A stretch of DNA of 53,597 nucleotides. Source: an uncultured Bacteroidota bacterium. Lineage in GTDB: Bacteria > Bacteroidota > Bacteroidia > NS11-12g > UBA9320. The translations under genes were made by a program, and so were the position numbers. Under the pieces are notes generated by a model that saw only the letters and a program-made list of their open reading frames with translations, did no database searches and had not been told where the DNA came from. The DNA lies in assembly GCA_913043145.1 (NCBI GenBank), contig CAJWLP010000008.1, positions 1 to 53,597 on the forward strand, given 5' to 3'. Shown one piece after another: positions 1 through 53,597 of the stretch. Each line of letters starts with the position of its first letter. Within the stretch, counting starts at the first letter, position 1.

Positions 1-1115
1 GAATGAGTAAAGGAATTCAGTTTTTGATGAAGAAGAATAAGATTGAAATTCTTACGGGTTTTGGAACAGTGATAGCCAAGGGTCAAGTAAGTGTCGATAA
101 TAATGGAAAAAAAGAGACGCACAGTGCCAAGCACATAATACTTGCAACTGGAGCTAGAGAACGTCAATTGCCAAATATTCCTATTGATGGCGAAAAAATA
201 GTAGGTTATCATGAAGCTATGGTGCTCAAAGAACAGCCTAAGAAGATGGTGGTTGTTGGTAGTGGAGCTATAGGGATGGAGTTTGCATACTTTTACACTG
301 CCATGGGTACAGAAGTAACGGTGGTAGAATTTATGCCAAGCATTGTGCCCAATGAGGATGCAGATGTATCTAAAGAACTCGAAAAGTTATACAAGAAGAA
401 AGGAATGACCATCATGACGAATAGTTCTGTCGAATCGGTAGATACGAAAGGAAAAGGTTGTGAGGTAAAAGTAAAAACATCCAAAGGCCAGGAAACCATC
501 AAATGTGACATCGTTCTTTCTGCCGTAGGGATACAGACAAATCTCGAAAATATTGGATTAGAAAATCTAGGGATTAAAACAGAAAATGGGAAGGTAACAG
601 TAGATGATTATTATCAAACGAATGTTCCAGGGGTATATGCCATTGGAGATATTGTTCATGGTCCTGCTCTTGCTCACGTTGCTAGTGCAGAAGGAATTAT
701 CTGTGTTGAAAAATTTAGTGGTCAGCACGTAGCTCCTTTGGATTATGGAAATATTCCGGGATGCACCTACACCTGGCCAGAAATTGCATCAGTAGGATAT
801 ACCGAGGCTAAAGCTAAAGAAGCAGGATACGACATCAAAGTTGGTAAGTTTCCATTTAGTGCCAGCGGTAAAGCAAGTGCCAGTGGTTCAAAAGAAGGAT
901 TTGTTAAAGTCATATTTGATGCTAAATATGGCGAATTTTTGGGATGCCATATGATTGGGGCCAATGTTACAGAAATGATTGCTGGGGTAGTTTCAGCCAG
1001 AAAACTTGAAACGACCGGGCACGAAATGATAAAGACTGTTCATCCTCATCCAACAATGAGTGAAGCTATCATGGAGGCATGTGCTGCGGCATATGATGAA
1101 GTAATTCATCTTTAA
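1..1115 (+). CDS. lpd: Dihydrolipoyl dehydrogenase, C-terminal part (cut by window edge)
   Basis: This is the E3 flavoprotein that reoxidises dihydrolipoamide with NAD+ in 2-oxoacid dehydrogenase and glycine-cleavage complexes in the cytoplasm. About 370 residues are visible against a usual length near 465, so the FAD-binding N-terminus and the redox disulfide lie left of the window. The ATG at position 3 is an internal methionine and not the start. Visible are the NAD-binding GSGAIGMEFAY motif, the second FAD motif AIGDIVHGPALAHVA, and the C-terminal dimerisation domain with the catalytic HPHPTMSE His/Glu pair. Motif order and length fit E3 better than mercuric or glutathione reductase. No partner subunit is in the window. 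Confidence 0.95.
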   Translation, partial: MSKGIQFLMKKNKIEILTGFGTVIAKGQVSVDNNGKKETHSAKHIILATGARERQLPNIPIDGEKIVGYHEAMVLKEQPKKMVVVGSGAIGMEFAYFYTAMGTEVTVVEFMPSIVPNEDADVSKELEKLYKKKGMTIMTNSSVESVDTKGKGCEVKVKTSKGQETIKCDIVLSAVGIQTNLENIGLENLGIKTENGKVTVDDYYQTNVPGVYAIGDIVHGPALAHVASAEGIICVEKFSGQHVAPLDYGNIPGCTYTWPEIASVGYTEAKAKEAGYDIKVGKFPFSASGKASASGSKEGFVKVIFDAKYGEFLGCHMIGANVTEMIAGVVSARKLETTGHEMIKTVHPHPTMSEAIMEACAAAYDEVIHL

Positions 1116-1159
1116 TTTAATTCAACATTTTAGGCTACAATATTACATGAGATTAAGGT

Positions 1160-1167
1160 TACCTTTG
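1160..1167 (+). promoter_or_regulatory. Bacteroidota -7 box TACCTTTG
   Basis: It matches TAnnTTTG exactly and ends 4 bases before the ATG at 1172. No TTG is seen at the expected -33 spacing. If used, the transcript would be almost leaderless. Confidence 0.5.
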
Positions 1168-1171
1168 CGTA

Positions 1172-1651
1172 ATGTTTGATAGTCTTACTGGAAACGGCCG
1201 GGTTTGGATTTTTACCTCTAACCGAAAGTTGACAACTCATGAGGCAGATGAAATAAATGCAAAATTTGATATTTTTTGTCAAGTTTGGTCTGCCCATGGG
1301 TCACAGTTGAAAGCCAGTTTCCAGATATTTAATAATCAAATTTTAGTTTTGGGTGCTGATGAAGATTTTGAGCCAGCAAGTGGGTGTTCCATTGATCGAT
1401 CTACAGCTATTTTCCAAGAAATTGACCAAACCTTACAGATTGATTTATTCAATCGAATGAATTTAGCTTTTCAAGAAAATGACGAAATTGTCATTGTTCG
1501 AATGGCTGATATTCAATCAGCTTATGATTTAAAGAAAATTACAGATTCTTCTATTTTCTTTGATAATTCCGTAAATAGTCTTCATGATATAAGAACACGA
1601 TGGAAGGTGCCTTTTTGTAAGAGTTGGGCATATGCCAAAATAAAAAAATAA
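1172..1651 (+). CDS. Conserved Bacteroidota protein of unknown function (159 aa)
   Basis: This is a short soluble protein without signal peptide or membrane segment. I recognise it as a family conserved in Bacteroidota that databases often label 'ABC transporter ATPase'. The sequence does not support that label, because there is no Walker A, signature or Walker B motif. Likely conserved landmarks are RVWIFTSNRKLT near the N-terminus, WSAHGSQLKASFQI, the SGCSIDRS segment, and a final W-x-VPFCKSW. Its stop overlaps the tsaB start by one base (TAATG), which suggests translational coupling and possibly a link to tRNA or ribosome biology. That link is inference only. Confidence 0.85.
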   Translation: MFDSLTGNGRVWIFTSNRKLTTHEADEINAKFDIFCQVWSAHGSQLKASFQIFNNQILVLGADEDFEPASGCSIDRSTAIFQEIDQTLQIDLFNRMNLAFQENDEIVIVRMADIQSAYDLKKITDSSIFFDNSVNSLHDIRTRWKVPFCKSWAYAKIKK

Positions 1652-2325
1652 TGCCCCGTTTACTTCTTATAGAATCTTCTAATCAGATATGCTCTGTTGC
1701 TTTATACATGCAAGGTGAAATTATTCAAGAGAAATTTATTGAAGAGCCCAATTCACACTCGGTACACTTGGCCTCTTTTGTATACGAGGTAATGGCTCTA
1801 TCAGGCCTGTCGTTCAATCAACTTGATGGTGTTGTCGTAAGTGATGGACCTGGCTCATATACTGGACTAAGAATAGGAAGTAGTTTGGCGAAAGGGGTTT
1901 GCTTTGGTGCAGACATTCCCTTAATAGCGGTCTCAACTCTGAGAGGATTGGCTGGTATTGCCCTGAAAGAGTATCCATCAGTGAACCAAGTAATCTCTTT
2001 GGTAGATGCTAGAAGGAGTAATGCATATATGGGCATTTATGATTATCAGTTAAACCCATTAGTTGATGAACATTTTGTCGCGATAAATTCTGAAATTAGA
2101 ATTGAAAAGAATAACACAGCTATTATTGGTTCGGGTGCTATTAAGTTTATCGATGAATTGGATAAAGATAAAGAATTAAAACATTCTAAATCAGCATTAT
2201 ATGCAAAGGATTTATTATGGGAAGCATTGCAAAAGTGGGCAAGAAATGATTATGTAGATTTAACCTCTTACGAACCGAATTATATCAAGTCGGTATTTGT
2301 AACCAAACCAAAGTCAAAATTTTAG
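1651..2325 (+). CDS. tsaB: tRNA threonylcarbamoyladenosine biosynthesis protein TsaB
   Basis: TsaB is the non-catalytic ASKHA-fold partner of TsaD and TsaE in making t6A at position 37 of ANN-decoding tRNAs. The 224-residue protein has the expected length and begins MPRLLLIESSNQICSVAL, a typical first strand. The hallmark GPGSYTGLRIG motif lies near residue 65. I chose the ATG at 1651 because it overlaps the upstream stop as TAATG. A longer reading from 1624 would add nine residues that are only the upstream gene in another frame. tsaD and tsaE are not in the window. Confidence 0.93.
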   Translation: MPRLLLIESSNQICSVALYMQGEIIQEKFIEEPNSHSVHLASFVYEVMALSGLSFNQLDGVVVSDGPGSYTGLRIGSSLAKGVCFGADIPLIAVSTLRGLAGIALKEYPSVNQVISLVDARRSNAYMGIYDYQLNPLVDEHFVAINSEIRIEKNNTAIIGSGAIKFIDELDKDKELKHSKSALYAKDLLWEALQKWARNDYVDLTSYEPNYIKSVFVTKPKSKF

Positions 2326-2357
2326 TTTATTAAGCTAAAGTGAGTGTATCTTCGGAG

Positions 2358-2365
2358 TATATTTG
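2358..2365 (+). promoter_or_regulatory. Bacteroidota -7 box TATATTTG
   Basis: It matches TAnnTTTG and lies 18 bases upstream of the ATG at 2384. It is the only good promoter candidate before the four-gene unit ending at 10974. No TTG is present at -33 spacing. Confidence 0.45.
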
Positions 2366-2383
2366 TATCGCATTTAAATCTTA

Positions 2384-4504
2384 ATGAAGTATTTATTTAC
2401 CATACTTACCCTCGTTTTTGTTTCTACCGAGCTCGTGGGGCAAACTTTTGACGAGAAAACAACATCTTCTTCCAATGTAAGATTAAATGTCACCAATTCT
2501 GGAACATACGGAAATGCCTTTAGAGGGTATAAGAATGGTTCTGGAAATCCTTCAGGGGAGTATCCAGCGGGCAGTGGAGTGGAGCACCTCTTTGAGAGTG
2601 GTATTTGGTTTGGAGGGCTGATTAACGGGGCCACAGTAGGTGTGAGTACAGCTGCAGTTGATGCTCCACAAGGGTATAGTACAGGTGCGGCAGGATTTGA
2701 GTTTTATCCAGAGCAGGGTGATATTCTTGAAGAACTTTCCTCGCTCAGAAACAGTCCTTATTACAGTCCTGACGCGATATCGCATCAAGATTTTATAGGA
2801 GTTTATTCTGATGTTAATGTCCAAGTTCCGGGCACACAGATTCAGATAGGCGGACATATAGACCCATTGTTCGTTAAGGTGAAATCTCGCTCATTTAATT
2901 GGAACTATGGATTCAGTGACTTTTTTGTCATTCTTGATTTTGACATTGAAAATGTCGGAGAATACACGATTGATAGTGCCTATTTTGGTTTGTGGGCGAA
3001 TGCGGTAGTTAGAAATATTAACGTAACACCAGCAGGTAGTGGTGGAGCAGCTTTTTATAACAAAGGTGGTAATGGATATTTAGACAGTTTACAAATGGCC
3101 TACTGTTATGATCATTCTGGAGACGAGGGTTTCACGGATAGTTATGTTGGACAAAAGTTTTTAGGTGCTGAGGATAAAAATGGGTTTCAACACCCAATTT
3201 CAAACCCTAGGTTCAAAGCTCATTATAATGCTTGGCAGTTTAATAGCACTTCAGATCCAGTATATTTTCAACCAACAAATGACAATACCCGTTATCAAAA
3301 GCTAACCAAGGGTTTGAATGATCAACAATGCTGGAATCAAAACAATAGTTCAAATTCTAATTGCGGTTCTAAAAGCTATCAAGAGCAACTCAATGATTTA
3401 GGGAATCGTTCGGATTTAGTCTCAGTTGGGCCATTCTTAAATTTTGAACCTGGCGATCAAATTAAGGTGAGTTATGCTTTTATTTTTGCCAGAAAAAAAG
3501 AGGACGGCAATCCAAATTCAGACAATAATGCGTTTCAGAGAAGTACATTTTTATCAAATGCCAGTTGGGCTCAGACAGCATACAATGGCGAGGATATCAA
3601 TTTTAATGGTATTTTAGATGATGGAGAGGATAATAATGGCGATGGATTACTTACTCGATTTGTGTTACCATCTCCCCCTGATATACCGAACACAAAAATT
3701 ATAACTTCTGATAATAAAATAGAAATTTTTTGGCAGGATAATTCAGAGAGAAGTATTGATCCAATCAGTCAAGAAAAAGATTTTGAAGGATATCGTTTGT
3801 ACATGACAAAGTTAGGCTTTGATGTTACAGATGTTCCGAATCTACAAAGAGATCTTGTTAAGATTGCAGAATATGATATCCGAGATAATGGTTATGGTTA
3901 TGAAACGGGTTTTGCTTCTGTAAAATTAGACAAGCCAATTATCATTGATGGAAGCGAGTATCAGTATAAGTATACTATTGAAAAAGTGCTAAATGGTTGG
4001 CAATATGCAGTATCCGTTACAGCATTTGATAGAGGCAACGAAGAAAATAATTTAGAAAGTTTAGAATCAAGTTCTGTTTCAAATAATTTTAGAGCTTTTG
4101 CTGGTAAACCTATCAATGAAAGTATTACTAAAAACGAGCCGTTTGTATATCCAAACCCTTACTATGCTGGTGCAAGTTGGGAGGGAATAAGTAGCTTTCA
4201 AGAGCAAAGTAGAAAATTATATTTTGCTAACCTACCCAAACATTGCGAGATTAATGTATTTACTTTAGCGGGTGATTTTTTAGATAAAATTACACACCAC
4301 GATGATTATAATGGTGATGACATTCGATGGAATCAGACTTTTGGGTCAGAAAACCCCAGCCAGAATGTTTTTAGTGGCGGTGAGCATGGCTGGAATTTAC
4401 TAACAGAGAATACCCAGATTATAGCTCGAGGTTTGTACCTTTTTACCGTCAAAAACCTTGAAACAGGAGATTTATATAAAGGAAAATTTGCAATTATTAA
4501 ATAA
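2384..4504 (+). CDS. Secreted protein with C-terminal sorting-type domain, unknown function (706 aa)
   Basis: First gene of a four-gene unit. A cleavable signal peptide (MKYLFTILTLVFVSTELVGQ) sends it to the periplasm. The last ~90 residues begin with a Pro-Asn-Pro-Tyr motif and end in beta strands (GLYLFTVKN, then KGKFAIIK), as in T9SS type A or FlgD-like sorting domains. The middle holds a large beta-rich region of no family I can name, an acidic DINFNGILDDGEDNNGDG stretch resembling a calcium-binding loop (about residue 405), and a fibronectin III-like segment (about 440-570). I would expect export to the surface or medium. The enzymatic or binding role is unknown. The next gene starts 8 bases downstream. 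Confidence 0.85.
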   Translation: MKYLFTILTLVFVSTELVGQTFDEKTTSSSNVRLNVTNSGTYGNAFRGYKNGSGNPSGEYPAGSGVEHLFESGIWFGGLINGATVGVSTAAVDAPQGYSTGAAGFEFYPEQGDILEELSSLRNSPYYSPDAISHQDFIGVYSDVNVQVPGTQIQIGGHIDPLFVKVKSRSFNWNYGFSDFFVILDFDIENVGEYTIDSAYFGLWANAVVRNINVTPAGSGGAAFYNKGGNGYLDSLQMAYCYDHSGDEGFTDSYVGQKFLGAEDKNGFQHPISNPRFKAHYNAWQFNSTSDPVYFQPTNDNTRYQKLTKGLNDQQCWNQNNSSNSNCGSKSYQEQLNDLGNRSDLVSVGPFLNFEPGDQIKVSYAFIFARKKEDGNPNSDNNAFQRSTFLSNASWAQTAYNGEDINFNGILDDGEDNNGDGLLTRFVLPSPPDIPNTKIITSDNKIEIFWQDNSERSIDPISQEKDFEGYRLYMTKLGFDVTDVPNLQRDLVKIAEYDIRDNGYGYETGFASVKLDKPIIIDGSEYQYKYTIEKVLNGWQYAVSVTAFDRGNEENNLESLESSSVSNNFRAFAGKPINESITKNEPFVYPNPYYAGASWEGISSFQEQSRKLYFANLPKHCEINVFTLAGDFLDKITHHDDYNGDDIRWNQTFGSENPSQNVFSGGEHGWNLLTENTQIIARGLYLFTVKNLETGDLYKGKFAIIK

Positions 4505-4512
4505 ACAATACA

Positions 4513-6729
4513 ATGAAAAAACAACTTTCAATTCTAATTACTGGTCTATTAATGGCCACTATGTCATTGGCTCAAACAGCCGTTTCAGTTCGGGATATCC
4601 AATATGTCAGCCCTACAGATTTGGCTGATTGTAAAGATTTGAGTTCTTATGATGATCAAGAGATTAAGACAATTGGGATCGTTATGCATGATGGCAACCT
4701 TACAGAACTGGCATCTGGATCTGTGAATGGCGGGTACAGACCAGGGGTTCATATCTTGGATACTTCATCCAGTGGGATGGGAAACTTTAGGGGAGTTCAG
4801 ATTCATGGGGTATACACCGATGGAGGTGGTCAAAGTCAACCTGTAAGTAAACTTGACAACCTCGTTTCAGGAATGATCATTGAGGTTACAGGTAAGGTAG
4901 GCAACTATCAAGGAGAAACTCAAGTTTTCCCATTGGACAATTCATCTGTGAAAGTAATTGGTTCAGTATCTGCTCCAACTGCACAAGTTTTAGATTTAGG
5001 AAAATTAAATGATAACACACGATCAAATATTTATGTGACAGGTGAAGAATGGGAAGGTTCTTTTGTTCAGTTTAATAATGTAACAGTTGTTTCTGTTTCT
5101 GTCTTTAGTGGAAATAGAGTCAGCTTTGATGTATCGGATGAAAATGGGAACGTGATTAATGTATCTGATCGATTCTTAGTACAAAAAATTCCAGGAAGAA
5201 CTCTAGTAAACCCCTCAAGTCCTCAAAGTGATGGAGAATTTGTTGCTCCTATTGTTGGAACAAAATATGAGTCATTAAAGGGTATAATTATGCACTCTCA
5301 AAATGGGTGTTCAGCAGGTACTGGTAGAGGTTATGAATTAAATCCATTCGCTAAGAGCCATTATAAAGTAGGCGATACACCACCAAGTATTACGGAAGTT
5401 ACAAGAACTCCACTGGTCCCATCTAGTTCAGATAATTTAAAGATAAGTGCTAAAATTATAGATTTCAACGGGACAGTTGATAATCAGAAATTATACTATA
5501 CTGATGATAGAAATAAGGATAATCCTGATTTTACGGAAACAACATTGTCATTGAAAGCAGGGTCTACCGATGAATATGAAGGTGCTATTCCAGCTTTTGC
5601 TGACGGGACAATTATCAAATATTACATTACAGCAACAGATAACGATGGAAACACAAGCTACAGCCCATTTTCAGCAAGTAAAGCAAAAGGAGCTACTGCA
5701 TTTTATACAGTACGTGATGGTGGTTTAACCATCCCAGATTTACAATATGTTTTAGATCCAACATCTGATGCAAGTCCATATAAAGGTCAAACAGTTACAG
5801 TTAGAGGCTATGTAACATCAAGTGCTAAGCCCTATGATTTAGAGGATGTTTATATTCAAGATAAAGATGCTAAAGAATGGGGAGGAATTCGTATTTCAGG
5901 AAGTTCAGACTTATTAGAACTATGGAGAACAGAAGAAGTGGAAGTGACTGGAACAATTGAAGAATCCTACGGTTTTACTCAAATGCTTGTTAGTTCTGTA
6001 ACCAAAACAGGAAACAAGGCAGAAATAGCTCCAATTGAACTTCCAGTAAGTGACAGTGCTGGTCGAGTAAATAGAGGGATGGAGAAATATGAAGGAATGC
6101 TCGTTAGAATGGTTAATCAAGGAGGTAAAGTTAAGATTTCTAATCCACGATTAAATCCATTTGGGGAATGGATGATATCAAGCGATACTGGAGCGAGCTT
6201 TAATAACAGTACCAAAGTACAAACAGGGGTTAAGAATGGGAATAATAATTCATCATTATGGGTTTCTGTGGTTTCAGATGATACGCTTGAGAATATAGAG
6301 GGAATAATGGAAGTTCCAGCGATTGAAGCAACTAAAGAAATGGATATGGATGCTATCATAGGTGTCATCTACTACGGATTTAGTCAGTATTCTCTTAAAC
6401 CGAGAAACAACGATGATATTATTGGGTTTAGTTTATCACTTGAGAGTACAAATTATGCAGGTGATACAGCGACAAATTCTATAATAGACATTGATGAAAA
6501 CGGGTTCATATTCTATCCGAACCCTTCTAGCGATGTGTTGAATGTGACTACTAGAAATTTGAAAAGTGGAACATTATACATTAGAAGTATTGAGGGTAGA
6601 GAAATGATGAAAACACCTATACTTGATTCTAGGCAATTAAATATAGATTCACTGATTCCTGGAATATATATGCTAGAATTTATAGATTCGGATGGAATTA
6701 AAATGTCAGCTAAATTCATTAAAATTTGA
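4513..6729 (+). CDS. T9SS type A secreted protein with OB-fold-like domains (738 aa)
   Basis: Second gene of the unit. A signal peptide ends at about residue 20 (MATMSLAQ). Two segments, about 25-260 and 410-510, read like the OB-fold modules found in secreted nucleases and DUF5689-type proteins; the phrases VTGKVGNYQGETQVFP and VTVRGYVTSS are typical. An Ig-like domain lies between them (about 290-400). The C-terminus is a clear type A sorting domain (FYPNPSSDVLNV, then PGIYMLEF, ending KFIKI). No nuclease catalytic motif is evident, so a nucleic-acid or ligand-binding role is only a suggestion. The final TGA overlaps the start of the next gene. Confidence 0.88.
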   Translation: MKKQLSILITGLLMATMSLAQTAVSVRDIQYVSPTDLADCKDLSSYDDQEIKTIGIVMHDGNLTELASGSVNGGYRPGVHILDTSSSGMGNFRGVQIHGVYTDGGGQSQPVSKLDNLVSGMIIEVTGKVGNYQGETQVFPLDNSSVKVIGSVSAPTAQVLDLGKLNDNTRSNIYVTGEEWEGSFVQFNNVTVVSVSVFSGNRVSFDVSDENGNVINVSDRFLVQKIPGRTLVNPSSPQSDGEFVAPIVGTKYESLKGIIMHSQNGCSAGTGRGYELNPFAKSHYKVGDTPPSITEVTRTPLVPSSSDNLKISAKIIDFNGTVDNQKLYYTDDRNKDNPDFTETTLSLKAGSTDEYEGAIPAFADGTIIKYYITATDNDGNTSYSPFSASKAKGATAFYTVRDGGLTIPDLQYVLDPTSDASPYKGQTVTVRGYVTSSAKPYDLEDVYIQDKDAKEWGGIRISGSSDLLELWRTEEVEVTGTIEESYGFTQMLVSSVTKTGNKAEIAPIELPVSDSAGRVNRGMEKYEGMLVRMVNQGGKVKISNPRLNPFGEWMISSDTGASFNNSTKVQTGVKNGNNNSSLWVSVVSDDTLENIEGIMEVPAIEATKEMDMDAIIGVIYYGFSQYSLKPRNNDDIIGFSLSLESTNYAGDTATNSIIDIDENGFIFYPNPSSDVLNVTTRNLKSGTLYIRSIEGREMMKTPILDSRQLNIDSLIPGIYMLEFIDSDGIKMSAKFIKI

Positions 6730-8183
6730 TTAATAGTCACCCTCAAATAACAAGTAGCAAGACCATTATTATTTGCCTGGTCTTGCTACTTTTTATCGCC
6801 TCTTGTAAGGAGGGCGAATCATTGCCTAACAGTGCTCCTGAGACTCAAATATCTATTGAGAGCATCAACTTATCAGGGAATAACCGTCTGAATAGTACGG
6901 TAAACCTTACTTGGTTTGGAACAGATATCGATGGCTATATCCAATTTTATGAGATTCGAATTGGAGATAAAGATTGGTTTAAAACCCAAACACAAGACAG
7001 TATTTTTCTATTTGATATAGAGCCTAATCAGGACTCAACAGATATTGACTTTTATGTACGTGCAGTAGACAACGAGGGAGTTAAAGACCCTACTCCTGCA
7101 TATTTAAAGGTACCTTTAAAAAATAGCACACCAGAGGTATATTTTGAGGAGGCATCACTTCCTCTAGACACAACAAACCTGGTGATTACTTTTAGATATA
7201 TGGCTTCTGACCCTGATGGAGACGAAACATTAAAAAAATGTTTTATAAGAGCCAATGAGGGTTCGTGGTCAGAAATTGATCTCAACCAAAAACTGGTATC
7301 TCTTTTACCTGTCAACCCATCAGAAAGTGGTGTTGGTGATGCAAAAGTTTATTATGGATTAGAAAAGGAGTCATCTCATACAATAGATGGATTTAATAAT
7401 GGTGGTGAAAACATAATCCAATTGAGGGTTGAAGATATTGCAAATACTTCTAGTAATATTGATAGCACACCTCCAATATTTGTCTGGAGTCAAACTTCAG
7501 ATCTTCTGGTAATAGGAGGCCACAATAATCGAATTGATAAGGAATATCAAACGTTAGTAAATAACAATTATACTTCAGCAGATTTTATAAATTATGCTAA
7601 GAATGGAGGGTTAAATCAGCCTAGGTTTTGGAATCCAGATTTCAGATTGTTGTCGGAACAATATGATAAAGTTTTTTTTCATACTGATGAAGGTAATTTT
7701 AGTAATCCGTTAACAGGAGCCGATGGCAAACTCCTTGATTTTGCGGCACCTATTATTCAAGGGTTAATAGATAATCAGAAAAAAGTTCTTGTTTCTACAG
7801 CATTTGCTACAGGGACTAACATTGATATCATAGGTGGAGTATTATCTATCGATAGCTTTACAAGTAGTAGAGGACAGGCATTTTTTGAAAATGACAGTTT
7901 CGCAAAAAGTAAAGTAGATGGATTCCCAGATTTACAACCAACCAATTTTTTATTAGCTATTGATCCATTTTACTACAGTCAAGAAGCAGAGGCCTTGTAT
8001 GAAGCTCATCTCACCCCAAATGGTGGCTGGACTGGGCCAAAGACTATTGCAATTCAAAGAAGATCAACGGAAGGTGATGTAAATCTGGTTTTATTTACCG
8101 TAGAATTACATAAGCTAGACAAGTTATCATCTAATCAGAATCAATTAATTTCAAAAATATTTAATGAGACTTTTAATTGGTAG
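6726..8183 (+). CDS. Lipoprotein with fibronectin III-like N-terminus, unknown C-terminal domain (485 aa)
   Basis: Third gene of the unit. It starts at a TTG overlapping the upstream TGA (TTGA); no ATG precedes the signal peptide, so the TTG is the only sensible start. The hydrophobic stretch ends in a lipobox, FIASC, with Cys27 followed by KEGE, an acidic signal like those that send Bacteroidota lipoproteins to the cell surface. Residues ~35-240 look like two fibronectin III/Ig-like domains (LTWFGTDIDGYIQFYEIRI). From ~255 an alpha/beta domain starts with DLLVIGGHNN and has KVFFHTDEG, a pattern resembling amidotransferase-like folds, but I see no catalytic Cys-His pair. It overlaps the receptor gene by 20 bases. 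Confidence 0.85.
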   Translation: MINSHPQITSSKTIIICLVLLLFIASCKEGESLPNSAPETQISIESINLSGNNRLNSTVNLTWFGTDIDGYIQFYEIRIGDKDWFKTQTQDSIFLFDIEPNQDSTDIDFYVRAVDNEGVKDPTPAYLKVPLKNSTPEVYFEEASLPLDTTNLVITFRYMASDPDGDETLKKCFIRANEGSWSEIDLNQKLVSLLPVNPSESGVGDAKVYYGLEKESSHTIDGFNNGGENIIQLRVEDIANTSSNIDSTPPIFVWSQTSDLLVIGGHNNRIDKEYQTLVNNNYTSADFINYAKNGGLNQPRFWNPDFRLLSEQYDKVFFHTDEGNFSNPLTGADGKLLDFAAPIIQGLIDNQKKVLVSTAFATGTNIDIIGGVLSIDSFTSSRGQAFFENDSFAKSKVDGFPDLQPTNFLLAIDPFYYSQEAEALYEAHLTPNGGWTGPKTIAIQRRSTEGDVNLVLFTVELHKLDKLSSNQNQLISKIFNETFNW

Positions 8184-10974
8184 TATATTAGCTTTTTCAG
8201 CTCTTTTTTCTCATGCTCAAATGGGGAATTTGAAAGGGAAACTAACTGACGAATCAACTGGAGAAAATCTAGTTGGGGCATATGTTCGTGTTGTTGGAAC
8301 ATATGGAGCTGCAATATCTGAGGCAGATGGGACATTTGTTATAAAAAACATTAAGCCTGGAAGATATTCCGTAAATATTTCATTTATTGGCTATCAACAA
8401 AAAGTGTACAATGATATTGATATAAAGGCTGGTATCAATACAATACTCAATGTTAAGATGGTAGCTCAAACCAATACTTTTGAGACCGTTAAGGTTGTAG
8501 GTAAGAAAAAAATCATTGAATTGGATGACGCTAAAAGTACCATAACCTTAAATAAAAAGGATATCAGTGAGATGAACGTCAGAGATGTCCAGGAAGTTGT
8601 TGCTATGCAGGCTGGAGTATCAAAGTCTAGTGATGGAATTCAAATCAGAGGTGCACGTGTATATGAAACATCATTTAACATTGATAACATAAGTGCACAG
8701 GATCCATTGGCTGGAACGGGATTTGGCGTAAAAGTATCGAGTGGTTCTATTGGAGAGCTACAGTTGATTACTGGTGGTGCAGGAGCCGAGCATGATGGTG
8801 GAACAGCAGGAGTCATAAGTACAACGATTAAAGAAGGTTCTGAGAAATTTCAGATTTCAGGTAGTTTTCAAAGAGATAACCTAGGTGGTCCATCTGCTAT
8901 TGGTTGGAATACAGATTTGGGCGAATTATCATTTGGGGGTAAATTCAAAGTGAGAGGCAAGAAATTCTATTTCTTTAATAATGCTACCTATAACTTAAGT
9001 GATGATTATTTTGGTCCAACCGCAAATCAAATTCATAGCTCCATTATCGGTAAAAATGATAGTTTATGGGCACCTAGACAGTCCAATCAATTTACTCATA
9101 CATTTAAAATAAGTCATGAGCTGAATTCAAAAACAAAAATTTCAATTACCAATCAGCACAGTTTAACAATCAATCAAAATACAAGAACGCTTCAGATTGT
9201 TGGTTTCGATGCTATTTTAAGACCAGGGTTCCAATTTGAAAGAAGCTTAAATTTAGACAATGCAACTACCTATACTCATCATTCTAATTTAACAGCCATC
9301 AATCTTAGGAGGGCTATAAATGAGCAATTGGTTGCCACTTTTTCTATTGGAAGGTTATTTACTAATCTTCGAGCAGACGCTAACGGTCGACCGTTTAGAA
9401 CTCCATCTGTAGATCAGGTATTTGACGAATATAGTATTGTTACAGACCCCGTTCAAGTATTTAATCCTAGCGAAAATATTCAGTTTGTTTTACCGGGGCC
9501 AGGATTTGTAAATAATGGAGGAATAAGTTCTTTATGGCATGATCATTTCGCTCAAGAATACACGATAAAAGCAAATGCTAAATATTATCCTTCGAGTAAA
9601 GTGCACCAGATTAATTTTGGATGGGAGCAAAAATTGAATCAATACCAATGGGTGGATGTTACACGTCCATGGGTAGGAGCACCAATTGTGATAAATGATA
9701 GCACAAGCACTCCAAGTATTAGTATAGGTTCAAGTAATGATATCTGGAATGTGAAGCCAAATAACGGAGGTTTATTCTTTAGTGACAAAATAGATTATAA
9801 AGGAATTATCGCTAATCTAGGATTCCGATTTAATTATTGGGCACCAGGTAAGTTTGCTGATGATGCAGTCGCTAACCCTGAGGCTCCAGTTATTGATCAA
9901 GTTAGGTCTGATTATCAAAAAAATACAATTAAGGTTTTCGGTTTACGATATAAGGCAAGAATTCTTCCAAAGGTCAATGTATCCTTCCCTGTAACCAGTA
10001 ACAATGTGTTGTACTTTAATTATTCTCATAGCATGAGATTGCCTCATCCTAGATTTTTGTATGCAGGATTAGATCCAGTGTATCAAGATAGAAGTTTTTT
10101 GTCTTTTTTAGGAAATCCAGATTTGAATCCTGAGGTTAATATTTCTTATGAAATAGGATTTAAGTCTCAGATAGGAAAAAACTTAGGTCTAACAGTGGCT
10201 GCTTATAATAACAATCGATTTGATTATATTGTAAGCAGAAAAGTTATTGTTAATGACCAGACTGGCCGCCCTGTGAGTAAAACAATGTATATTAACCAAG
10301 ATTATGCAAAAGTTCAAGGAGCAGAAATAAATGTCATATGGAGGGCAACCAATCAGTTTCGGATATTTGGAAACGTAGCTTATCAACTGGCAAAAGGGAA
10401 GAGCAATAGTGCTCGAGAGAGCAGCTTGCAAATTGCTCAAAATGGTGAAGTACCTTTGAGTACAGAAAATTATTTAGCATGGGACAGACCATGGAATATT
10501 AATTTAGGGAGTGTTTTTACGCCGGATAGTAGTGCGAGTTATTATTCCAATTGGATGGACGGGATACAAGTTTACTTTAGTTCGTCTTATCAGAGTGGGT
10601 TTCGATATACTCCTATGATACTTGAAGGTTACAATGCTCTAGGAAGACCAGAATACGCTACTGATTTAACATCTTTTTTAGAAGAAAGAGCAACTCCATG
10701 GGTGAATGCTGATATTAAATTAACCAAGACTTTTGTGGGTAAAAATAAAAAAGGGATAACACTGAGTATTGAAGTTAGAAATTTATTTGATACTAAGAGA
10801 GCTCAAATAATTAACCCTGTTACGGGGGGCGCTTGGGAACGCGGGGATGATGTACCTAATAATTGGAGAGATGACAGATATTTAGGTCCAGAGGAAAGTG
10901 GCTTGCCACCAAATAATCCAGCTCGATACCAGCCGCCAAGACAAGTTCTGTTTGGAGTAATATTTAAGCTATAA
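8164..10974 (+). CDS. TonB-dependent receptor with carboxypeptidase-regulatory-like N-terminus (936 aa)
   Basis: Outer-membrane receptor and last gene of the unit. After a signal peptide (ending SALFSHAQ) comes a CarboxypepD_reg-like beta domain (about 23-105; LTDESTGENLVGAYVRV, ISEADGTFVIKNI), then a plug domain (about 125-225; IQIRGARVYETSFNIDN), then a beta barrel running to the C-terminal phenylalanine-containing strand (QVLFGVIFKL). This is the usual build of Bacteroidota receptors that import or display large substrates using TonB energy. The 20-base overlap with the lipoprotein gene suggests the two products act together, as SusC/SusD-type pairs do, although the lipoprotein is not SusD-like. 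The substrate is unknown. Confidence 0.93.
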   Translation: MRLLIGSILAFSALFSHAQMGNLKGKLTDESTGENLVGAYVRVVGTYGAAISEADGTFVIKNIKPGRYSVNISFIGYQQKVYNDIDIKAGINTILNVKMVAQTNTFETVKVVGKKKIIELDDAKSTITLNKKDISEMNVRDVQEVVAMQAGVSKSSDGIQIRGARVYETSFNIDNISAQDPLAGTGFGVKVSSGSIGELQLITGGAGAEHDGGTAGVISTTIKEGSEKFQISGSFQRDNLGGPSAIGWNTDLGELSFGGKFKVRGKKFYFFNNATYNLSDDYFGPTANQIHSSIIGKNDSLWAPRQSNQFTHTFKISHELNSKTKISITNQHSLTINQNTRTLQIVGFDAILRPGFQFERSLNLDNATTYTHHSNLTAINLRRAINEQLVATFSIGRLFTNLRADANGRPFRTPSVDQVFDEYSIVTDPVQVFNPSENIQFVLPGPGFVNNGGISSLWHDHFAQEYTIKANAKYYPSSKVHQINFGWEQKLNQYQWVDVTRPWVGAPIVINDSTSTPSISIGSSNDIWNVKPNNGGLFFSDKIDYKGIIANLGFRFNYWAPGKFADDAVANPEAPVIDQVRSDYQKNTIKVFGLRYKARILPKVNVSFPVTSNNVLYFNYSHSMRLPHPRFLYAGLDPVYQDRSFLSFLGNPDLNPEVNISYEIGFKSQIGKNLGLTVAAYNNNRFDYIVSRKVIVNDQTGRPVSKTMYINQDYAKVQGAEINVIWRATNQFRIFGNVAYQLAKGKSNSARESSLQIAQNGEVPLSTENYLAWDRPWNINLGSVFTPDSSASYYSNWMDGIQVYFSSSYQSGFRYTPMILEGYNALGRPEYATDLTSFLEERATPWVNADIKLTKTFVGKNKKGITLSIEVRNLFDTKRAQIINPVTGGAWERGDDVPNNWRDDRYLGPEESGLPPNNPARYQPPRQVLFGVIFKL

Positions 10975-11002
10975 TTGATTCAAACTTCAGCAGGATGGGT
11001 TC

Positions 11003-11024
11003 AAATTCTCGAATATGAGAATTT
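11003..11024. other. Hairpin between convergent genes
   Basis: Arms AAATTCTC and GAGAATTT are perfectly complementary with a 6-base loop. It lies in the 124-base gap between two convergent genes and may help end transcription from either side. No T-run follows it on either strand, so I do not call it an intrinsic terminator. The rest of the gap holds nothing I recognise. Confidence 0.35.
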
Positions 11025-11098
11025 AAAAAATTCACCGTTTTAGATACAAGTTACATTGGGGAAATTTTATATTAATTATATTTAATTTTAATGGACTT

Positions 11099-12973
11099 CT
11101 AATATTCGCTTAAGGTCATCCATCGATCAGTTTTAGTATCAATATCTTTAATCAATTGGTCTAATATTTTTGCTTTTTCATTAACAAATTCATAGTTGTC
11201 AGAATTTTCAGAAATGAGAAATTCAAGTTTAGTTTTCTCTTTTTCAAGGTGTTCAATTTCTTTTTCAAGGTTTTCAAATTCATATTTCTCTTTAAAACTT
11301 AATTTAGCTTTAATATCCTTTTTCTTTTCAGTCTTTTTTAGATTTTTCTGAGTGTAATTTTTATTGTGTTTTTTCGAATCTAAGCATAATCGATACTCAG
11401 TATAGCTACCATTAAAATCTCGGATAACACCATTACCTTCAAAGATGAAAATGTGTTCGACAACTTTATCTAAAAAATATCGATCATGACTTACTACAAT
11501 TATACAACCCCCAAAGTCCTCCAAAAATGCCTCCAGTTTATTTAAAGTAATGATGTCAAGATCATTAGTGGGCTCGTCTAAAATAAGGAAATTGGGATTT
11601 TTCATCAGTACAGTCAGTAGATATAATCTACGTTTTTCGCCACCACTTAGTTTTGATACTTGTTGGTTTTGCATCTGTGGTGGGAAAAGAAATTGATTGA
11701 GTAATTGACTTGCGGAAACTTTACTCCCATTCGCTAAAGTGATAACATCAGCAATATCCTTAAGCACTTCAATAACCCGTTTATTAGGTTTTATATTTTT
11801 AATTCCTTCTTGACTATAATACCCAAATACAATGGTATCTCCACGATTTATCTTGCCACTATCAGCAGGTTCAATTCCCATGATTACATCTAAAAAAGTT
11901 GATTTTCCGGTACCATTTTTACCAACAATACCTATACGTTCTCCTTTTTTGAAGGTATAGTCAAATCCTTTTATGATAATAAGATCTTTGTAGGATTTGT
12001 AGACTTTTTTTAGTTCAAGCACTTTGCCGCCAATACGGTTCATTTTAACAGATAACTGAAGTTCCTTTTCTTTAGTCCCACTTTTAGCTTTTGCCTCAGT
12101 TTTATAAAAAGATCCAATTCTTGATTTGCTTTTAGTAGTTCTTGCTTTGGGGCTTCTTCTTATCCAATCTAATTCTTTTTTATATAGTTGTTTGGCTTTT
12201 TCAATTTCAGTAGCTTGAGCTGTTTCAAGATAATTTTTTTTCTCAAGGAAATAAGCGTAATCTCCATTATACGTCTGTAATTTCCCTTGATTTAGTTCAA
12301 TGATTTGATTGCATATTGAATCAATAAAGTATCGATCGTGACTTACCATCAATATGCTGATGGATGATTTTTTGAGATAGTTTTCTAGCCATATAATCAT
12401 CTCTAAATCAAGATGATTTGTGGGCTCGTCTAGTATCAATAAGTCAGGGTTATTTAATAATGTTAGACTAATTGCTAATCTTTTTTTTTGCCCACCACTT
12501 AAAGAGGCAATCGGTTGATTGAAGTCGGATATATTAAATCTTGATAGCAATTCTTTTAATTTTCGTTCATAGTCCCAAGCATTATATTGATCCATTTTTA
12601 TTGTAGCTTGGTTAAATATTCGTTGTGTTTCAGTGTTAAAGTTATTTGTTTGAGCATTTAATGCAGATTCATATGACCTAATTATAGATAATACATCACT
12701 ACTACTATAATCAATCAGCTCTTGAATGGTTAGATTTTCTTCAAAATTTGCTTCTTGACTCAAGTAAGCAATACGTATATTTTTCCCATATCTGACAACC
12801 CCTATGTCGGGGTCATCTTCTTTCGCTAAAATCTTAAGCAGGGAACTTTTCCCAGTTCCATTATTGGCAATTAGAGCAATTTTATCACCTTTATTAATAC
12901 TGATATCTAACTCTTCAAAAAGAATTCGCTCTCCAAGATTTTTTGCTAATTGTTCACCACTGAGGAAATTCAT
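11099..12973 (-). CDS. ABC-F family ATPase (Uup-like)
   Basis: Soluble ABC-F protein of 624 residues with two ATPase cassettes and no membrane segments. The family acts on the ribosome or in DNA/translation quality control and does not transport. Visible in order: Walker A NNGTGKSS (about 37-44), signature LSGGQKKR (about 158), Walker B LLILDEPTNHLD, a charged linker with many Lys/Arg (about 250-300), second Walker A GKNGTGKST (about 349), second signature LSGGEKRR and LILDEPTNDLD. The C-terminal ~90 residues are rich in Lys and Glu and look like a coiled coil, as in Uup. Nested inverted repeats lie just upstream (12981-13012). The exact subfamily is uncertain. Confidence 0.92.
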   Translation of the reverse strand: MNFLSGEQLAKNLGERILFEELDISINKGDKIALIANNGTGKSSLLKILAKEDDPDIGVVRYGKNIRIAYLSQEANFEENLTIQELIDYSSSDVLSIIRSYESALNAQTNNFNTETQRIFNQATIKMDQYNAWDYERKLKELLSRFNISDFNQPIASLSGGQKKRLAISLTLLNNPDLLILDEPTNHLDLEMIIWLENYLKKSSISILMVSHDRYFIDSICNQIIELNQGKLQTYNGDYAYFLEKKNYLETAQATEIEKAKQLYKKELDWIRRSPKARTTKSKSRIGSFYKTEAKAKSGTKEKELQLSVKMNRIGGKVLELKKVYKSYKDLIIIKGFDYTFKKGERIGIVGKNGTGKSTFLDVIMGIEPADSGKINRGDTIVFGYYSQEGIKNIKPNKRVIEVLKDIADVITLANGSKVSASQLLNQFLFPPQMQNQQVSKLSGGEKRRLYLLTVLMKNPNFLILDEPTNDLDIITLNKLEAFLEDFGGCIIVVSHDRYFLDKVVEHIFIFEGNGVIRDFNGSYTEYRLCLDSKKHNKNYTQKNLKKTEKKKDIKAKLSFKEKYEFENLEKEIEHLEKEKTKLEFLISENSDNYEFVNEKAKILDQLIKDIDTKTDRWMTLSEY

Positions 12974-12980
12974 GATTAGA

Positions 12981-13012
12981 ATGTAAAAGTATTGAAAACA
13001 ATTGTTTTACAT
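12981..13012. repeat. Nested inverted repeats upstream of the ABC-F gene
   Basis: The outer arms are ATGTAAAA (12981-12988) and TTTTACAT (13005-13012). Inside lies a perfect 14-base palindrome, AAAACAATTGTTTT (12995-13008). The site is 8-39 bases upstream of the ABC-F ATG, where a promoter or leader should be. It could be an operator or an mRNA structure. Short AT-rich palindromes also arise by chance. Confidence 0.4.
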
Positions 13013-13048
13013 CTATAAAAATTGGTCAAACAAATTAATTTGCTGTGC

Positions 13049-13840
13049 TTATAGCTTTGATGTGAATGGATTTCTTAATCCAGAAGCATCTGTAATATCT
13101 ACTTTTACAGATCCTATGTAAATGTTTGCCTTTACACGAACAGGTATTTTATTTTTATCGGCACTTACCCAAATAGTCATATCATCCTCGTCCTTAAAGA
13201 CCCTATCGACTACCAGTTGAGGACGTAGTTTAAAACATTTAATTTTTCCAAGATCTGTTTTAATTGTTTCCGTACCAAGATATCGAAATTTTAAGTCATA
13301 GATTTCCTGATCTAAATAGATGCTAATTGGGAATGTATTGCCAGGTTTAGAGTCAGCAAAATCTATAGTTCTAGCATAAAATATACCACTAACAATATCT
13401 TGTAAATAAGCGGGCATATCCATGTTTTTCTTTTTGCCTGTTAATCGTTGTTTTATATGGTTATAATAGACAAGATCTTCATCTCTGTAATTATCCTCTC
13501 TAACATTTTTATAATATTTTAGGGGAGCCAGGCTTACACTATCGATGTACGTTTCAAAGTGATCCCTAACTTTATATGCCCAATCAAAAGATCGATATGT
13601 TTTTCCAATAGCTTTGATGTTATAGGTTGATCGACCATTGATCTTTTTGGCTTTACTCCCTACTTTTATGTCTATTGATGCAGCATTAATCCATCCATAA
13701 TGAACTCTATAATTCAGTTGCTCGCCAAATGTAAAAGCTTCATTAGGGTGATTTCGAAATTTTTTTTCAATACTATTATCCATTTTAAATCCACTCCCAA
13801 TTATGAGGATTGTTAAATAAGTGATAAGTACTCTAATCAT
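13049..13840 (-). CDS. DUF3108 family protein
   Basis: 263 residues with a hydrophobic N-terminus (MIRVLITYLTILIIGSGF), so probably exported to the periplasm. The body matches DUF3108 as I know it: the opening FTFGEQLNYRVHYGWINAASIDI, a central YNIKAIGKTYRSFDWAYKVRDHFETYID, then KCFKLRPQLV and the late MTIWVSADKNKIPVRVKANI. The fold is beta-rich and related to outer-membrane lipid or lipoprotein carriers. The precise role is unknown. It is divergent from the barrel gene at 13936, with a 95-base gap in which I see no clear TAnnTTTG box. Confidence 0.85.
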   Translation of the reverse strand: MIRVLITYLTILIIGSGFKMDNSIEKKFRNHPNEAFTFGEQLNYRVHYGWINAASIDIKVGSKAKKINGRSTYNIKAIGKTYRSFDWAYKVRDHFETYIDSVSLAPLKYYKNVREDNYRDEDLVYYNHIKQRLTGKKKNMDMPAYLQDIVSGIFYARTIDFADSKPGNTFPISIYLDQEIYDLKFRYLGTETIKTDLGKIKCFKLRPQLVVDRVFKDEDDMTIWVSADKNKIPVRVKANIYIGSVKVDITDASGLRNPFTSKL

Positions 13841-13935
13841 ATTACAAGGTTATATTCAAATATTGTGCCTGTTAACTATTGCTATTGAAATACCACTGCA
13901 AAGTTGCTTATTTGCATAATTAAATTTTTAACCAT

Positions 13936-15060
13936 ATGATTTCAAGGTACTTTTCATTTCTCATATTTTTATTGTTAATGGTTACTAATGTTTACAGTCA
14001 ATATGAAAATTCATTCTTTGACAATAATAAGTATGAAAAAGTTATTGATTCTTATCATGTACAGTTTCACTTTGATAATCTAAGTTACTTTAGAAATGCT
14101 GAGTACCTGTCAAGAGTGGACAAAGGATCATCATATATAGGATTTAATCTACTACCCTATATGCAATATTCTTTTAATGATAAAGCTCAAATTTATGGAG
14201 GGGTACTAGTTCGATATGATTTTGGTAATCCTGAAATTAAGACAGTTGAACCCTATTTTAAATTCACCTATCGTGATGTATTAAAGCACAATGTCACTTT
14301 TGGTAATTTAGACGGAACTCTTCAGCATAAGATGATTGAACCAATGTATGATTACGAGAAGGTAATTACGGATCGTTTCGAGCAAGGTGTTCAAATTGTT
14401 AAACCTGGAGATCGCTTAACTTATGATATATGGATTGACTGGCATGATATGATTTATTATGATGATCCTAAAAATGAGATGTTTGTGGCTGGTTACAATG
14501 TTTTTTTAAACCCAATTAATAATGACAAGCATAAATTATCATTTAATGCTCAGGGAATGACCGTTCATAGTGCTGGTGAAATTGACAAGAATAGCTCACC
14601 AAATTCTGTAGAGTACAATTTTGCAAATGGTCTTGAGTATAGTGTTAATTTTAATAAAAACACTTCTTTGTTTATGGGTGGTCATGTTATTTATTATGAA
14701 GATAGAAGTGATGTGAAAGTCAATGGGTTTTATGATGGAGTTGGACACTTTGGGGTAATCAGGCTAAATCATAAGGATTATCAATTTGTTGCTAATTATT
14801 TTGATGGGTATCAATTTCAAGCACCTTGGGGTGAACAACTTTATCATTCATTAGGTAATAAAAATTGGCCAATTGCACATGATTATCGAAAAATGATTGG
14901 TTTGCGTGTAGGGTATGAGGTTGAAATTGGGAGACATCTTGTTTTTCTAAATCGATTAGGATTTAACTACAATGTAAACCCCAATAAAATAGATGTAACC
15001 ATGGAAAACTATTTACGTTGGCATTTTGTCACGCCAAAGAAAAAAGTGAAATTACTATAG
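13936..15060 (+). CDS. Predicted outer-membrane beta-barrel protein (374 aa)
   Basis: Secreted protein with a signal peptide (MISRYFSFLIFLLLMVTNVYSQ). The remainder is rich in aromatic residues in alternating strands (YIGFNLLPYMQYSF, IYGGVLVRYDF, SLFMGGHVIYYEDRS), as in barrel proteins, and the final strand runs ENYLRWHFVTP before a basic tail KKKVKLL. I do not recognise a named family; the layout resembles porin-like proteins of Bacteroidota. It faces the small lipoprotein gene tail to tail with four bases between them. Confidence 0.75.
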   Translation: MISRYFSFLIFLLLMVTNVYSQYENSFFDNNKYEKVIDSYHVQFHFDNLSYFRNAEYLSRVDKGSSYIGFNLLPYMQYSFNDKAQIYGGVLVRYDFGNPEIKTVEPYFKFTYRDVLKHNVTFGNLDGTLQHKMIEPMYDYEKVITDRFEQGVQIVKPGDRLTYDIWIDWHDMIYYDDPKNEMFVAGYNVFLNPINNDKHKLSFNAQGMTVHSAGEIDKNSSPNSVEYNFANGLEYSVNFNKNTSLFMGGHVIYYEDRSDVKVNGFYDGVGHFGVIRLNHKDYQFVANYFDGYQFQAPWGEQLYHSLGNKNWPIAHDYRKMIGLRVGYEVEIGRHLVFLNRLGFNYNVNPNKIDVTMENYLRWHFVTPKKKVKLL

Positions 15061-15064
15061 TGGA

Positions 15065-15190
15065 TTACCCATTTGGGCAGTCACAATTCTTAGTTGGGCC
15101 TTTGTATTTATATCTTTTTTTTGCTTTGCAGCTATCCATAAATAGCATTACACTTATGGAAAGAAAGATGATAGCAACAGTCTTTTTCAT
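15065..15190 (-). CDS. Small lipoprotein (41 aa)
   Basis: A very short gene beginning MKKTVAIIFLSISVMLFMDSC: a basic start, a hydrophobic core and a lipobox-like FMDSC, giving a mature peptide of about 21 residues. The mature part is basic (KAKKRYKYKGPTKN) and ends CDCPNG. Such tiny Cys-containing lipoproteins are common and usually overlooked in Bacteroidota. I chose the ATG at 15190 because the signal peptide starts there; the frame is open further upstream but gives no sensible N-terminus. A TAnnTTTG box lies 11 bases upstream. Function unknown. Confidence 0.65.
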   Translation of the reverse strand: MKKTVAIIFLSISVMLFMDSCKAKKRYKYKGPTKNCDCPNG

Positions 15191-15201
15191 ATTTAATATT
15201 A

Positions 15202-15209
15202 CAAACATA
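15202..15209 (-). promoter_or_regulatory. Bacteroidota -7 box TATGTTTG
   Basis: Exact TAnnTTTG on the minus strand, 11 bases before the ATG of the 41-residue lipoprotein. It supports that short gene being real. Confidence 0.45.
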
Positions 15210-15233
15210 AAGTGTAAGTTGAGTATGAGGTAG

Positions 15234-15241
15234 TAAATTTG
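15234..15241 (+). promoter_or_regulatory. Bacteroidota -7 box TAAATTTG
   Basis: Exact TAnnTTTG 10 bases before the ATG at 15252. An upstream TTG is only 12 bases away, closer than the usual 17-23, so the -33 element is doubtful. Confidence 0.45.
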
Positions 15242-15251
15242 TAAAGAATTC

Positions 15252-16205
15252 ATGAAAGAAACATTAAGACTAATATTAAAAGGAGCTACTATGGGTATTG
15301 CAGAGGTAATACCAGGTGTTTCAGGAGGAACTTTAGCCTTTATAACAGGGATTTATGAGCGACTTCTAAATTCAATAAATGCAATTAATTTTAAATTGAT
15401 TGGTATTTTCAAGAATGAGGGCTTTAAGGGTGTTTGGGCTAAAATAGATGGTAATTTTCTTTTAAAAGTAATACTTGGAATGGCTGTAGGATTCATAATT
15501 GGCCTTAAAATTATAGTAGGTTTATTAGAATCTCATCCAATTCATATTTGGAGTTTTTTCTTTGGTTTAATTATCGCTTCGATACCACTAATTACAAAGC
15601 AAATTAAAAGATGGGGGCTAATAGAAATTCTATTTTTTATTCTAGGCTTTGGTCTAGTTTATTGGATTACAATTACTAGTCCTTCCTCAGGAAGTGAACA
15701 TTTAGTTATGGTGTTTTTATCCGGAATTTTGGGAATTTCAGCTTTGATGCTTCCCGGGCTTTCTGGAAGTTTTGTGTTATTACTTATGGGTATGTATACC
15801 ATAATTATGCCTGCAATAAAAGATTTTATAGTCAATCCATTAGGACCTGAACTTCAATTAGTCGTTGTTTTTGGACTTGGTTTATTAATTGGTTTGTTTA
15901 CTTTTTCAAGATTATTGGGATTTACTTTTGATAAATATCCAAATCAGACTTTAGCATTATTAGGTGGTTTTCTCTTAGGATCATTAAACAAAGTTTGGCC
16001 ATGGCAACATGTTACTTCTACAAGGATCAATAGTAAGGGAGAAGAAGTAGTAAAATTTAGTGAAAGTATTCTTCCTTCCACTTTTTCTGAGTTGGATGAA
16101 AATCCTTTATATGGAACAGAACCTCATGTTTTTACTTGCATACTATTAATGGCAGTGGCAGTATTTCTTATTTTTGGTCTTGATAGGTTTAGTTCAAAAA
16201 AATGA
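15252..16205 (+). CDS. DUF368 / PopT-type polyprenyl phosphate transporter
   Basis: Integral membrane protein of 317 residues with about eight hydrophobic segments. The N-terminal GATMGIAEVIPGVSGGTLAF and the internal repeat ISALMLPGLSGSFVLLLMGM are the paired signature of DUF368. Members of this family (PopT) have been shown in other bacteria to recycle undecaprenyl phosphate across the cytoplasmic membrane for wall and glycan synthesis. The stop overlaps the aroE start by four bases (ATGA), so both are on one transcript, though no pathway link between them is known to me. Confidence 0.9.
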   Translation: MKETLRLILKGATMGIAEVIPGVSGGTLAFITGIYERLLNSINAINFKLIGIFKNEGFKGVWAKIDGNFLLKVILGMAVGFIIGLKIIVGLLESHPIHIWSFFFGLIIASIPLITKQIKRWGLIEILFFILGFGLVYWITITSPSSGSEHLVMVFLSGILGISALMLPGLSGSFVLLLMGMYTIIMPAIKDFIVNPLGPELQLVVVFGLGLLIGLFTFSRLLGFTFDKYPNQTLALLGGFLLGSLNKVWPWQHVTSTRINSKGEEVVKFSESILPSTFSELDENPLYGTEPHVFTCILLMAVAVFLIFGLDRFSSKK

Positions 16206-16927
16206 GAAATTATGGGCTTATAGGTAAGAGTTTGATTCATTCTTTTTCTCCAAGATATTTTAGAGATAAGTTTAATGAATTATGTATCAATGATTGTTCC
16301 TATCAAGCCTTTGAATTGCCATCATTGGGTCAGATCAAAGCATTAATTCACGAAAATGACTTAAGCGGGTTTAATATTACTATACCATACAAGCAATTAA
16401 TTATCCCATATTTGGATGAAATTAGCCTTATAGCTAGTGAGATAAATTCGGTTAATACTGTTACAGTAAAAAATGATTTGTTATGTGGAGAAAATACAGA
16501 TTACTTTGGATTTGAAAATACGTTACTTAAGTATCTTCAATCCTATCATAAAAGGGCATTAATTTTTGGAACAGGTGGTTCAAGTAAAACGATTACTTAT
16601 GTATTGAAATCTCTGGGTATTGAGTGCACTCATGTGTCTCAGTCAAATCATGATTTGATGAATTATACTCAGATAGATAATGACATGGTTAAAAGCCACC
16701 AAATACTTATTAATACAACTCCCTTGGGAACTTTTCCAAAAGTGGATACCTGTGTAGATATTCCATACTCAGCAATTACCAAAAATCACTTGTGTTATGA
16801 TTTGGTGTATAATCCTAAAGAGAGTCTATTCTTAGCTAAATCAAAATTAAATGGGGCAATGATTGTAAATGGGCTGGATATGTTGAAAATACAAGCAGAC
16901 AAATCATGGAAGTTATGGAATGGTTAA
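16202..16927 (+). CDS. aroE: Shikimate dehydrogenase
   Basis: NADPH-dependent reduction of 3-dehydroshikimate to shikimate in aromatic amino acid synthesis, in the cytoplasm. 241 residues, slightly short of the usual ~270. Visible: the substrate-binding SHSFSP-type motif as IHSFSPRYF (about 12-20), the catalytic-lysine region GFNITIPYKQ (Lys near 65), ENTDYFGF with the catalytic Asp, and a Rossmann glycine motif degenerated to FGTGGSSKTITY. The late INTTPLGTFP and NGLDMLKIQA also fit. It overlaps the upstream carrier gene by ATGA. Confidence 0.95.
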   Translation: MRNYGLIGKSLIHSFSPRYFRDKFNELCINDCSYQAFELPSLGQIKALIHENDLSGFNITIPYKQLIIPYLDEISLIASEINSVNTVTVKNDLLCGENTDYFGFENTLLKYLQSYHKRALIFGTGGSSKTITYVLKSLGIECTHVSQSNHDLMNYTQIDNDMVKSHQILINTTPLGTFPKVDTCVDIPYSAITKNHLCYDLVYNPKESLFLAKSKLNGAMIVNGLDMLKIQADKSWKLWNG

Positions 16928-16955
16928 ATTTTAGTATCTTGCACCTTAATTAATC

Positions 16956-17537
16956 ATGAAAAAAATCACCGTTATTCTATTCTTGGGCCTTTTAACACCC
17001 ATCTTTCATAGTTGTAAAAAACCTCCTCTACCTTTAGTTGAGGAAGTTAGAAATTCAACAGATACTACTGGGAATAATAATGGTGGTAACAATAATGGGG
17101 GTGGCGTTGAAGTTAGTCCATTTGTAGGAGAATGGGATTACACCAAAATTGATTTAACAAATGGGGTTTTATCATTTAGGGGACAACAAGCAGGTACATT
17201 TACGGGTAAAGGTTCTGATATTACTGGGAAGGTAACATTTAGTGAAAATCCAAATAGATACACAACAGATTTAAGTTTCACAGCAGATGTAATAGCTGAA
17301 TTTACGGGCCAACAACTGGATCAGGCAATACCTGTACAAAGAGTCCAAACTCAAGGAACATGGTCAGAAAGCGATGGAAAAATAGCATTAGTAGATGATA
17401 ATGAAAACATTGTCCAGATCATCTCAAATACGAATACGCAAATTATATTTTCTGGTAATTTTACAGAACAAGTTGAAATCAATCAATTTGTTACATTAGA
17501 TGCTAATTCTGATGTAATTTTTACGATTGAAAAGTAA
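16956..17537 (+). CDS. Lipocalin-like lipoprotein (193 aa)
   Basis: Signal peptide with lipobox (FHSC, Cys20) followed by KK, then a proline-rich patch and an Asn/Gly linker (about 41-51) that would hold the domain away from the membrane. The domain starts FVGEWDYTKIDL, like bacterial lipocalin-like proteins, and continues as regular beta strands (ITGKVTFSENPNRYTTDLSF, TQGTWSESDGKIAL). Such domains bind small hydrophobic ligands, but the ligand here is unknown. It is followed two bases later by the convergent bshA stop. Confidence 0.8.
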   Translation: MKKITVILFLGLLTPIFHSCKKPPLPLVEEVRNSTDTTGNNNGGNNNGGGVEVSPFVGEWDYTKIDLTNGVLSFRGQQAGTFTGKGSDITGKVTFSENPNRYTTDLSFTADVIAEFTGQQLDQAIPVQRVQTQGTWSESDGKIALVDDNENIVQIISNTNTQIIFSGNFTEQVEINQFVTLDANSDVIFTIEK

Positions 17538-17539
17538 AC

Positions 17540-18646
17540 TTATTGGTAGAGTCTCTCATAAATAGGGAGAATAGTATCCAATTTAAATTTAAGCGATTGC
17601 ATTTTTGCAAGTGCCTTAAACTGGTTTAAATTTTCCTCCTTAAGGATATAGAGTGAATCTTTTGCCATTTTATCCGTATCTCCAACATCACTTGTAAATC
17701 CTGTTACCCCATCAATATTAACTTCTTTAAGTCCACCAGCATTTGTGCTAATTACAGGAACTTCACAGGCCATAGCTTCCAATGCGGCAAGTCCAAAACT
17801 TTCAGTTTCTGACGGAATAATAAAAAGATCGGCTATACTTAAGATTTCTTCAACAGCCTCTTGTTTCCCAAGAAATGTAACATCTTTACACATGTCACAA
17901 GACATACACTCCTTTTCTATGCTATTTCTTTCGGGACCATCTCCTATAAAAAGCATTTTAGCGGGTACTTCTTTGGCAATTTTTCTGAATACGTTGAGCA
18001 CGTCGGGGACTCTTTTTACCTTTCTGAAATTGGATGTATGAACGATAACTTTTTCGTTATTAGGAGCTATGATTTTTTTAAAATGATCTTTTGGTTGTTT
18101 ATTAAATCTTTGGAAATCAATAAAATTTGGGACAACTTGTATATCCCCATCGTAACTAAAATTTTGGTAAGTTTCAAGTTTTAGGCTATTAGAAACAGCA
18201 GTAACAATATCACTTTCAAATAGTGAATGACTGACTACGGGCTCAAAACTTTTATCTTTACCTACAAGCGTAATATCTGTACCATGAAGTGTAGTGACTA
18301 TTTTAATTTCTATCCCTATTTTTTTTAGAATACTTTTTGCCATTACTGCAGCGGCAGCGTGAGGTATGGCATAATGAACATGAAGTACATCTAGTTTGTA
18401 ACTTTTTACGACATCAACAATTTTACTAGTAAGAACTGTTTCGTATGGGGGGTATTTAAAAAGCGGATAATTATTAAATCGAACTTCATGAAAAAATAAA
18501 TTCTCATTGAATGCATCGAACCTTACAGGCTGATTATAAGATATAAAGTGGATTTTATGGCCTTTTTCAGCCAGTGCTTTACCTAATTCTGTTGCAATTA
18601 CACCACTACCACCATACGTCGGGTAACAAAGTATACCAATGTTCAT
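17540..18646 (-). CDS. bshA: N-acetyl-alpha-D-glucosaminyl L-malate synthase BshA
   Basis: GT4 retaining glycosyltransferase that joins GlcNAc from UDP-GlcNAc to L-malate, the first step of bacillithiol synthesis. Length 368 fits the family. Visible: the N-terminal IGILCYPTYGGSGVIATELG, HVHYAIPHAAAA, TLHGTDITLVG, the central NFRKVKRVPDVLNVF, and the nucleotide-sugar motif ESFGLAALEAMACEVPVI. The fit to BshA rests on the N-terminal YPTYGGSG motif and the overall length, which separate it from general GT4 enzymes. bshB and bshC are not in the window. A perfect palindrome lies 35-56 bases upstream. Confidence 0.93.
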   Translation of the reverse strand: MNIGILCYPTYGGSGVIATELGKALAEKGHKIHFISYNQPVRFDAFNENLFFHEVRFNNYPLFKYPPYETVLTSKIVDVVKSYKLDVLHVHYAIPHAAAAVMAKSILKKIGIEIKIVTTLHGTDITLVGKDKSFEPVVSHSLFESDIVTAVSNSLKLETYQNFSYDGDIQVVPNFIDFQRFNKQPKDHFKKIIAPNNEKVIVHTSNFRKVKRVPDVLNVFRKIAKEVPAKMLFIGDGPERNSIEKECMSCDMCKDVTFLGKQEAVEEILSIADLFIIPSETESFGLAALEAMACEVPVISTNAGGLKEVNIDGVTGFTSDVGDTDKMAKDSLYILKEENLNQFKALAKMQSLKFKLDTILPIYERLYQ

Positions 18647-18680
18647 TTTTTGTATTTACAAAGATGCAAGTATGCAATTT

Positions 18681-18702
18681 AACTACCTAATATTAGGTAG
18701 TT
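18681..18702. repeat. 22-base perfect palindrome between metH and bshA
   Basis: The arms AACTACCTAAT / ATTAGGTAGTT are completely self-complementary and extend by one further T-A pair. The site lies just after the metH stop and 35-56 bases before the bshA start. As RNA it would fold as an 8-9 bp stem with a short AU loop and could end metH transcription, but no T-run follows. As DNA it could be an operator for bshA. Confidence 0.5.
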
Positions 18703-18707
18703 ATTTA

Positions 18708-21362
18708 TCATAAGTTAGGGCTTAACCATTTTTTAGCATATTCAAAAGAAACATTTTTACGATGAGCATAATTTTTTAATTGATCCTCTCCAATTTTTCC
18801 TACAGCAAAATATTTACTTTCTGGGTGTGAAAAATAGAATCCAGATACAGCAGCAGTTGGGTACATAGCGTAACTTTCAGTTAGACTAATGTCCGTATGA
18901 TTTTCTACATCAAGTAAATCCCAAAGTTTCCCTTTTTCGGTATGATCAGGACATGCAGGATATCCAGGTGCAGGTCGTATACCCTGATACTTTTCCCGTA
19001 TCAGCAGTTCGTTATCTAATATTTCATCAGAAGCATAACCCCACATTTTTTTTCGGACATACTCATGCAAGTATTCCGCAAATGCCTCTGCAAGTCGATC
19101 AGCAATAGCTTTTACCAAAATTGAATTATAGTCATCTTGATCCTTTTCATATTTTTCTACAATTTTTTCAATTCCTATTCCAGTGGTTACGGCAAATGCT
19201 CCTAAGTAGTCTTTCTTACCTGTATTTTTTGGAGCTATAAAGTCAGCTAGAGAACGATTTGGTATATTATTACCCATCTTTCTTTGTTGACGAAGACAAT
19301 TGAAAGTTATCTGATTTTTTGGGAGTATTATGTCTCCTTGTTCTTCAAAAGCTTCAAAAATTCCAACAATTCCATTAGCACTAAGGATTTTTTTAGAAAT
19401 TAATTGATCGAGCATTTCTTGAGCATCCTCAAATAACTTTTTTGCTTCTTCCCCAACATAGATATCCTCAAAAATATCAGGATATTTACCTTTGAGTTCC
19501 CAAGTTGAAAAGAAAGGGGTCCAATCGATATAGTTTCTTAGCTCAGATAAATCAAAATCTTTTAATATTTCAACTCCAGTTTTATTTGGTGTTGGAGGAG
19601 TGTAATCATTCCAATTAAGTATGGGTTTATTGTTCAGACATTCATTGAATGAAAGTACCTTTTTTTCAGATTGTCGAGCTGCATGTTGAATAGCAAGTTG
19701 ATCATATTCGGATTTAATTTGAGTTGTAAAGTTTTCATGTGTTTTTGTGCTAATGAGTTGACTAGCTACCGGAACCGATCGAGAGGCATCTAATACATGG
19801 ATTACTGGTCCAGAATACTTTGGAGCTACCTTAACAGCTGTATGCATTCGAGAGGTTGTTGCACCACCAATTAATACAGGTATTTTCAAAGATCTTCTTT
19901 CCATTTCGTCTGCTATATTAACCATCTCTTCTAAACTAGGAGTTATTAAACCGCTTAGTCCAATCATATCGACGTTGTGTTCAATTGCAGCATCAATAAT
20001 AGTATTGGTTGGAACCATGACACCAAGATCAATTATATGGTAGTTATTACATGCTAAAACTACTCCAACAATATTTTTTCCAATATCATGAACATCTCCT
20101 TTTACGGTTGCTAATAATATTTTCCCCTGGGTGTTTCCTTCACTTTTTTCAGCTTCTAGATAAGGTTGTAAGTATGCTACGGATTTTTTCATTACCCGTG
20201 CACTTTTGACTACTTGAGGCAAGAACATTTTACCACTCCCAAATAAATCTCCAACTACACTCATTCCTGCCATGAGCGGACCTTCTATAACCTCTATGGG
20301 TTTGTTGAGTTGTTGACGAACTTCTTCGGTGTCTTCTTCAATATATTCCGTTATTCCTTTTATGAGAGAATGTTTTAACCGCTCGTAAACATTTTCATTT
20401 CTCCAACTTAGGTCTTGAACAATTTTTTTACCATTCCCTCTGACGACTTCAGCAAGAGCTATTAAATTTTCAGTTGCATCTTCATGCCTGTTCAGAATAA
20501 CATCTTCAACTGCTTCAAGAATATTTTTGGGCAACTCCTCGTATACTTCGATCATACCCGCGTTGACAATTCCCATATCTAAGCCGGCTTTTATAGCATG
20601 ATAAAGAAATGCAGAATGCATCGCTTCTCGAATAATATTATTACCTCTAAAACTGAATGAAATATTACTTACACCTCCACTAACTTTAGCAAAAGGTAGA
20701 TTTTCTTTAATCCACCGAGTAGCTTCAATAAAATCTACTGCGTAATTATTATGTTCTTCAATACCAGTTGCAACCGTTAAAATATTGGGATCAAATATGA
20801 TATCTGGAGGAGGGAATTGAACTTCATTGACAAGGATATCGTAGCTACGTTGACATATATTTATTCTTTTTTCAAAAGTATCTGCTTGTCCATTTTCGTC
20901 AAAAGCCATTACCACGGTGGCAGCTCCAAACCACTTAATTTTTTTAGCTCTTTTGATAAATTCTTTTTTGCCATCTTTTAGGCTTATTGAATTTACAATT
21001 CCTTTACCCTGTACAACTTTAAGTCCAGCTTCAATAATCTCCCACTTACTAGAATCAATCATTACAGGAACTCTTGAGATATCTGGTTCCGCAGCAATAA
21101 GGTTTAAGAATTTAATCATTGCAGACTTTCCATCTAGCATTCCTTCGTCCATATTTACATCGATGATTTGAGCTCCATTCTCTACTTGCTGTCGAGCAAT
21201 ATCAATTGCTTCATCATATTGATCATTTAAAATTAGGCGAGCAAATTTCTTAGAACCTGTAATGTTTGTTCGTTCACCAATATTCATAAAATTGATATTG
21301 GGTGACTTAACTAATGGTTCTAAACCACTTAATCGAAGGTAATTTTCTAATTGTCTTGTCAT
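18708..21362 (-). CDS. metH: Cobalamin-dependent methionine synthase lacking the homocysteine domain
   Basis: 884 residues that begin directly with the pterin-binding (methyltetrahydrofolate) domain ([19 protein letters not shown]), go on to the B12 cap and cobalamin domain with DVHDIGKNI (DxHxxG, about 422), then the SAM-dependent reactivation domain (about 560-884; [29 protein letters not shown]). The N-terminal zinc-binding homocysteine methyltransferase domain of full MetH (about 1200 residues) is absent and must be a separate gene elsewhere. I start at the ATG at 21362; the upstream in-frame GTG (21399-21401) lies inside the riboswitch P1 helix. Regulation by SAM is strongly implied. Confidence 0.95.
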
Positions 21363-21398
21363 AATTATTAATGAGAGTGTACAATTAGGTTTATAGAA

Positions 21399-21508
21399 CA
21401 CTTATCTTCTCCCAATTGTGGGATAGGATGTAGCACCTTGATATTTTGATACTCAGGTTGCCAAGACGTCTATGGGCCTAATCCCTCAGTCTTTCTTAAT
21501 AAGCACTG
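21399..21508 (-). ncRNA. SAM-I (S-box) riboswitch upstream of metH
   Basis: Read on the minus strand the leader runs CTTATTAAGAAAGACTGAGG, then GGATTAGGCCCATAGACG, CTTGGCAACC, AAGGTGCTACATCC and finally GGGAGAAGATAAG. These are the conserved S-box blocks in correct order: P1 5' arm CTTAT, the GAGGGA..GGCCC segment, the GGCAACC kink-turn partner, the AAGGTGCTA-TCC core, and the closing ATAAG of P1. P1 pairs CTTAT with ATAAG. The metH ATG is about 36 bases after P1. No clear intrinsic terminator lies between, so control may act on translation initiation. The aptamer should repress metH when SAM is plentiful. Confidence 0.9.
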
Positions 21509-21545
21509 CAAATCAACATAAATTATTTTAAATTGATTCAATAAA

Positions 21546-21578
21546 TAAAAAACCATTCGCCTTAGCAAATGGTTTTTT
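21546..21578 (-). terminator. Rho-independent terminator after the 1930-residue surface protein gene
   Basis: Stem AACCATT (21551-21557) pairs with AATGGTT (21568-21574), with two inner G-C pairs and a four-base loop, flanked by an A-run on the left and a T-run on the right. On the minus strand it follows the stop at 21600 by about 25 bases and ends in a T-run. It also works symmetrically on the plus strand. Confidence 0.75.
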
Positions 21579-21599
21579 AATGTGATATAGAATTACAGA

Positions 21600-24500
21600 T
21601 TAATTTCTAATCAAGTCTACAGAACCTTCAATAGGTCCTTTACCTTCATTTTTCTCACCAAATTTAAATGTGTAGTTTATGATGTAGAAGTAGGTTCCTT
21701 CAGGGCATTCTTCTCCGGTATTGTTAACTTTACCGTTCCAAGAGTAGTTAATATCAGTGGACTTGAAGACAGACTCACCCCATCGATTAAAGATTTTAAT
21801 TTCGTATTCATCAAGGCTTTCTCCTTCAACTACGAATTCAGTGTTTTTATCATCGTCGCTGTTAGGAGTGAAGACGTTGTATGGGACAAGTCGTCTCATA
21901 AACGTATTTGATATTGTTTGACAAGTGTCGTCCTCACAACCTTCTGAGCTGATTGCCGTAAGACATACTTGATAAACACCTTTTCGTTCACCCCAATTAT
22001 AACATGGGTCTGTTTCTTCACTAGAGCCATCTACCTCAGGATCATTTTCTTCGAACGTCCATTGGTAGCTAATAGCTCCAGTTGATGTATTAGTGAAGCA
22101 GAATTCTGGTCTTGCAGAGCTATCGATATCGAAACTTGCTTTAACGTCAACTACTCTGACTCTAATAGTATCTCTATCCCAACATCTTGGTAATTCATCA
22201 TATTCAGGTGCTAAGACAACATCATATACGCCAGGATTAGGATAAGCGTATGTTACGGTTGTATCAGGTACATTTTCGTTAATCTCATCATCATTGTACC
22301 CCATTAACCATTTTAATCGAATATATCGGTCATCTAGAATACCCGTAAATGTTATAGGATCATCAGGACAAACTAACGTATCTGATGCAGTAATTTCTAC
22401 CTCAGGGCGAGGATTCACAATAACTACAATTCGACGTTGAATCAGTAGATCTGGATTTGTATCTGGGAAAATTCTTGAACAACGATTACCCGTTCCTGGT
22501 ATTTCATCTTCTTGGATTAAGAACAATTCATAGGTTCCTGGAGTCGTATAAACATGACCAAACACAGAGTCTATATCACCAGGAGGGTTGTTACTTCCGT
22601 CTCCCCAAATGATTTGGAATTTAGGATTATTTACATCTCCTTGACTAGTATTTTTAAGGTTAACTAAATCATTCACACAGATTACTGCTGTATCATTGGT
22701 GTTCCATACATCATTATCAAACTCAAATCTTGGTTGTGGACCAGGAATATATAGTTGTCGTTTGATACTATCTATACATCCGAGTTGAGTTGTAACGATA
22801 AGTGTTACAGTGTAAGTTCCACCAGATGTGTAATTATGAGATGGATTTTGGAGTATACTTTTTCTAGTTCCGTCCCCGAAATCCCATTCCCATGCGATAA
22901 TTTTCTCACAAGATAAGTCAGTACCATTGGTGCAGGTATCTTTTGCAGCACATGGGTCAATCACTGAAGTTGTGTCTTGGAAATTAATAATGGATGCACA
23001 ATTCACAATTTCACTTCCAAAATCAAATCCAGGAATAACCTTAGATACATAAGCTTTCAATAAAGTAGTATCTGTACAACCAATACTATCCTCAGCTACA
23101 ACGGTAATTGTGTATTCTCCTGGTTCAGTGTAGGTGTGGTTTAGGATTATAGAACGAGTACTATCAAATTGGCCATCATTAATATCCCAATCTGCTCGAT
23201 AAGTTTCCTTATTTGTAATATATCTTGTTTGCCACAATGGGAAATCGTGAATTGGATAGGTTAGTGGATCTTGCTCCCCATATTGATAGTATCTTAGGGA
23301 ATCTTCAATAACAAGATTTAGACCTTGACATAAGTTCTCATTACTTACCCAGAAGTCGTTGTAAAAACCTACGTTTAAGAGTTTGGTAGATCTTGCCTCA
23401 CAACCAGGAGTACTGTTTAAGAATAGAGATGGTGCCATTGGTCCACTACCATTTTTATAAATGGTATCCTTCACACCAGGATTACATTCGTCTGGATTAG
23501 TAATTACAGGATATTTATAGATGTGTCTATAAAGACCAGTTAACATGTCCTTCTTACCATCAAAGTTGGTATCCAACATAAGGGTGTCAAATCCTTGCAT
23601 AGACGAGTCTCTGAAGTGTAGAATGTGTTGTGTTTCTATTTGAACATTTGGGGTTACACTTGTATCGGTACGATATATTTTATCACCTACACGTGATACA
23701 CCCCACTCACCGGTTTTGTCAGAATATACTTCTTTACCAAATTGGAAAAGAGCACTTATTCCAGTTGTATCTAAACAACCATAGGTTCCATCTCCAAGAT
23801 AATATGGGATATCTTCTGCTGGTATTTCATTGTAGTTTAGATTTAATAATTGTTCAAAGGCATCTTTAATTAGTCTGTCGGTGTTTGTTTTGATTGCGAC
23901 AGTTTTCCAATCTTTAATGATAGAAGTGACAATAGTATCCAATAATTCTTCACCTAACACATCAGTAAGATTTCTGCGAACTACATAGTTATACAACCAA
24001 TCCTCGCCATTATATACAATGTTTTTATCGTTTCTGTTTGGCCTAGGACCAGTATAAGGTTCATAATACTTGAATTCTTCTACATATATCGATAGCTTAG
24101 GACCTTTTCCTAAACCTTGGTAACCCCATGCCCATCGAAGTGTTTTGATACTATCTTGAATTGGGTTAGTAATTCTGTAGTATGCGGTATCTCCTGGGCA
24201 CATGTAGTACTGTAAAGGAGTAGTGCTAATAGGTGTTGGATATACAATATCAAAACTAGCATCGAGGGGTAATATTCTAAATAAATCTGGATAGTAGAAT
24301 GTATCTAGACATGCAGGAGGCCCTCCATTAGGATCTGGTTTACCGTTTCCAACAATCAATCCAAGGGCGAATGAACCAATTGGATTTCTTGCATAGGGAT
24401 CTCCTATTTGACCTGGAGTATATCCTTTGACAAATTGAGTGCCCAGATTACCTCGTATATCATACGGAAGTACGAAAGGTATGGGGAGCCCTGGTGGTGG

Positions 24501-27392
24501 TGGAGCCAAGAGCCCTTGGTTGAATGGAATAAAGGCATTTGGGTCAGCAAAAGTATCTAGATTTACTGCAAACCACTGTTGTGTACAGCCTGGCTTAGTC
24601 TCAGATATATCAAAAGTGAGAATATAATTTAAATTGTTCCCATCAAATGGACAAGGTGTTCCACTAACCCATTCTAATCCTTTTGCATTTGGTGGGATAA
24701 GTGCTAATGATTTTGTACTCGTAGACTCACATAACAATGGATGAATTGTATCTTTTTGCCAAAGAGAAACATTAAAACATACTGCTTGATCAGTAAACCA
24801 TTTTTCGCGGTGACCTGCTGAGTCAACAAACACAGCTTGTTTTACGACCCTTACAGGGATACCAAACCTTTCTTCTTGAACAACGTAAGCAGATGGTTGA
24901 GCATAGGTGGTGTCAGGATCGTTTTCTTCAATATATATTGTTGGAGTAATTGAATCAAGACTATACAAAGTAAACTGTTCGTCAGCTTCAATAATGACTT
25001 TTCTTGGACCTGTGATAGATCTGGTCGCACCAGCACCACCACCTCCACCAGGAGCATCAAGTTTTAGTATATCAATAGTGACACCTGCGGGAATATTGAA
25101 TTCCATGTCGTGATATGTTATGGTCCATTGGGTATTTCCTTTTCCATTACGAGGATTATTTCTACCTAATGAATCTTCATTATGTAAGGTAGTGTCTACA
25201 ATATTATTTATTGCAACGAAGGTGTCTCTTGCAGCATCCCAATAAAACTTAGTTCCATAAAATTTAGAGGGTGGACGTCTTACAATCCAATTCCCAAGCC
25301 TATTGTTTGCATAAGTTACACCTGCTGGAATATTCACACCACGATAAGTGTAGGATGAGTCAATTGGAATTGTTAAGACTGTATCGCCAGGAACAATCAT
25401 GGTGTCAGCAGCATAAATGTTTACCACATAGCACTCTCTTAAGGGTTTTGATATTCGGGTCTCTCGGTATGGTTGAGTGTAGTTTCTACCTTCTTGGAAA
25501 GTACTGTAAATTTCGTCCCACGGTGTGTACCAATGGCATGGAGCACTATCAATCACCCAATTACAATTTATGCCGACATTTTTGTTTACCCAAGGTCTTG
25601 AGTCAGTTGTACATTGAGGTGCATATTGGTCTCCCATATCCCACACTCTCCATACATTTGGTCTATAATCTTTATATTGCTCAGCTGGAGGAATAGCGGT
25701 TTGGTCTCCGACTCCAACCCCACCTCTACCTGCTGGAGGTGTATAGTTGAAAACAAATCGCTTTTTCCCATCAACTCCGAAACGATAACTCAAATTTGGG
25801 GCTGCAGCGTAAAAGTCTTTGTGCCAAGTGGTATCGCCTCCACTAATTGCTGCTATGGAGTCTTTTGAAGCATCATAATACACTTTATAGCCATTGTTGA
25901 TGATTGTATCCGTGTTGCCATAAGTAGAATCATTGAGCAGGAAATTACCACGTGGTCTTTCCTCCCAAGTCTTGTAATGCCAAGTGTAAAGTCCTGAACT
26001 GATGTCATACACTCGCTCGAATGTATATTTATAGTAGAAAACAATTGAATCTTCATCCAATTGATTGAAGTCATTTTGATAATAAGAGGAATTATTCGGG
26101 AAACAAACGGTATCTTCAATCACACATTGGTATGCCTGATCTTCTGCAACCCTATCAAATGCAACTTCAATTGTAGATCCAGGGCCGATAACTTGAACGG
26201 TGTCATATACAGTGATATCACATGGTCCTGATTGTAATCTAAGACTAATCATCCAAGGGCCTGGTCCATAAGAAAATTCTGGAGTTAAAGTCCTATCATT
26301 AAAGTTTGGTGGACCCGCTGGAGGATTACCAAAATTCCATAAGAATGAACTCACATTAGCTCCATTTAGTCCTTGAACTGAAAATTCAATTGGATTGTCT
26401 GCCGTACAAGCAGGGTTTGGTGTCGAGATAATTTTGGGTTCTAGCAGAATATTGCCTACAGCTGCTTTAAAAGTAAAGGTGTCACTACATCCATATGCTG
26501 ATGCAATCAGTGTTCCGTCAAATGTTCCATTTTTACGGTACATGTGCTTTATAATTCCTGGTTCAGCTGGATCAAGGCCATTCCACCATTCTGTATTAGT
26601 TGTTGAGTTACCTTTTACAGAATTTCCATCTCCAAATACCCACTCGAAAGAGTCTATGTCTGATAATGGAACCAGTGAAACATTTTTATATACACCTAAT
26701 GTGGAATCACAATTTGGATTTGGGTTAGGTGTCAGGTTTTGAAATTCTATACCTAATTTTGGATAAACGTAGAGGTAATCTTTGAATGATAGTTTGCTAA
26801 CACAACCACTAGAGTCTTCAGATTCTATAACCAAATCAAAAAATCCTCCGCTAGGGTCTGTAATATCTACACAAAATGAGTAAGGAAAGGTCGGGTTTAT
26901 AGAATCTATTCGCAATCCGTTACTGAATACATAGGTTTGCCTCACAATTAGACCACTTGGTGCTTGTGAACTGTCTTGAAAACAAAATAAATTACTTTTA
27001 AAACATTGTGCAGAATCATTCAAGCGTTTAAAATAAATATCCGGTGAAGGCTTAACTGTAATTGTTAACGTTTCGGTACACTGACCTGCAAAACCGTCCC
27101 CTTTAAAGGTAACGGTGTATGTGCCTGCAACAGGGTAGTTGAAGGTGGGTTTCTCAGCACTACTCTTGTTATTGTTGTACCCAAAATCCCACTCAATGGT
27201 AGTGGTATATCCTGGGGAGTTGGCTTCAAATGATATAATTTGACCTTCACAAAAAGTACCTGATGTGCTCAATGTGCCATCAGTTCTGACCACTTTTGGG
27301 CTACATTGGGAATAACCAATGATACTTGATGAGATAAATAACAATGTAAATATGTATTTGATAAATACATATTTTGATCCTGAAATATTCAT
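21600..27392 (-). CDS. Giant PKD-domain surface protein with T9SS type B sorting domain (1930 aa)
   Basis: Third gene of the sigma-factor operon. The signal peptide is MNISGSKYVFIKYIFTLLF and onward to YSQ. I start at the ATG at 27392 because it gives a normal signal peptide; in-frame ATGs at 27413 and 27446 are possible. PKD-like domains are seen near residues 45-125, 250 and 352, then again at about 1400, 1504, 1597, 1694 and 1780 (for example WEWDFGDGTRKS). Between about 430 and 1370 is a region without PKD motifs, including a glycine-rich patch (GGGGGAGA). The last ~90 residues are the gliding-associated C-terminal domain (FTPNSDDDKNTEF, IFNRWGESVF, CPEGTYFY), which directs type IX export. 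Likely an adhesin or part of a surface structure. Confidence 0.9.
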   Translation of the reverse strand: MNISGSKYVFIKYIFTLLFISSSIIGYSQCSPKVVRTDGTLSTSGTFCEGQIISFEANSPGYTTTIEWDFGYNNNKSSAEKPTFNYPVAGTYTVTFKGDGFAGQCTETLTITVKPSPDIYFKRLNDSAQCFKSNLFCFQDSSQAPSGLIVRQTYVFSNGLRIDSINPTFPYSFCVDITDPSGGFFDLVIESEDSSGCVSKLSFKDYLYVYPKLGIEFQNLTPNPNPNCDSTLGVYKNVSLVPLSDIDSFEWVFGDGNSVKGNSTTNTEWWNGLDPAEPGIIKHMYRKNGTFDGTLIASAYGCSDTFTFKAAVGNILLEPKIISTPNPACTADNPIEFSVQGLNGANVSSFLWNFGNPPAGPPNFNDRTLTPEFSYGPGPWMISLRLQSGPCDITVYDTVQVIGPGSTIEVAFDRVAEDQAYQCVIEDTVCFPNNSSYYQNDFNQLDEDSIVFYYKYTFERVYDISSGLYTWHYKTWEERPRGNFLLNDSTYGNTDTIINNGYKVYYDASKDSIAAISGGDTTWHKDFYAAAPNLSYRFGVDGKKRFVFNYTPPAGRGGVGVGDQTAIPPAEQYKDYRPNVWRVWDMGDQYAPQCTTDSRPWVNKNVGINCNWVIDSAPCHWYTPWDEIYSTFQEGRNYTQPYRETRISKPLRECYVVNIYAADTMIVPGDTVLTIPIDSSYTYRGVNIPAGVTYANNRLGNWIVRRPPSKFYGTKFYWDAARDTFVAINNIVDTTLHNEDSLGRNNPRNGKGNTQWTITYHDMEFNIPAGVTIDILKLDAPGGGGGAGATRSITGPRKVIIEADEQFTLYSLDSITPTIYIEENDPDTTYAQPSAYVVQEERFGIPVRVVKQAVFVDSAGHREKWFTDQAVCFNVSLWQKDTIHPLLCESTSTKSLALIPPNAKGLEWVSGTPCPFDGNNLNYILTFDISETKPGCTQQWFAVNLDTFADPNAFIPFNQGLLAPPPPGLPIPFVLPYDIRGNLGTQFVKGYTPGQIGDPYARNPIGSFALGLIVGNGKPDPNGGPPACLDTFYYPDLFRILPLDASFDIVYPTPISTTPLQYYMCPGDTAYYRITNPIQDSIKTLRWAWGYQGLGKGPKLSIYVEEFKYYEPYTGPRPNRNDKNIVYNGEDWLYNYVVRRNLTDVLGEELLDTIVTSIIKDWKTVAIKTNTDRLIKDAFEQLLNLNYNEIPAEDIPYYLGDGTYGCLDTTGISALFQFGKEVYSDKTGEWGVSRVGDKIYRTDTSVTPNVQIETQHILHFRDSSMQGFDTLMLDTNFDGKKDMLTGLYRHIYKYPVITNPDECNPGVKDTIYKNGSGPMAPSLFLNSTPGCEARSTKLLNVGFYNDFWVSNENLCQGLNLVIEDSLRYYQYGEQDPLTYPIHDFPLWQTRYITNKETYRADWDINDGQFDSTRSIILNHTYTEPGEYTITVVAEDSIGCTDTTLLKAYVSKVIPGFDFGSEIVNCASIINFQDTTSVIDPCAAKDTCTNGTDLSCEKIIAWEWDFGDGTRKSILQNPSHNYTSGGTYTVTLIVTTQLGCIDSIKRQLYIPGPQPRFEFDNDVWNTNDTAVICVNDLVNLKNTSQGDVNNPKFQIIWGDGSNNPPGDIDSVFGHVYTTPGTYELFLIQEDEIPGTGNRCSRIFPDTNPDLLIQRRIVVIVNPRPEVEITASDTLVCPDDPITFTGILDDRYIRLKWLMGYNDDEINENVPDTTVTYAYPNPGVYDVVLAPEYDELPRCWDRDTIRVRVVDVKASFDIDSSARPEFCFTNTSTGAISYQWTFEENDPEVDGSSEETDPCYNWGERKGVYQVCLTAISSEGCEDDTCQTISNTFMRRLVPYNVFTPNSDDDKNTEFVVEGESLDEYEIKIFNRWGESVFKSTDINYSWNGKVNNTGEECPEGTYFYIINYTFKFGEKNEGKGPIEGSVDLIRN

Positions 27393-27457
27393 AATGAGAT
27401 TATTATAATTCATAAAAAAGTTTGTAAAGTTAGTTTGCTTCGTCATAATATTCAAAT

Positions 27458-28675
27458 TTAGGGGCGTATTAACGTGAATTTTATATTCTTTGTCTGAGGT
27501 TTTTCTCCTTTTAAGGTGTAATTAATTTTAGCTAGATATTCTCCAGGAGGGCAATTTTCACCAATATTATTTATGCTCCCGTTCCATCGATTCTCAGGGT
27601 TGTCGGATGTAAATATAATTTGGCCATTCCTTTGGTTAAAAATGAGAATCTTATAATTTTCATAGTTACTTATTTCTACCGGGTATTCATCGTTAGTACC
27701 GTCTCCGTTAGGTGTAAATACATTGAAAAACTTAATAGATCCTTCGCTTTTGACTTGAAATGTCGTTTTACTTTTTTCAGCACAAGGAATATTTATGGGT
27801 ACGGTTTTAATTACGTACTCACCTACTAGTTTTTCTTTAAGATGGCATTTGTTTGTATTTTTAGATATTAATGTGTCATCAAGATACCAGTTAGCAAGGA
27901 TGTTTTGATTGTTTATTGAGAATGAGAATGTGTTAAAATCGATTTTTTTAGTGATTATTTGATAGTTAGTTTTCAAGCCTTCAATCACTTCATGAGTTTC
28001 GCCATGCTCGTTTGTAAAAACTATTGAAACAGGTTGGTCAGTATCTGCTTTATATTCAATAAGGTCAGCATTTCTAGAAAATATTTGATTATTAATGTAC
28101 CAGTCTCCCTTGGTCCTGCTTTTCAAGGTGATTATTTCACCGATGCATGGATTAAAATTAGATACATCTAAATTTTCGGGTATTTCCCCGGTATTAATTG
28201 ACTTGTCAGATTCGTCCTCAACAATTTTAAAAGACATTTGAGTTTCCTGAGTACTTTTTGTCTGTAATGTCTGAATTAAAGAGTTTGTCGTACCATTTTT
28301 GAATGTTTTTAACTCTTTTGGGATGTCGTTTAGATCTTTTTCAATGCTTTCAGTGTCTTGCATATTTACAGTAGAGTCTGCAATGGTTCTGAAAGAATGC
28401 TCAGATATAGTATCGTTTAGATCTTTTATTGGGGAGTTTTTATTTTTTACTGCAAAAAATAGGATGGTAGCAGAGGCCCCAATAATTGAGACCATCTTAA
28501 TTGCTTGAATTGGATTTTTAATTAATTCAATAATTTTTGAAGTTTTTGCATTAGATTGCTTTATGGATGAAAGGTCAAAATTTTCTATAATTGATGATGG
28601 TGGTGGAGTAGCATGATTCTCAAGTTGGTCTTTGAGTAGTCTTTCAAATTCTGATATGTTTTTGAATTTTTTCAT
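27458..28675 (-). CDS. Putative anti-sigma factor with periplasmic Ig-like repeats and T9SS type B-like C-terminus
   Basis: 405 residues without signal peptide. A ~56-residue cytoplasmic N-terminus (ISEFERLLKDQLENHATPPP) precedes one membrane segment (about 57-77, MVSIIGASATILFFAV), so the remainder should be periplasmic. That part has an acidic linker, two similar Ig/PKD-like units (DWYINNQIFSRN about 191; NWYLDDTLISKN about 262), and a C-terminal ~90-residue gliding-type sorting domain (FTPNGDGTNDEYPV, CPPGEY, ending FTLIRP). It starts inside the sigma factor's stop codon (TAATG), the classic position of an anti-sigma gene. The anti-sigma role is inferred from position and topology; I see no named anti-sigma domain. 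The sorting-type domain on an inner-membrane protein is unusual. Confidence 0.8.
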   Translation of the reverse strand: MKKFKNISEFERLLKDQLENHATPPPSSIIENFDLSSIKQSNAKTSKIIELIKNPIQAIKMVSIIGASATILFFAVKNKNSPIKDLNDTISEHSFRTIADSTVNMQDTESIEKDLNDIPKELKTFKNGTTNSLIQTLQTKSTQETQMSFKIVEDESDKSINTGEIPENLDVSNFNPCIGEIITLKSRTKGDWYINNQIFSRNADLIEYKADTDQPVSIVFTNEHGETHEVIEGLKTNYQIITKKIDFNTFSFSINNQNILANWYLDDTLISKNTNKCHLKEKLVGEYVIKTVPINIPCAEKSKTTFQVKSEGSIKFFNVFTPNGDGTNDEYPVEISNYENYKILIFNQRNGQIIFTSDNPENRWNGSINNIGENCPPGEYLAKINYTLKGEKPQTKNIKFTLIRP

Positions 28676-29217
28676 TATTCAAACCATCCTTTTAATTTTA
28701 TTTGAAGCTGTTTACGTGCCTTAAATAACTGTGTTTTACTGGTGCTCTCAGAAATATCAAGCATTTCAGAAATCTCTTTGTGGGAATACCCATCGATGAC
28801 ATACATGTTGAATACTGTTCGATAACCCTGAGGAAGTTTTTGGATCAAATCAATCATTTTCTTAGCATCCAAAGACCCAACATTTATTTTAGATGTTGTC
28901 TTGAATTCAGAGTCTCTTATGTCATTGATGTTTTGGTGATATTTTTTCTTTCGTATAAGCTCTATGCTCGTATTAATAAATATTTTTTTCATCCAACCTT
29001 CAAAACTCCCAGAAAATGAATAAGATGATATTTTATTAAACACTTTGATAAACCCTTCCTGCAAAGCATCTTGGGCATCATTATGTGAATTCATATATCT
29101 TAGACAGATACTATACATTAGTCCGGCGTACTTATTATATATTTTATTAAAAGCGTTATGATCTCCATTGCTGCAAGCTTTTATTAATGATATGTCATTA
29201 TGTTTATCATTGCTCAT
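28675..29217 (-). CDS. ECF RNA polymerase sigma factor
   Basis: 180-residue sigma-70 family protein with only regions 2 and 4, as in ECF factors. Region 2: AFNKIYNKYAGLMYSICLRY, then DAQDALQEGFIKVFNKI and the -10 recognition helix segment ending FINTSIELIRKKK. Region 4: LIQKLPQGYRTVFNMYVIDG followed by the helix-turn-helix YSHKEISEMLDISESTSKTQ. First gene of an operon with the putative anti-sigma factor (one-base overlap) and the giant surface protein (the anti-sigma stop is at 27458). The targets probably include this operon, but no matching promoter is recognisable here. Confidence 0.93.
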   Translation of the reverse strand: MSNDKHNDISLIKACSNGDHNAFNKIYNKYAGLMYSICLRYMNSHNDAQDALQEGFIKVFNKISSYSFSGSFEGWMKKIFINTSIELIRKKKYHQNINDIRDSEFKTTSKINVGSLDAKKMIDLIQKLPQGYRTVFNMYVIDGYSHKEISEMLDISESTSKTQLFKARKQLQIKLKGWFE

Positions 29218-29272
29218 CGCATGGATTACTTATTAGATGTTACTATAATAAAAATAGTTGTCCGTAAATCAG

Positions 29273-29737
29273 TTAAATTTTTTTAACGTGGTATTTTTCG
29301 GCAAGATATTCTTTTAAGTTTTCAGCATAATAACCAACGGCCTCAATAGGTTCAATAATTTCAGTTTCATTTAACCCTTCCAAAATACGTTTGTATTGTA
29401 TGCTTATAATTTTTTGTTGAGCATTGGCTACGAATTTTGCAGAAAAAAGATGAAAGTTAAGATGAGCTAATTCTTCCATAAATTGCCCTAAATGTTCTTC
29501 ATGAGGATATTCACAAATAGGGGAAACAATTTGGAATATTCCGGCAATCTTTTCACGATCAAAATATTGCCATTGACTGGTTTGTTCAGGTTGCCATATA
29601 TCAACATAAACCTCAGTAGATTTACCCCTAACAATTACATATTCACCGTCATTTTTACAGCGAATCTCTTCAGGTTTTATATTTAGGTGTTTTTGAATTG
29701 ATTTTTCAAATAGCTGGATTGCTTTATTGACTTGCAT
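29273..29737 (-). CDS. YbjN-domain-like protein (154 aa)
   Basis: Small cytoplasmic protein. Its alpha/beta pattern (long N-terminal helix, DGEYVIVRGKSTEVYVDIWQ, then the long helix LGQFMEELAHLNFHL and strand HLFSAKFVANAQQKIISIQYKR) resembles the YbjN / type III secretion chaperone-like family. Proteins of this kind may act as chaperones or stress-related adaptors. No catalytic motif is seen. A perfect TAnnTTTG box (29748-29755) lies 10 bases before the ATG. Confidence 0.7.
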   Translation of the reverse strand: MQVNKAIQLFEKSIQKHLNIKPEEIRCKNDGEYVIVRGKSTEVYVDIWQPEQTSQWQYFDREKIAGIFQIVSPICEYPHEEHLGQFMEELAHLNFHLFSAKFVANAQQKIISIQYKRILEGLNETEIIEPIEAVGYYAENLKEYLAEKYHVKKI

Positions 29738-29747
29738 AATAAAATTT

Positions 29748-29755
29748 CAAAGATA
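29748..29755 (-). promoter_or_regulatory. Bacteroidota -7 box TATCTTTG
   Basis: Exact TAnnTTTG on the minus strand, 10 bases upstream of the YbjN-like gene's ATG. No TTG at -33 spacing. Confidence 0.5.
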
Positions 29756-29772
29756 GTTTATTAACAGTGTTA

Positions 29773-31107
29773 TTAATTAAATGTTAATCGATGTCCTAGT
29801 CTTGTCTCGTTAAACTTTCCTTTTGAAAAGGCCATGTGTCCAGATACAATTGTGTGATCAATAGATGATGTAAATCGTTGTCCTTCAAAGGGGCTCCAAC
29901 CACATTTGTAGTGAATATTGTTTTTTGTTACAATTTCTTGCGTTTCAGGGTTGATGATAACAATATCAGCGAAATATCCCTCTCTTAAAAAACCTCTTTT
30001 GTTGATATTAAATAATTGAGCAGGAGCATGACACATTTTTTGAACCATTTTTTCAATAGCTATCTTACTTGACTTAACATGTTCAATCATTAATTGAAGG
30101 CTATGTTGTACAAGAGGAAGTCCACTAGGGGCATCGAGGTAATCATTCATCTTTTCTTCCCATGTGTGTGGGGCGTGATCTGTAGCAATGATATCAAAGT
30201 AATCATTATTTAAAGCATGCCAAAGTGCTGCTTGATCTTTTTCTGATTTTATTGCGGGGTTACACTTAATTAAGCTTTGTTTTTCTGTATAATAAGTATC
30301 ATTTAGACTCAAGTGATGAACACATACTTCCGCCGTTATTTTTTTTTCTTGCAAGGGGATAGCGTTAGTGAAAAGTTCAATTTCTTTTTCAGTGGATATA
30401 TGTAAAATATGAAGCCTGGCATTGTATTCTTTTGCAAGATCTGTAGCCATTTTACTAGAAAGGTAGCAAGCTTCATGATTTCGAATAATAGGATGTGCTT
30501 CAAATGGGATTTTGGTGCCATACTTTTTCTTAAAAATGGAAGTATTTCTTCGGATGGTTGATTCATCCTCGCAGTGAGTAGCAATCAACATGGGTGTTTT
30601 TGAAAATATACTCCGAAGAGTCTGCTCGTTATCTACGAGCATGTTCCCTGTGCTACTACCCATAAATAATTTTATTCCACAAATATTTTCTGGATCAGTT
30701 TTTAATACTTCCTCCAAATTATCATTGGTTCCACCCATAAAAAATGAGTAATTCGCCAAAGAACATTGTTTCGCTCTGGAATACTTCTTCTCTAATTCTA
30801 ATTGCGTTGTAGCTTGGGGATTTGTATTGGGCATTTCCATAAACGAGGTGGTTCCTCCTGCCACAGCAGCTTTAGCTTCAGTATAAATTTCAGCTTTATG
30901 TGTTAATCCGGGCTCTCTGAAATGAACTTGATCATCAATAACGCCAGGCATGACCCATTTGCCTTCTGCTTCAATTACTTGAGAAGCGTTTCTATTAATT
31001 CCATTTTTTGAAATTTCAGTTATAAGATCACCTTCTATAAATATATCTGCTATGAATTTTTCGTTTTCGTTAATTAATAGTCCATTTTTAATTAAAATTG
31101 ATGTCAT
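29773..31107 (-). CDS. pyrC: Dihydroorotase, class I
   Basis: Zinc amidohydrolase that closes carbamoyl aspartate to dihydroorotate, the third step of pyrimidine synthesis. 444 residues, usual for class I. Metal ligands are visible in order: HFR of DDQVHFREPGLTHK, the carboxylated lysine of GIKLFMGSSTGNM, His of IATHCEDE, His of LHILHIS, and the catalytic Asp of IIATDHAPHTWEEK. The late SGLPLVQHSL loop also fits. Class I sequences are often labelled pyrC or allantoinase; the DHAPH and GLPLVQ motifs favour dihydroorotase. The start codon is only five bases from the divergent Nudix start. Confidence 0.93.
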   Translation of the reverse strand: MTSILIKNGLLINENEKFIADIFIEGDLITEISKNGINRNASQVIEAEGKWVMPGVIDDQVHFREPGLTHKAEIYTEAKAAVAGGTTSFMEMPNTNPQATTQLELEKKYSRAKQCSLANYSFFMGGTNDNLEEVLKTDPENICGIKLFMGSSTGNMLVDNEQTLRSIFSKTPMLIATHCEDESTIRRNTSIFKKKYGTKIPFEAHPIIRNHEACYLSSKMATDLAKEYNARLHILHISTEKEIELFTNAIPLQEKKITAEVCVHHLSLNDTYYTEKQSLIKCNPAIKSEKDQAALWHALNNDYFDIIATDHAPHTWEEKMNDYLDAPSGLPLVQHSLQLMIEHVKSSKIAIEKMVQKMCHAPAQLFNINKRGFLREGYFADIVIINPETQEIVTKNNIHYKCGWSPFEGQRFTSSIDHTIVSGHMAFSKGKFNETRLGHRLTFN

Positions 31108-31112
31108 AAAGA

Positions 31113-31538
31113 ATGAGCAAATTTAATATACGCGTTTATGGTATTTGGATTAAAAGTAATAAAATATTACTAAGCCACGAAAATATTGATGGATATGAAA
31201 TGACAAAATTCCCTGGTGGAGGATTAGAGTATGGAGAAGGAGCTCTAGAATGTTTGAAACGTGAGTTTATGGAAGAATTGGGTGTCAAGATAAGCCAAAC
31301 AAAGCTAATCAATGTCTCAGAAAAATATATTCAAAGTGCATTTAATGAAGATGAACAAGTCTTAGCAGTTCATTACCTTATTAAGTCTGAGGACAAGATT
31401 AAAAATTACGAGATTATTCAAAATACCCGTGTGGGAAAATTCAATCAGCATCTTTTTAAGTGGCACGAATTAAGCCCAACTATTATGAATATTTTAACTT
31501 TTGAAATGGATAAAGAAGCGTTTTGTAAACTTCAATAA
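31113..31538 (+). CDS. Nudix hydrolase
   Basis: 141 residues. The Nudix box GGLEYGEGALECLKREFMEE continues to LGV and has the expected G, E, REx2EE and G residues that bind magnesium and cleave nucleoside diphosphate-linked substrates. The PGGG just before it and the N-terminal RVYGIWIKSNKILLSHE strands are typical. The substrate is unknown; general Nudix proteins clean up oxidised nucleotides or act on NDP-sugars or ADP-ribose. It starts five bases from the divergent pyrC, and its end overlaps the convergent surface-protein gene by seven bases. Confidence 0.92.
   Translation: MSKFNIRVYGIWIKSNKILLSHENIDGYEMTKFPGGGLEYGEGALECLKREFMEELGVKISQTKLINVSEKYIQSAFNEDEQVLAVHYLIKSEDKIKNYEIIQNTRVGKFNQHLFKWHELSPTIMNILTFEMDKEAFCKLQ
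31118..31125 (-). promoter_or_regulatory. Bacteroidota -7 box TAAATTTG inside the Nudix gene
   Basis: Exact TAnnTTTG on the minus strand, 10 bases before the pyrC ATG and within the first codons of the divergent Nudix gene. If used, the pyrC promoter sits entirely inside its neighbour. Confidence 0.4.
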
Positions 31539-34087
31539 ATGGGCTGGACGGTACCTTTAGAATTTCGAGTATTCCCATCACAACCTCTGTAGTTAACATA
31601 GTAAAAGAAGGTTTCATTTGGAACTTTTTTCCCTTGATATGTTCCATCCCAATTATCTGTTAATGAAGTTCTTGAGTCGAACACTTTTTCTCCCCACCTA
31701 GAGTATATGATAATGTAGTATGCTGGCTGAGCGACATCAATTTGATATGGGAAAAGTTCATTTAAGTTATCCCCATTTGGGGTAAATGCATTAGGGAAGT
31801 ACATTTCATTGGGTAGAGCATTTTCATCTACTGTAATAAATAGACTATCTGAGCCTATACAGCCAAAATTATCTGTAACCGTAACTTTGTAGAGTCCTTC
31901 CAAAATGGTTGTAATGCTTTGCCCACTACTTTCATCATTCCATAAATATTTTACAAATCCAGATGGGGCTGATATGGTTGTAGGGGAGTTGATACAAATG
32001 GTTGTATCACTACCCAGATTGAAAGTGGGGGAGTTGGACACACTTACCAAAACAGAGTCTGAGTTGGTACACCCATCTTTATTCTCAACGAGAACACGAT
32101 ACTTTCCTGGAGTGCTCACATTGATTGTTTGTGTGGTATCACCATTATTCCAAGAATATTTTATACCATCAGAACCAGCGTCTAATGTAGTAGCGATGAA
32201 ATCACAAAAGTGTTGGTCTTCACCCAATTCAAGATCAACGCCAGAATTGTCGATGATGAACGTGTCGGAGTTAATACATTGTCTTTGAGTTAATTGAATC
32301 CAACGTTTACCAGGACTTATGTACGATACAGCTGAAGCGGAGCTACCATTATCCCATAGATATTCAGCTTCTTCTATACCTGATAGGTCAACTAAATGGT
32401 TGAATTCATCACAATAAAACGCATCTGCCACTTTGGGATGAGTTGCTTGCCATACCCGAATGGTATCTTTAATTATACAATTTAGGTTCATAGCGGTGAC
32501 TATGTAATCCCCGGCAGAATTGACATTTAGCTTTTGGGATAATGTAGGAGGGGTTGTATTCCAAGAATAGCTCAGGCCAGATATGCCAGCATCTAAAATT
32601 ATATCAATGAGTGTATCACATTCCAAAGTATCATTTGGCAATCTCAATGTAGGAACTTTATCATATGTTAATTGAACGGTATCTTTATAAACGCATTTTC
32701 CATAGGATACCGTTGGTATATATGTCCCAGTATCGCTAACTGTTATTCTGCTTCCTGTAGCTCCAGTATTCCAATTTACGGAGATAGCATCTGGTGCTTT
32801 TGTGTCAAGTAGGATAGAGAAATCATTACAGAATATACGATCTGGCCCTAAGTTCACATCTTTAGTGGATCGAATCCGAACACCATATTTGTACGTATCG
32901 TTACATATAGAAGAGATGATGGTCAAACTAATAGTATAATCACCATTTCCAGGATATACATATTCAACTTTATCATTTAGGTTGAATGTTGTTAGTGTAT
33001 CATTCTTGGTAGTTGGATCTCCAAAATCCCAAAAGAACTTTACTTTGGGTGTTTTCACTTTATTCCAGTTACTTATGTTGTTGAAACGAGCAGTATCCCC
33101 ACATTCAAATGCATATGAACCGCCAACTGCTGTCCCTCCTGGTATGTTGAAATTAGCAATTACATCAAATTGACAATCAATGACTGTAAATTGGTAATCG
33201 CTTAATGTAGAGCCAAGAAGGCTCCCATTTCGATATTCAAGTACTCGAACACCAACGGCATAAGTTCCTTTAGCTGTGGGAGTGAGTGTATATTTCCCTG
33301 TTTGCCTATTAATGAAACTAGAAGGGCTCCCTGTAACTTGATTGTTGGAAGAGAAAGAAGGATTCCATGTTAATAATGCATATGGAGGAGGGCTAGGATT
33401 TTCTGGTTTTGGATCTGTAGCTGATCCACCCAAGAAAGGCGTATAAAATTCATAAACCAGAGAATCGCCATCTGGATCTTGAGCACTATAGTCTAATGTC
33501 AGAGGAGCGTTGATACATACATATGTTGGAGGTATATTTTTGAATCTTGGACTTGAATTATTAGTGCTTGAAGGAGGGATATAACTCCAATAGGTTGACC
33601 CTGTGTTTCCGGCATCGTTTACATTATCTGTAATTGCATTTCTGCAACAAAGTTGATGAGAAAGAATAAGCCCATTTGTGCCAGGATTGAGGAATACTGT
33701 TTTTTTGTAGGTATATTGAACTACACAAACACCAGAAGGTTCTTTAACGCATTCATAGTTTACCGAATTGACGACTTTTCTAACACCATTATTTAGTGAT
33801 ATGGTCTGTTTGCGTGCATTGGTAACAGCATCGAACACACCAATGTATGCAAGATTTCCATCTCGATCAATTGTTCCAGGATTAGCATTCTGACAATCAA
33901 AATAAATTTTGAAGACTATTTCATACCGAACATTACCAAATTGATTCAGCACTCGATTATAATACAATTCTCCACCGACTACATGGGAGGCATTAGAGGA
34001 AAAAGTACAGATCAATAGCATCAATATAACAGCTAGAGCACGAACTTTAGAAATAAAAAACTGGTACGTATATGATGATGTTTTCAT
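31532..34087 (-). CDS. PKD/Ig-repeat surface protein with T9SS type B sorting domain (851 aa)
   Basis: The N-terminus has a signal peptide followed by ASHVVGGELYYN, a start I know from many large Bacteroidota gliding-associated surface proteins. A cysteine-rich region (CCRNAITDN, about 145) and a DPDGDSLVYEF segment follow. One PKD domain lies near 345-395 (FFWDFGDPTTKN). From about 410 to 770 there are at least five similar ~85-residue units, each with a YSWNNGDTT-like strand and a GxYxVxV strand. The C-terminal domain (FPNAFTPNGDNLNELFP, YSRWGEKVFDS, WDGTYQGK) is the type B sorting signal. Role: probably adhesion or surface structure. It seems to have its own promoter (34102-34132). Confidence 0.9.
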   Translation of the reverse strand: MKTSSYTYQFFISKVRALAVILMLLICTFSSNASHVVGGELYYNRVLNQFGNVRYEIVFKIYFDCQNANPGTIDRDGNLAYIGVFDAVTNARKQTISLNNGVRKVVNSVNYECVKEPSGVCVVQYTYKKTVFLNPGTNGLILSHQLCCRNAITDNVNDAGNTGSTYWSYIPPSSTNNSSPRFKNIPPTYVCINAPLTLDYSAQDPDGDSLVYEFYTPFLGGSATDPKPENPSPPPYALLTWNPSFSSNNQVTGSPSSFINRQTGKYTLTPTAKGTYAVGVRVLEYRNGSLLGSTLSDYQFTVIDCQFDVIANFNIPGGTAVGGSYAFECGDTARFNNISNWNKVKTPKVKFFWDFGDPTTKNDTLTTFNLNDKVEYVYPGNGDYTISLTIISSICNDTYKYGVRIRSTKDVNLGPDRIFCNDFSILLDTKAPDAISVNWNTGATGSRITVSDTGTYIPTVSYGKCVYKDTVQLTYDKVPTLRLPNDTLECDTLIDIILDAGISGLSYSWNTTPPTLSQKLNVNSAGDYIVTAMNLNCIIKDTIRVWQATHPKVADAFYCDEFNHLVDLSGIEEAEYLWDNGSSASAVSYISPGKRWIQLTQRQCINSDTFIIDNSGVDLELGEDQHFCDFIATTLDAGSDGIKYSWNNGDTTQTINVSTPGKYRVLVENKDGCTNSDSVLVSVSNSPTFNLGSDTTICINSPTTISAPSGFVKYLWNDESSGQSITTILEGLYKVTVTDNFGCIGSDSLFITVDENALPNEMYFPNAFTPNGDNLNELFPYQIDVAQPAYYIIIYSRWGEKVFDSRTSLTDNWDGTYQGKKVPNETFFYYVNYRGCDGNTRNSKGTVQPIY

Positions 34088-34101
34088 TTAAAATGTCTTA
34101 T

Positions 34102-34132
34102 CAAATATACTAAAAATCAAATATTCTTGCAA
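34102..34132 (-). promoter_or_regulatory. Bacteroidota promoter (TTG-N20-TATATTTG)
   Basis: On the minus strand the -33 element TTG (34130-34132) is separated by 20 bases from the exact -7 box TATATTTG (34102-34109), which lies 14 bases before the ATG of the 851-residue surface protein. The spacing fits the flavobacterial consensus. The promoter overlaps the end of the upstream DUF5777 gene, so the surface gene can be transcribed separately. Confidence 0.6.
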
Positions 34133-34997
34133 TGTTAAAACCAAATCGAACGTCTCCGTCGATCCATTTACCTTTGGTATCAGTTATGAATCCTTTTTCA
34201 AAAGGGGCATATGAGTTTGTAAAAAAAAGCTGAAAAACATGGCCTCCAGTTTCGATGTCAAAACCCATTGATAGCGAATTAGTGCTATTTGGTTTTATTT
34301 GGTCAGGGAAAACATAAAAATACTCTAAATTAACAGAAACACGTGTAAATAGTTTTTGCCTGGCTCCTAAGCCAATAGAAATTACATCATTAGAAAAGGC
34401 ACTATTTTCTACAATGTTCAGATGGGTTAGCGTTGGAGTTATTTGAGCACTAAAGTTTTTGGAGAATTTACGAGCCAATAATAATTGATGGGTGAAGTGT
34501 AATCTACTAGAAAATAAATTATTTCGTTCAGGGTGCGTCCATTTCAGAGTATTGATTCCTATATGGCTCATAACAACACCTGTTATAGGGCAAGATTTTG
34601 ATCCAATACTTTGTTTGAGAAACTTGTATTTAACAAAGCCATCATATGTTTTATCGACCGTACTTCTTCCTAAGCCAACATTTAGGTTATCCGTGATTCC
34701 AAAGTCTCCTCCCATTCTCATAGAGGCTTGATCTAATCCGAATAAATCATAGAATCCATTGTGAAGCAGTCCAAATCGATGGGATATTTTGAAGTCGAGC
34801 TCATTTTTAGCCACCGTTTCAATACTATGCCCATTAACTATTCGATTAGTTTTGAATGTTGCTATAGTATACGTTCTTGCCTCAGGTTCGTTATCGTCTA
34901 TTAAATTCAATTCTTGAGAAAACGCAGAGCCATAAATAACATTAATGATAATAATCATTAAAATTTTACTGAGAGATATGTATTTATTGGTTCTCAA
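34110..34997 (-). CDS. DUF5777 family beta-barrel protein
   Basis: 295 residues with a signal peptide (ending GSAFSQ) and a strand-rich body typical of an outer-membrane barrel: TVAKNELDFKISHRFGLL, MRMGGDFGITDNLNVGLGRST, FEKGFITDTKGKWIDGDVRFGFNIARIF. This matches DUF5777, which is often found next to YceI and cytochrome c genes in Bacteroidota. The start is a TTG at 34997; the next ATG (34958) would leave an N-terminus without a basic region, so I prefer TTG. Last gene of the cytochrome/OB/YceI operon, 12 bases after yceI. Confidence 0.85.
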   Translation of the reverse strand: MRTNKYISLSKILMIIIINVIYGSAFSQELNLIDDNEPEARTYTIATFKTNRIVNGHSIETVAKNELDFKISHRFGLLHNGFYDLFGLDQASMRMGGDFGITDNLNVGLGRSTVDKTYDGFVKYKFLKQSIGSKSCPITGVVMSHIGINTLKWTHPERNNLFSSRLHFTHQLLLARKFSKNFSAQITPTLTHLNIVENSAFSNDVISIGLGARQKLFTRVSVNLEYFYVFPDQIKPNSTNSLSMGFDIETGGHVFQLFFTNSYAPFEKGFITDTKGKWIDGDVRFGFNIARIFDF

Positions 34998-35009
34998 GTT
35001 TTAGAAAAT

Positions 35010-35567
35010 TTAATGATTATGTGTGTAGTCCGAATTAATGGTAATTTTAATATTTTCAGATATTTTTGGGGCTACCATTTTTGGTATTTTGACATTATAG
35101 TCATAGGGATTTAAATTAAATGTTGCTTTTGCATTGACAATACCATTGGCTATAAAAAATGTGCCATTAGTAGCCACATCTTGGGTTTTATTTTTTATGG
35201 TGAGCTTGCCATTTACCTTTGAATTATATGTTCCATCTTTGCTAAAGTCTATGGATGATATAGACTCTATTTTGCCATTAAAAGTGGCCTTTGGATACGT
35301 CGTACTTTCCATATAATTTTCATTAAAATGTTCCTGCATCAATGCCTTCTTAAATTCAAAATCTTTGATTAAACAGCTAAATTGTAGCTGGCCAGATTCG
35401 GTTGAAAAAGCTGTTTTTACTTTGTGGTTTTCTGCCGATATATCTTCAACTGGAGTGTGACTGTAAAAACTGATGTTTCCGGTATTGGTTTTGTATATAC
35501 CCCCACTGTGATTAGAAAAGGCAAATAAACTTAAAGCTGTTGTTAGTATGAGCGTTATTTTTTTCAT
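35010..35567 (-). CDS. YceI family periplasmic protein
   Basis: 185 residues with a signal peptide (MKKITLILTTALSLFAFS). The body is the YceI lipocalin-like barrel: GNISFYSHTPVEDISAENHK, LQFSCLIKDFEFKKALMQEH, TYPKATFNGKI, VNGKLTIKNKTQDV. Family members bind polyisoprenoids or similar hydrophobic molecules in the periplasm. Here the gene sits between an OB-fold protein and a DUF5777 barrel downstream of a cytochrome c lipoprotein, which suggests a shared envelope electron-transfer or lipid role. That is inference. Confidence 0.92.
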   Translation of the reverse strand: MKKITLILTTALSLFAFSNHSGGIYKTNTGNISFYSHTPVEDISAENHKVKTAFSTESGQLQFSCLIKDFEFKKALMQEHFNENYMESTTYPKATFNGKIESISSIDFSKDGTYNSKVNGKLTIKNKTQDVATNGTFFIANGIVNAKATFNLNPYDYNVKIPKMVAPKISENIKITINSDYTHNH

Positions 35568-35576
35568 GGTAATTTA

Positions 35577-36023
35577 TTATTCAATAATGATGCTAGATGA
35601 TAATATGATATCTTTATCTTCTAGAAGTGTGAGTTCGTCATCACCATTCATCCCCTTGCAAATTCCTTTAATCTTTACAGTTGATGAATCTTTTAATTTA
35701 GCTATATTTTTAAGTTCATTTGGTTTAAAACCACATCGAATAAAACCGTTATTAATATTTGTTTTTAGTGTGATTTGTGGCTCTAATTCATTGGATAAAT
35801 CTTTGGTTAAAAGGGTGCCTGTAACTTGAATGATTTGATCTGAAAATACAACCATAGCAGAGTCTTCATTTCGATTAAAAAAATAAAATAGCTGCTCAGC
35901 ACTAAGGTGTTCATATGCTTTATTTTCTTTGACGTTGGTGTGTGGTTTATTAAACATCCGATATACAAATAGGAGAATACCTAGAAGAACAAAGCTTGTA
36001 GAAAGAAGAGCTATTTTTTTCAT
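35577..36023 (-). CDS. Membrane-anchored OB-fold (tRNA_anti-like) protein
   Basis: 148 residues starting MKKIALLSTSFVLLGILLFVYRM, an N-terminal anchor or signal. The remaining ~120 residues carry an OB-fold-like pattern: AEQLFYFFNRNEDSAMVVFSDQIIQVTGTL, then IRCGFKP, VKIKGICKG and LLEDKDIIL. This matches the tRNA_anti-like family seen in Bacteroidota envelopes, usually beside YceI genes. I use the ATG at 36023, seven bases past the upstream stop; a longer reading from 36068 would overlap that gene. Confidence 0.8.
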   Translation of the reverse strand: MKKIALLSTSFVLLGILLFVYRMFNKPHTNVKENKAYEHLSAEQLFYFFNRNEDSAMVVFSDQIIQVTGTLLTKDLSNELEPQITLKTNINNGFIRCGFKPNELKNIAKLKDSSTVKIKGICKGMNGDDELTLLEDKDIILSSSIIIE

Positions 36024-36030
36024 GTTTGTG

Positions 36031-36414
36031 TTAATTATTTTGGGCTCCATCCGATATCCAAGATTCAATTTTTCTTATATCACATGAATCCATCTTTTCT
36101 TGATTTTTTGGCATGGGTGAAGCTCCATTATGATTAATACTCTTGGCAAGTCTAGAATTATCAACCCAAATTTTTGTTTGAGCATAATCCTCTAAATTAA
36201 CGCCTCCTTGAGGGTTTATAGTATTGTGACAACTAATACAATTATAATTTTGAAGTATAGGATAAATATCGTTGCTGAATGACATATCGCTAATTATACA
36301 ACTATTGCTGGGATACAAATTCTCCTCATTATCGTATTTGCAACCAATTATTAAGATACAGGTAAGTATGAACACTGCATTTAATTGAATGATATATGGT
36401 TTAAAAATTAGCAT
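36031..36414 (-). CDS. Cytochrome c-type lipoprotein (single heme)
   Basis: 127 residues. A hydrophobic segment ends in the lipobox LIIGC (Cys25). A single heme-attachment motif CISCH follows YPILQNYN (about 60), in the pattern of the small cytochromes c found in Bacteroidota and Planctomycetes. A downstream ASPMPKNQEKM offers possible distal methionine ligands. It is probably a membrane-tethered electron carrier, perhaps for a periplasmic oxidase or dehydrogenase. First gene of the operon with the OB-fold, YceI and DUF5777 genes. I see no clear promoter box in the 41 bases upstream. Confidence 0.88.
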   Translation of the reverse strand: MLIFKPYIIQLNAVFILTCILIIGCKYDNEENLYPSNSCIISDMSFSNDIYPILQNYNCISCHNTINPQGGVNLEDYAQTKIWVDNSRLAKSINHNGASPMPKNQEKMDSCDIRKIESWISDGAQNN

Positions 36415-36455
36415 GGTTACATCTTACTATTAACGTTAAGAGATACGTGTTAGTT

Positions 36456-37994
36456 TTAAAGTGGGATGTTCCCGTGTTTTTTATGTGGTATTGAATCCAC
36501 TTTGTTTTCAAGCATTGCAAACGCTTTGATAAGCTTTAATCGGGTTTGTTCAGGATAAATAACTTCATCAACAAATCCTCTTTCAGCAGCTCGGTATGGA
36601 TTAGCAAATATATCAGCATATTCCTTTTCTTTGTTTTTTAGTGCGAGTTCAGGATCATTAGCAGATTTTATTTCATTCCTAAAAATAATTTCTGCTGCAC
36701 CTTTGGCCCCCATTACAGCAATTTCTGCACTTGGCCACGCAAAATTCATATCTGCTCCGATATGTTTACTATTCATAACATCGTATGCTCCACCATAGGC
36801 TTTTCTGGTAATCACAGTAATTCTTGGGACGGTAGCCTCACTAAATGCATATAATAGTTTAGCACCATTTGTAATAATTGCATTCCATTCTTGATCTGTT
36901 CCAGGTAAAAATCCTGGGACATCTTCTAAGACCAATAGTGGGATATTAAAACAATCACAAAAACGAACAAAACGGGCTGCTTTTTGTGATGATTGAACAT
37001 CTAAAACACCAGCTAAATATGCAGGTTGATTTGCAACAATACCAATGCTCTTACCTGCTAATCTAGCAAATCCAACAACAATATTAGGAGCGAAATCCTT
37101 GTGAATTTCGAAGAATGATTCTTGATCAATTATCCCATGAATAACCTCTTTAATATCATAAGGTTGGTTTGGGTTTTCAGGTACAATATTGATGAGATTA
37201 TTCCTAATCTCATCCTCAATTTCGTAGGGTAATTCAGGGGCCGAATCCTCGCAATTTTGTGGGATGTAGGATAATAGTTTTTTAATGTCTTCAATTGCTT
37301 GCAAATCATTGCTAGCAGTGAGGTGTGCTACTCCACTTTTTTCGGAATGAACTGATGCTCCACCCAAATCCTCAGATGTGACTTCTTCATTGGTAACCGT
37401 TTTTACAACATTGGGTCCTGTTACAAACATATAGCTAGTATCCTCTACCATGAGAATGAAATCCGTAATTGCTGGGGAGTAGACAGCTCCACCAGCACAT
37501 GGACCCATTACAAGACTCAATTGCGGTATTACACCACTCGCACGCGTATTACGATAAAATATGTCAGCATATCCTCCAAGAGAAACTACACCCTCCTGGA
37601 TTCGAGCTCCCCCACTATCGTTTAATCCAATAACCGGAGCTCCATTCTTCATAGCCATATCCATGATTTTACAAATTTTCTCTGCATGAGTTTCAGATAG
37701 TGATCCCCCAAAAACGGTAAAGTCTTGAGAGAACACATAAACTAATCGTCCATTAATTGTTCCATACCCTGTTACCACCCCATCTCCAGGATAGTGCATT
37801 TTTTCCATTCCAAAATCAGTACTTCGGTGTTTTATTAATGCACCAATTTCCTCGAATGAGTTTTTGTCAAGCAATAAATCCAATCGTTCTCGTGCTGTGA
37901 GTTTATTTTTGGCATGTTGAGCGTCAATTCTTTTTTGTCCACCACCCATTTTGGATGAAGTCAGTTTTTGGTCTAGGGTTTCTCTTTTATTCAT
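36456..37994 (-). CDS. Acyl-CoA carboxylase beta subunit (propionyl/methylmalonyl-CoA type)
   Basis: 512-residue carboxyltransferase with both crotonase-like halves: [20 protein letters not shown] at the start, [16 protein letters not shown], the oxyanion-hole glycine-rich [14 protein letters not shown], and in the second half [26 protein letters not shown] and [16 protein letters not shown]. It transfers CO2 from carboxybiotin to an acyl-CoA, or reverses this as methylmalonyl-CoA decarboxylase alpha. No biotin carboxylase or biotin carrier gene is nearby. I use the ATG at 37994, one base past the yebC stop; the ATG at 38009 would overlap yebC. Confidence 0.93.
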
Positions 37995-37995
37995 G

Positions 37996-38754
37996 CTAGT
38001 TATCTTCAATTTGAGCGATTAGTTCTTCGGTTAGTTCTAGGTTGTGGAATACAGTTTGGATGTCGTCATCCTCTTCAAACTTATCTATAATTTTTAAAAC
38101 CTCCTCCGCTTCAGAAAGTTCTAATGTTTTTGTTGTTACAGGTATTTGGTGTATTTCTGTGGATTTAGCTGTTATGTTTAGCTGTTGTAATTTGGATTGC
38201 ATACCACCATAATCATCAAATGAAGTATAAGCAATTAACCCTCCATCATCAAAGATTACCTCGTTTGCCCCGCCATCAATTAGTTCTAATTCCAAATCAT
38301 CATTATTCCATTCGGCAATGGATTCAGCAGAGATTGTAAAAACACCATTAGTCTCAAAAACGTAACTTAAAGATCCATTAGTTCCTAAGGAACCATTATT
38401 TTTAGTAAATATCGATCGAACATTTGCTACAGTCCTATTGATATTATCGGATGTTGCATGCAGGTAAATGGCAATACCATGTGGTCCATAACCTTCATAG
38501 GTATAGGATTGTAAATTAGCAGCTTCAGCTCCAGAACCTTTCTTTATAGCACGTTCAATCGTGTCTTTTGGCAAGTTAGCACCCTTACCATTTTGAACTG
38601 CAAGCCTCAAACTTGGATTACTATCCAAGTCTGGGCCACCATCTCTAGCGGCTATGGTAATTTCCTTGATAATTCGTGTCCATACTTTTGCTCGTTTTTT
38701 ATCTTGTGCGGCTTTTCGATGTTTTATGTTCGCCCATTTACTGTGTCCTGCCAT
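37996..38754 (-). CDS. yebC: YebC/PmpR family protein
   Basis: 252 residues, beginning with the invariant [20 protein letters not shown], then [20 protein letters not shown] and [13 protein letters not shown]. Long treated as a DNA-binding regulator, the family has more recently been tied to translation, helping ribosomes at difficult proline-type stretches. A TAAGTTTG box lies 23 bases upstream and a terminator of the convergently placed upstream transcript precedes it, so transcription starts here and probably continues into the carboxylase gene, one base downstream. Confidence 0.95.
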
Positions 38755-38777
38755 AGTATTGATTATAGGTGTTTAGG

Positions 38778-38785
38778 CAAACTTA
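38778..38785 (-). promoter_or_regulatory. Bacteroidota -7 box TAAGTTTG
   Basis: Exact TAnnTTTG on the minus strand, 23 bases upstream of the yebC ATG and just after the terminator of the preceding gene. No TTG at -33 spacing. Confidence 0.5.
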
Positions 38786-38797
38786 AAGTAAACTCAC

Positions 38798-38826
38798 AAA
38801 AAAACCGCCCATGTTTTGAGCGGTTT
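38798..38826 (-). terminator. Rho-independent terminator after the type A secreted protein gene
   Basis: Stem AAACCGC (38802-38808) pairs with GCGGTTT (38820-38826); on the minus strand it is followed by seven T residues. It separates the gene ending at 38849 from the yebC promoter. Confidence 0.8.
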
Positions 38827-38848
38827 GAGATCATATTGTTTATTAATA

Positions 38849-39601
38849 TTAATGAGAAATAGTCACTTTGGACGTACTCACTTTTGTCCCGTTAGTAACT
38901 TTAAGGATGTAAACTCCTTTACTCAAGTCTGCCACATCAATGGTATATTGATTAGGAGAAATAGCCTGATTCCTATTTGGCGATGCTACTACTTTACCAG
39001 TAAGGTCAAATAATTCGATGTTAACTGCATTACTTTCTGCAAACAGTAAGCGAACGTTCAACTGATCATTTGCTGGATTGGGATATACGGCAATGTTATC
39101 AGAATTATATTTTACATCTTCTACAGATACATTCCATCGTTGTGGGTTCCACCAAGTTATGTCAACGAATGTAGAGTTATTACTTGAATCAGAATCAAGG
39201 TAAGGAGATGTTCTATCCATAATGTATGAAGTTGCACCTAATCTTACATCTCTTGATTCAAATGGATATGAGCCAAGTGATATATTTTCATTTATAATAT
39301 TAAAAGTCCCACCAACTGGTATATCTTCTGTGATAACCTGATAGTAGAAGCCGTTTGGGATTTGAGCAATAACTTGACTAAGTTTTAAGTCAATCATCAA
39401 TAAATTGTATATCACAGTATCTCCAGTAAAAATGGTCGATGTGCCTCGATTCTCGCATTCCAAATTAACAGGAATTGGTGTTCCTGAGGAAGTATTAGAC
39501 TCAAGTTCAGTTGGCTCTATAATGGACTTAATAGCCCAATCTACTTGAGCAAATGAAAGACTAGTTAGAGCGATCAGTAATAATGTAAATATTTTTTTCA
39601 T
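38849..39601 (-). CDS. T9SS type A secreted protein (250 aa)
   Basis: A signal peptide (MKKIFTLLLIALTSLSFAQ) leads an Ig-like or CARDB-like beta domain (about 20-165; DTVIYNLLMIDLKLSQVI, VPVGGTFNI-type strands), then a type A sorting domain from about 175 (VYPNPANDQLNV, FDLTGKVV, DLSKGVYILKV, ending KVTISH). The protein is small for T9SS cargo and has no catalytic motif. I start at the ATG at 39601; seven extra residues are open upstream. It is flanked by its own -7 box and a terminator, so it is a single-gene transcript. Confidence 0.88.
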   Translation of the reverse strand: MKKIFTLLLIALTSLSFAQVDWAIKSIIEPTELESNTSSGTPIPVNLECENRGTSTIFTGDTVIYNLLMIDLKLSQVIAQIPNGFYYQVITEDIPVGGTFNIINENISLGSYPFESRDVRLGATSYIMDRTSPYLDSDSSNNSTFVDITWWNPQRWNVSVEDVKYNSDNIAVYPNPANDQLNVRLLFAESNAVNIELFDLTGKVVASPNRNQAISPNQYTIDVADLSKGVYILKVTNGTKVSTSKVTISH

Positions 39602-39619
39602 GGGCTTAAAATTTGAAAG

Positions 39620-39627
39620 CAAATTTA
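39620..39627 (-). promoter_or_regulatory. Bacteroidota -7 box TAAATTTG
   Basis: Exact TAnnTTTG on the minus strand, 18 bases before the ATG at 39601 and just outside the end of the SNF2 gene. No TTG at -33 spacing. Confidence 0.5.
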
Positions 39628-39642
39628 CTAGATATATCCGTA

Positions 39643-42525
39643 TTATTCTAATAAAAGTTGAAGGTCTTTAAGGTTGATATTCTTGAGTATGCTGCTTTCA
39701 GAGTGAATTAGATCTTTAGATATTTTTTTCTTTTGGTTTTGTAGTTGGGTTATTTTTTCTTCTATGGTACCCTTTGAGATGAATTTATAACTAAAAACAG
39801 GTTTAGTTTGTCCTATTCGGTGACTCCTATCCCTGGCTTGAGCTTCGGCAGCAGGATTCCACCATGGATCAGCTATGAATACATAGTCAGCCGCAGTTAG
39901 GTTAAGACCTACTCCACCAGCTTTTAAAGAAATCAAGAAGACGCATGGACTTGCTTGTGTCTGAAATTCATGAACAAAGGATTGCCTTTTTTCTTTAGAT
40001 GTAGCTCCTGTAAGTTTAAAATAGGAAAGTTCAGATTTTAGAATTGCTTTTTCAAGCAATTCTAAATAGGTAACGAATTGAGAGAAAACTAATATTTTGT
40101 GTCCGTCCGATATTCCTGTATGAATTTTTTCAAGTAAGAGTTCATGTTTCCCACTATCGTAAATATAGCTGTCATCCATTAAAATGGGGTGGTTTGAAAT
40201 TTGCCTTAGCTTTGAAAGCCCTTGTAATATCGATAGCTTAGATGCTTTGAATTCTTTTTGATCTTCTCTATTTAAAAGATTATTCCGATATTCCGATTTT
40301 ACTTTTTCGTAATACTTTTCTTGTTCCTCAGACATTCCACAATAGATGATTTTTTCTTGAATGTCAGGCAAGTCTTTTGCAACTTCTTCTTTTGTCCTTC
40401 TGAGTAAAAAAGGTTGAATGATTTTCTTTAATTCTTCAACTTTCTTTTCATCGTTTTGTTTTTCAATAGGTTTGGCATATTTTTCATTAAATTGATTCAA
40501 AGACCCTAGTAACCCTTTGTTTAAAAAATTCATTTGACTCCAAAGATCTTTAATTGTATTTTCTATGGGTGTCCCGGACAGTGCAATTCGACAGTTAGCA
40601 TTCAATTTATTGATATATTGAGTAGTTTTTGCAGAGTAGTTTTTAATGTTTTGACTTTCATCTAAAAGAATGATCTCAAATTGAGCATCTTGAAAAAGAT
40701 GGTTATCGTTTCTAATAAGTCCGTAACTAGTAATAATCAAGTCTATATTTTCAAACTGATTAATTTCTTTATATCGTTTACTGCCAGAATGAATTTTTAT
40801 ACGAAGTTCGGAAGTGAATTTTGAACATTCATTAACCCAGTTATAAAGCAGTGATGTGGGTGCAACTATTAAAAAAGAAGGTGTTGTTTTTTCTTTTGGA
40901 AGTGCATGATTCACTTTTTGAATAAATGCAAGTGCTTGGATTGTTTTCCCTAGTCCCATATCATCAGCTAAAATTCCCCCAAAATGGTTGTTTTTTAAAA
41001 ACATCAACCAACTTAATCCATCTTTTTGATAGGGTCTAAGTTTGCCTTTAAATAGTGAATGAGGTTTTTCACTTTTTATATCTACTAACTTGTTTAAATG
41101 TTGTTTTATCTTCTCAGATTGAATATGACTTAGAATATTCAGCTCGTACTTTTGGATTGAATATTGATTGCTTTTTTGTTTAGTATTGAACAAAGATTCT
41201 CCAAGTGCAAACCATTCCTCAGGGAAAAGAAAAATCTCTCCGCTGGCTAATGTCATTTGACTTTGCCCTTTTTTCATTTCAGAAACTATTTTACTGAAGG
41301 GAATTTTAGAATCACCGATTCTAACCACCATTTTTAGATCAAACCAATCAATTTTGTCTTTAATGGAATATTCCAAGATGGGTTTTTCTACGACAAGTTG
41401 AATGTTTAAATCATTTTCAATCTCAAAATAATTTTGCTTTAAAAAATCATAATTAAGTTGAAGCCAAGTAAGGCAATGGTTAAGTGAATTAAAGTTACCA
41501 GTGAAAAAGGATCCTTCTTGATGAGTTAGTCCTTTTTCTGTTAAAAGATTTGATTTATTTGATTCCCATATAACAGACCGTTTATATTTGGTAAATAAGG
41601 GTTGATTATCTTTCCAATCCATTTTAACATGAAAAAACTTATCAGGATGATAGGGAAACACATTTTTGTCGTAAATAATATTTAAGTTAAAACCAAAGAC
41701 ATTGTCTTTTTGGGTTATAGATAATTGTGGTAATGCAGATTCTTTTTTTGTATTTATAGTGAACCCTTGAGCTTGGACAGGGGAAGTCTCAAGTAATGGG
41801 CGAACAAATTTTTTGTAATATGATTGTTGATTTTCTGGTTTAACATGAATGTATTTTTTGTGAAGGAAAATTCCAATTTTATTTCCATCTACAAAGTCAT
41901 AAAATTTATAAATGGTATTGTGAACTAATATTCTTGCAGGTTTTGAAGATAGAAGAAGTCCATTTTGCTTCATAAATAAAATTCTATCGTCCCCATGTTT
42001 GAGCGTCACGAAGTATGAAGTGCCATTTTCATTTTTACGAAAATGGAAAAGAACTTTGGTAAAATCGGCCTTAATTTCTATGGGGTGAGCTGCAGGGTTT
42101 ATATCATCTGCGAGATAAATCTGATTATTTGAAGAATCGATATTTTTAAAAAAAATGGATATTATCTCATCCATGTATGGCCTTATATTATTCTTAAAGA
42201 AAGATTTATCAAAATGTTTTTGAAAGTATTCTTTTGGACGAATTTTTTGTTTGGGAGAAAATTTACGAATAATATTTTCAATCATCAAAGGGTCCAGCAA
42301 TTCAATCTGCCTAAGTTCTTCTTCGGATAATTTGTCATAGTAAGAAGCATTTCCTGAAAATACTTTTTGGTAAGTTAGAGACAGGGTGTTTAATGATGTA
42401 TAAGCAATAATATATGGATTAATCATCACTCCCAGTTGAGGATGTTGATGAATACTAAATGCCAATTTATACTTCGAATTGTTTTCTACTTTCAAGCTAT
42501 TATTACGACTTGTATAATCGAGCAA
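39643..42525 (-). CDS. SNF2-family DEAD/DEAH-box helicase
   Basis: 960 residues. The ~480-residue N-terminal part is the bacterial SNF2-associated region. The motor follows: motif I ILADDMGLGKTIQAL (about 520), LIVAPTSLLYNW, motif II DESQ in LLDESQNIKN, SGTPIENTIKDLWSQMNFL, then the C-terminal lobe with ILVFSQFVTYLELLE, LISLKAGGVGLNLTAADYVF, and motif VI DRSHRIGQTKPV. It is an ATP-driven double-stranded DNA translocase, with targets unknown. The start is a TTG at 42525 that lies within an inverted repeat; a TTG at 42495 would also fit. A 13-bp perfect hairpin sits inside the coding sequence (40037-40066). Confidence 0.93.
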   Translation of the reverse strand: MLDYTSRNNSLKVENNSKYKLAFSIHQHPQLGVMINPYIIAYTSLNTLSLTYQKVFSGNASYYDKLSEEELRQIELLDPLMIENIIRKFSPKQKIRPKEYFQKHFDKSFFKNNIRPYMDEIISIFFKNIDSSNNQIYLADDINPAAHPIEIKADFTKVLFHFRKNENGTSYFVTLKHGDDRILFMKQNGLLLSSKPARILVHNTIYKFYDFVDGNKIGIFLHKKYIHVKPENQQSYYKKFVRPLLETSPVQAQGFTINTKKESALPQLSITQKDNVFGFNLNIIYDKNVFPYHPDKFFHVKMDWKDNQPLFTKYKRSVIWESNKSNLLTEKGLTHQEGSFFTGNFNSLNHCLTWLQLNYDFLKQNYFEIENDLNIQLVVEKPILEYSIKDKIDWFDLKMVVRIGDSKIPFSKIVSEMKKGQSQMTLASGEIFLFPEEWFALGESLFNTKQKSNQYSIQKYELNILSHIQSEKIKQHLNKLVDIKSEKPHSLFKGKLRPYQKDGLSWLMFLKNNHFGGILADDMGLGKTIQALAFIQKVNHALPKEKTTPSFLIVAPTSLLYNWVNECSKFTSELRIKIHSGSKRYKEINQFENIDLIITSYGLIRNDNHLFQDAQFEIILLDESQNIKNYSAKTTQYINKLNANCRIALSGTPIENTIKDLWSQMNFLNKGLLGSLNQFNEKYAKPIEKQNDEKKVEELKKIIQPFLLRRTKEEVAKDLPDIQEKIIYCGMSEEQEKYYEKVKSEYRNNLLNREDQKEFKASKLSILQGLSKLRQISNHPILMDDSYIYDSGKHELLLEKIHTGISDGHKILVFSQFVTYLELLEKAILKSELSYFKLTGATSKEKRQSFVHEFQTQASPCVFLISLKAGGVGLNLTAADYVFIADPWWNPAAEAQARDRSHRIGQTKPVFSYKFISKGTIEEKITQLQNQKKKISKDLIHSESSILKNINLKDLQLLLE
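40037..40066 (-). other. 13-bp perfect hairpin inside the SNF2 coding sequence
   Basis: Arms TTTAGAATTGCTT and AAGCAATTCTAAA enclose four bases that read GAAA in the mRNA, a GNRA-type tetraloop. The region codes for part of a helix (LLEKAILKSEL) in the second helicase lobe. Confidence 0.6.
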
Positions 42526-42532
42526 TATACAA
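42510..42532. repeat. Inverted repeat over the SNF2 start
   Basis: Arms TTGTATA (42510-42516) and TATACAA (42526-42532) with a 9-base spacer. It spans the presumed TTG start at 42525 and could be an operator or a translation-controlling hairpin. Chance in AT-rich DNA is possible. Confidence 0.35.
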
Positions 42533-42559
42533 CTAGATTATTTCGCAATAAAATCTATT

Positions 42560-43117
42560 TTATCCTTCTAAAAATTTTGTTTCTAAAAATTCTATGATTT
42601 GGTCTGGTTTAAGTTTTCTCCAATCAATATCATTTAATCGACCACCAAATGAAAGCTGATTTTTGAGGTGATAACGGTGCAATTCATCCAATACATGGGG
42701 AAGTGCATTGATTAAATAGATCTCGCCATTAATTTCTTCTTTCCATTCTTTGTAATAGTCATCTCCATCGGCATGAAAGTTTAGAACATTTTCCATGATA
42801 ACAACAAAATTCTGAATTCCGCAATCAATGAGTTGATTAATAAGTTCAGTTTTAAAGATCATAATATCATTATTTATGGCATCATTCCACTCGCCAATTA
42901 ATTCAATAATGCAAAATTGTTCATCATAATCAGCATAAATCAGCTTATATAACAAAGTATCGCTTCCAAAATTATCCCATTGAGGGTGGAGAACGAAATT
43001 GTAAACTTTGTTTGTGTAGTGAAATTCAGAGTACTGATTTTTATAATTTAAAGCATTTGGATCATCCTCTGATCTATAGACATCCCTCCATAAAAAAAAG
43101 GGTTCAATGTTATGCAT
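42560..43117 (-). CDS. Conserved Bacteroidota protein of unknown function (185 aa)
   Basis: I recognise this as a protein found next to envelope genes in many Bacteroidota but with no known role. Its hallmark is the start IEPFFLWRDVYRSEDDP, then FHYTNKVYNFVLHPQWDNFGSDTL, IIELIGEWNDAINNDIM and ENVLNFHADGDDYY. No signal peptide or membrane span. I start at the ATG at 43117, directly before the IEPFF block, overlapping the glycosyltransferase end by eight bases; longer starts at 43138 and 43174 would lie deeper in that gene. Confidence 0.8.
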   Translation of the reverse strand: MHNIEPFFLWRDVYRSEDDPNALNYKNQYSEFHYTNKVYNFVLHPQWDNFGSDTLLYKLIYADYDEQFCIIELIGEWNDAINNDIMIFKTELINQLIDCGIQNFVVIMENVLNFHADGDDYYKEWKEEINGEIYLINALPHVLDELHRYHLKNQLSFGGRLNDIDWRKLKPDQIIEFLETKFLEG

Positions 43118-44039
43118 GAGTTTTGATATTGGTCTCATCAACCAAGTACAACGGTCTTTTTTTAACATTGTCATTTATGCGAGCAATGTATTCTCCGATC
43201 ATGCCAATACCTAATAATTGAATCCCGCCAAGAAAAACTATACTGATCATTAGTGAGGGCCATCCTGGTTCGTATATTTTTAATATAAACTTAGCGTAGA
43301 GTGTATATAGTATGAGAATAAACCCTAGGAAAGCACAAACAAATCCAGAAATTGTAGCTAATCGCAATGGCCAATTAGAAAAAGAGGTAATGGCATCAAT
43401 GGCTAAACGGATCATTTTTCTGTAAGTGTAATTCGTTTCACCTGCGTTTCTTCCTTTTCGTTCATATTCAATTGGTGTCTGTTTGAATCCTAACCATGCA
43501 ATTTGACCTCTTAAGTATCGTTGTTTCTCTGCCATTTGCTTCAAAGCATCCACCACTTTTCGGTTAATAATTCTGAAGTCTCCAGTATCTACAGGAATTT
43601 CTATGGATGTTATTTTGTTAAGTAGTTTATAAAAGAAACTTGCTGTCCATTTCTTGACTAAAGATTCATTAGCTCTCTTTATTCGTTTGGCATATACGAC
43701 ATCATATCCTTCATTCATTTTGCTGATAAGATCGGGGATAAGTTCTGGAGGGTCCTGTCCGTCTGCATCCATCAAAATTACTTGATCTCCCGAGGCATAA
43801 TCAATTCCAGCAGAGACAGCAATTTGGTGTCCAAAATTTCGACTTAATCCAATAAATTTTAGTTCTGAGTGGAAGGAACATAGCGATTGTATGAGCTCAA
43901 GCGATTGATCTGTACTCCCATCATTTACTAAAATGATTTCAAAATTTTGTTTGATATCCTTCAACTGGGTGAGTAAATCATCAATGAAAGATTTCAGACC
44001 TTTTTCTTCATTGTATATGGGCAAAACCACAGAAATCAT
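43110..44039 (-). CDS. GT2-family membrane glycosyltransferase (GtrB/DPM1-like)
   Basis: 309 residues. An N-terminal GT-A domain has VVLPIYNEEKGL, VNDGSTDQSLELI, the DXD-like MDADGQDPPEL and GDFRIINRKVVDAL, as in polyprenyl-phosphate sugar transferases. Two C-terminal membrane helices (about 228-255 and 263-290) anchor it. Such enzymes load a sugar from a nucleotide donor onto a lipid carrier at the cytoplasmic face of the membrane. The donor and acceptor are unknown. It precedes the conserved 185-residue gene in the same operon and diverges from mpl. Confidence 0.92.
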   Translation of the reverse strand: MISVVLPIYNEEKGLKSFIDDLLTQLKDIKQNFEIILVNDGSTDQSLELIQSLCSFHSELKFIGLSRNFGHQIAVSAGIDYASGDQVILMDADGQDPPELIPDLISKMNEGYDVVYAKRIKRANESLVKKWTASFFYKLLNKITSIEIPVDTGDFRIINRKVVDALKQMAEKQRYLRGQIAWLGFKQTPIEYERKGRNAGETNYTYRKMIRLAIDAITSFSNWPLRLATISGFVCAFLGFILILYTLYAKFILKIYEPGWPSLMISIVFLGGIQLLGIGMIGEYIARINDNVKKRPLYLVDETNIKTHA

Positions 44040-44128
44040 TTATGCAAATTAAGTCATAAATTAGAAATGCGGGTGTAAACTATTTAAGCCATTAATTTCA
44101 ACCAAATATGGATGGTTTATCGTTTCTT

Positions 44129-44136
44129 TATTTTTG
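44129..44136 (+). promoter_or_regulatory. Bacteroidota -7 box TATTTTTG
   Basis: Exact TAnnTTTG on the plus strand, 34 bases before the TTG start of mpl. No TTG at -33 spacing. Confidence 0.4.
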
Positions 44137-44170
44137 GTTATAAATTCGCTCAAATAAAAAATCAATTAAA

Positions 44171-45493
44171 TTGAAACGTGTTCATTTAATAGCGATAGGA
44201 GGTGCAATTATGCACAATCTTGCAATAGCATTACAAAGAAAGGGTCATCATGTTTCCGGATCTGATGACGCCATATATGATCCAGCTCGTTCTAATTTAA
44301 AAGAGAATAACTTACTCCCTTCGATTGGTTGGGACGAGAGTGTAATCACTTCAGATATAGATGTTGTAATTCTCGGGATGCATGCTAGAAAAGATAATCC
44401 TGAGCTTTTGAAGGCTAAGCAATTAAATCTGAATATTATGTCGTTCCCAGAGTTTATAGCTACTGAAAGTAAGGATAAAAAGCGGGTAGTTGTAGCAGGA
44501 AGTCACGGTAAAACCACAACTACAGCTATGATTATGTATGTTTTATCTCGTCTGAATATCGATTTTGATTATTTAGTGGGTTCGTCAATTAATGGGTTTG
44601 ATTTATCTGTCAAAATTTCTGATGCACCTCTAATTATTATAGAAGGGGATGAGTATTTGAGCTCACCAATGGATCTTAAGTCCAAATTTTTGTGGTATAA
44701 TCCACACATATCAATCATTACAGGTATTGCTTATGATCATATTAATGTTTTCCCAACTTTTGATTCATATTTAGAGACGTTTAAAAAGTATATGAATACT
44801 CATGTATCAAAAGGTCAGTTTTTTTGGTACAAAAACGATATTCATTTACAAAAATTAGTGGAAGTATCCTTGTGTTCTAATATGGCTTATGATACACCAG
44901 TTTATAAAAATACTTCCAACGGGTCATTAATTTCATACGCAGGCTCATGGTATCCACTTGAGATTGTAGGTAAGCATAATTTAGAAAATCTACAAGCTGC
45001 TCAGTTAGTATGTGAACAATTAGGTGTTCCAGGCGATGAATTTTACCAAGCAATTAAAGAATTTTCAGGTGCAGGTAAGCGTATGGAAAAGATTTTTGAT
45101 AAGAACGGTCAAGTGGTATATCGAGATTTTGCTCATTCACCGAGTAAGCTGAAAGCCACAACAGAGGCTATAAAGGATTCGTTTGAGGGGAAGTTGATAG
45201 CTGTATTCGAACTGCATACATTCAGTAGTTTGACCAAAGATTTTTTGCCTCTATACAAGGATACGATGGATGCCGCAGACCATGCAATTGTGTTCTATAA
45301 TGATGCTATTTTTGAACATAAAAAAATGGAATATATAGATGCTTCTTTTGTCCAAAATAGTTTTGGAAATGTTGAGGTTATGCATTTTACATCAGATTTA
45401 GAAAACATCGTTAATACTTCTTTTGAACAAGGAGATAATGTCCTCTTAATGAGTTCCGGGACATTCCAAAAAGCATCATTTACGTTTGATTAA
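44171..45493 (+). CDS. mpl: UDP-N-acetylmuramate:tripeptide ligase Mpl
   Basis: Mur-ligase family enzyme that joins the recycled L-Ala-gamma-D-Glu-mDAP peptide to UDP-MurNAc, saving wall turnover products. 440 residues. Visible: the N-terminal HLIAIGGAIMHNLAIALQRK characteristic of Mpl (as against MurC), the ATP motif GSHGKTTTTAM (about 111-121), EGDEYLSSPMDLKSKFLWY, the second-domain KHNLENLQAAQ, and DFAHSPSKLKAT. The start is a TTG at 44171, which matches where the family normally begins; no ATG lies nearby in frame. Convergent with the HmuY-like gene, overlapping four bases. Confidence 0.94.
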   Translation: MKRVHLIAIGGAIMHNLAIALQRKGHHVSGSDDAIYDPARSNLKENNLLPSIGWDESVITSDIDVVILGMHARKDNPELLKAKQLNLNIMSFPEFIATESKDKKRVVVAGSHGKTTTTAMIMYVLSRLNIDFDYLVGSSINGFDLSVKISDAPLIIIEGDEYLSSPMDLKSKFLWYNPHISIITGIAYDHINVFPTFDSYLETFKKYMNTHVSKGQFFWYKNDIHLQKLVEVSLCSNMAYDTPVYKNTSNGSLISYAGSWYPLEIVGKHNLENLQAAQLVCEQLGVPGDEFYQAIKEFSGAGKRMEKIFDKNGQVVYRDFAHSPSKLKATTEAIKDSFEGKLIAVFELHTFSSLTKDFLPLYKDTMDAADHAIVFYNDAIFEHKKMEYIDASFVQNSFGNVEVMHFTSDLENIVNTSFEQGDNVLLMSSGTFQKASFTFD

Positions 45494-46488
45494 AGCTTTT
45501 TTATTTCTATTGTGACGGTGTAATTATTAACTGAATTCCCAATAAGATTAATAGGTCTTATAACATAGTATTCTTCCTGGCTTCGTAAAATTAAATTTTG
45601 TCTTGAGTTCAACTTTATTTCATTTGTAGCTTGATCCTTCAAATAAAATAATCCGATGACACTATTTGATTTTTCATAAGAAAAGTTTTTTGCTTCGATG
45701 TAATTGATCTGTTCATAATCTAGCAAACTATCAATATGGATTTCAACGTGTTTATGATTTAACTCGGCACTTGGGAACAATCCTATATTTTCAGTTGAAG
45801 TCAATGAATATGGAATTCTTGAATATTTGGAAATTGAATCTACCTGATAATTAAGGTGAATGTGCCAATCATCAGTTTGTGGCTCGATGGAGTTTATTTT
45901 GATATTGTTGACTAATGAAAAATATGAGTACAGTTGAATATCATCTTTAATTATCGAATCTGTATATGTTACAGTCCCATCAAGCGGGCCATATTTAATG
46001 TGATAGGTATTGATGCCTGCATCAAGCAATTGAAATTTAAAATAATATTCCACAGAATCTTGCCTCCAATTTAAAACATACACGTCTTTATGAGATTCTG
46101 GATTGGAGAAATTAAAATCTCCCCAAGAGCCAATTGAGCTTTGGATTTGGTTGTTCTTTACTTCATCATATTGCCAAATGGTATTCCCATCAATGGATTT
46201 ATTATTAATTAATTCAAATCGATTAATAGTTGTATTAATCACACGGATTGGTTGACTAGGGTTAGTGTATACTCCCCAGCTACTTGAGTTGTTATCAAAT
46301 TTTAATTGCCAATTATATTTTTGTTTACTTAATGTACTTGTTGGATAACCTAATTTTATAAAGCTAGATGGCTCATCAATATTTAGGGTTAGATTAATTT
46401 TTTCAGAATCAACCTCTGGTAAATATACATCAGGAGTGAAACACCGAGATAATGAAAAAAGAAGTAATATGTATGTTGCTCTTTTCAT
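45490..46488 (-). CDS. HmuY-like putative lipoprotein or secreted protein (332 aa)
   Basis: Encoded directly behind a TonB-dependent receptor (ATGA overlap), as the heme-binding HmuY is behind HmuR. The body carries an HmuY-like pattern: YNWQLKFDNNSSSWGVY, SIGSWGDFNFSNPESHKDVYVL, VEYYFKFQLLDAG and YHIKYGPLDGTVTYTDS. The N-terminal hydrophobic stretch ends FSLSRC; the arginine before the cysteine breaks the normal lipobox, so lipidation is uncertain. The C-terminal ~130 residues extend beyond the HmuY part. The assignment is by pattern and position, and the ligand is not proven to be heme. Confidence 0.65.
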   Translation of the reverse strand: MKRATYILLLFSLSRCFTPDVYLPEVDSEKINLTLNIDEPSSFIKLGYPTSTLSKQKYNWQLKFDNNSSSWGVYTNPSQPIRVINTTINRFELINNKSIDGNTIWQYDEVKNNQIQSSIGSWGDFNFSNPESHKDVYVLNWRQDSVEYYFKFQLLDAGINTYHIKYGPLDGTVTYTDSIIKDDIQLYSYFSLVNNIKINSIEPQTDDWHIHLNYQVDSISKYSRIPYSLTSTENIGLFPSAELNHKHVEIHIDSLLDYEQINYIEAKNFSYEKSNSVIGLFYLKDQATNEIKLNSRQNLILRSQEEYYVIRPINLIGNSVNNYTVTIEIKKL

Positions 46489-48371
46489 GGAGTTGTATAA
46501 ATAACTTTGAATGTAAATGAACGGGGGTACCCGCTTATAATACTTTCATTATTAATAAAATTTCGGTCAATTTCTGTCAATTGGTAGGTGTTATTATCTA
46601 TAAATGATGATTGAAGAATATTATTAATTCCGAATGAAATCTGGAGTTTTTCTTTGATAAAATTTCTTTGAATTCTGATAGAAAGAAAACGCATTTTTTG
46701 TTGTTCAGCGATGTATACAATTCCATCAGAAATAAATGAGCTGGAACGTTTTCCTATGTATTTTGCAGTTAGTCCTAATAAGAATTTAGATCCAGGTATG
46801 TTTACATGCGTATTTAAGTTTAGCTCAGGGTAAAAAAATGTGAAATTTCCTGTATCTCTTGAATTATTATTAGAATGCATCATTGCACTAGGCTTAATAG
46901 TAAGTATTTTGTTAGAGAAGGCAATACTTGCGTAAGTTGAAAAACTTGAGGATTTCCCAGAAGATACATAGGCTTTAGATTCGGTCACTCTGGGAATATT
47001 ACTTTGAGTAATAAATAGCATACCACTCGTGGCATTTAAGTTATTTTGATTTAAGATTATATTAGCATGAATAGCATTTTGTCTTAAAGGCTCTAACAAA
47101 ACATTATTTCTGACACCATTATTGAAATGGGGTGGGTAAAATAGTTGGCTAAATGGGGCATAAGATACAGATGCATGTGAGGTAAAATTGAGTTGAATGA
47201 CCTCTCTAGGTGCGAGCTTTATTTGAAATTGAGGTAATAAAAAATTTCCTGAAAGGTTGTTGTGCCATAAGTTTATTCCTCCGTTCAGAAGGATTGTATT
47301 TCTGTACCTAAATGAGAGTATTCCATAAGCTGAATAATCATTGTAAGCAGTTGATATTGCATCAATATATGGGTAGGTATTATCTCTCGTATTACTGAGA
47401 TTAATTCCCATGGAATAACCTAAAGGTTTGCTATGCGATTTAAGGGATAACTTGATGTGTCCTTGATTATATCCAATATTTGGGTGAGTATAAAAGCTGG
47501 CAAATGCATCTTCTTGACCGGTATTTAAGTTTTTATCAATAAGCGAATTATTGCTCTTAAAATGATGAGCCATTCCTTCTAGTGATAAGGTATGATTTTT
47601 TGAAGCTTTTAATTGAAGTGAACCATAAATATTATGTTTATTAAAATCATTTTCGTGATCTCTTACACGCGATGTACCTGAGATGATATTTCCTTTATTT
47701 TGGGTATGTATTTTTGAGTGATCACTTTGAATATTGAGTGTCACACTAGGAAGAATTTTATATTGATACTTAAGGTTTAAATCATACCTTTCAAATGCTC
47801 CAAGTGATGTTGATCGAAGTCTTTTGTCATCATATAAATTGTTTGTAAAGCTCCTACTTAATCCTACCTGCCCACTATGAACAACATTACTCAGCCCAAT
47901 AATAAAGGATCCATGAAAGTCACTCAAAGATGTGTTTGTGATATTTAATCGGGACCAAATTGGGCTTTTTGGAATTTTAATAGAGTATAAGTTGATTATT
48001 ATACCACTGTTCTTTGCCAGGCCAATTACAGGTGTAAGGTGTATTTCAATGCGATCAATATCCCAAAGTGGGATGGACCTGTAATCGTAGTTTATATTTT
48101 GATCTAAAGCAGCTGGGAAACCGTCTTTATATACAGCAATATTGTCAATGGTTAGCGACCCATAACTGATTTGATTTAATCCATCTTTAGAAAAGCTATG
48201 AAACAATGGTAATATTGATAATGCTTGCTCTAGGTTTTGAAGGTTTGCCGTTTGAATGTCTTCTCTAGATAGTAAAAAGGTATAGTTACTACTGTCTTGG
48301 GCCATAGATTTAGTGAATAAACAGGTAATTAAACTTGCAGCTATAATTATGGATGAACAAAACTTTTTCAA
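46485..48371 (-). CDS. TonB-dependent receptor (628 aa)
   Basis: Outer-membrane receptor with signal peptide (ITCLFTKSMAQ). The plug domain is visible at about 35-135 (SREDIQTANLQNLEQALSIL, LTIDNIAVYKDGFPAAL, YRSIPLWDIDRIEI), and the remainder is barrel strands to the end (RSFTFKVIYTTP). No N-terminal carboxypeptidase-like extension. The start is a TTG at 48371 as no ATG precedes the signal peptide. It lies 77 bases downstream of a metal ABC transporter operon and is followed by the HmuY-like gene, which suggests metal, heme or metallophore uptake. Confidence 0.88.
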   Translation of the reverse strand: MKKFCSSIIIAASLITCLFTKSMAQDSSNYTFLLSREDIQTANLQNLEQALSILPLFHSFSKDGLNQISYGSLTIDNIAVYKDGFPAALDQNINYDYRSIPLWDIDRIEIHLTPVIGLAKNSGIIINLYSIKIPKSPIWSRLNITNTSLSDFHGSFIIGLSNVVHSGQVGLSRSFTNNLYDDKRLRSTSLGAFERYDLNLKYQYKILPSVTLNIQSDHSKIHTQNKGNIISGTSRVRDHENDFNKHNIYGSLQLKASKNHTLSLEGMAHHFKSNNSLIDKNLNTGQEDAFASFYTHPNIGYNQGHIKLSLKSHSKPLGYSMGINLSNTRDNTYPYIDAISTAYNDYSAYGILSFRYRNTILLNGGINLWHNNLSGNFLLPQFQIKLAPREVIQLNFTSHASVSYAPFSQLFYPPHFNNGVRNNVLLEPLRQNAIHANIILNQNNLNATSGMLFITQSNIPRVTESKAYVSSGKSSSFSTYASIAFSNKILTIKPSAMMHSNNNSRDTGNFTFFYPELNLNTHVNIPGSKFLLGLTAKYIGKRSSSFISDGIVYIAEQQKMRFLSIRIQRNFIKEKLQISFGINNILQSSFIDNNTYQLTEIDRNFINNESIISGYPRSFTFKVIYTTP

Positions 48372-48447
48372 TTTTTACTATGTAGATTGTTATTTCCTAT
48401 ACAATGATAGATATCACAAAGAAAATAAATGGAAGAATCGCAGGATT

Positions 48448-49308
48448 TTAGTCAGATATTACATCTATTTTACTTTTCTGACTACTTGTGATCACGAAAA
48501 CAATGGTAAAAATAGCTCCAATTACCGCAGATATAGCTCCAGCTACTGATACATCTAATAATTTAGCCAGGTAGTAACCAACAATTGAGCATAAAATACC
48601 AAAAGCACAGGCTAAAACGAGCATTTTCTTAAAATTCCCAGTCAGTAAATATGCAATTGCCGGAGGGCCAGACAAGAATGCGATTACAAGAATTGCCCCA
48701 ACAGATTCAAATGAAACCACGGTAGTAAGCGATACACCACTCATTAAAAAGTAATGCCAAAAACCAATGGCAATCCCAGTTGATATTGAAAAATTAGGAT
48801 CAAAAGTGGTAATAAATAAACCTTTGTATCCCCAAGTAACAGCTAATACGATGATAATGCAAACAACCCCTAATATAAGGGTCTGTCTTGGTAGATAAAA
48901 ATCGCCAATAATGGGCTCTAACCAGAGAGAAACATATTCCAATTCGCCATATAAAACACATTGTTGATCGATATCAGCATTAGCTCCAAATTTTGAAATT
49001 AGAATAATTCCAATGGCAAATAATAGCGTGTAAGAAACTCCTATTGAAGCGTCACTTTGAAGACGTGCCTTTTGAGTAAACCATTCGATTATGATTGTGG
49101 CTAAAATTCCACTGGATGCGGCACCTATTAGAATGGGTAAGCTAGAAGTAGAACCAGAAATTATGTATGCGAAAAATATACCTGGAAGTACAGCGTGTGA
49201 TATCGCATCACCAATCATAACCATTTTTCGCATGACTAAAAAACTGCCCATAATAGCACAGTTAATTGCTACTAGACATGCAGTCAATATGATATAAAAG
49301 TCATTCAT
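48448..49308 (-). CDS. Metal ABC transporter permease (second)
   Basis: 286 residues with about eight hydrophobic segments, in the ABC-3 family for Mn/Zn/Fe. Visible: GSFLVMRKMVMIGDAISHAVLPGI near the start, the central LLFAIGIILISKFG, and SFESVGAILVIAFLSGPPAIAYLL. It shares the operon with a second, longer permease (one-base overlap), an ATPase and a binding protein. Heteromeric permease pairs are usual for TroC/TroD-type systems. The next gene is the TonB receptor, 76 bases on. Confidence 0.94.
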   Translation of the reverse strand: MNDFYIILTACLVAINCAIMGSFLVMRKMVMIGDAISHAVLPGIFFAYIISGSTSSLPILIGAASSGILATIIIEWFTQKARLQSDASIGVSYTLLFAIGIILISKFGANADIDQQCVLYGELEYVSLWLEPIIGDFYLPRQTLILGVVCIIIVLAVTWGYKGLFITTFDPNFSISTGIAIGFWHYFLMSGVSLTTVVSFESVGAILVIAFLSGPPAIAYLLTGNFKKMLVLACAFGILCSIVGYYLAKLLDVSVAGAISAVIGAIFTIVFVITSSQKSKIDVISD

Positions 49309-50588
49309 TAGTATGGGATCTCACTTTGGTGTGGATCTTTTTCGGGTCTATCTAATAATGTTATAAGATGTTTTTCAATTTCGGGTGTAATGACATGTTC
49401 AATCCCTTCGGCATCATCATGCAGATGATCCTTATCCAGTTGAAAATATTTAGACAAGTAGATTTCCCAAAGGCGATGTTTACGAATTACTTCTCGTGCT
49501 GCAATTTTGCCTTTCTCATTAAGTATAATGGTTCCTTTAACTTGACTAAGTATTTGCTTTTTTTCTAATCGTTTTAATGTTGTTTTTAATTGGGCGGAGG
49601 ATTGAATGTCAGATAATTGATCTACATGAATACTTTCTTTCCTTTCTTCTGATAACTTGTATAATTTCTTAAGTGTGTTTTCATTATTGATTTTAAGATT
49701 GTTTGATCTCCTAATTCTCATTCGAGCAATAACTCCTTTTTCTTTTCCAAAGAAGATAGCAAATATTGTGAAGGATGATAATACAACGACAATCCAAGGT
49801 CCAGTTGGCATTGCTGTTCCGCTAGAGCTGATAATTACACCTGTGAACCCACTCAATAATGCGAAGATACCTGCATAAATTAGCATCTTTTTTATAGAGT
49901 TTGTAAGAAATCGGGCACCACTTGCAGGAGTAATTAATAAGGCTGCCATAAGCACAATACCTACGGATTGTATACCAATAGCAACCGTAATAACGGTTAG
50001 AAGGGCTAAAAATGATTTGATAATTTTAATATTAAAACCTAAACTTTTCGCATATTCTTCGTCAAAACTAATCATACTAAAAGCTCTTAAAAAAACTGCG
50101 ATACATAAAGTATTGATTAGTGCAATAACTGAGAATGTTATTACATCTTGTAGTGTCATGCTTGCAGCCTTCCCAAATAAAAAGCTATCCAATCCACTTT
50201 GTGCAGCATTGCCACTGTGTTGTATTTTGGTCAGAAGCACAATGCCGATTCCGAAGAAAACACTTAATGTCAAAGCCATAATAGTATCTGGTTTTAATTT
50301 CGACTTACTATGAATATAATCTACAAGCCAAATAGATAGAATCCCAGAGGTTGTAGCTCCTATTAAAAAATAAAGAGGGTTTTTAACTCCAGTAAGCATG
50401 AATGAAATAGCAACACCTGGCAAAACTGCATGAGAAATAACGTCACCTAGTAAAGCTCGTTTTCTGAGATAAGAAAATGTACCCACAATGCCAGCTCCAA
50501 AACAAATTATTCCAGCACCAATACTAACCACCCAAAAGGTATAATATTCACTTGAGAAATAACTAGGTATATTTTGCCAAAAACTCAT
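49308..50588 (-). CDS. Metal ABC transporter permease fused to MntR/DtxR-like domain
   Basis: 426 residues. The first ~285 are an ABC-3 permease (LLGDVISHAVLPGVAISFML, SVGIVLMAALLITPASGARFL, PTGPWIVVVLSS). The last ~120 form a cytoplasmic winged-helix plus metal-binding region like MntR/DtxR: LKKLYKLSEERKESIHVDQL, LKRLEKKQILSQVKG, RKHRLWEIYLSKYF and LHDDAEGIEHVITPEIEKHL, ending RPEKDPHQSEIPY. The C-terminal His and Glu ligands are kept, but the positions of the N-terminal MntR ligands (Asp8, Glu11) appear to be Asn and Lys. The tail could sense metal and gate transport or bind DNA. Similar fusions exist in other bacteria. Confidence 0.9.
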   Translation of the reverse strand: MSFWQNIPSYFSSEYYTFWVVSIGAGIICFGAGIVGTFSYLRKRALLGDVISHAVLPGVAISFMLTGVKNPLYFLIGATTSGILSIWLVDYIHSKSKLKPDTIMALTLSVFFGIGIVLLTKIQHSGNAAQSGLDSFLFGKAASMTLQDVITFSVIALINTLCIAVFLRAFSMISFDEEYAKSLGFNIKIIKSFLALLTVITVAIGIQSVGIVLMAALLITPASGARFLTNSIKKMLIYAGIFALLSGFTGVIISSSGTAMPTGPWIVVVLSSFTIFAIFFGKEKGVIARMRIRRSNNLKINNENTLKKLYKLSEERKESIHVDQLSDIQSSAQLKTTLKRLEKKQILSQVKGTIILNEKGKIAAREVIRKHRLWEIYLSKYFQLDKDHLHDDAEGIEHVITPEIEKHLITLLDRPEKDPHQSEIPY

Positions 50589-51361
50589 TGATGTCTAATT
50601 GGGAATTCCTTATTTTCTAACTCTTGACTAATTTTTGATATCGTAGTTAATTTGCCACCATACGTATCTGTTAAAATCTGATCCGTGAAAACATCAGATG
50701 TTTTACCACATGCAACTAGTCGTGTATTCATCAAAACTAGATGATCAAAATACGATTGGGCAGTGTGTAAATCGTGGTGAACGATAACGAGTGTTTTGCC
50801 CTGACCTTTCATTTCTTTTAAAAGATCAACAATCATTTCTTCAGTTGCGATATCTACCCCAGCAAATGGCTCGTCCATTAAAAATAGTTCCCCTTGTTGA
50901 GCTATGGCTCTAGCTAGAAATACCCGTTGTTGTTGCCCTCCCGATAATTGGCTGATTTGTCTTTTAGCAAAGCCAAGCATATTCACTTTTTCCAGACTTT
51001 CCTGAATGATGTCATTATCCTCGCTTGTAAGCCTTTTGAACAATCCTCGAACATGAAACCGACCCATTGAAACAATATCCCAAACACTTGCTGGGAAATC
51101 CCAGTCTATTTCTTGTCGTTGTGGCACATAACTAACTTTATGACGCACTTGATTTAATTCCTGGTCATAAACTTTAGTATACCCCGTAGTGGGTGTAACA
51201 ACGCCCATAATTGATTTAAGTAGTGTACTTTTGCCACTTCCGTTAGGACCCATTATTCCAATTACTTGACCTTCAGGGAGTTTAAAATCAATATTCCAAA
51301 TGGCAGGTTTTCTTCCATAAAGAACAGTTAGATTATGAGCCTCTATAATTGGGATAGCCAT
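50585..51361 (-). CDS. Metal ABC transporter ATP-binding protein
   Basis: 258-residue ATPase with Walker A MGPNGSGKSTLLKSIMGV (about 35), the manganese/zinc family signature VSYVPQRQEIDWDFPASVWD, ABC signature QLSGGQQQRVFLARAIA, Walker B LFLMDEPFAGVD and switch VIVHHDLH. It powers the two permeases for import of a divalent metal. Overlaps the fused permease by four bases and meets the binding protein by a one-base overlap. Confidence 0.95.
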   Translation of the reverse strand: MAIPIIEAHNLTVLYGRKPAIWNIDFKLPEGQVIGIMGPNGSGKSTLLKSIMGVVTPTTGYTKVYDQELNQVRHKVSYVPQRQEIDWDFPASVWDIVSMGRFHVRGLFKRLTSEDNDIIQESLEKVNMLGFAKRQISQLSGGQQQRVFLARAIAQQGELFLMDEPFAGVDIATEEMIVDLLKEMKGQGKTLVIVHHDLHTAQSYFDHLVLMNTRLVACGKTSDVFTDQILTDTYGGKLTTISKISQELENKEFPIRHQ

Positions 51362-52272
51362 TATTTAAGTCCTTTGATTATAGTTTGAACATTAGAAATT
51401 AACATTCCTTCATACGTTCCAGCAGGGGTGTTTTTTTCTCCCAAAGCATCACTATACAGTGTCCCACCAATACGGATGCTATAATCTCTTGCTTGAGCAC
51501 TTGCGACTACTGCTTCTAGATTTTTATTTGGAACACTTGTTTCTACAAATACAGATTTAATCTTGTTATCTATTATAAAATCTGTAAGATCTTTTATGTC
51601 TTTAGTGCCATATTCTGCAGTGGTCGAAATCCCTTGAAGACCTCTCACTTTAAATTTAAATGCATCTCCAAAATATTCAAATGCATCATGACTTGTTATT
51701 AAGATTCGTTGACTTGAATCAAGTCCTTCATCCAAAAGCTGCTGAAGCCTAATTTGTGTGGATTGAATTTTGGTTGCATAGTCTTGGTAATTTTCTAAAA
51801 TACGATTAAGGCCATTTTGTTTTTCCAACTCTTTAGCGATACCATTAAGACCTTCAAGCCATAAATCAGGGCTAAACCAAACATGAGGATCAACAAGATC
51901 AGATGTATTATCTACTCGTTTTAAATCTGATTTTTTTATGTAATTACCAATCGCAAAAACAGGTTTTGATTTTGAGAAATTTTCGAGCATTTGTGCCATC
52001 TTTCCTTCCAAATGCAAGCCATTATAAACGATGATGTCAGCGTCAGATAGTTTTGATATATCACCTTGCGATGCTTTGTATAAGTGTGGATCTACTCCAG
52101 CTCCCATAATAGAAATCACCTCAGCTTGACCATCAATAATTTGAGCGACACAATCCCCCAATATTCCTGTTGTTGTGACAATAGTTAATGGTTTATTTTC
52201 ATTTTTAGTTGTTGAACAACCATTAAAAATAATCAACAAAAAGAAAAATACTAAAAGTTTGTTTAAATTCAT
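51361..52272 (-). CDS. Metal ABC transporter substrate-binding lipoprotein (Mn/Zn/Fe type)
   Basis: 303 residues; lipobox IIFNGC (Cys19). Cluster A-I binding protein of the TroA/PsaA/MntC family. Putative metal ligands in order: His of GVDPHLYKA, His of LVDPHVWFSPD, Glu of VFVETSVPN, and Asp of TLYSDALG. This His-His-Glu-Asp set is the one known from manganese-binding PsaA-type proteins and lacks the long His-rich loop of ZnuA, so Mn(II) or Fe(II) is favoured over Zn. I start at the ATG at 52272; an upstream reading would add 11 residues before the signal peptide. First gene of the four-gene operon. Confidence 0.92.
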   Translation of the reverse strand: MNLNKLLVFFFLLIIFNGCSTTKNENKPLTIVTTTGILGDCVAQIIDGQAEVISIMGAGVDPHLYKASQGDISKLSDADIIVYNGLHLEGKMAQMLENFSKSKPVFAIGNYIKKSDLKRVDNTSDLVDPHVWFSPDLWLEGLNGIAKELEKQNGLNRILENYQDYATKIQSTQIRLQQLLDEGLDSSQRILITSHDAFEYFGDAFKFKVRGLQGISTTAEYGTKDIKDLTDFIIDNKIKSVFVETSVPNKNLEAVVASAQARDYSIRIGGTLYSDALGEKNTPAGTYEGMLISNVQTIIKGLK

Positions 52273-52277
52273 TAGCA

Positions 52278-52305
52278 CAAAATTATCATATTTAACTTCA
52301 TGCAA
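52278..52305 (-). promoter_or_regulatory. Bacteroidota promoter (TTG-N17-TAATTTTG) for the metal ABC operon
   Basis: On the minus strand TTG (52303-52305) is 17 bases from the exact -7 box TAATTTTG (52278-52285). The box ends only five bases before the ATG at 52272, so the transcript would be nearly leaderless if this promoter and start are both right. I see no clear repressor box. Confidence 0.55.
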
Positions 52306-52374
52306 TGCTTATACTTGATGAATAATTAATCGATGAATGCATTATCCAAATTCTAAATAAATTTGTAATCGATC

Positions 52375-52908
52375 ATGGATTACCGACAATTCTTTTTGGT
52401 TATTTTTTTGCAATCGTGTGTAATCGTAAATGCTCAATTGTATGTATTAAAAGGTCAAAGGCAAGACAGTTCGGCATTTAATTGTATTTTACACAAAGAA
52501 TTGCCTGCACTATGTGATACGTTTTATAAAGCAATACCTCAGATGAATCTGGAGATTATCAAACCTTTTGTGCCTGATGTTAAATTTTTGAAGGGAACGT
52601 TTGATACCATGGATATTCAATTTAGGAATGATCAGGTAATTTTTAAACAGCAGATGATTTTACTTAGTTTACAACGGGATTATCGTAAAATTTTAAAAAC
52701 AACTAATAAGTTGAAAATAAATTTTAAAAAGCTCGCACGAACTGATTTAAATTTCGATCATGGTAGCGATGAAGATGGAAATCAGTATTGTTATGTCACG
52801 CAATATTATCAACGTAGAAAGCATAAATATACCCTATCGTTTATTGCTATTATGTTAAATGGGTACTGGTTTGTTGGGGATGAACTTAAATTTAATGTTT
52901 TAGAATGA
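52375..52908 (+). CDS. Secreted protein of unknown function (177 aa)
   Basis: A signal peptide (FFLVIFLQSCVIVNAQ) leads a small mixed alpha/beta protein. The middle (QNQVIFKQQ-type and LLSLQRDYRKILKTTNKLKI) is basic; the C-terminus has a GSDEDGNQYCYVTQYY and a LSFIAIMLNGYWFVGDELKF pattern, reminiscent of small secreted proteins with an LEA/NTF2-like layout, but I do not recognise the family. Overlaps the next gene by ATGA, so they are co-expressed. Confidence 0.75.
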   Translation: MDYRQFFLVIFLQSCVIVNAQLYVLKGQRQDSSAFNCILHKELPALCDTFYKAIPQMNLEIIKPFVPDVKFLKGTFDTMDIQFRNDQVIFKQQMILLSLQRDYRKILKTTNKLKINFKKLARTDLNFDHGSDEDGNQYCYVTQYYQRRKHKYTLSFIAIMLNGYWFVGDELKFNVLE

Positions 52909-53513
52909 GAAAAGGGTTCGTATTATTTTTATTTATTGGATTGTGGGGCTATTCCCAATCTTGGAATGTAAAAAAGCACCCCAATAATCGCAAGAGGGCG
53001 ATTTTTAAAAATGGTCAGCAAATTAGCAGTTATCGATTTTCTGAAGTAAGTGAGCTTTCTGAGGGATTGTTTTATGTAGCCGAAGGAGATTTGTATGGCT
53101 ATTTAAACTCTGATGGTAGATTATTGACACCTTATAGATTTGCCTTTGCGAGTAATTTTAAAAATGGATTTGCCTTGGTGGGAGACAGTGTTTATCAGAA
53201 TATTTTGACAAGGCAAATGAAGCTGATATTGCCCAATATTTATGTTCGTGTTCGGATGCCTAAATTTGGACTTATTTTGGTACAATCTCAAAGAGGTCTT
53301 TGGGGAGCTTATGACATAGAAGGCAAATTAAAACTGCCCGTTATTTATTCCTTACCTCCTTATTTAGTTAATCAAAATATCATTATCATAAAATTGAATA
53401 ACGAGTATGGCTTGGTAAACTCAAATAATGAAACACTGTATAATCCTTCCTATCAATACATAAGTCCCAAAGGGTATGGGTACAAGAGTGGCACTTATTT
53501 GCGTTTGTTTTAA
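52905..53513 (+). CDS. WG-repeat-like secreted protein (202 aa)
   Basis: A signal peptide (MRKGFVLFLFIGLWGYSQ) is followed by short repeats in the WG-repeat style: LSEGLFYVAEGDLYGYLNSDG, FKNGFALVGDS, RGLWGAYDIEGKL, NNEYGLVNSNNETL, each a beta hairpin that ends in a Gly-Tyr/Trp pair. The repeats probably form a solenoid or propeller that binds protein partners. Paired with the preceding secreted protein by a four-base overlap; role unknown. Confidence 0.8.
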   Translation: MRKGFVLFLFIGLWGYSQSWNVKKHPNNRKRAIFKNGQQISSYRFSEVSELSEGLFYVAEGDLYGYLNSDGRLLTPYRFAFASNFKNGFALVGDSVYQNILTRQMKLILPNIYVRVRMPKFGLILVQSQRGLWGAYDIEGKLKLPVIYSLPPYLVNQNIIIIKLNNEYGLVNSNNETLYNPSYQYISPKGYGYKSGTYLRLF

Positions 53514-53571
53514 AAATACATCATATCTAAACTAAATTTCAGAACCCATATTTTGTTGTTTTATTTGCACT

Positions 53572-53597
53572 ATGCTGACTACCAGTAAACAAATAGC
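53572..53597 (+). CDS. Possible start of a further gene, cut by window edge
   Basis: An ATG preceded by TTTATTTGCACT (a near match to the -7 box, with one base off) opens a frame of nine residues, MLTTSKQIA, running out of the window. Too short to identify. Confidence 0.3.

Follow-up and report, generated by a model that had tools for sequence, protein, structure and literature searches.

FlgM, the small soluble anti-sigma factor of the FlgM-sigma28 export checkpoint, is itself an exported protein. The locus described here resembles this checkpoint in concept, since an anti-sigma factor would be linked to the apparatus that exports the very cargo under its control, but no export is predicted for the membrane-anchored protein that takes FlgM's role in our proposal. 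In Porphyromonas gingivalis, a protein with a C-terminal domain (CTD) for the type IX secretion system (T9SS) influences an ECF sigma factor in the PorA-PorXY-SigP pathway (PMC7712824). Our locus likewise connects a T9SS CTD with an ECF sigma factor. PorA, however, is a separate surface protein that acts via a two-component system, whereas in our locus the presumed anti-sigma factor itself carries the CTD-like domain. PorP-like proteins have been suggested as the anchors of T9SS cargo with a type B CTD (PMC9143113), and the CTD of F. johnsoniae SprB has five conserved type B motifs, three in strands and two in loops, each of which was reported to be necessary for secretion (PMC12618676). The giant protein of our locus is cargo of the kind that uses PorP/SprF shuttles (PMC12618676, PMC9143113), and the C-terminal domain of its neighbor, hereafter the middle protein, is homologous to such CTDs; unlike that cargo, the middle protein carries a transmembrane (TM) helix, has no signal peptide by hydropathy, and lacks strand hallmarks of the domain.

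In the Dma anti-sigma factors, according to the available part of the Dma2 paper (PMC13088901), a gene directly after that of an ECF sigma factor encodes an N-terminal sigma-binding motif, a TM helix, a long disordered tether, and an outer C-terminal module, and the effect of a dma2 deletion requires the sigma factor das2. That part of the paper names no signal for the Dma proteins, and neither "T9SS" nor "type IX" occurs in the paper's text. The middle protein follows the same plan as Dma, but the beta-barrel is replaced by (Ig-)CHU_C. The T9SS sorting-type outer domain in place of the barrel and the giant T9SS cargo in the operon are what is new here relative to Dma. In a literature search for T9SS or CHU_C with anti-sigma factors, ECF21, or Dma, the same architecture was absent from the titles and abstract openings among the matches listed, a scope that left subscription papers mostly outside. 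A preliminary description of the locus had held that no system of this form was described; this stands for the C-terminal domain, whereas the remaining parts are shared with the Dma family (PMC13088901).

The window, i.e., the whole stretch of 53,597 nucleotides that was analyzed, carries the three genes consecutively on the minus strand; the order of sigma factor, one-pass membrane protein, and giant protein given in the preliminary description was confirmed by the ORFs and Pfam. The ECF sigma factor (28675..29217, minus strand; 180 aa) matched PF08281 (r4_2, 64 bits) and PF04542 (Sigma70_r2, 51.3 bits), and, with regard to the ECF21 group expected of a Dma partner, scored 97.4 bits against TIGR02985, under the NCBIfam cut-off of 126.4. 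The middle gene (27458..28675, minus strand) encodes a 405-aa candidate anti-sigma factor that is Dma-like and has a CHU_C-type C-terminal domain. It begins, as had been noted, inside the sigma stop codon, since the two genes overlap by 1 base, the final A of the sigma TAA being also the A of the middle ATG. The gene for the giant type B T9SS cargo (21600..27455, minus strand) is an ORF of 1951 aa with PKD domains and a C-terminal CHU_C domain, which opens with TTG after a 2-base gap. The earlier length of 1930 residues holds from an alternative ATG at 27392 (ORF residue 22) but not for the full ORF from TTG. A hydrophobic, signal-peptide-like stretch follows this ATG by hydropathy. The C-terminal domain of the giant scored 67.5 bits against CHU_C and 40.2 bits against TIGR04131, both above cut-off; with these matches, the hydrophobic N-terminal stretch, and the strand motifs, the giant has the characters of type B cargo. 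The gene directly upstream of the sigma gene (29273..29737, minus strand; 154 aa) has weak TY-Chap/YbjN-like similarity and is a frequent neighbor, with relatives in 59 loci, mostly of the order and some of them overlapping. A second type B T9SS cargo of 851 aa lies on the same strand (31532-34087, minus), and its position is kept in near relatives.

Conservation of the three genes was examined in 58 genomes from two families, which were searched with the middle protein, and the regions found were then annotated. The full order of sigma factor, middle CHU_C protein, and giant CHU_C protein on one contig was observed in 44 of the 58 genomes and in 17 of 19 genera. A sigma factor was found in all complete triplets; in G053 (locus L153), which is counted in the 44 and omitted from the sigma tree and the promoter count, it is split over two overlapping frames. 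The cluster was cut by contig ends in 12 more genomes (G002, G005, G007, G012, G015, G017, G018, G022, G027, G032, G045, and G056), in which the remaining parts fit; G032 and G056 show the giant only in parts, and G002 shows the sigma side only. In two of the 58 genomes, G016 (67% complete) and G043, the triplet was not seen. The gap between the sigma and middle genes ranged from -31 to +78 bases with a median of -1 (44 distinct middle genes of the order), and that between the middle and giant genes from -14 to +271 bases with a median of 4 (n = 40). The middle proteins were 282-447 aa long (49 rows, of which 48 are distinct and 3 lie outside the order), their strongest hydrophobic window having a median start at residue 57 (43-87; same rows), and the giants 1604-2089 aa (41 rows, 40 distinct). 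Identity to the window's giant was 87-95% in the nearest species and 27-60% in others, and in the farthest giants the best single segment spanned only 22-69% of the query. The middle protein was less conserved than both the sigma factor and the giant in all 23 pairs compared.

Residues 351-1320 of the giant, its central part, were found in 98 of the order's 108 genomes, including 63 of the 64 of good quality, and beyond the order in 3 of 145 other genomes drawn from the class, all three from one family; each of these three outside giants was preceded by a sigma factor and a CHU_C middle protein. The giant surface protein is close to a signature of the whole order. Downstream of it, the genes differed between lineages in the loci tested (nucleotidyltransferase, TrpS, MnmE, and GSCFA), indicating that the three genes are the unit. 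The survey of co-conservation that the preliminary description had proposed thus upheld the gene order, and its link between the membrane protein and T9SS cargo was supported; random adjacency of the three genes was rejected by the triplet and giant surveys (44/58, 98/108, and 3/3 in the outside family). Paralogues of the giant without a sigma or middle gene beside them were seen in L287, L288, L289, L290, and L296; L298 also holds a giant paralogue, in a locus too short to judge its neighbors.

The N-terminal cytoplasmic motif of the middle protein (residues 1-42; 28550..28675, minus strand) was found by profile search and hhalign to be common to barrel-type Dma-like proteins. The gene that follows the nearest sigma genes in the wider Bacteroidota mostly encodes a protein of 400-600 aa with a TM helix at about residue 40-60 and without CHU_C. 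Nine of the ten outside partners scanned had no CHU_C, and eight of these nine matched OMP_b-brl or OMP_b-brl_2 (E up to 0.01), six of them above the curated cut-off. When a profile was built from about 40 N-terminal residues of the CHU_C middle proteins within the order, with the TM helix left out, 15 matches at E < 0.01 were obtained among 2247 outside ORFs, which came from loci chosen by their sigma genes; all 15 lie directly after a sigma gene. Profile-profile comparison (hhalign) of the CHU-type and barrel-type N-termini gave 98.6% over 43 columns, one of the two alignments being partly chosen from the matches to the N-terminal profile. This homology is drawn from MAG or genome contigs, and the likeness to Bacteroides Dma1/Dma2 from their published description. 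The claim of the preliminary description that the middle protein has the place and topology of an anti-sigma factor is thereby strengthened, the motif being homologous to that of sigma-adjacent Dma-like proteins.

In a survey of the phylum, the N-terminal motif was matched in 160 of 392 genomes (E up to 0.05). Sixty loci were picked from these matches, mostly with frames of >350 aa, and a sigma gene lies directly 5' in 56 of them. OMP_b-brl_2 matched 33 and OMP_b-brl 18 of the 60 picked proteins (E up to 0.001; the two sets may overlap), a share of barrels that is biased upwards because of the preference for long frames. CHU_C was detected in three of the 60 (L209, L228, and L246) by our own profile and in one by Pfam; L209 and L246 were under the TIGR04131 cut-off, and L228 had no match. 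L253 gave a weak match in the survey. On a sigma tree of 169 rows, the CHU label needs 4 changes, versus 43 in shuffles, and the starred branches force at least one. The AlphaFold2 model of a barrel-type protein has helices at residues 7-20 and 27-73, low confidence to about residue 286, and then long barrel-like strands. Compared with the features of Dma anti-sigma factors, the middle protein has adjacency to an ECF sigma gene, the N-terminal motif (by homology to the motif of barrel-type sigma neighbors), one TM helix, and a disordered tether, and it has Ig-Ig-CHU_C instead of the C-terminal beta-barrel. As predicted from its sequence, the middle protein shares the published Dma plan with the barrel exchanged for (Ig-)CHU_C.

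Several variants of this plan were also seen. The window's own genome encodes a second Dma-like protein with an adjacent sigma gene and a weak OMP_b-brl match at its end (L226, contig C56, 977-2455). L036 (8518-10356), L037, L085, and L086 each encode a protein with two to five tandem matches to the N-terminal motif, perhaps to hold several sigma factors. Short Dma-like proteins of 244-289 aa follow the sigma gene in L247, L248, L249, and L250; they lack CHU_C and an obvious barrel, and perhaps represent a third type of C-terminus. L209 (2001-10501), from another family, has a sigma factor, a CHU_C-type Dma-like protein, and two large CHU_C proteins, which are unrelated to the giant except in PKD/CHU_C. 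In the loci of L209, L228, and L246, the other Dma-like genes of the CHU_C type, a search for the giant's own regions gave no match.

The middle protein has a single hydrophobic stretch by hydropathy (residues 56-74), corresponding to a TM helix at residues 55-77 in the AlphaFold2 model (28445..28513, minus strand). By hydropathy alone there is no N-terminal Sec signal peptide; a TM helix follows after about 55 residues instead. The model places two helices in the N-terminal part (residues 7-19 and 27-31), which is of low confidence (pLDDT ~48-64). Confidence stays low to residue 164 (pLDDT <50 at 37-164), and residues 78-164 are predicted to form a disordered periplasmic tether (28184..28444, minus strand). 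Two Ig-like sandwiches (approximately residues 181-313; 27737..28135, minus strand) and the CHU_C domain follow with pLDDT of ~90. Pfam detected no Ig/PKD units in the middle protein, and the two Ig/PKD-like units of the preliminary description are thus missing by Pfam but appear in the model. The Ig units vary, being missing from the alignment in L129, L133, L138, L142, and L149, and are dispensable; the CHU_C domain is kept in the middle proteins of the order. A search of solved structures gave only a weak match to an Aureispira grappling-hook protein (E 0.0064) among the three listed, and the 50 Foldseek rows listed were mostly tandem Ig/FnIII and adhesin matches.

The C-terminal domain of the middle protein (residues 314-405; 27461..27736, minus strand) scored 57.2 bits against CHU_C (PF13585, cut-off 27) and 44.7 bits against TIGR04131 (cut-off 35), and is a derived type B CTD in which the strand hallmarks are lost. 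This was examined in an alignment of CHU_C domains from 63 middle proteins, 8 of which lie outside the order, together with those of 58 giants and of 19 further CHU_C proteins, the latter including several orthologues of the window's 851-aa cargo; two giant paralogues were kept apart. The Trp of the W-x-G loop was present in all proteins of the three groups (63/63, 58/58, and 19/19). The Arg and aromatic residue of the N-R-W-G strand were found in 1 of the 63 middle proteins, 57 of the 58 giants, and 18 of the 19 others, and the last-strand Gly in 17, 58, and 17, respectively. The aromatic-Tyr pair after G-T-Y, kept in 2 middle proteins and 52 giants, is a less general hallmark because only 7 of the 19 other proteins have it and 12 do not. 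All three strand hallmarks together occur in none of the 63 middle proteins, 51 of the 58 giants, and 7 of the 19 others, and none of the three in 45, 0, and 1, respectively. The preliminary description had called the domain similar to that of the adjoining cargo. Both indeed match CHU_C and TIGR04131, but identity between the middle protein (residues 272-396) and the neighboring giant is 38%, and the middle CHU_C domain differs systematically from those of the giants.

Since the order and kind of the motifs agree, we infer that the three strand hallmarks are the published motifs B, D, and E of SprB. Measured against type B cargo, the middle protein has the C-terminal TIGR04131/CHU_C match and lacks the strand motifs for secretion, provided that this equation with the SprB motifs is right. 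From the loss of these hallmarks, the domain probably keeps its fold and is not a working export tag. Candidate partners of the derived domain are a T9SS shuttle, the translocon, and the giant; alternatively, a dedicated shuttle might tolerate the altered hallmarks and allow export.

A promoter-like motif, GRCAACY-N16-CWTCT, lies just before the sigma gene; in the window, the ECF-type site GACAACT-N16-CATCTA (29234..29262, minus strand) is 17 bases before the sigma ATG. The pattern CAAC[CT]-N16-C[AT]TCT occurred in 33 of 44 distinct sigma-upstream stretches, versus 0.06 expected in letter shuffles, although these stretches are not independent because the genomes are related. The spacer was 16 bases in all 33 when 15-17 were allowed, and the exact motif was missing in the other 11 stretches, several of which have near matches by eye. 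The strict pattern GRCAACY-N16-CATCTW has one site in the window's genome (80% complete), that at 29234-29262, and 35 sites across 19 genomes of the genus, versus 24 for the reversed control; 17 of the 35 belong to the sigma-middle-giant operon, and the other 18 are not above background. A wider T9SS regulon is accordingly not seen with the strict pattern in these 19 genomes, and a wide regulon including, e.g., T9SS genes was rejected as a candidate. A second copy of the motif lies before the giant in two of the three outside-family genomes, those in which the giant is farther from the middle gene. In the 11 loci of the order with a gap of 20-271 bases before the giant, there was no clear second promoter, with one loose match in L152. 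The position of the motif just before the sigma gene suggests that the sigma factor may regulate its own operon through it.

The window's genome encodes the T9SS pore SprA (2439 bits) and three PorP/SprF proteins whose scores exceed the cut-off, and neither SprA nor PorP/SprF was matched on the window contig. With no PorP/SprF match on the giant's own contig, a shared shuttle is a plausible partner.

On balance, we favor as a fairly probable explanation that the middle protein is a Dma-like anti-sigma factor with a CTD-derived sensor, which mainly controls one giant surface protein. By sequence, this explanation builds on the gene order and its conservation, the N-terminal homology, the predicted topology, the domain identity, the promoter-like motif, and the altered tag, and from these we infer that the sigma factor is bound and the promoter used, where the C-terminus lies and what it contacts, which way the signal runs, and how the sigma factor is released. 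The short two-helix cytoplasmic motif would hold the ECF sigma factor, and one inner-membrane helix and the long disordered tether would let the C-terminal module reach towards the outer membrane, a module that is mostly a beta-barrel in the relatives sampled outside the order. The CTD-derived domain would act as a non-exported reader, and its partner would be an outer-membrane component of the T9SS (a shuttle of the PorP/SprF type and the translocon being the likeliest) or else the tag or body of the giant. A change in this contact would free the sigma factor, perhaps by proteolysis. Free sigma factor would then transcribe its own operon, giving sigma factor, more anti-sigma factor as negative feedback, and the giant. 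A more specific version, which we put forward tentatively and consider doubtful, is a T9SS checkpoint in which the decoy tag of the transmembrane anti-sigma factor docks on a cargo-specific shuttle and is not exported, so that occupancy of the shuttle or translocon is read through the entire envelope and transcription of the giant is matched to export capacity.

Two other readings keep the anti-sigma function and change the signal. In one, the Ig/CHU_C part would bind the giant in the periplasm, and unexported giant would be the signal, a product of the operon thus turning the operon off or on. Two observations fit: the giant as constant partner throughout the order and in the one outside family where it was found, and the operon as the only recurrent target of the strict promoter pattern seen in the genus. 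The Ig units are variable or missing, however, and the other CHU_C Dma-like loci (L209, L228, and L246) contain nothing related to the giant's own regions, and we regard this reading as unlikely. The other takes the protein for a general envelope sensor of the Dma type, in which the CTD-like domain would only dock at the outer membrane as the barrel does and T9SS traffic would not be the signal. Such a role would agree with the N-terminal motif, TM helix, and tether being the same as in barrel types, with the four changes of the CHU label on the sigma tree, and with the second, weakly barrel-matching type in the same genome. It leaves the constant T9SS giant in the operon unexplained, and seems improbable to us.

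The preliminary description had taken the C-terminal domain for a plain cargo tag, recognized by the T9SS, which would queue with cargo so that sigma release reports free or blocked export. Its scores above the curated CHU_C and TIGR04131 cut-offs, the T9SS of the genome, and the cargo in the same operon are in line with this idea. The complete set of strand hallmarks, however, is found in no middle protein and in most giants, each of the five SprB motifs was reported to be necessary for secretion (PMC12618676), and the inner-membrane helix, present in place of a signal peptide, should block full export. The idea of plain competition with cargo is weakened by these observations, and we now consider it quite unlikely. 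Finally, it is very improbable that the middle protein is an inner-membrane-anchored envelope protein merely co-transcribed with the sigma factor: sigma binding is only predicted and Pfam anti-sigma families gave no match in the middle protein, but all 15 outside proteins with its N-terminal motif directly follow sigma genes, and it shares the design of Dma, for which the available part of the Dma2 paper reports the dependence of the dma2 deletion effect on das2 (PMC13088901).

If the favored reading of a Dma-like anti-sigma factor with a CTD-derived sensor is true, the outer module of a trans-envelope anti-sigma factor would be exchangeable between a beta-barrel and a T9SS-type domain, and the T9SS would be tied to a dedicated transcription switch within one polypeptide. 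With a modified secretion tag as the outer end, the question of the Dma signal would be narrowed to a few partners, and the cell may sense the building of its surface through this tag-like part.
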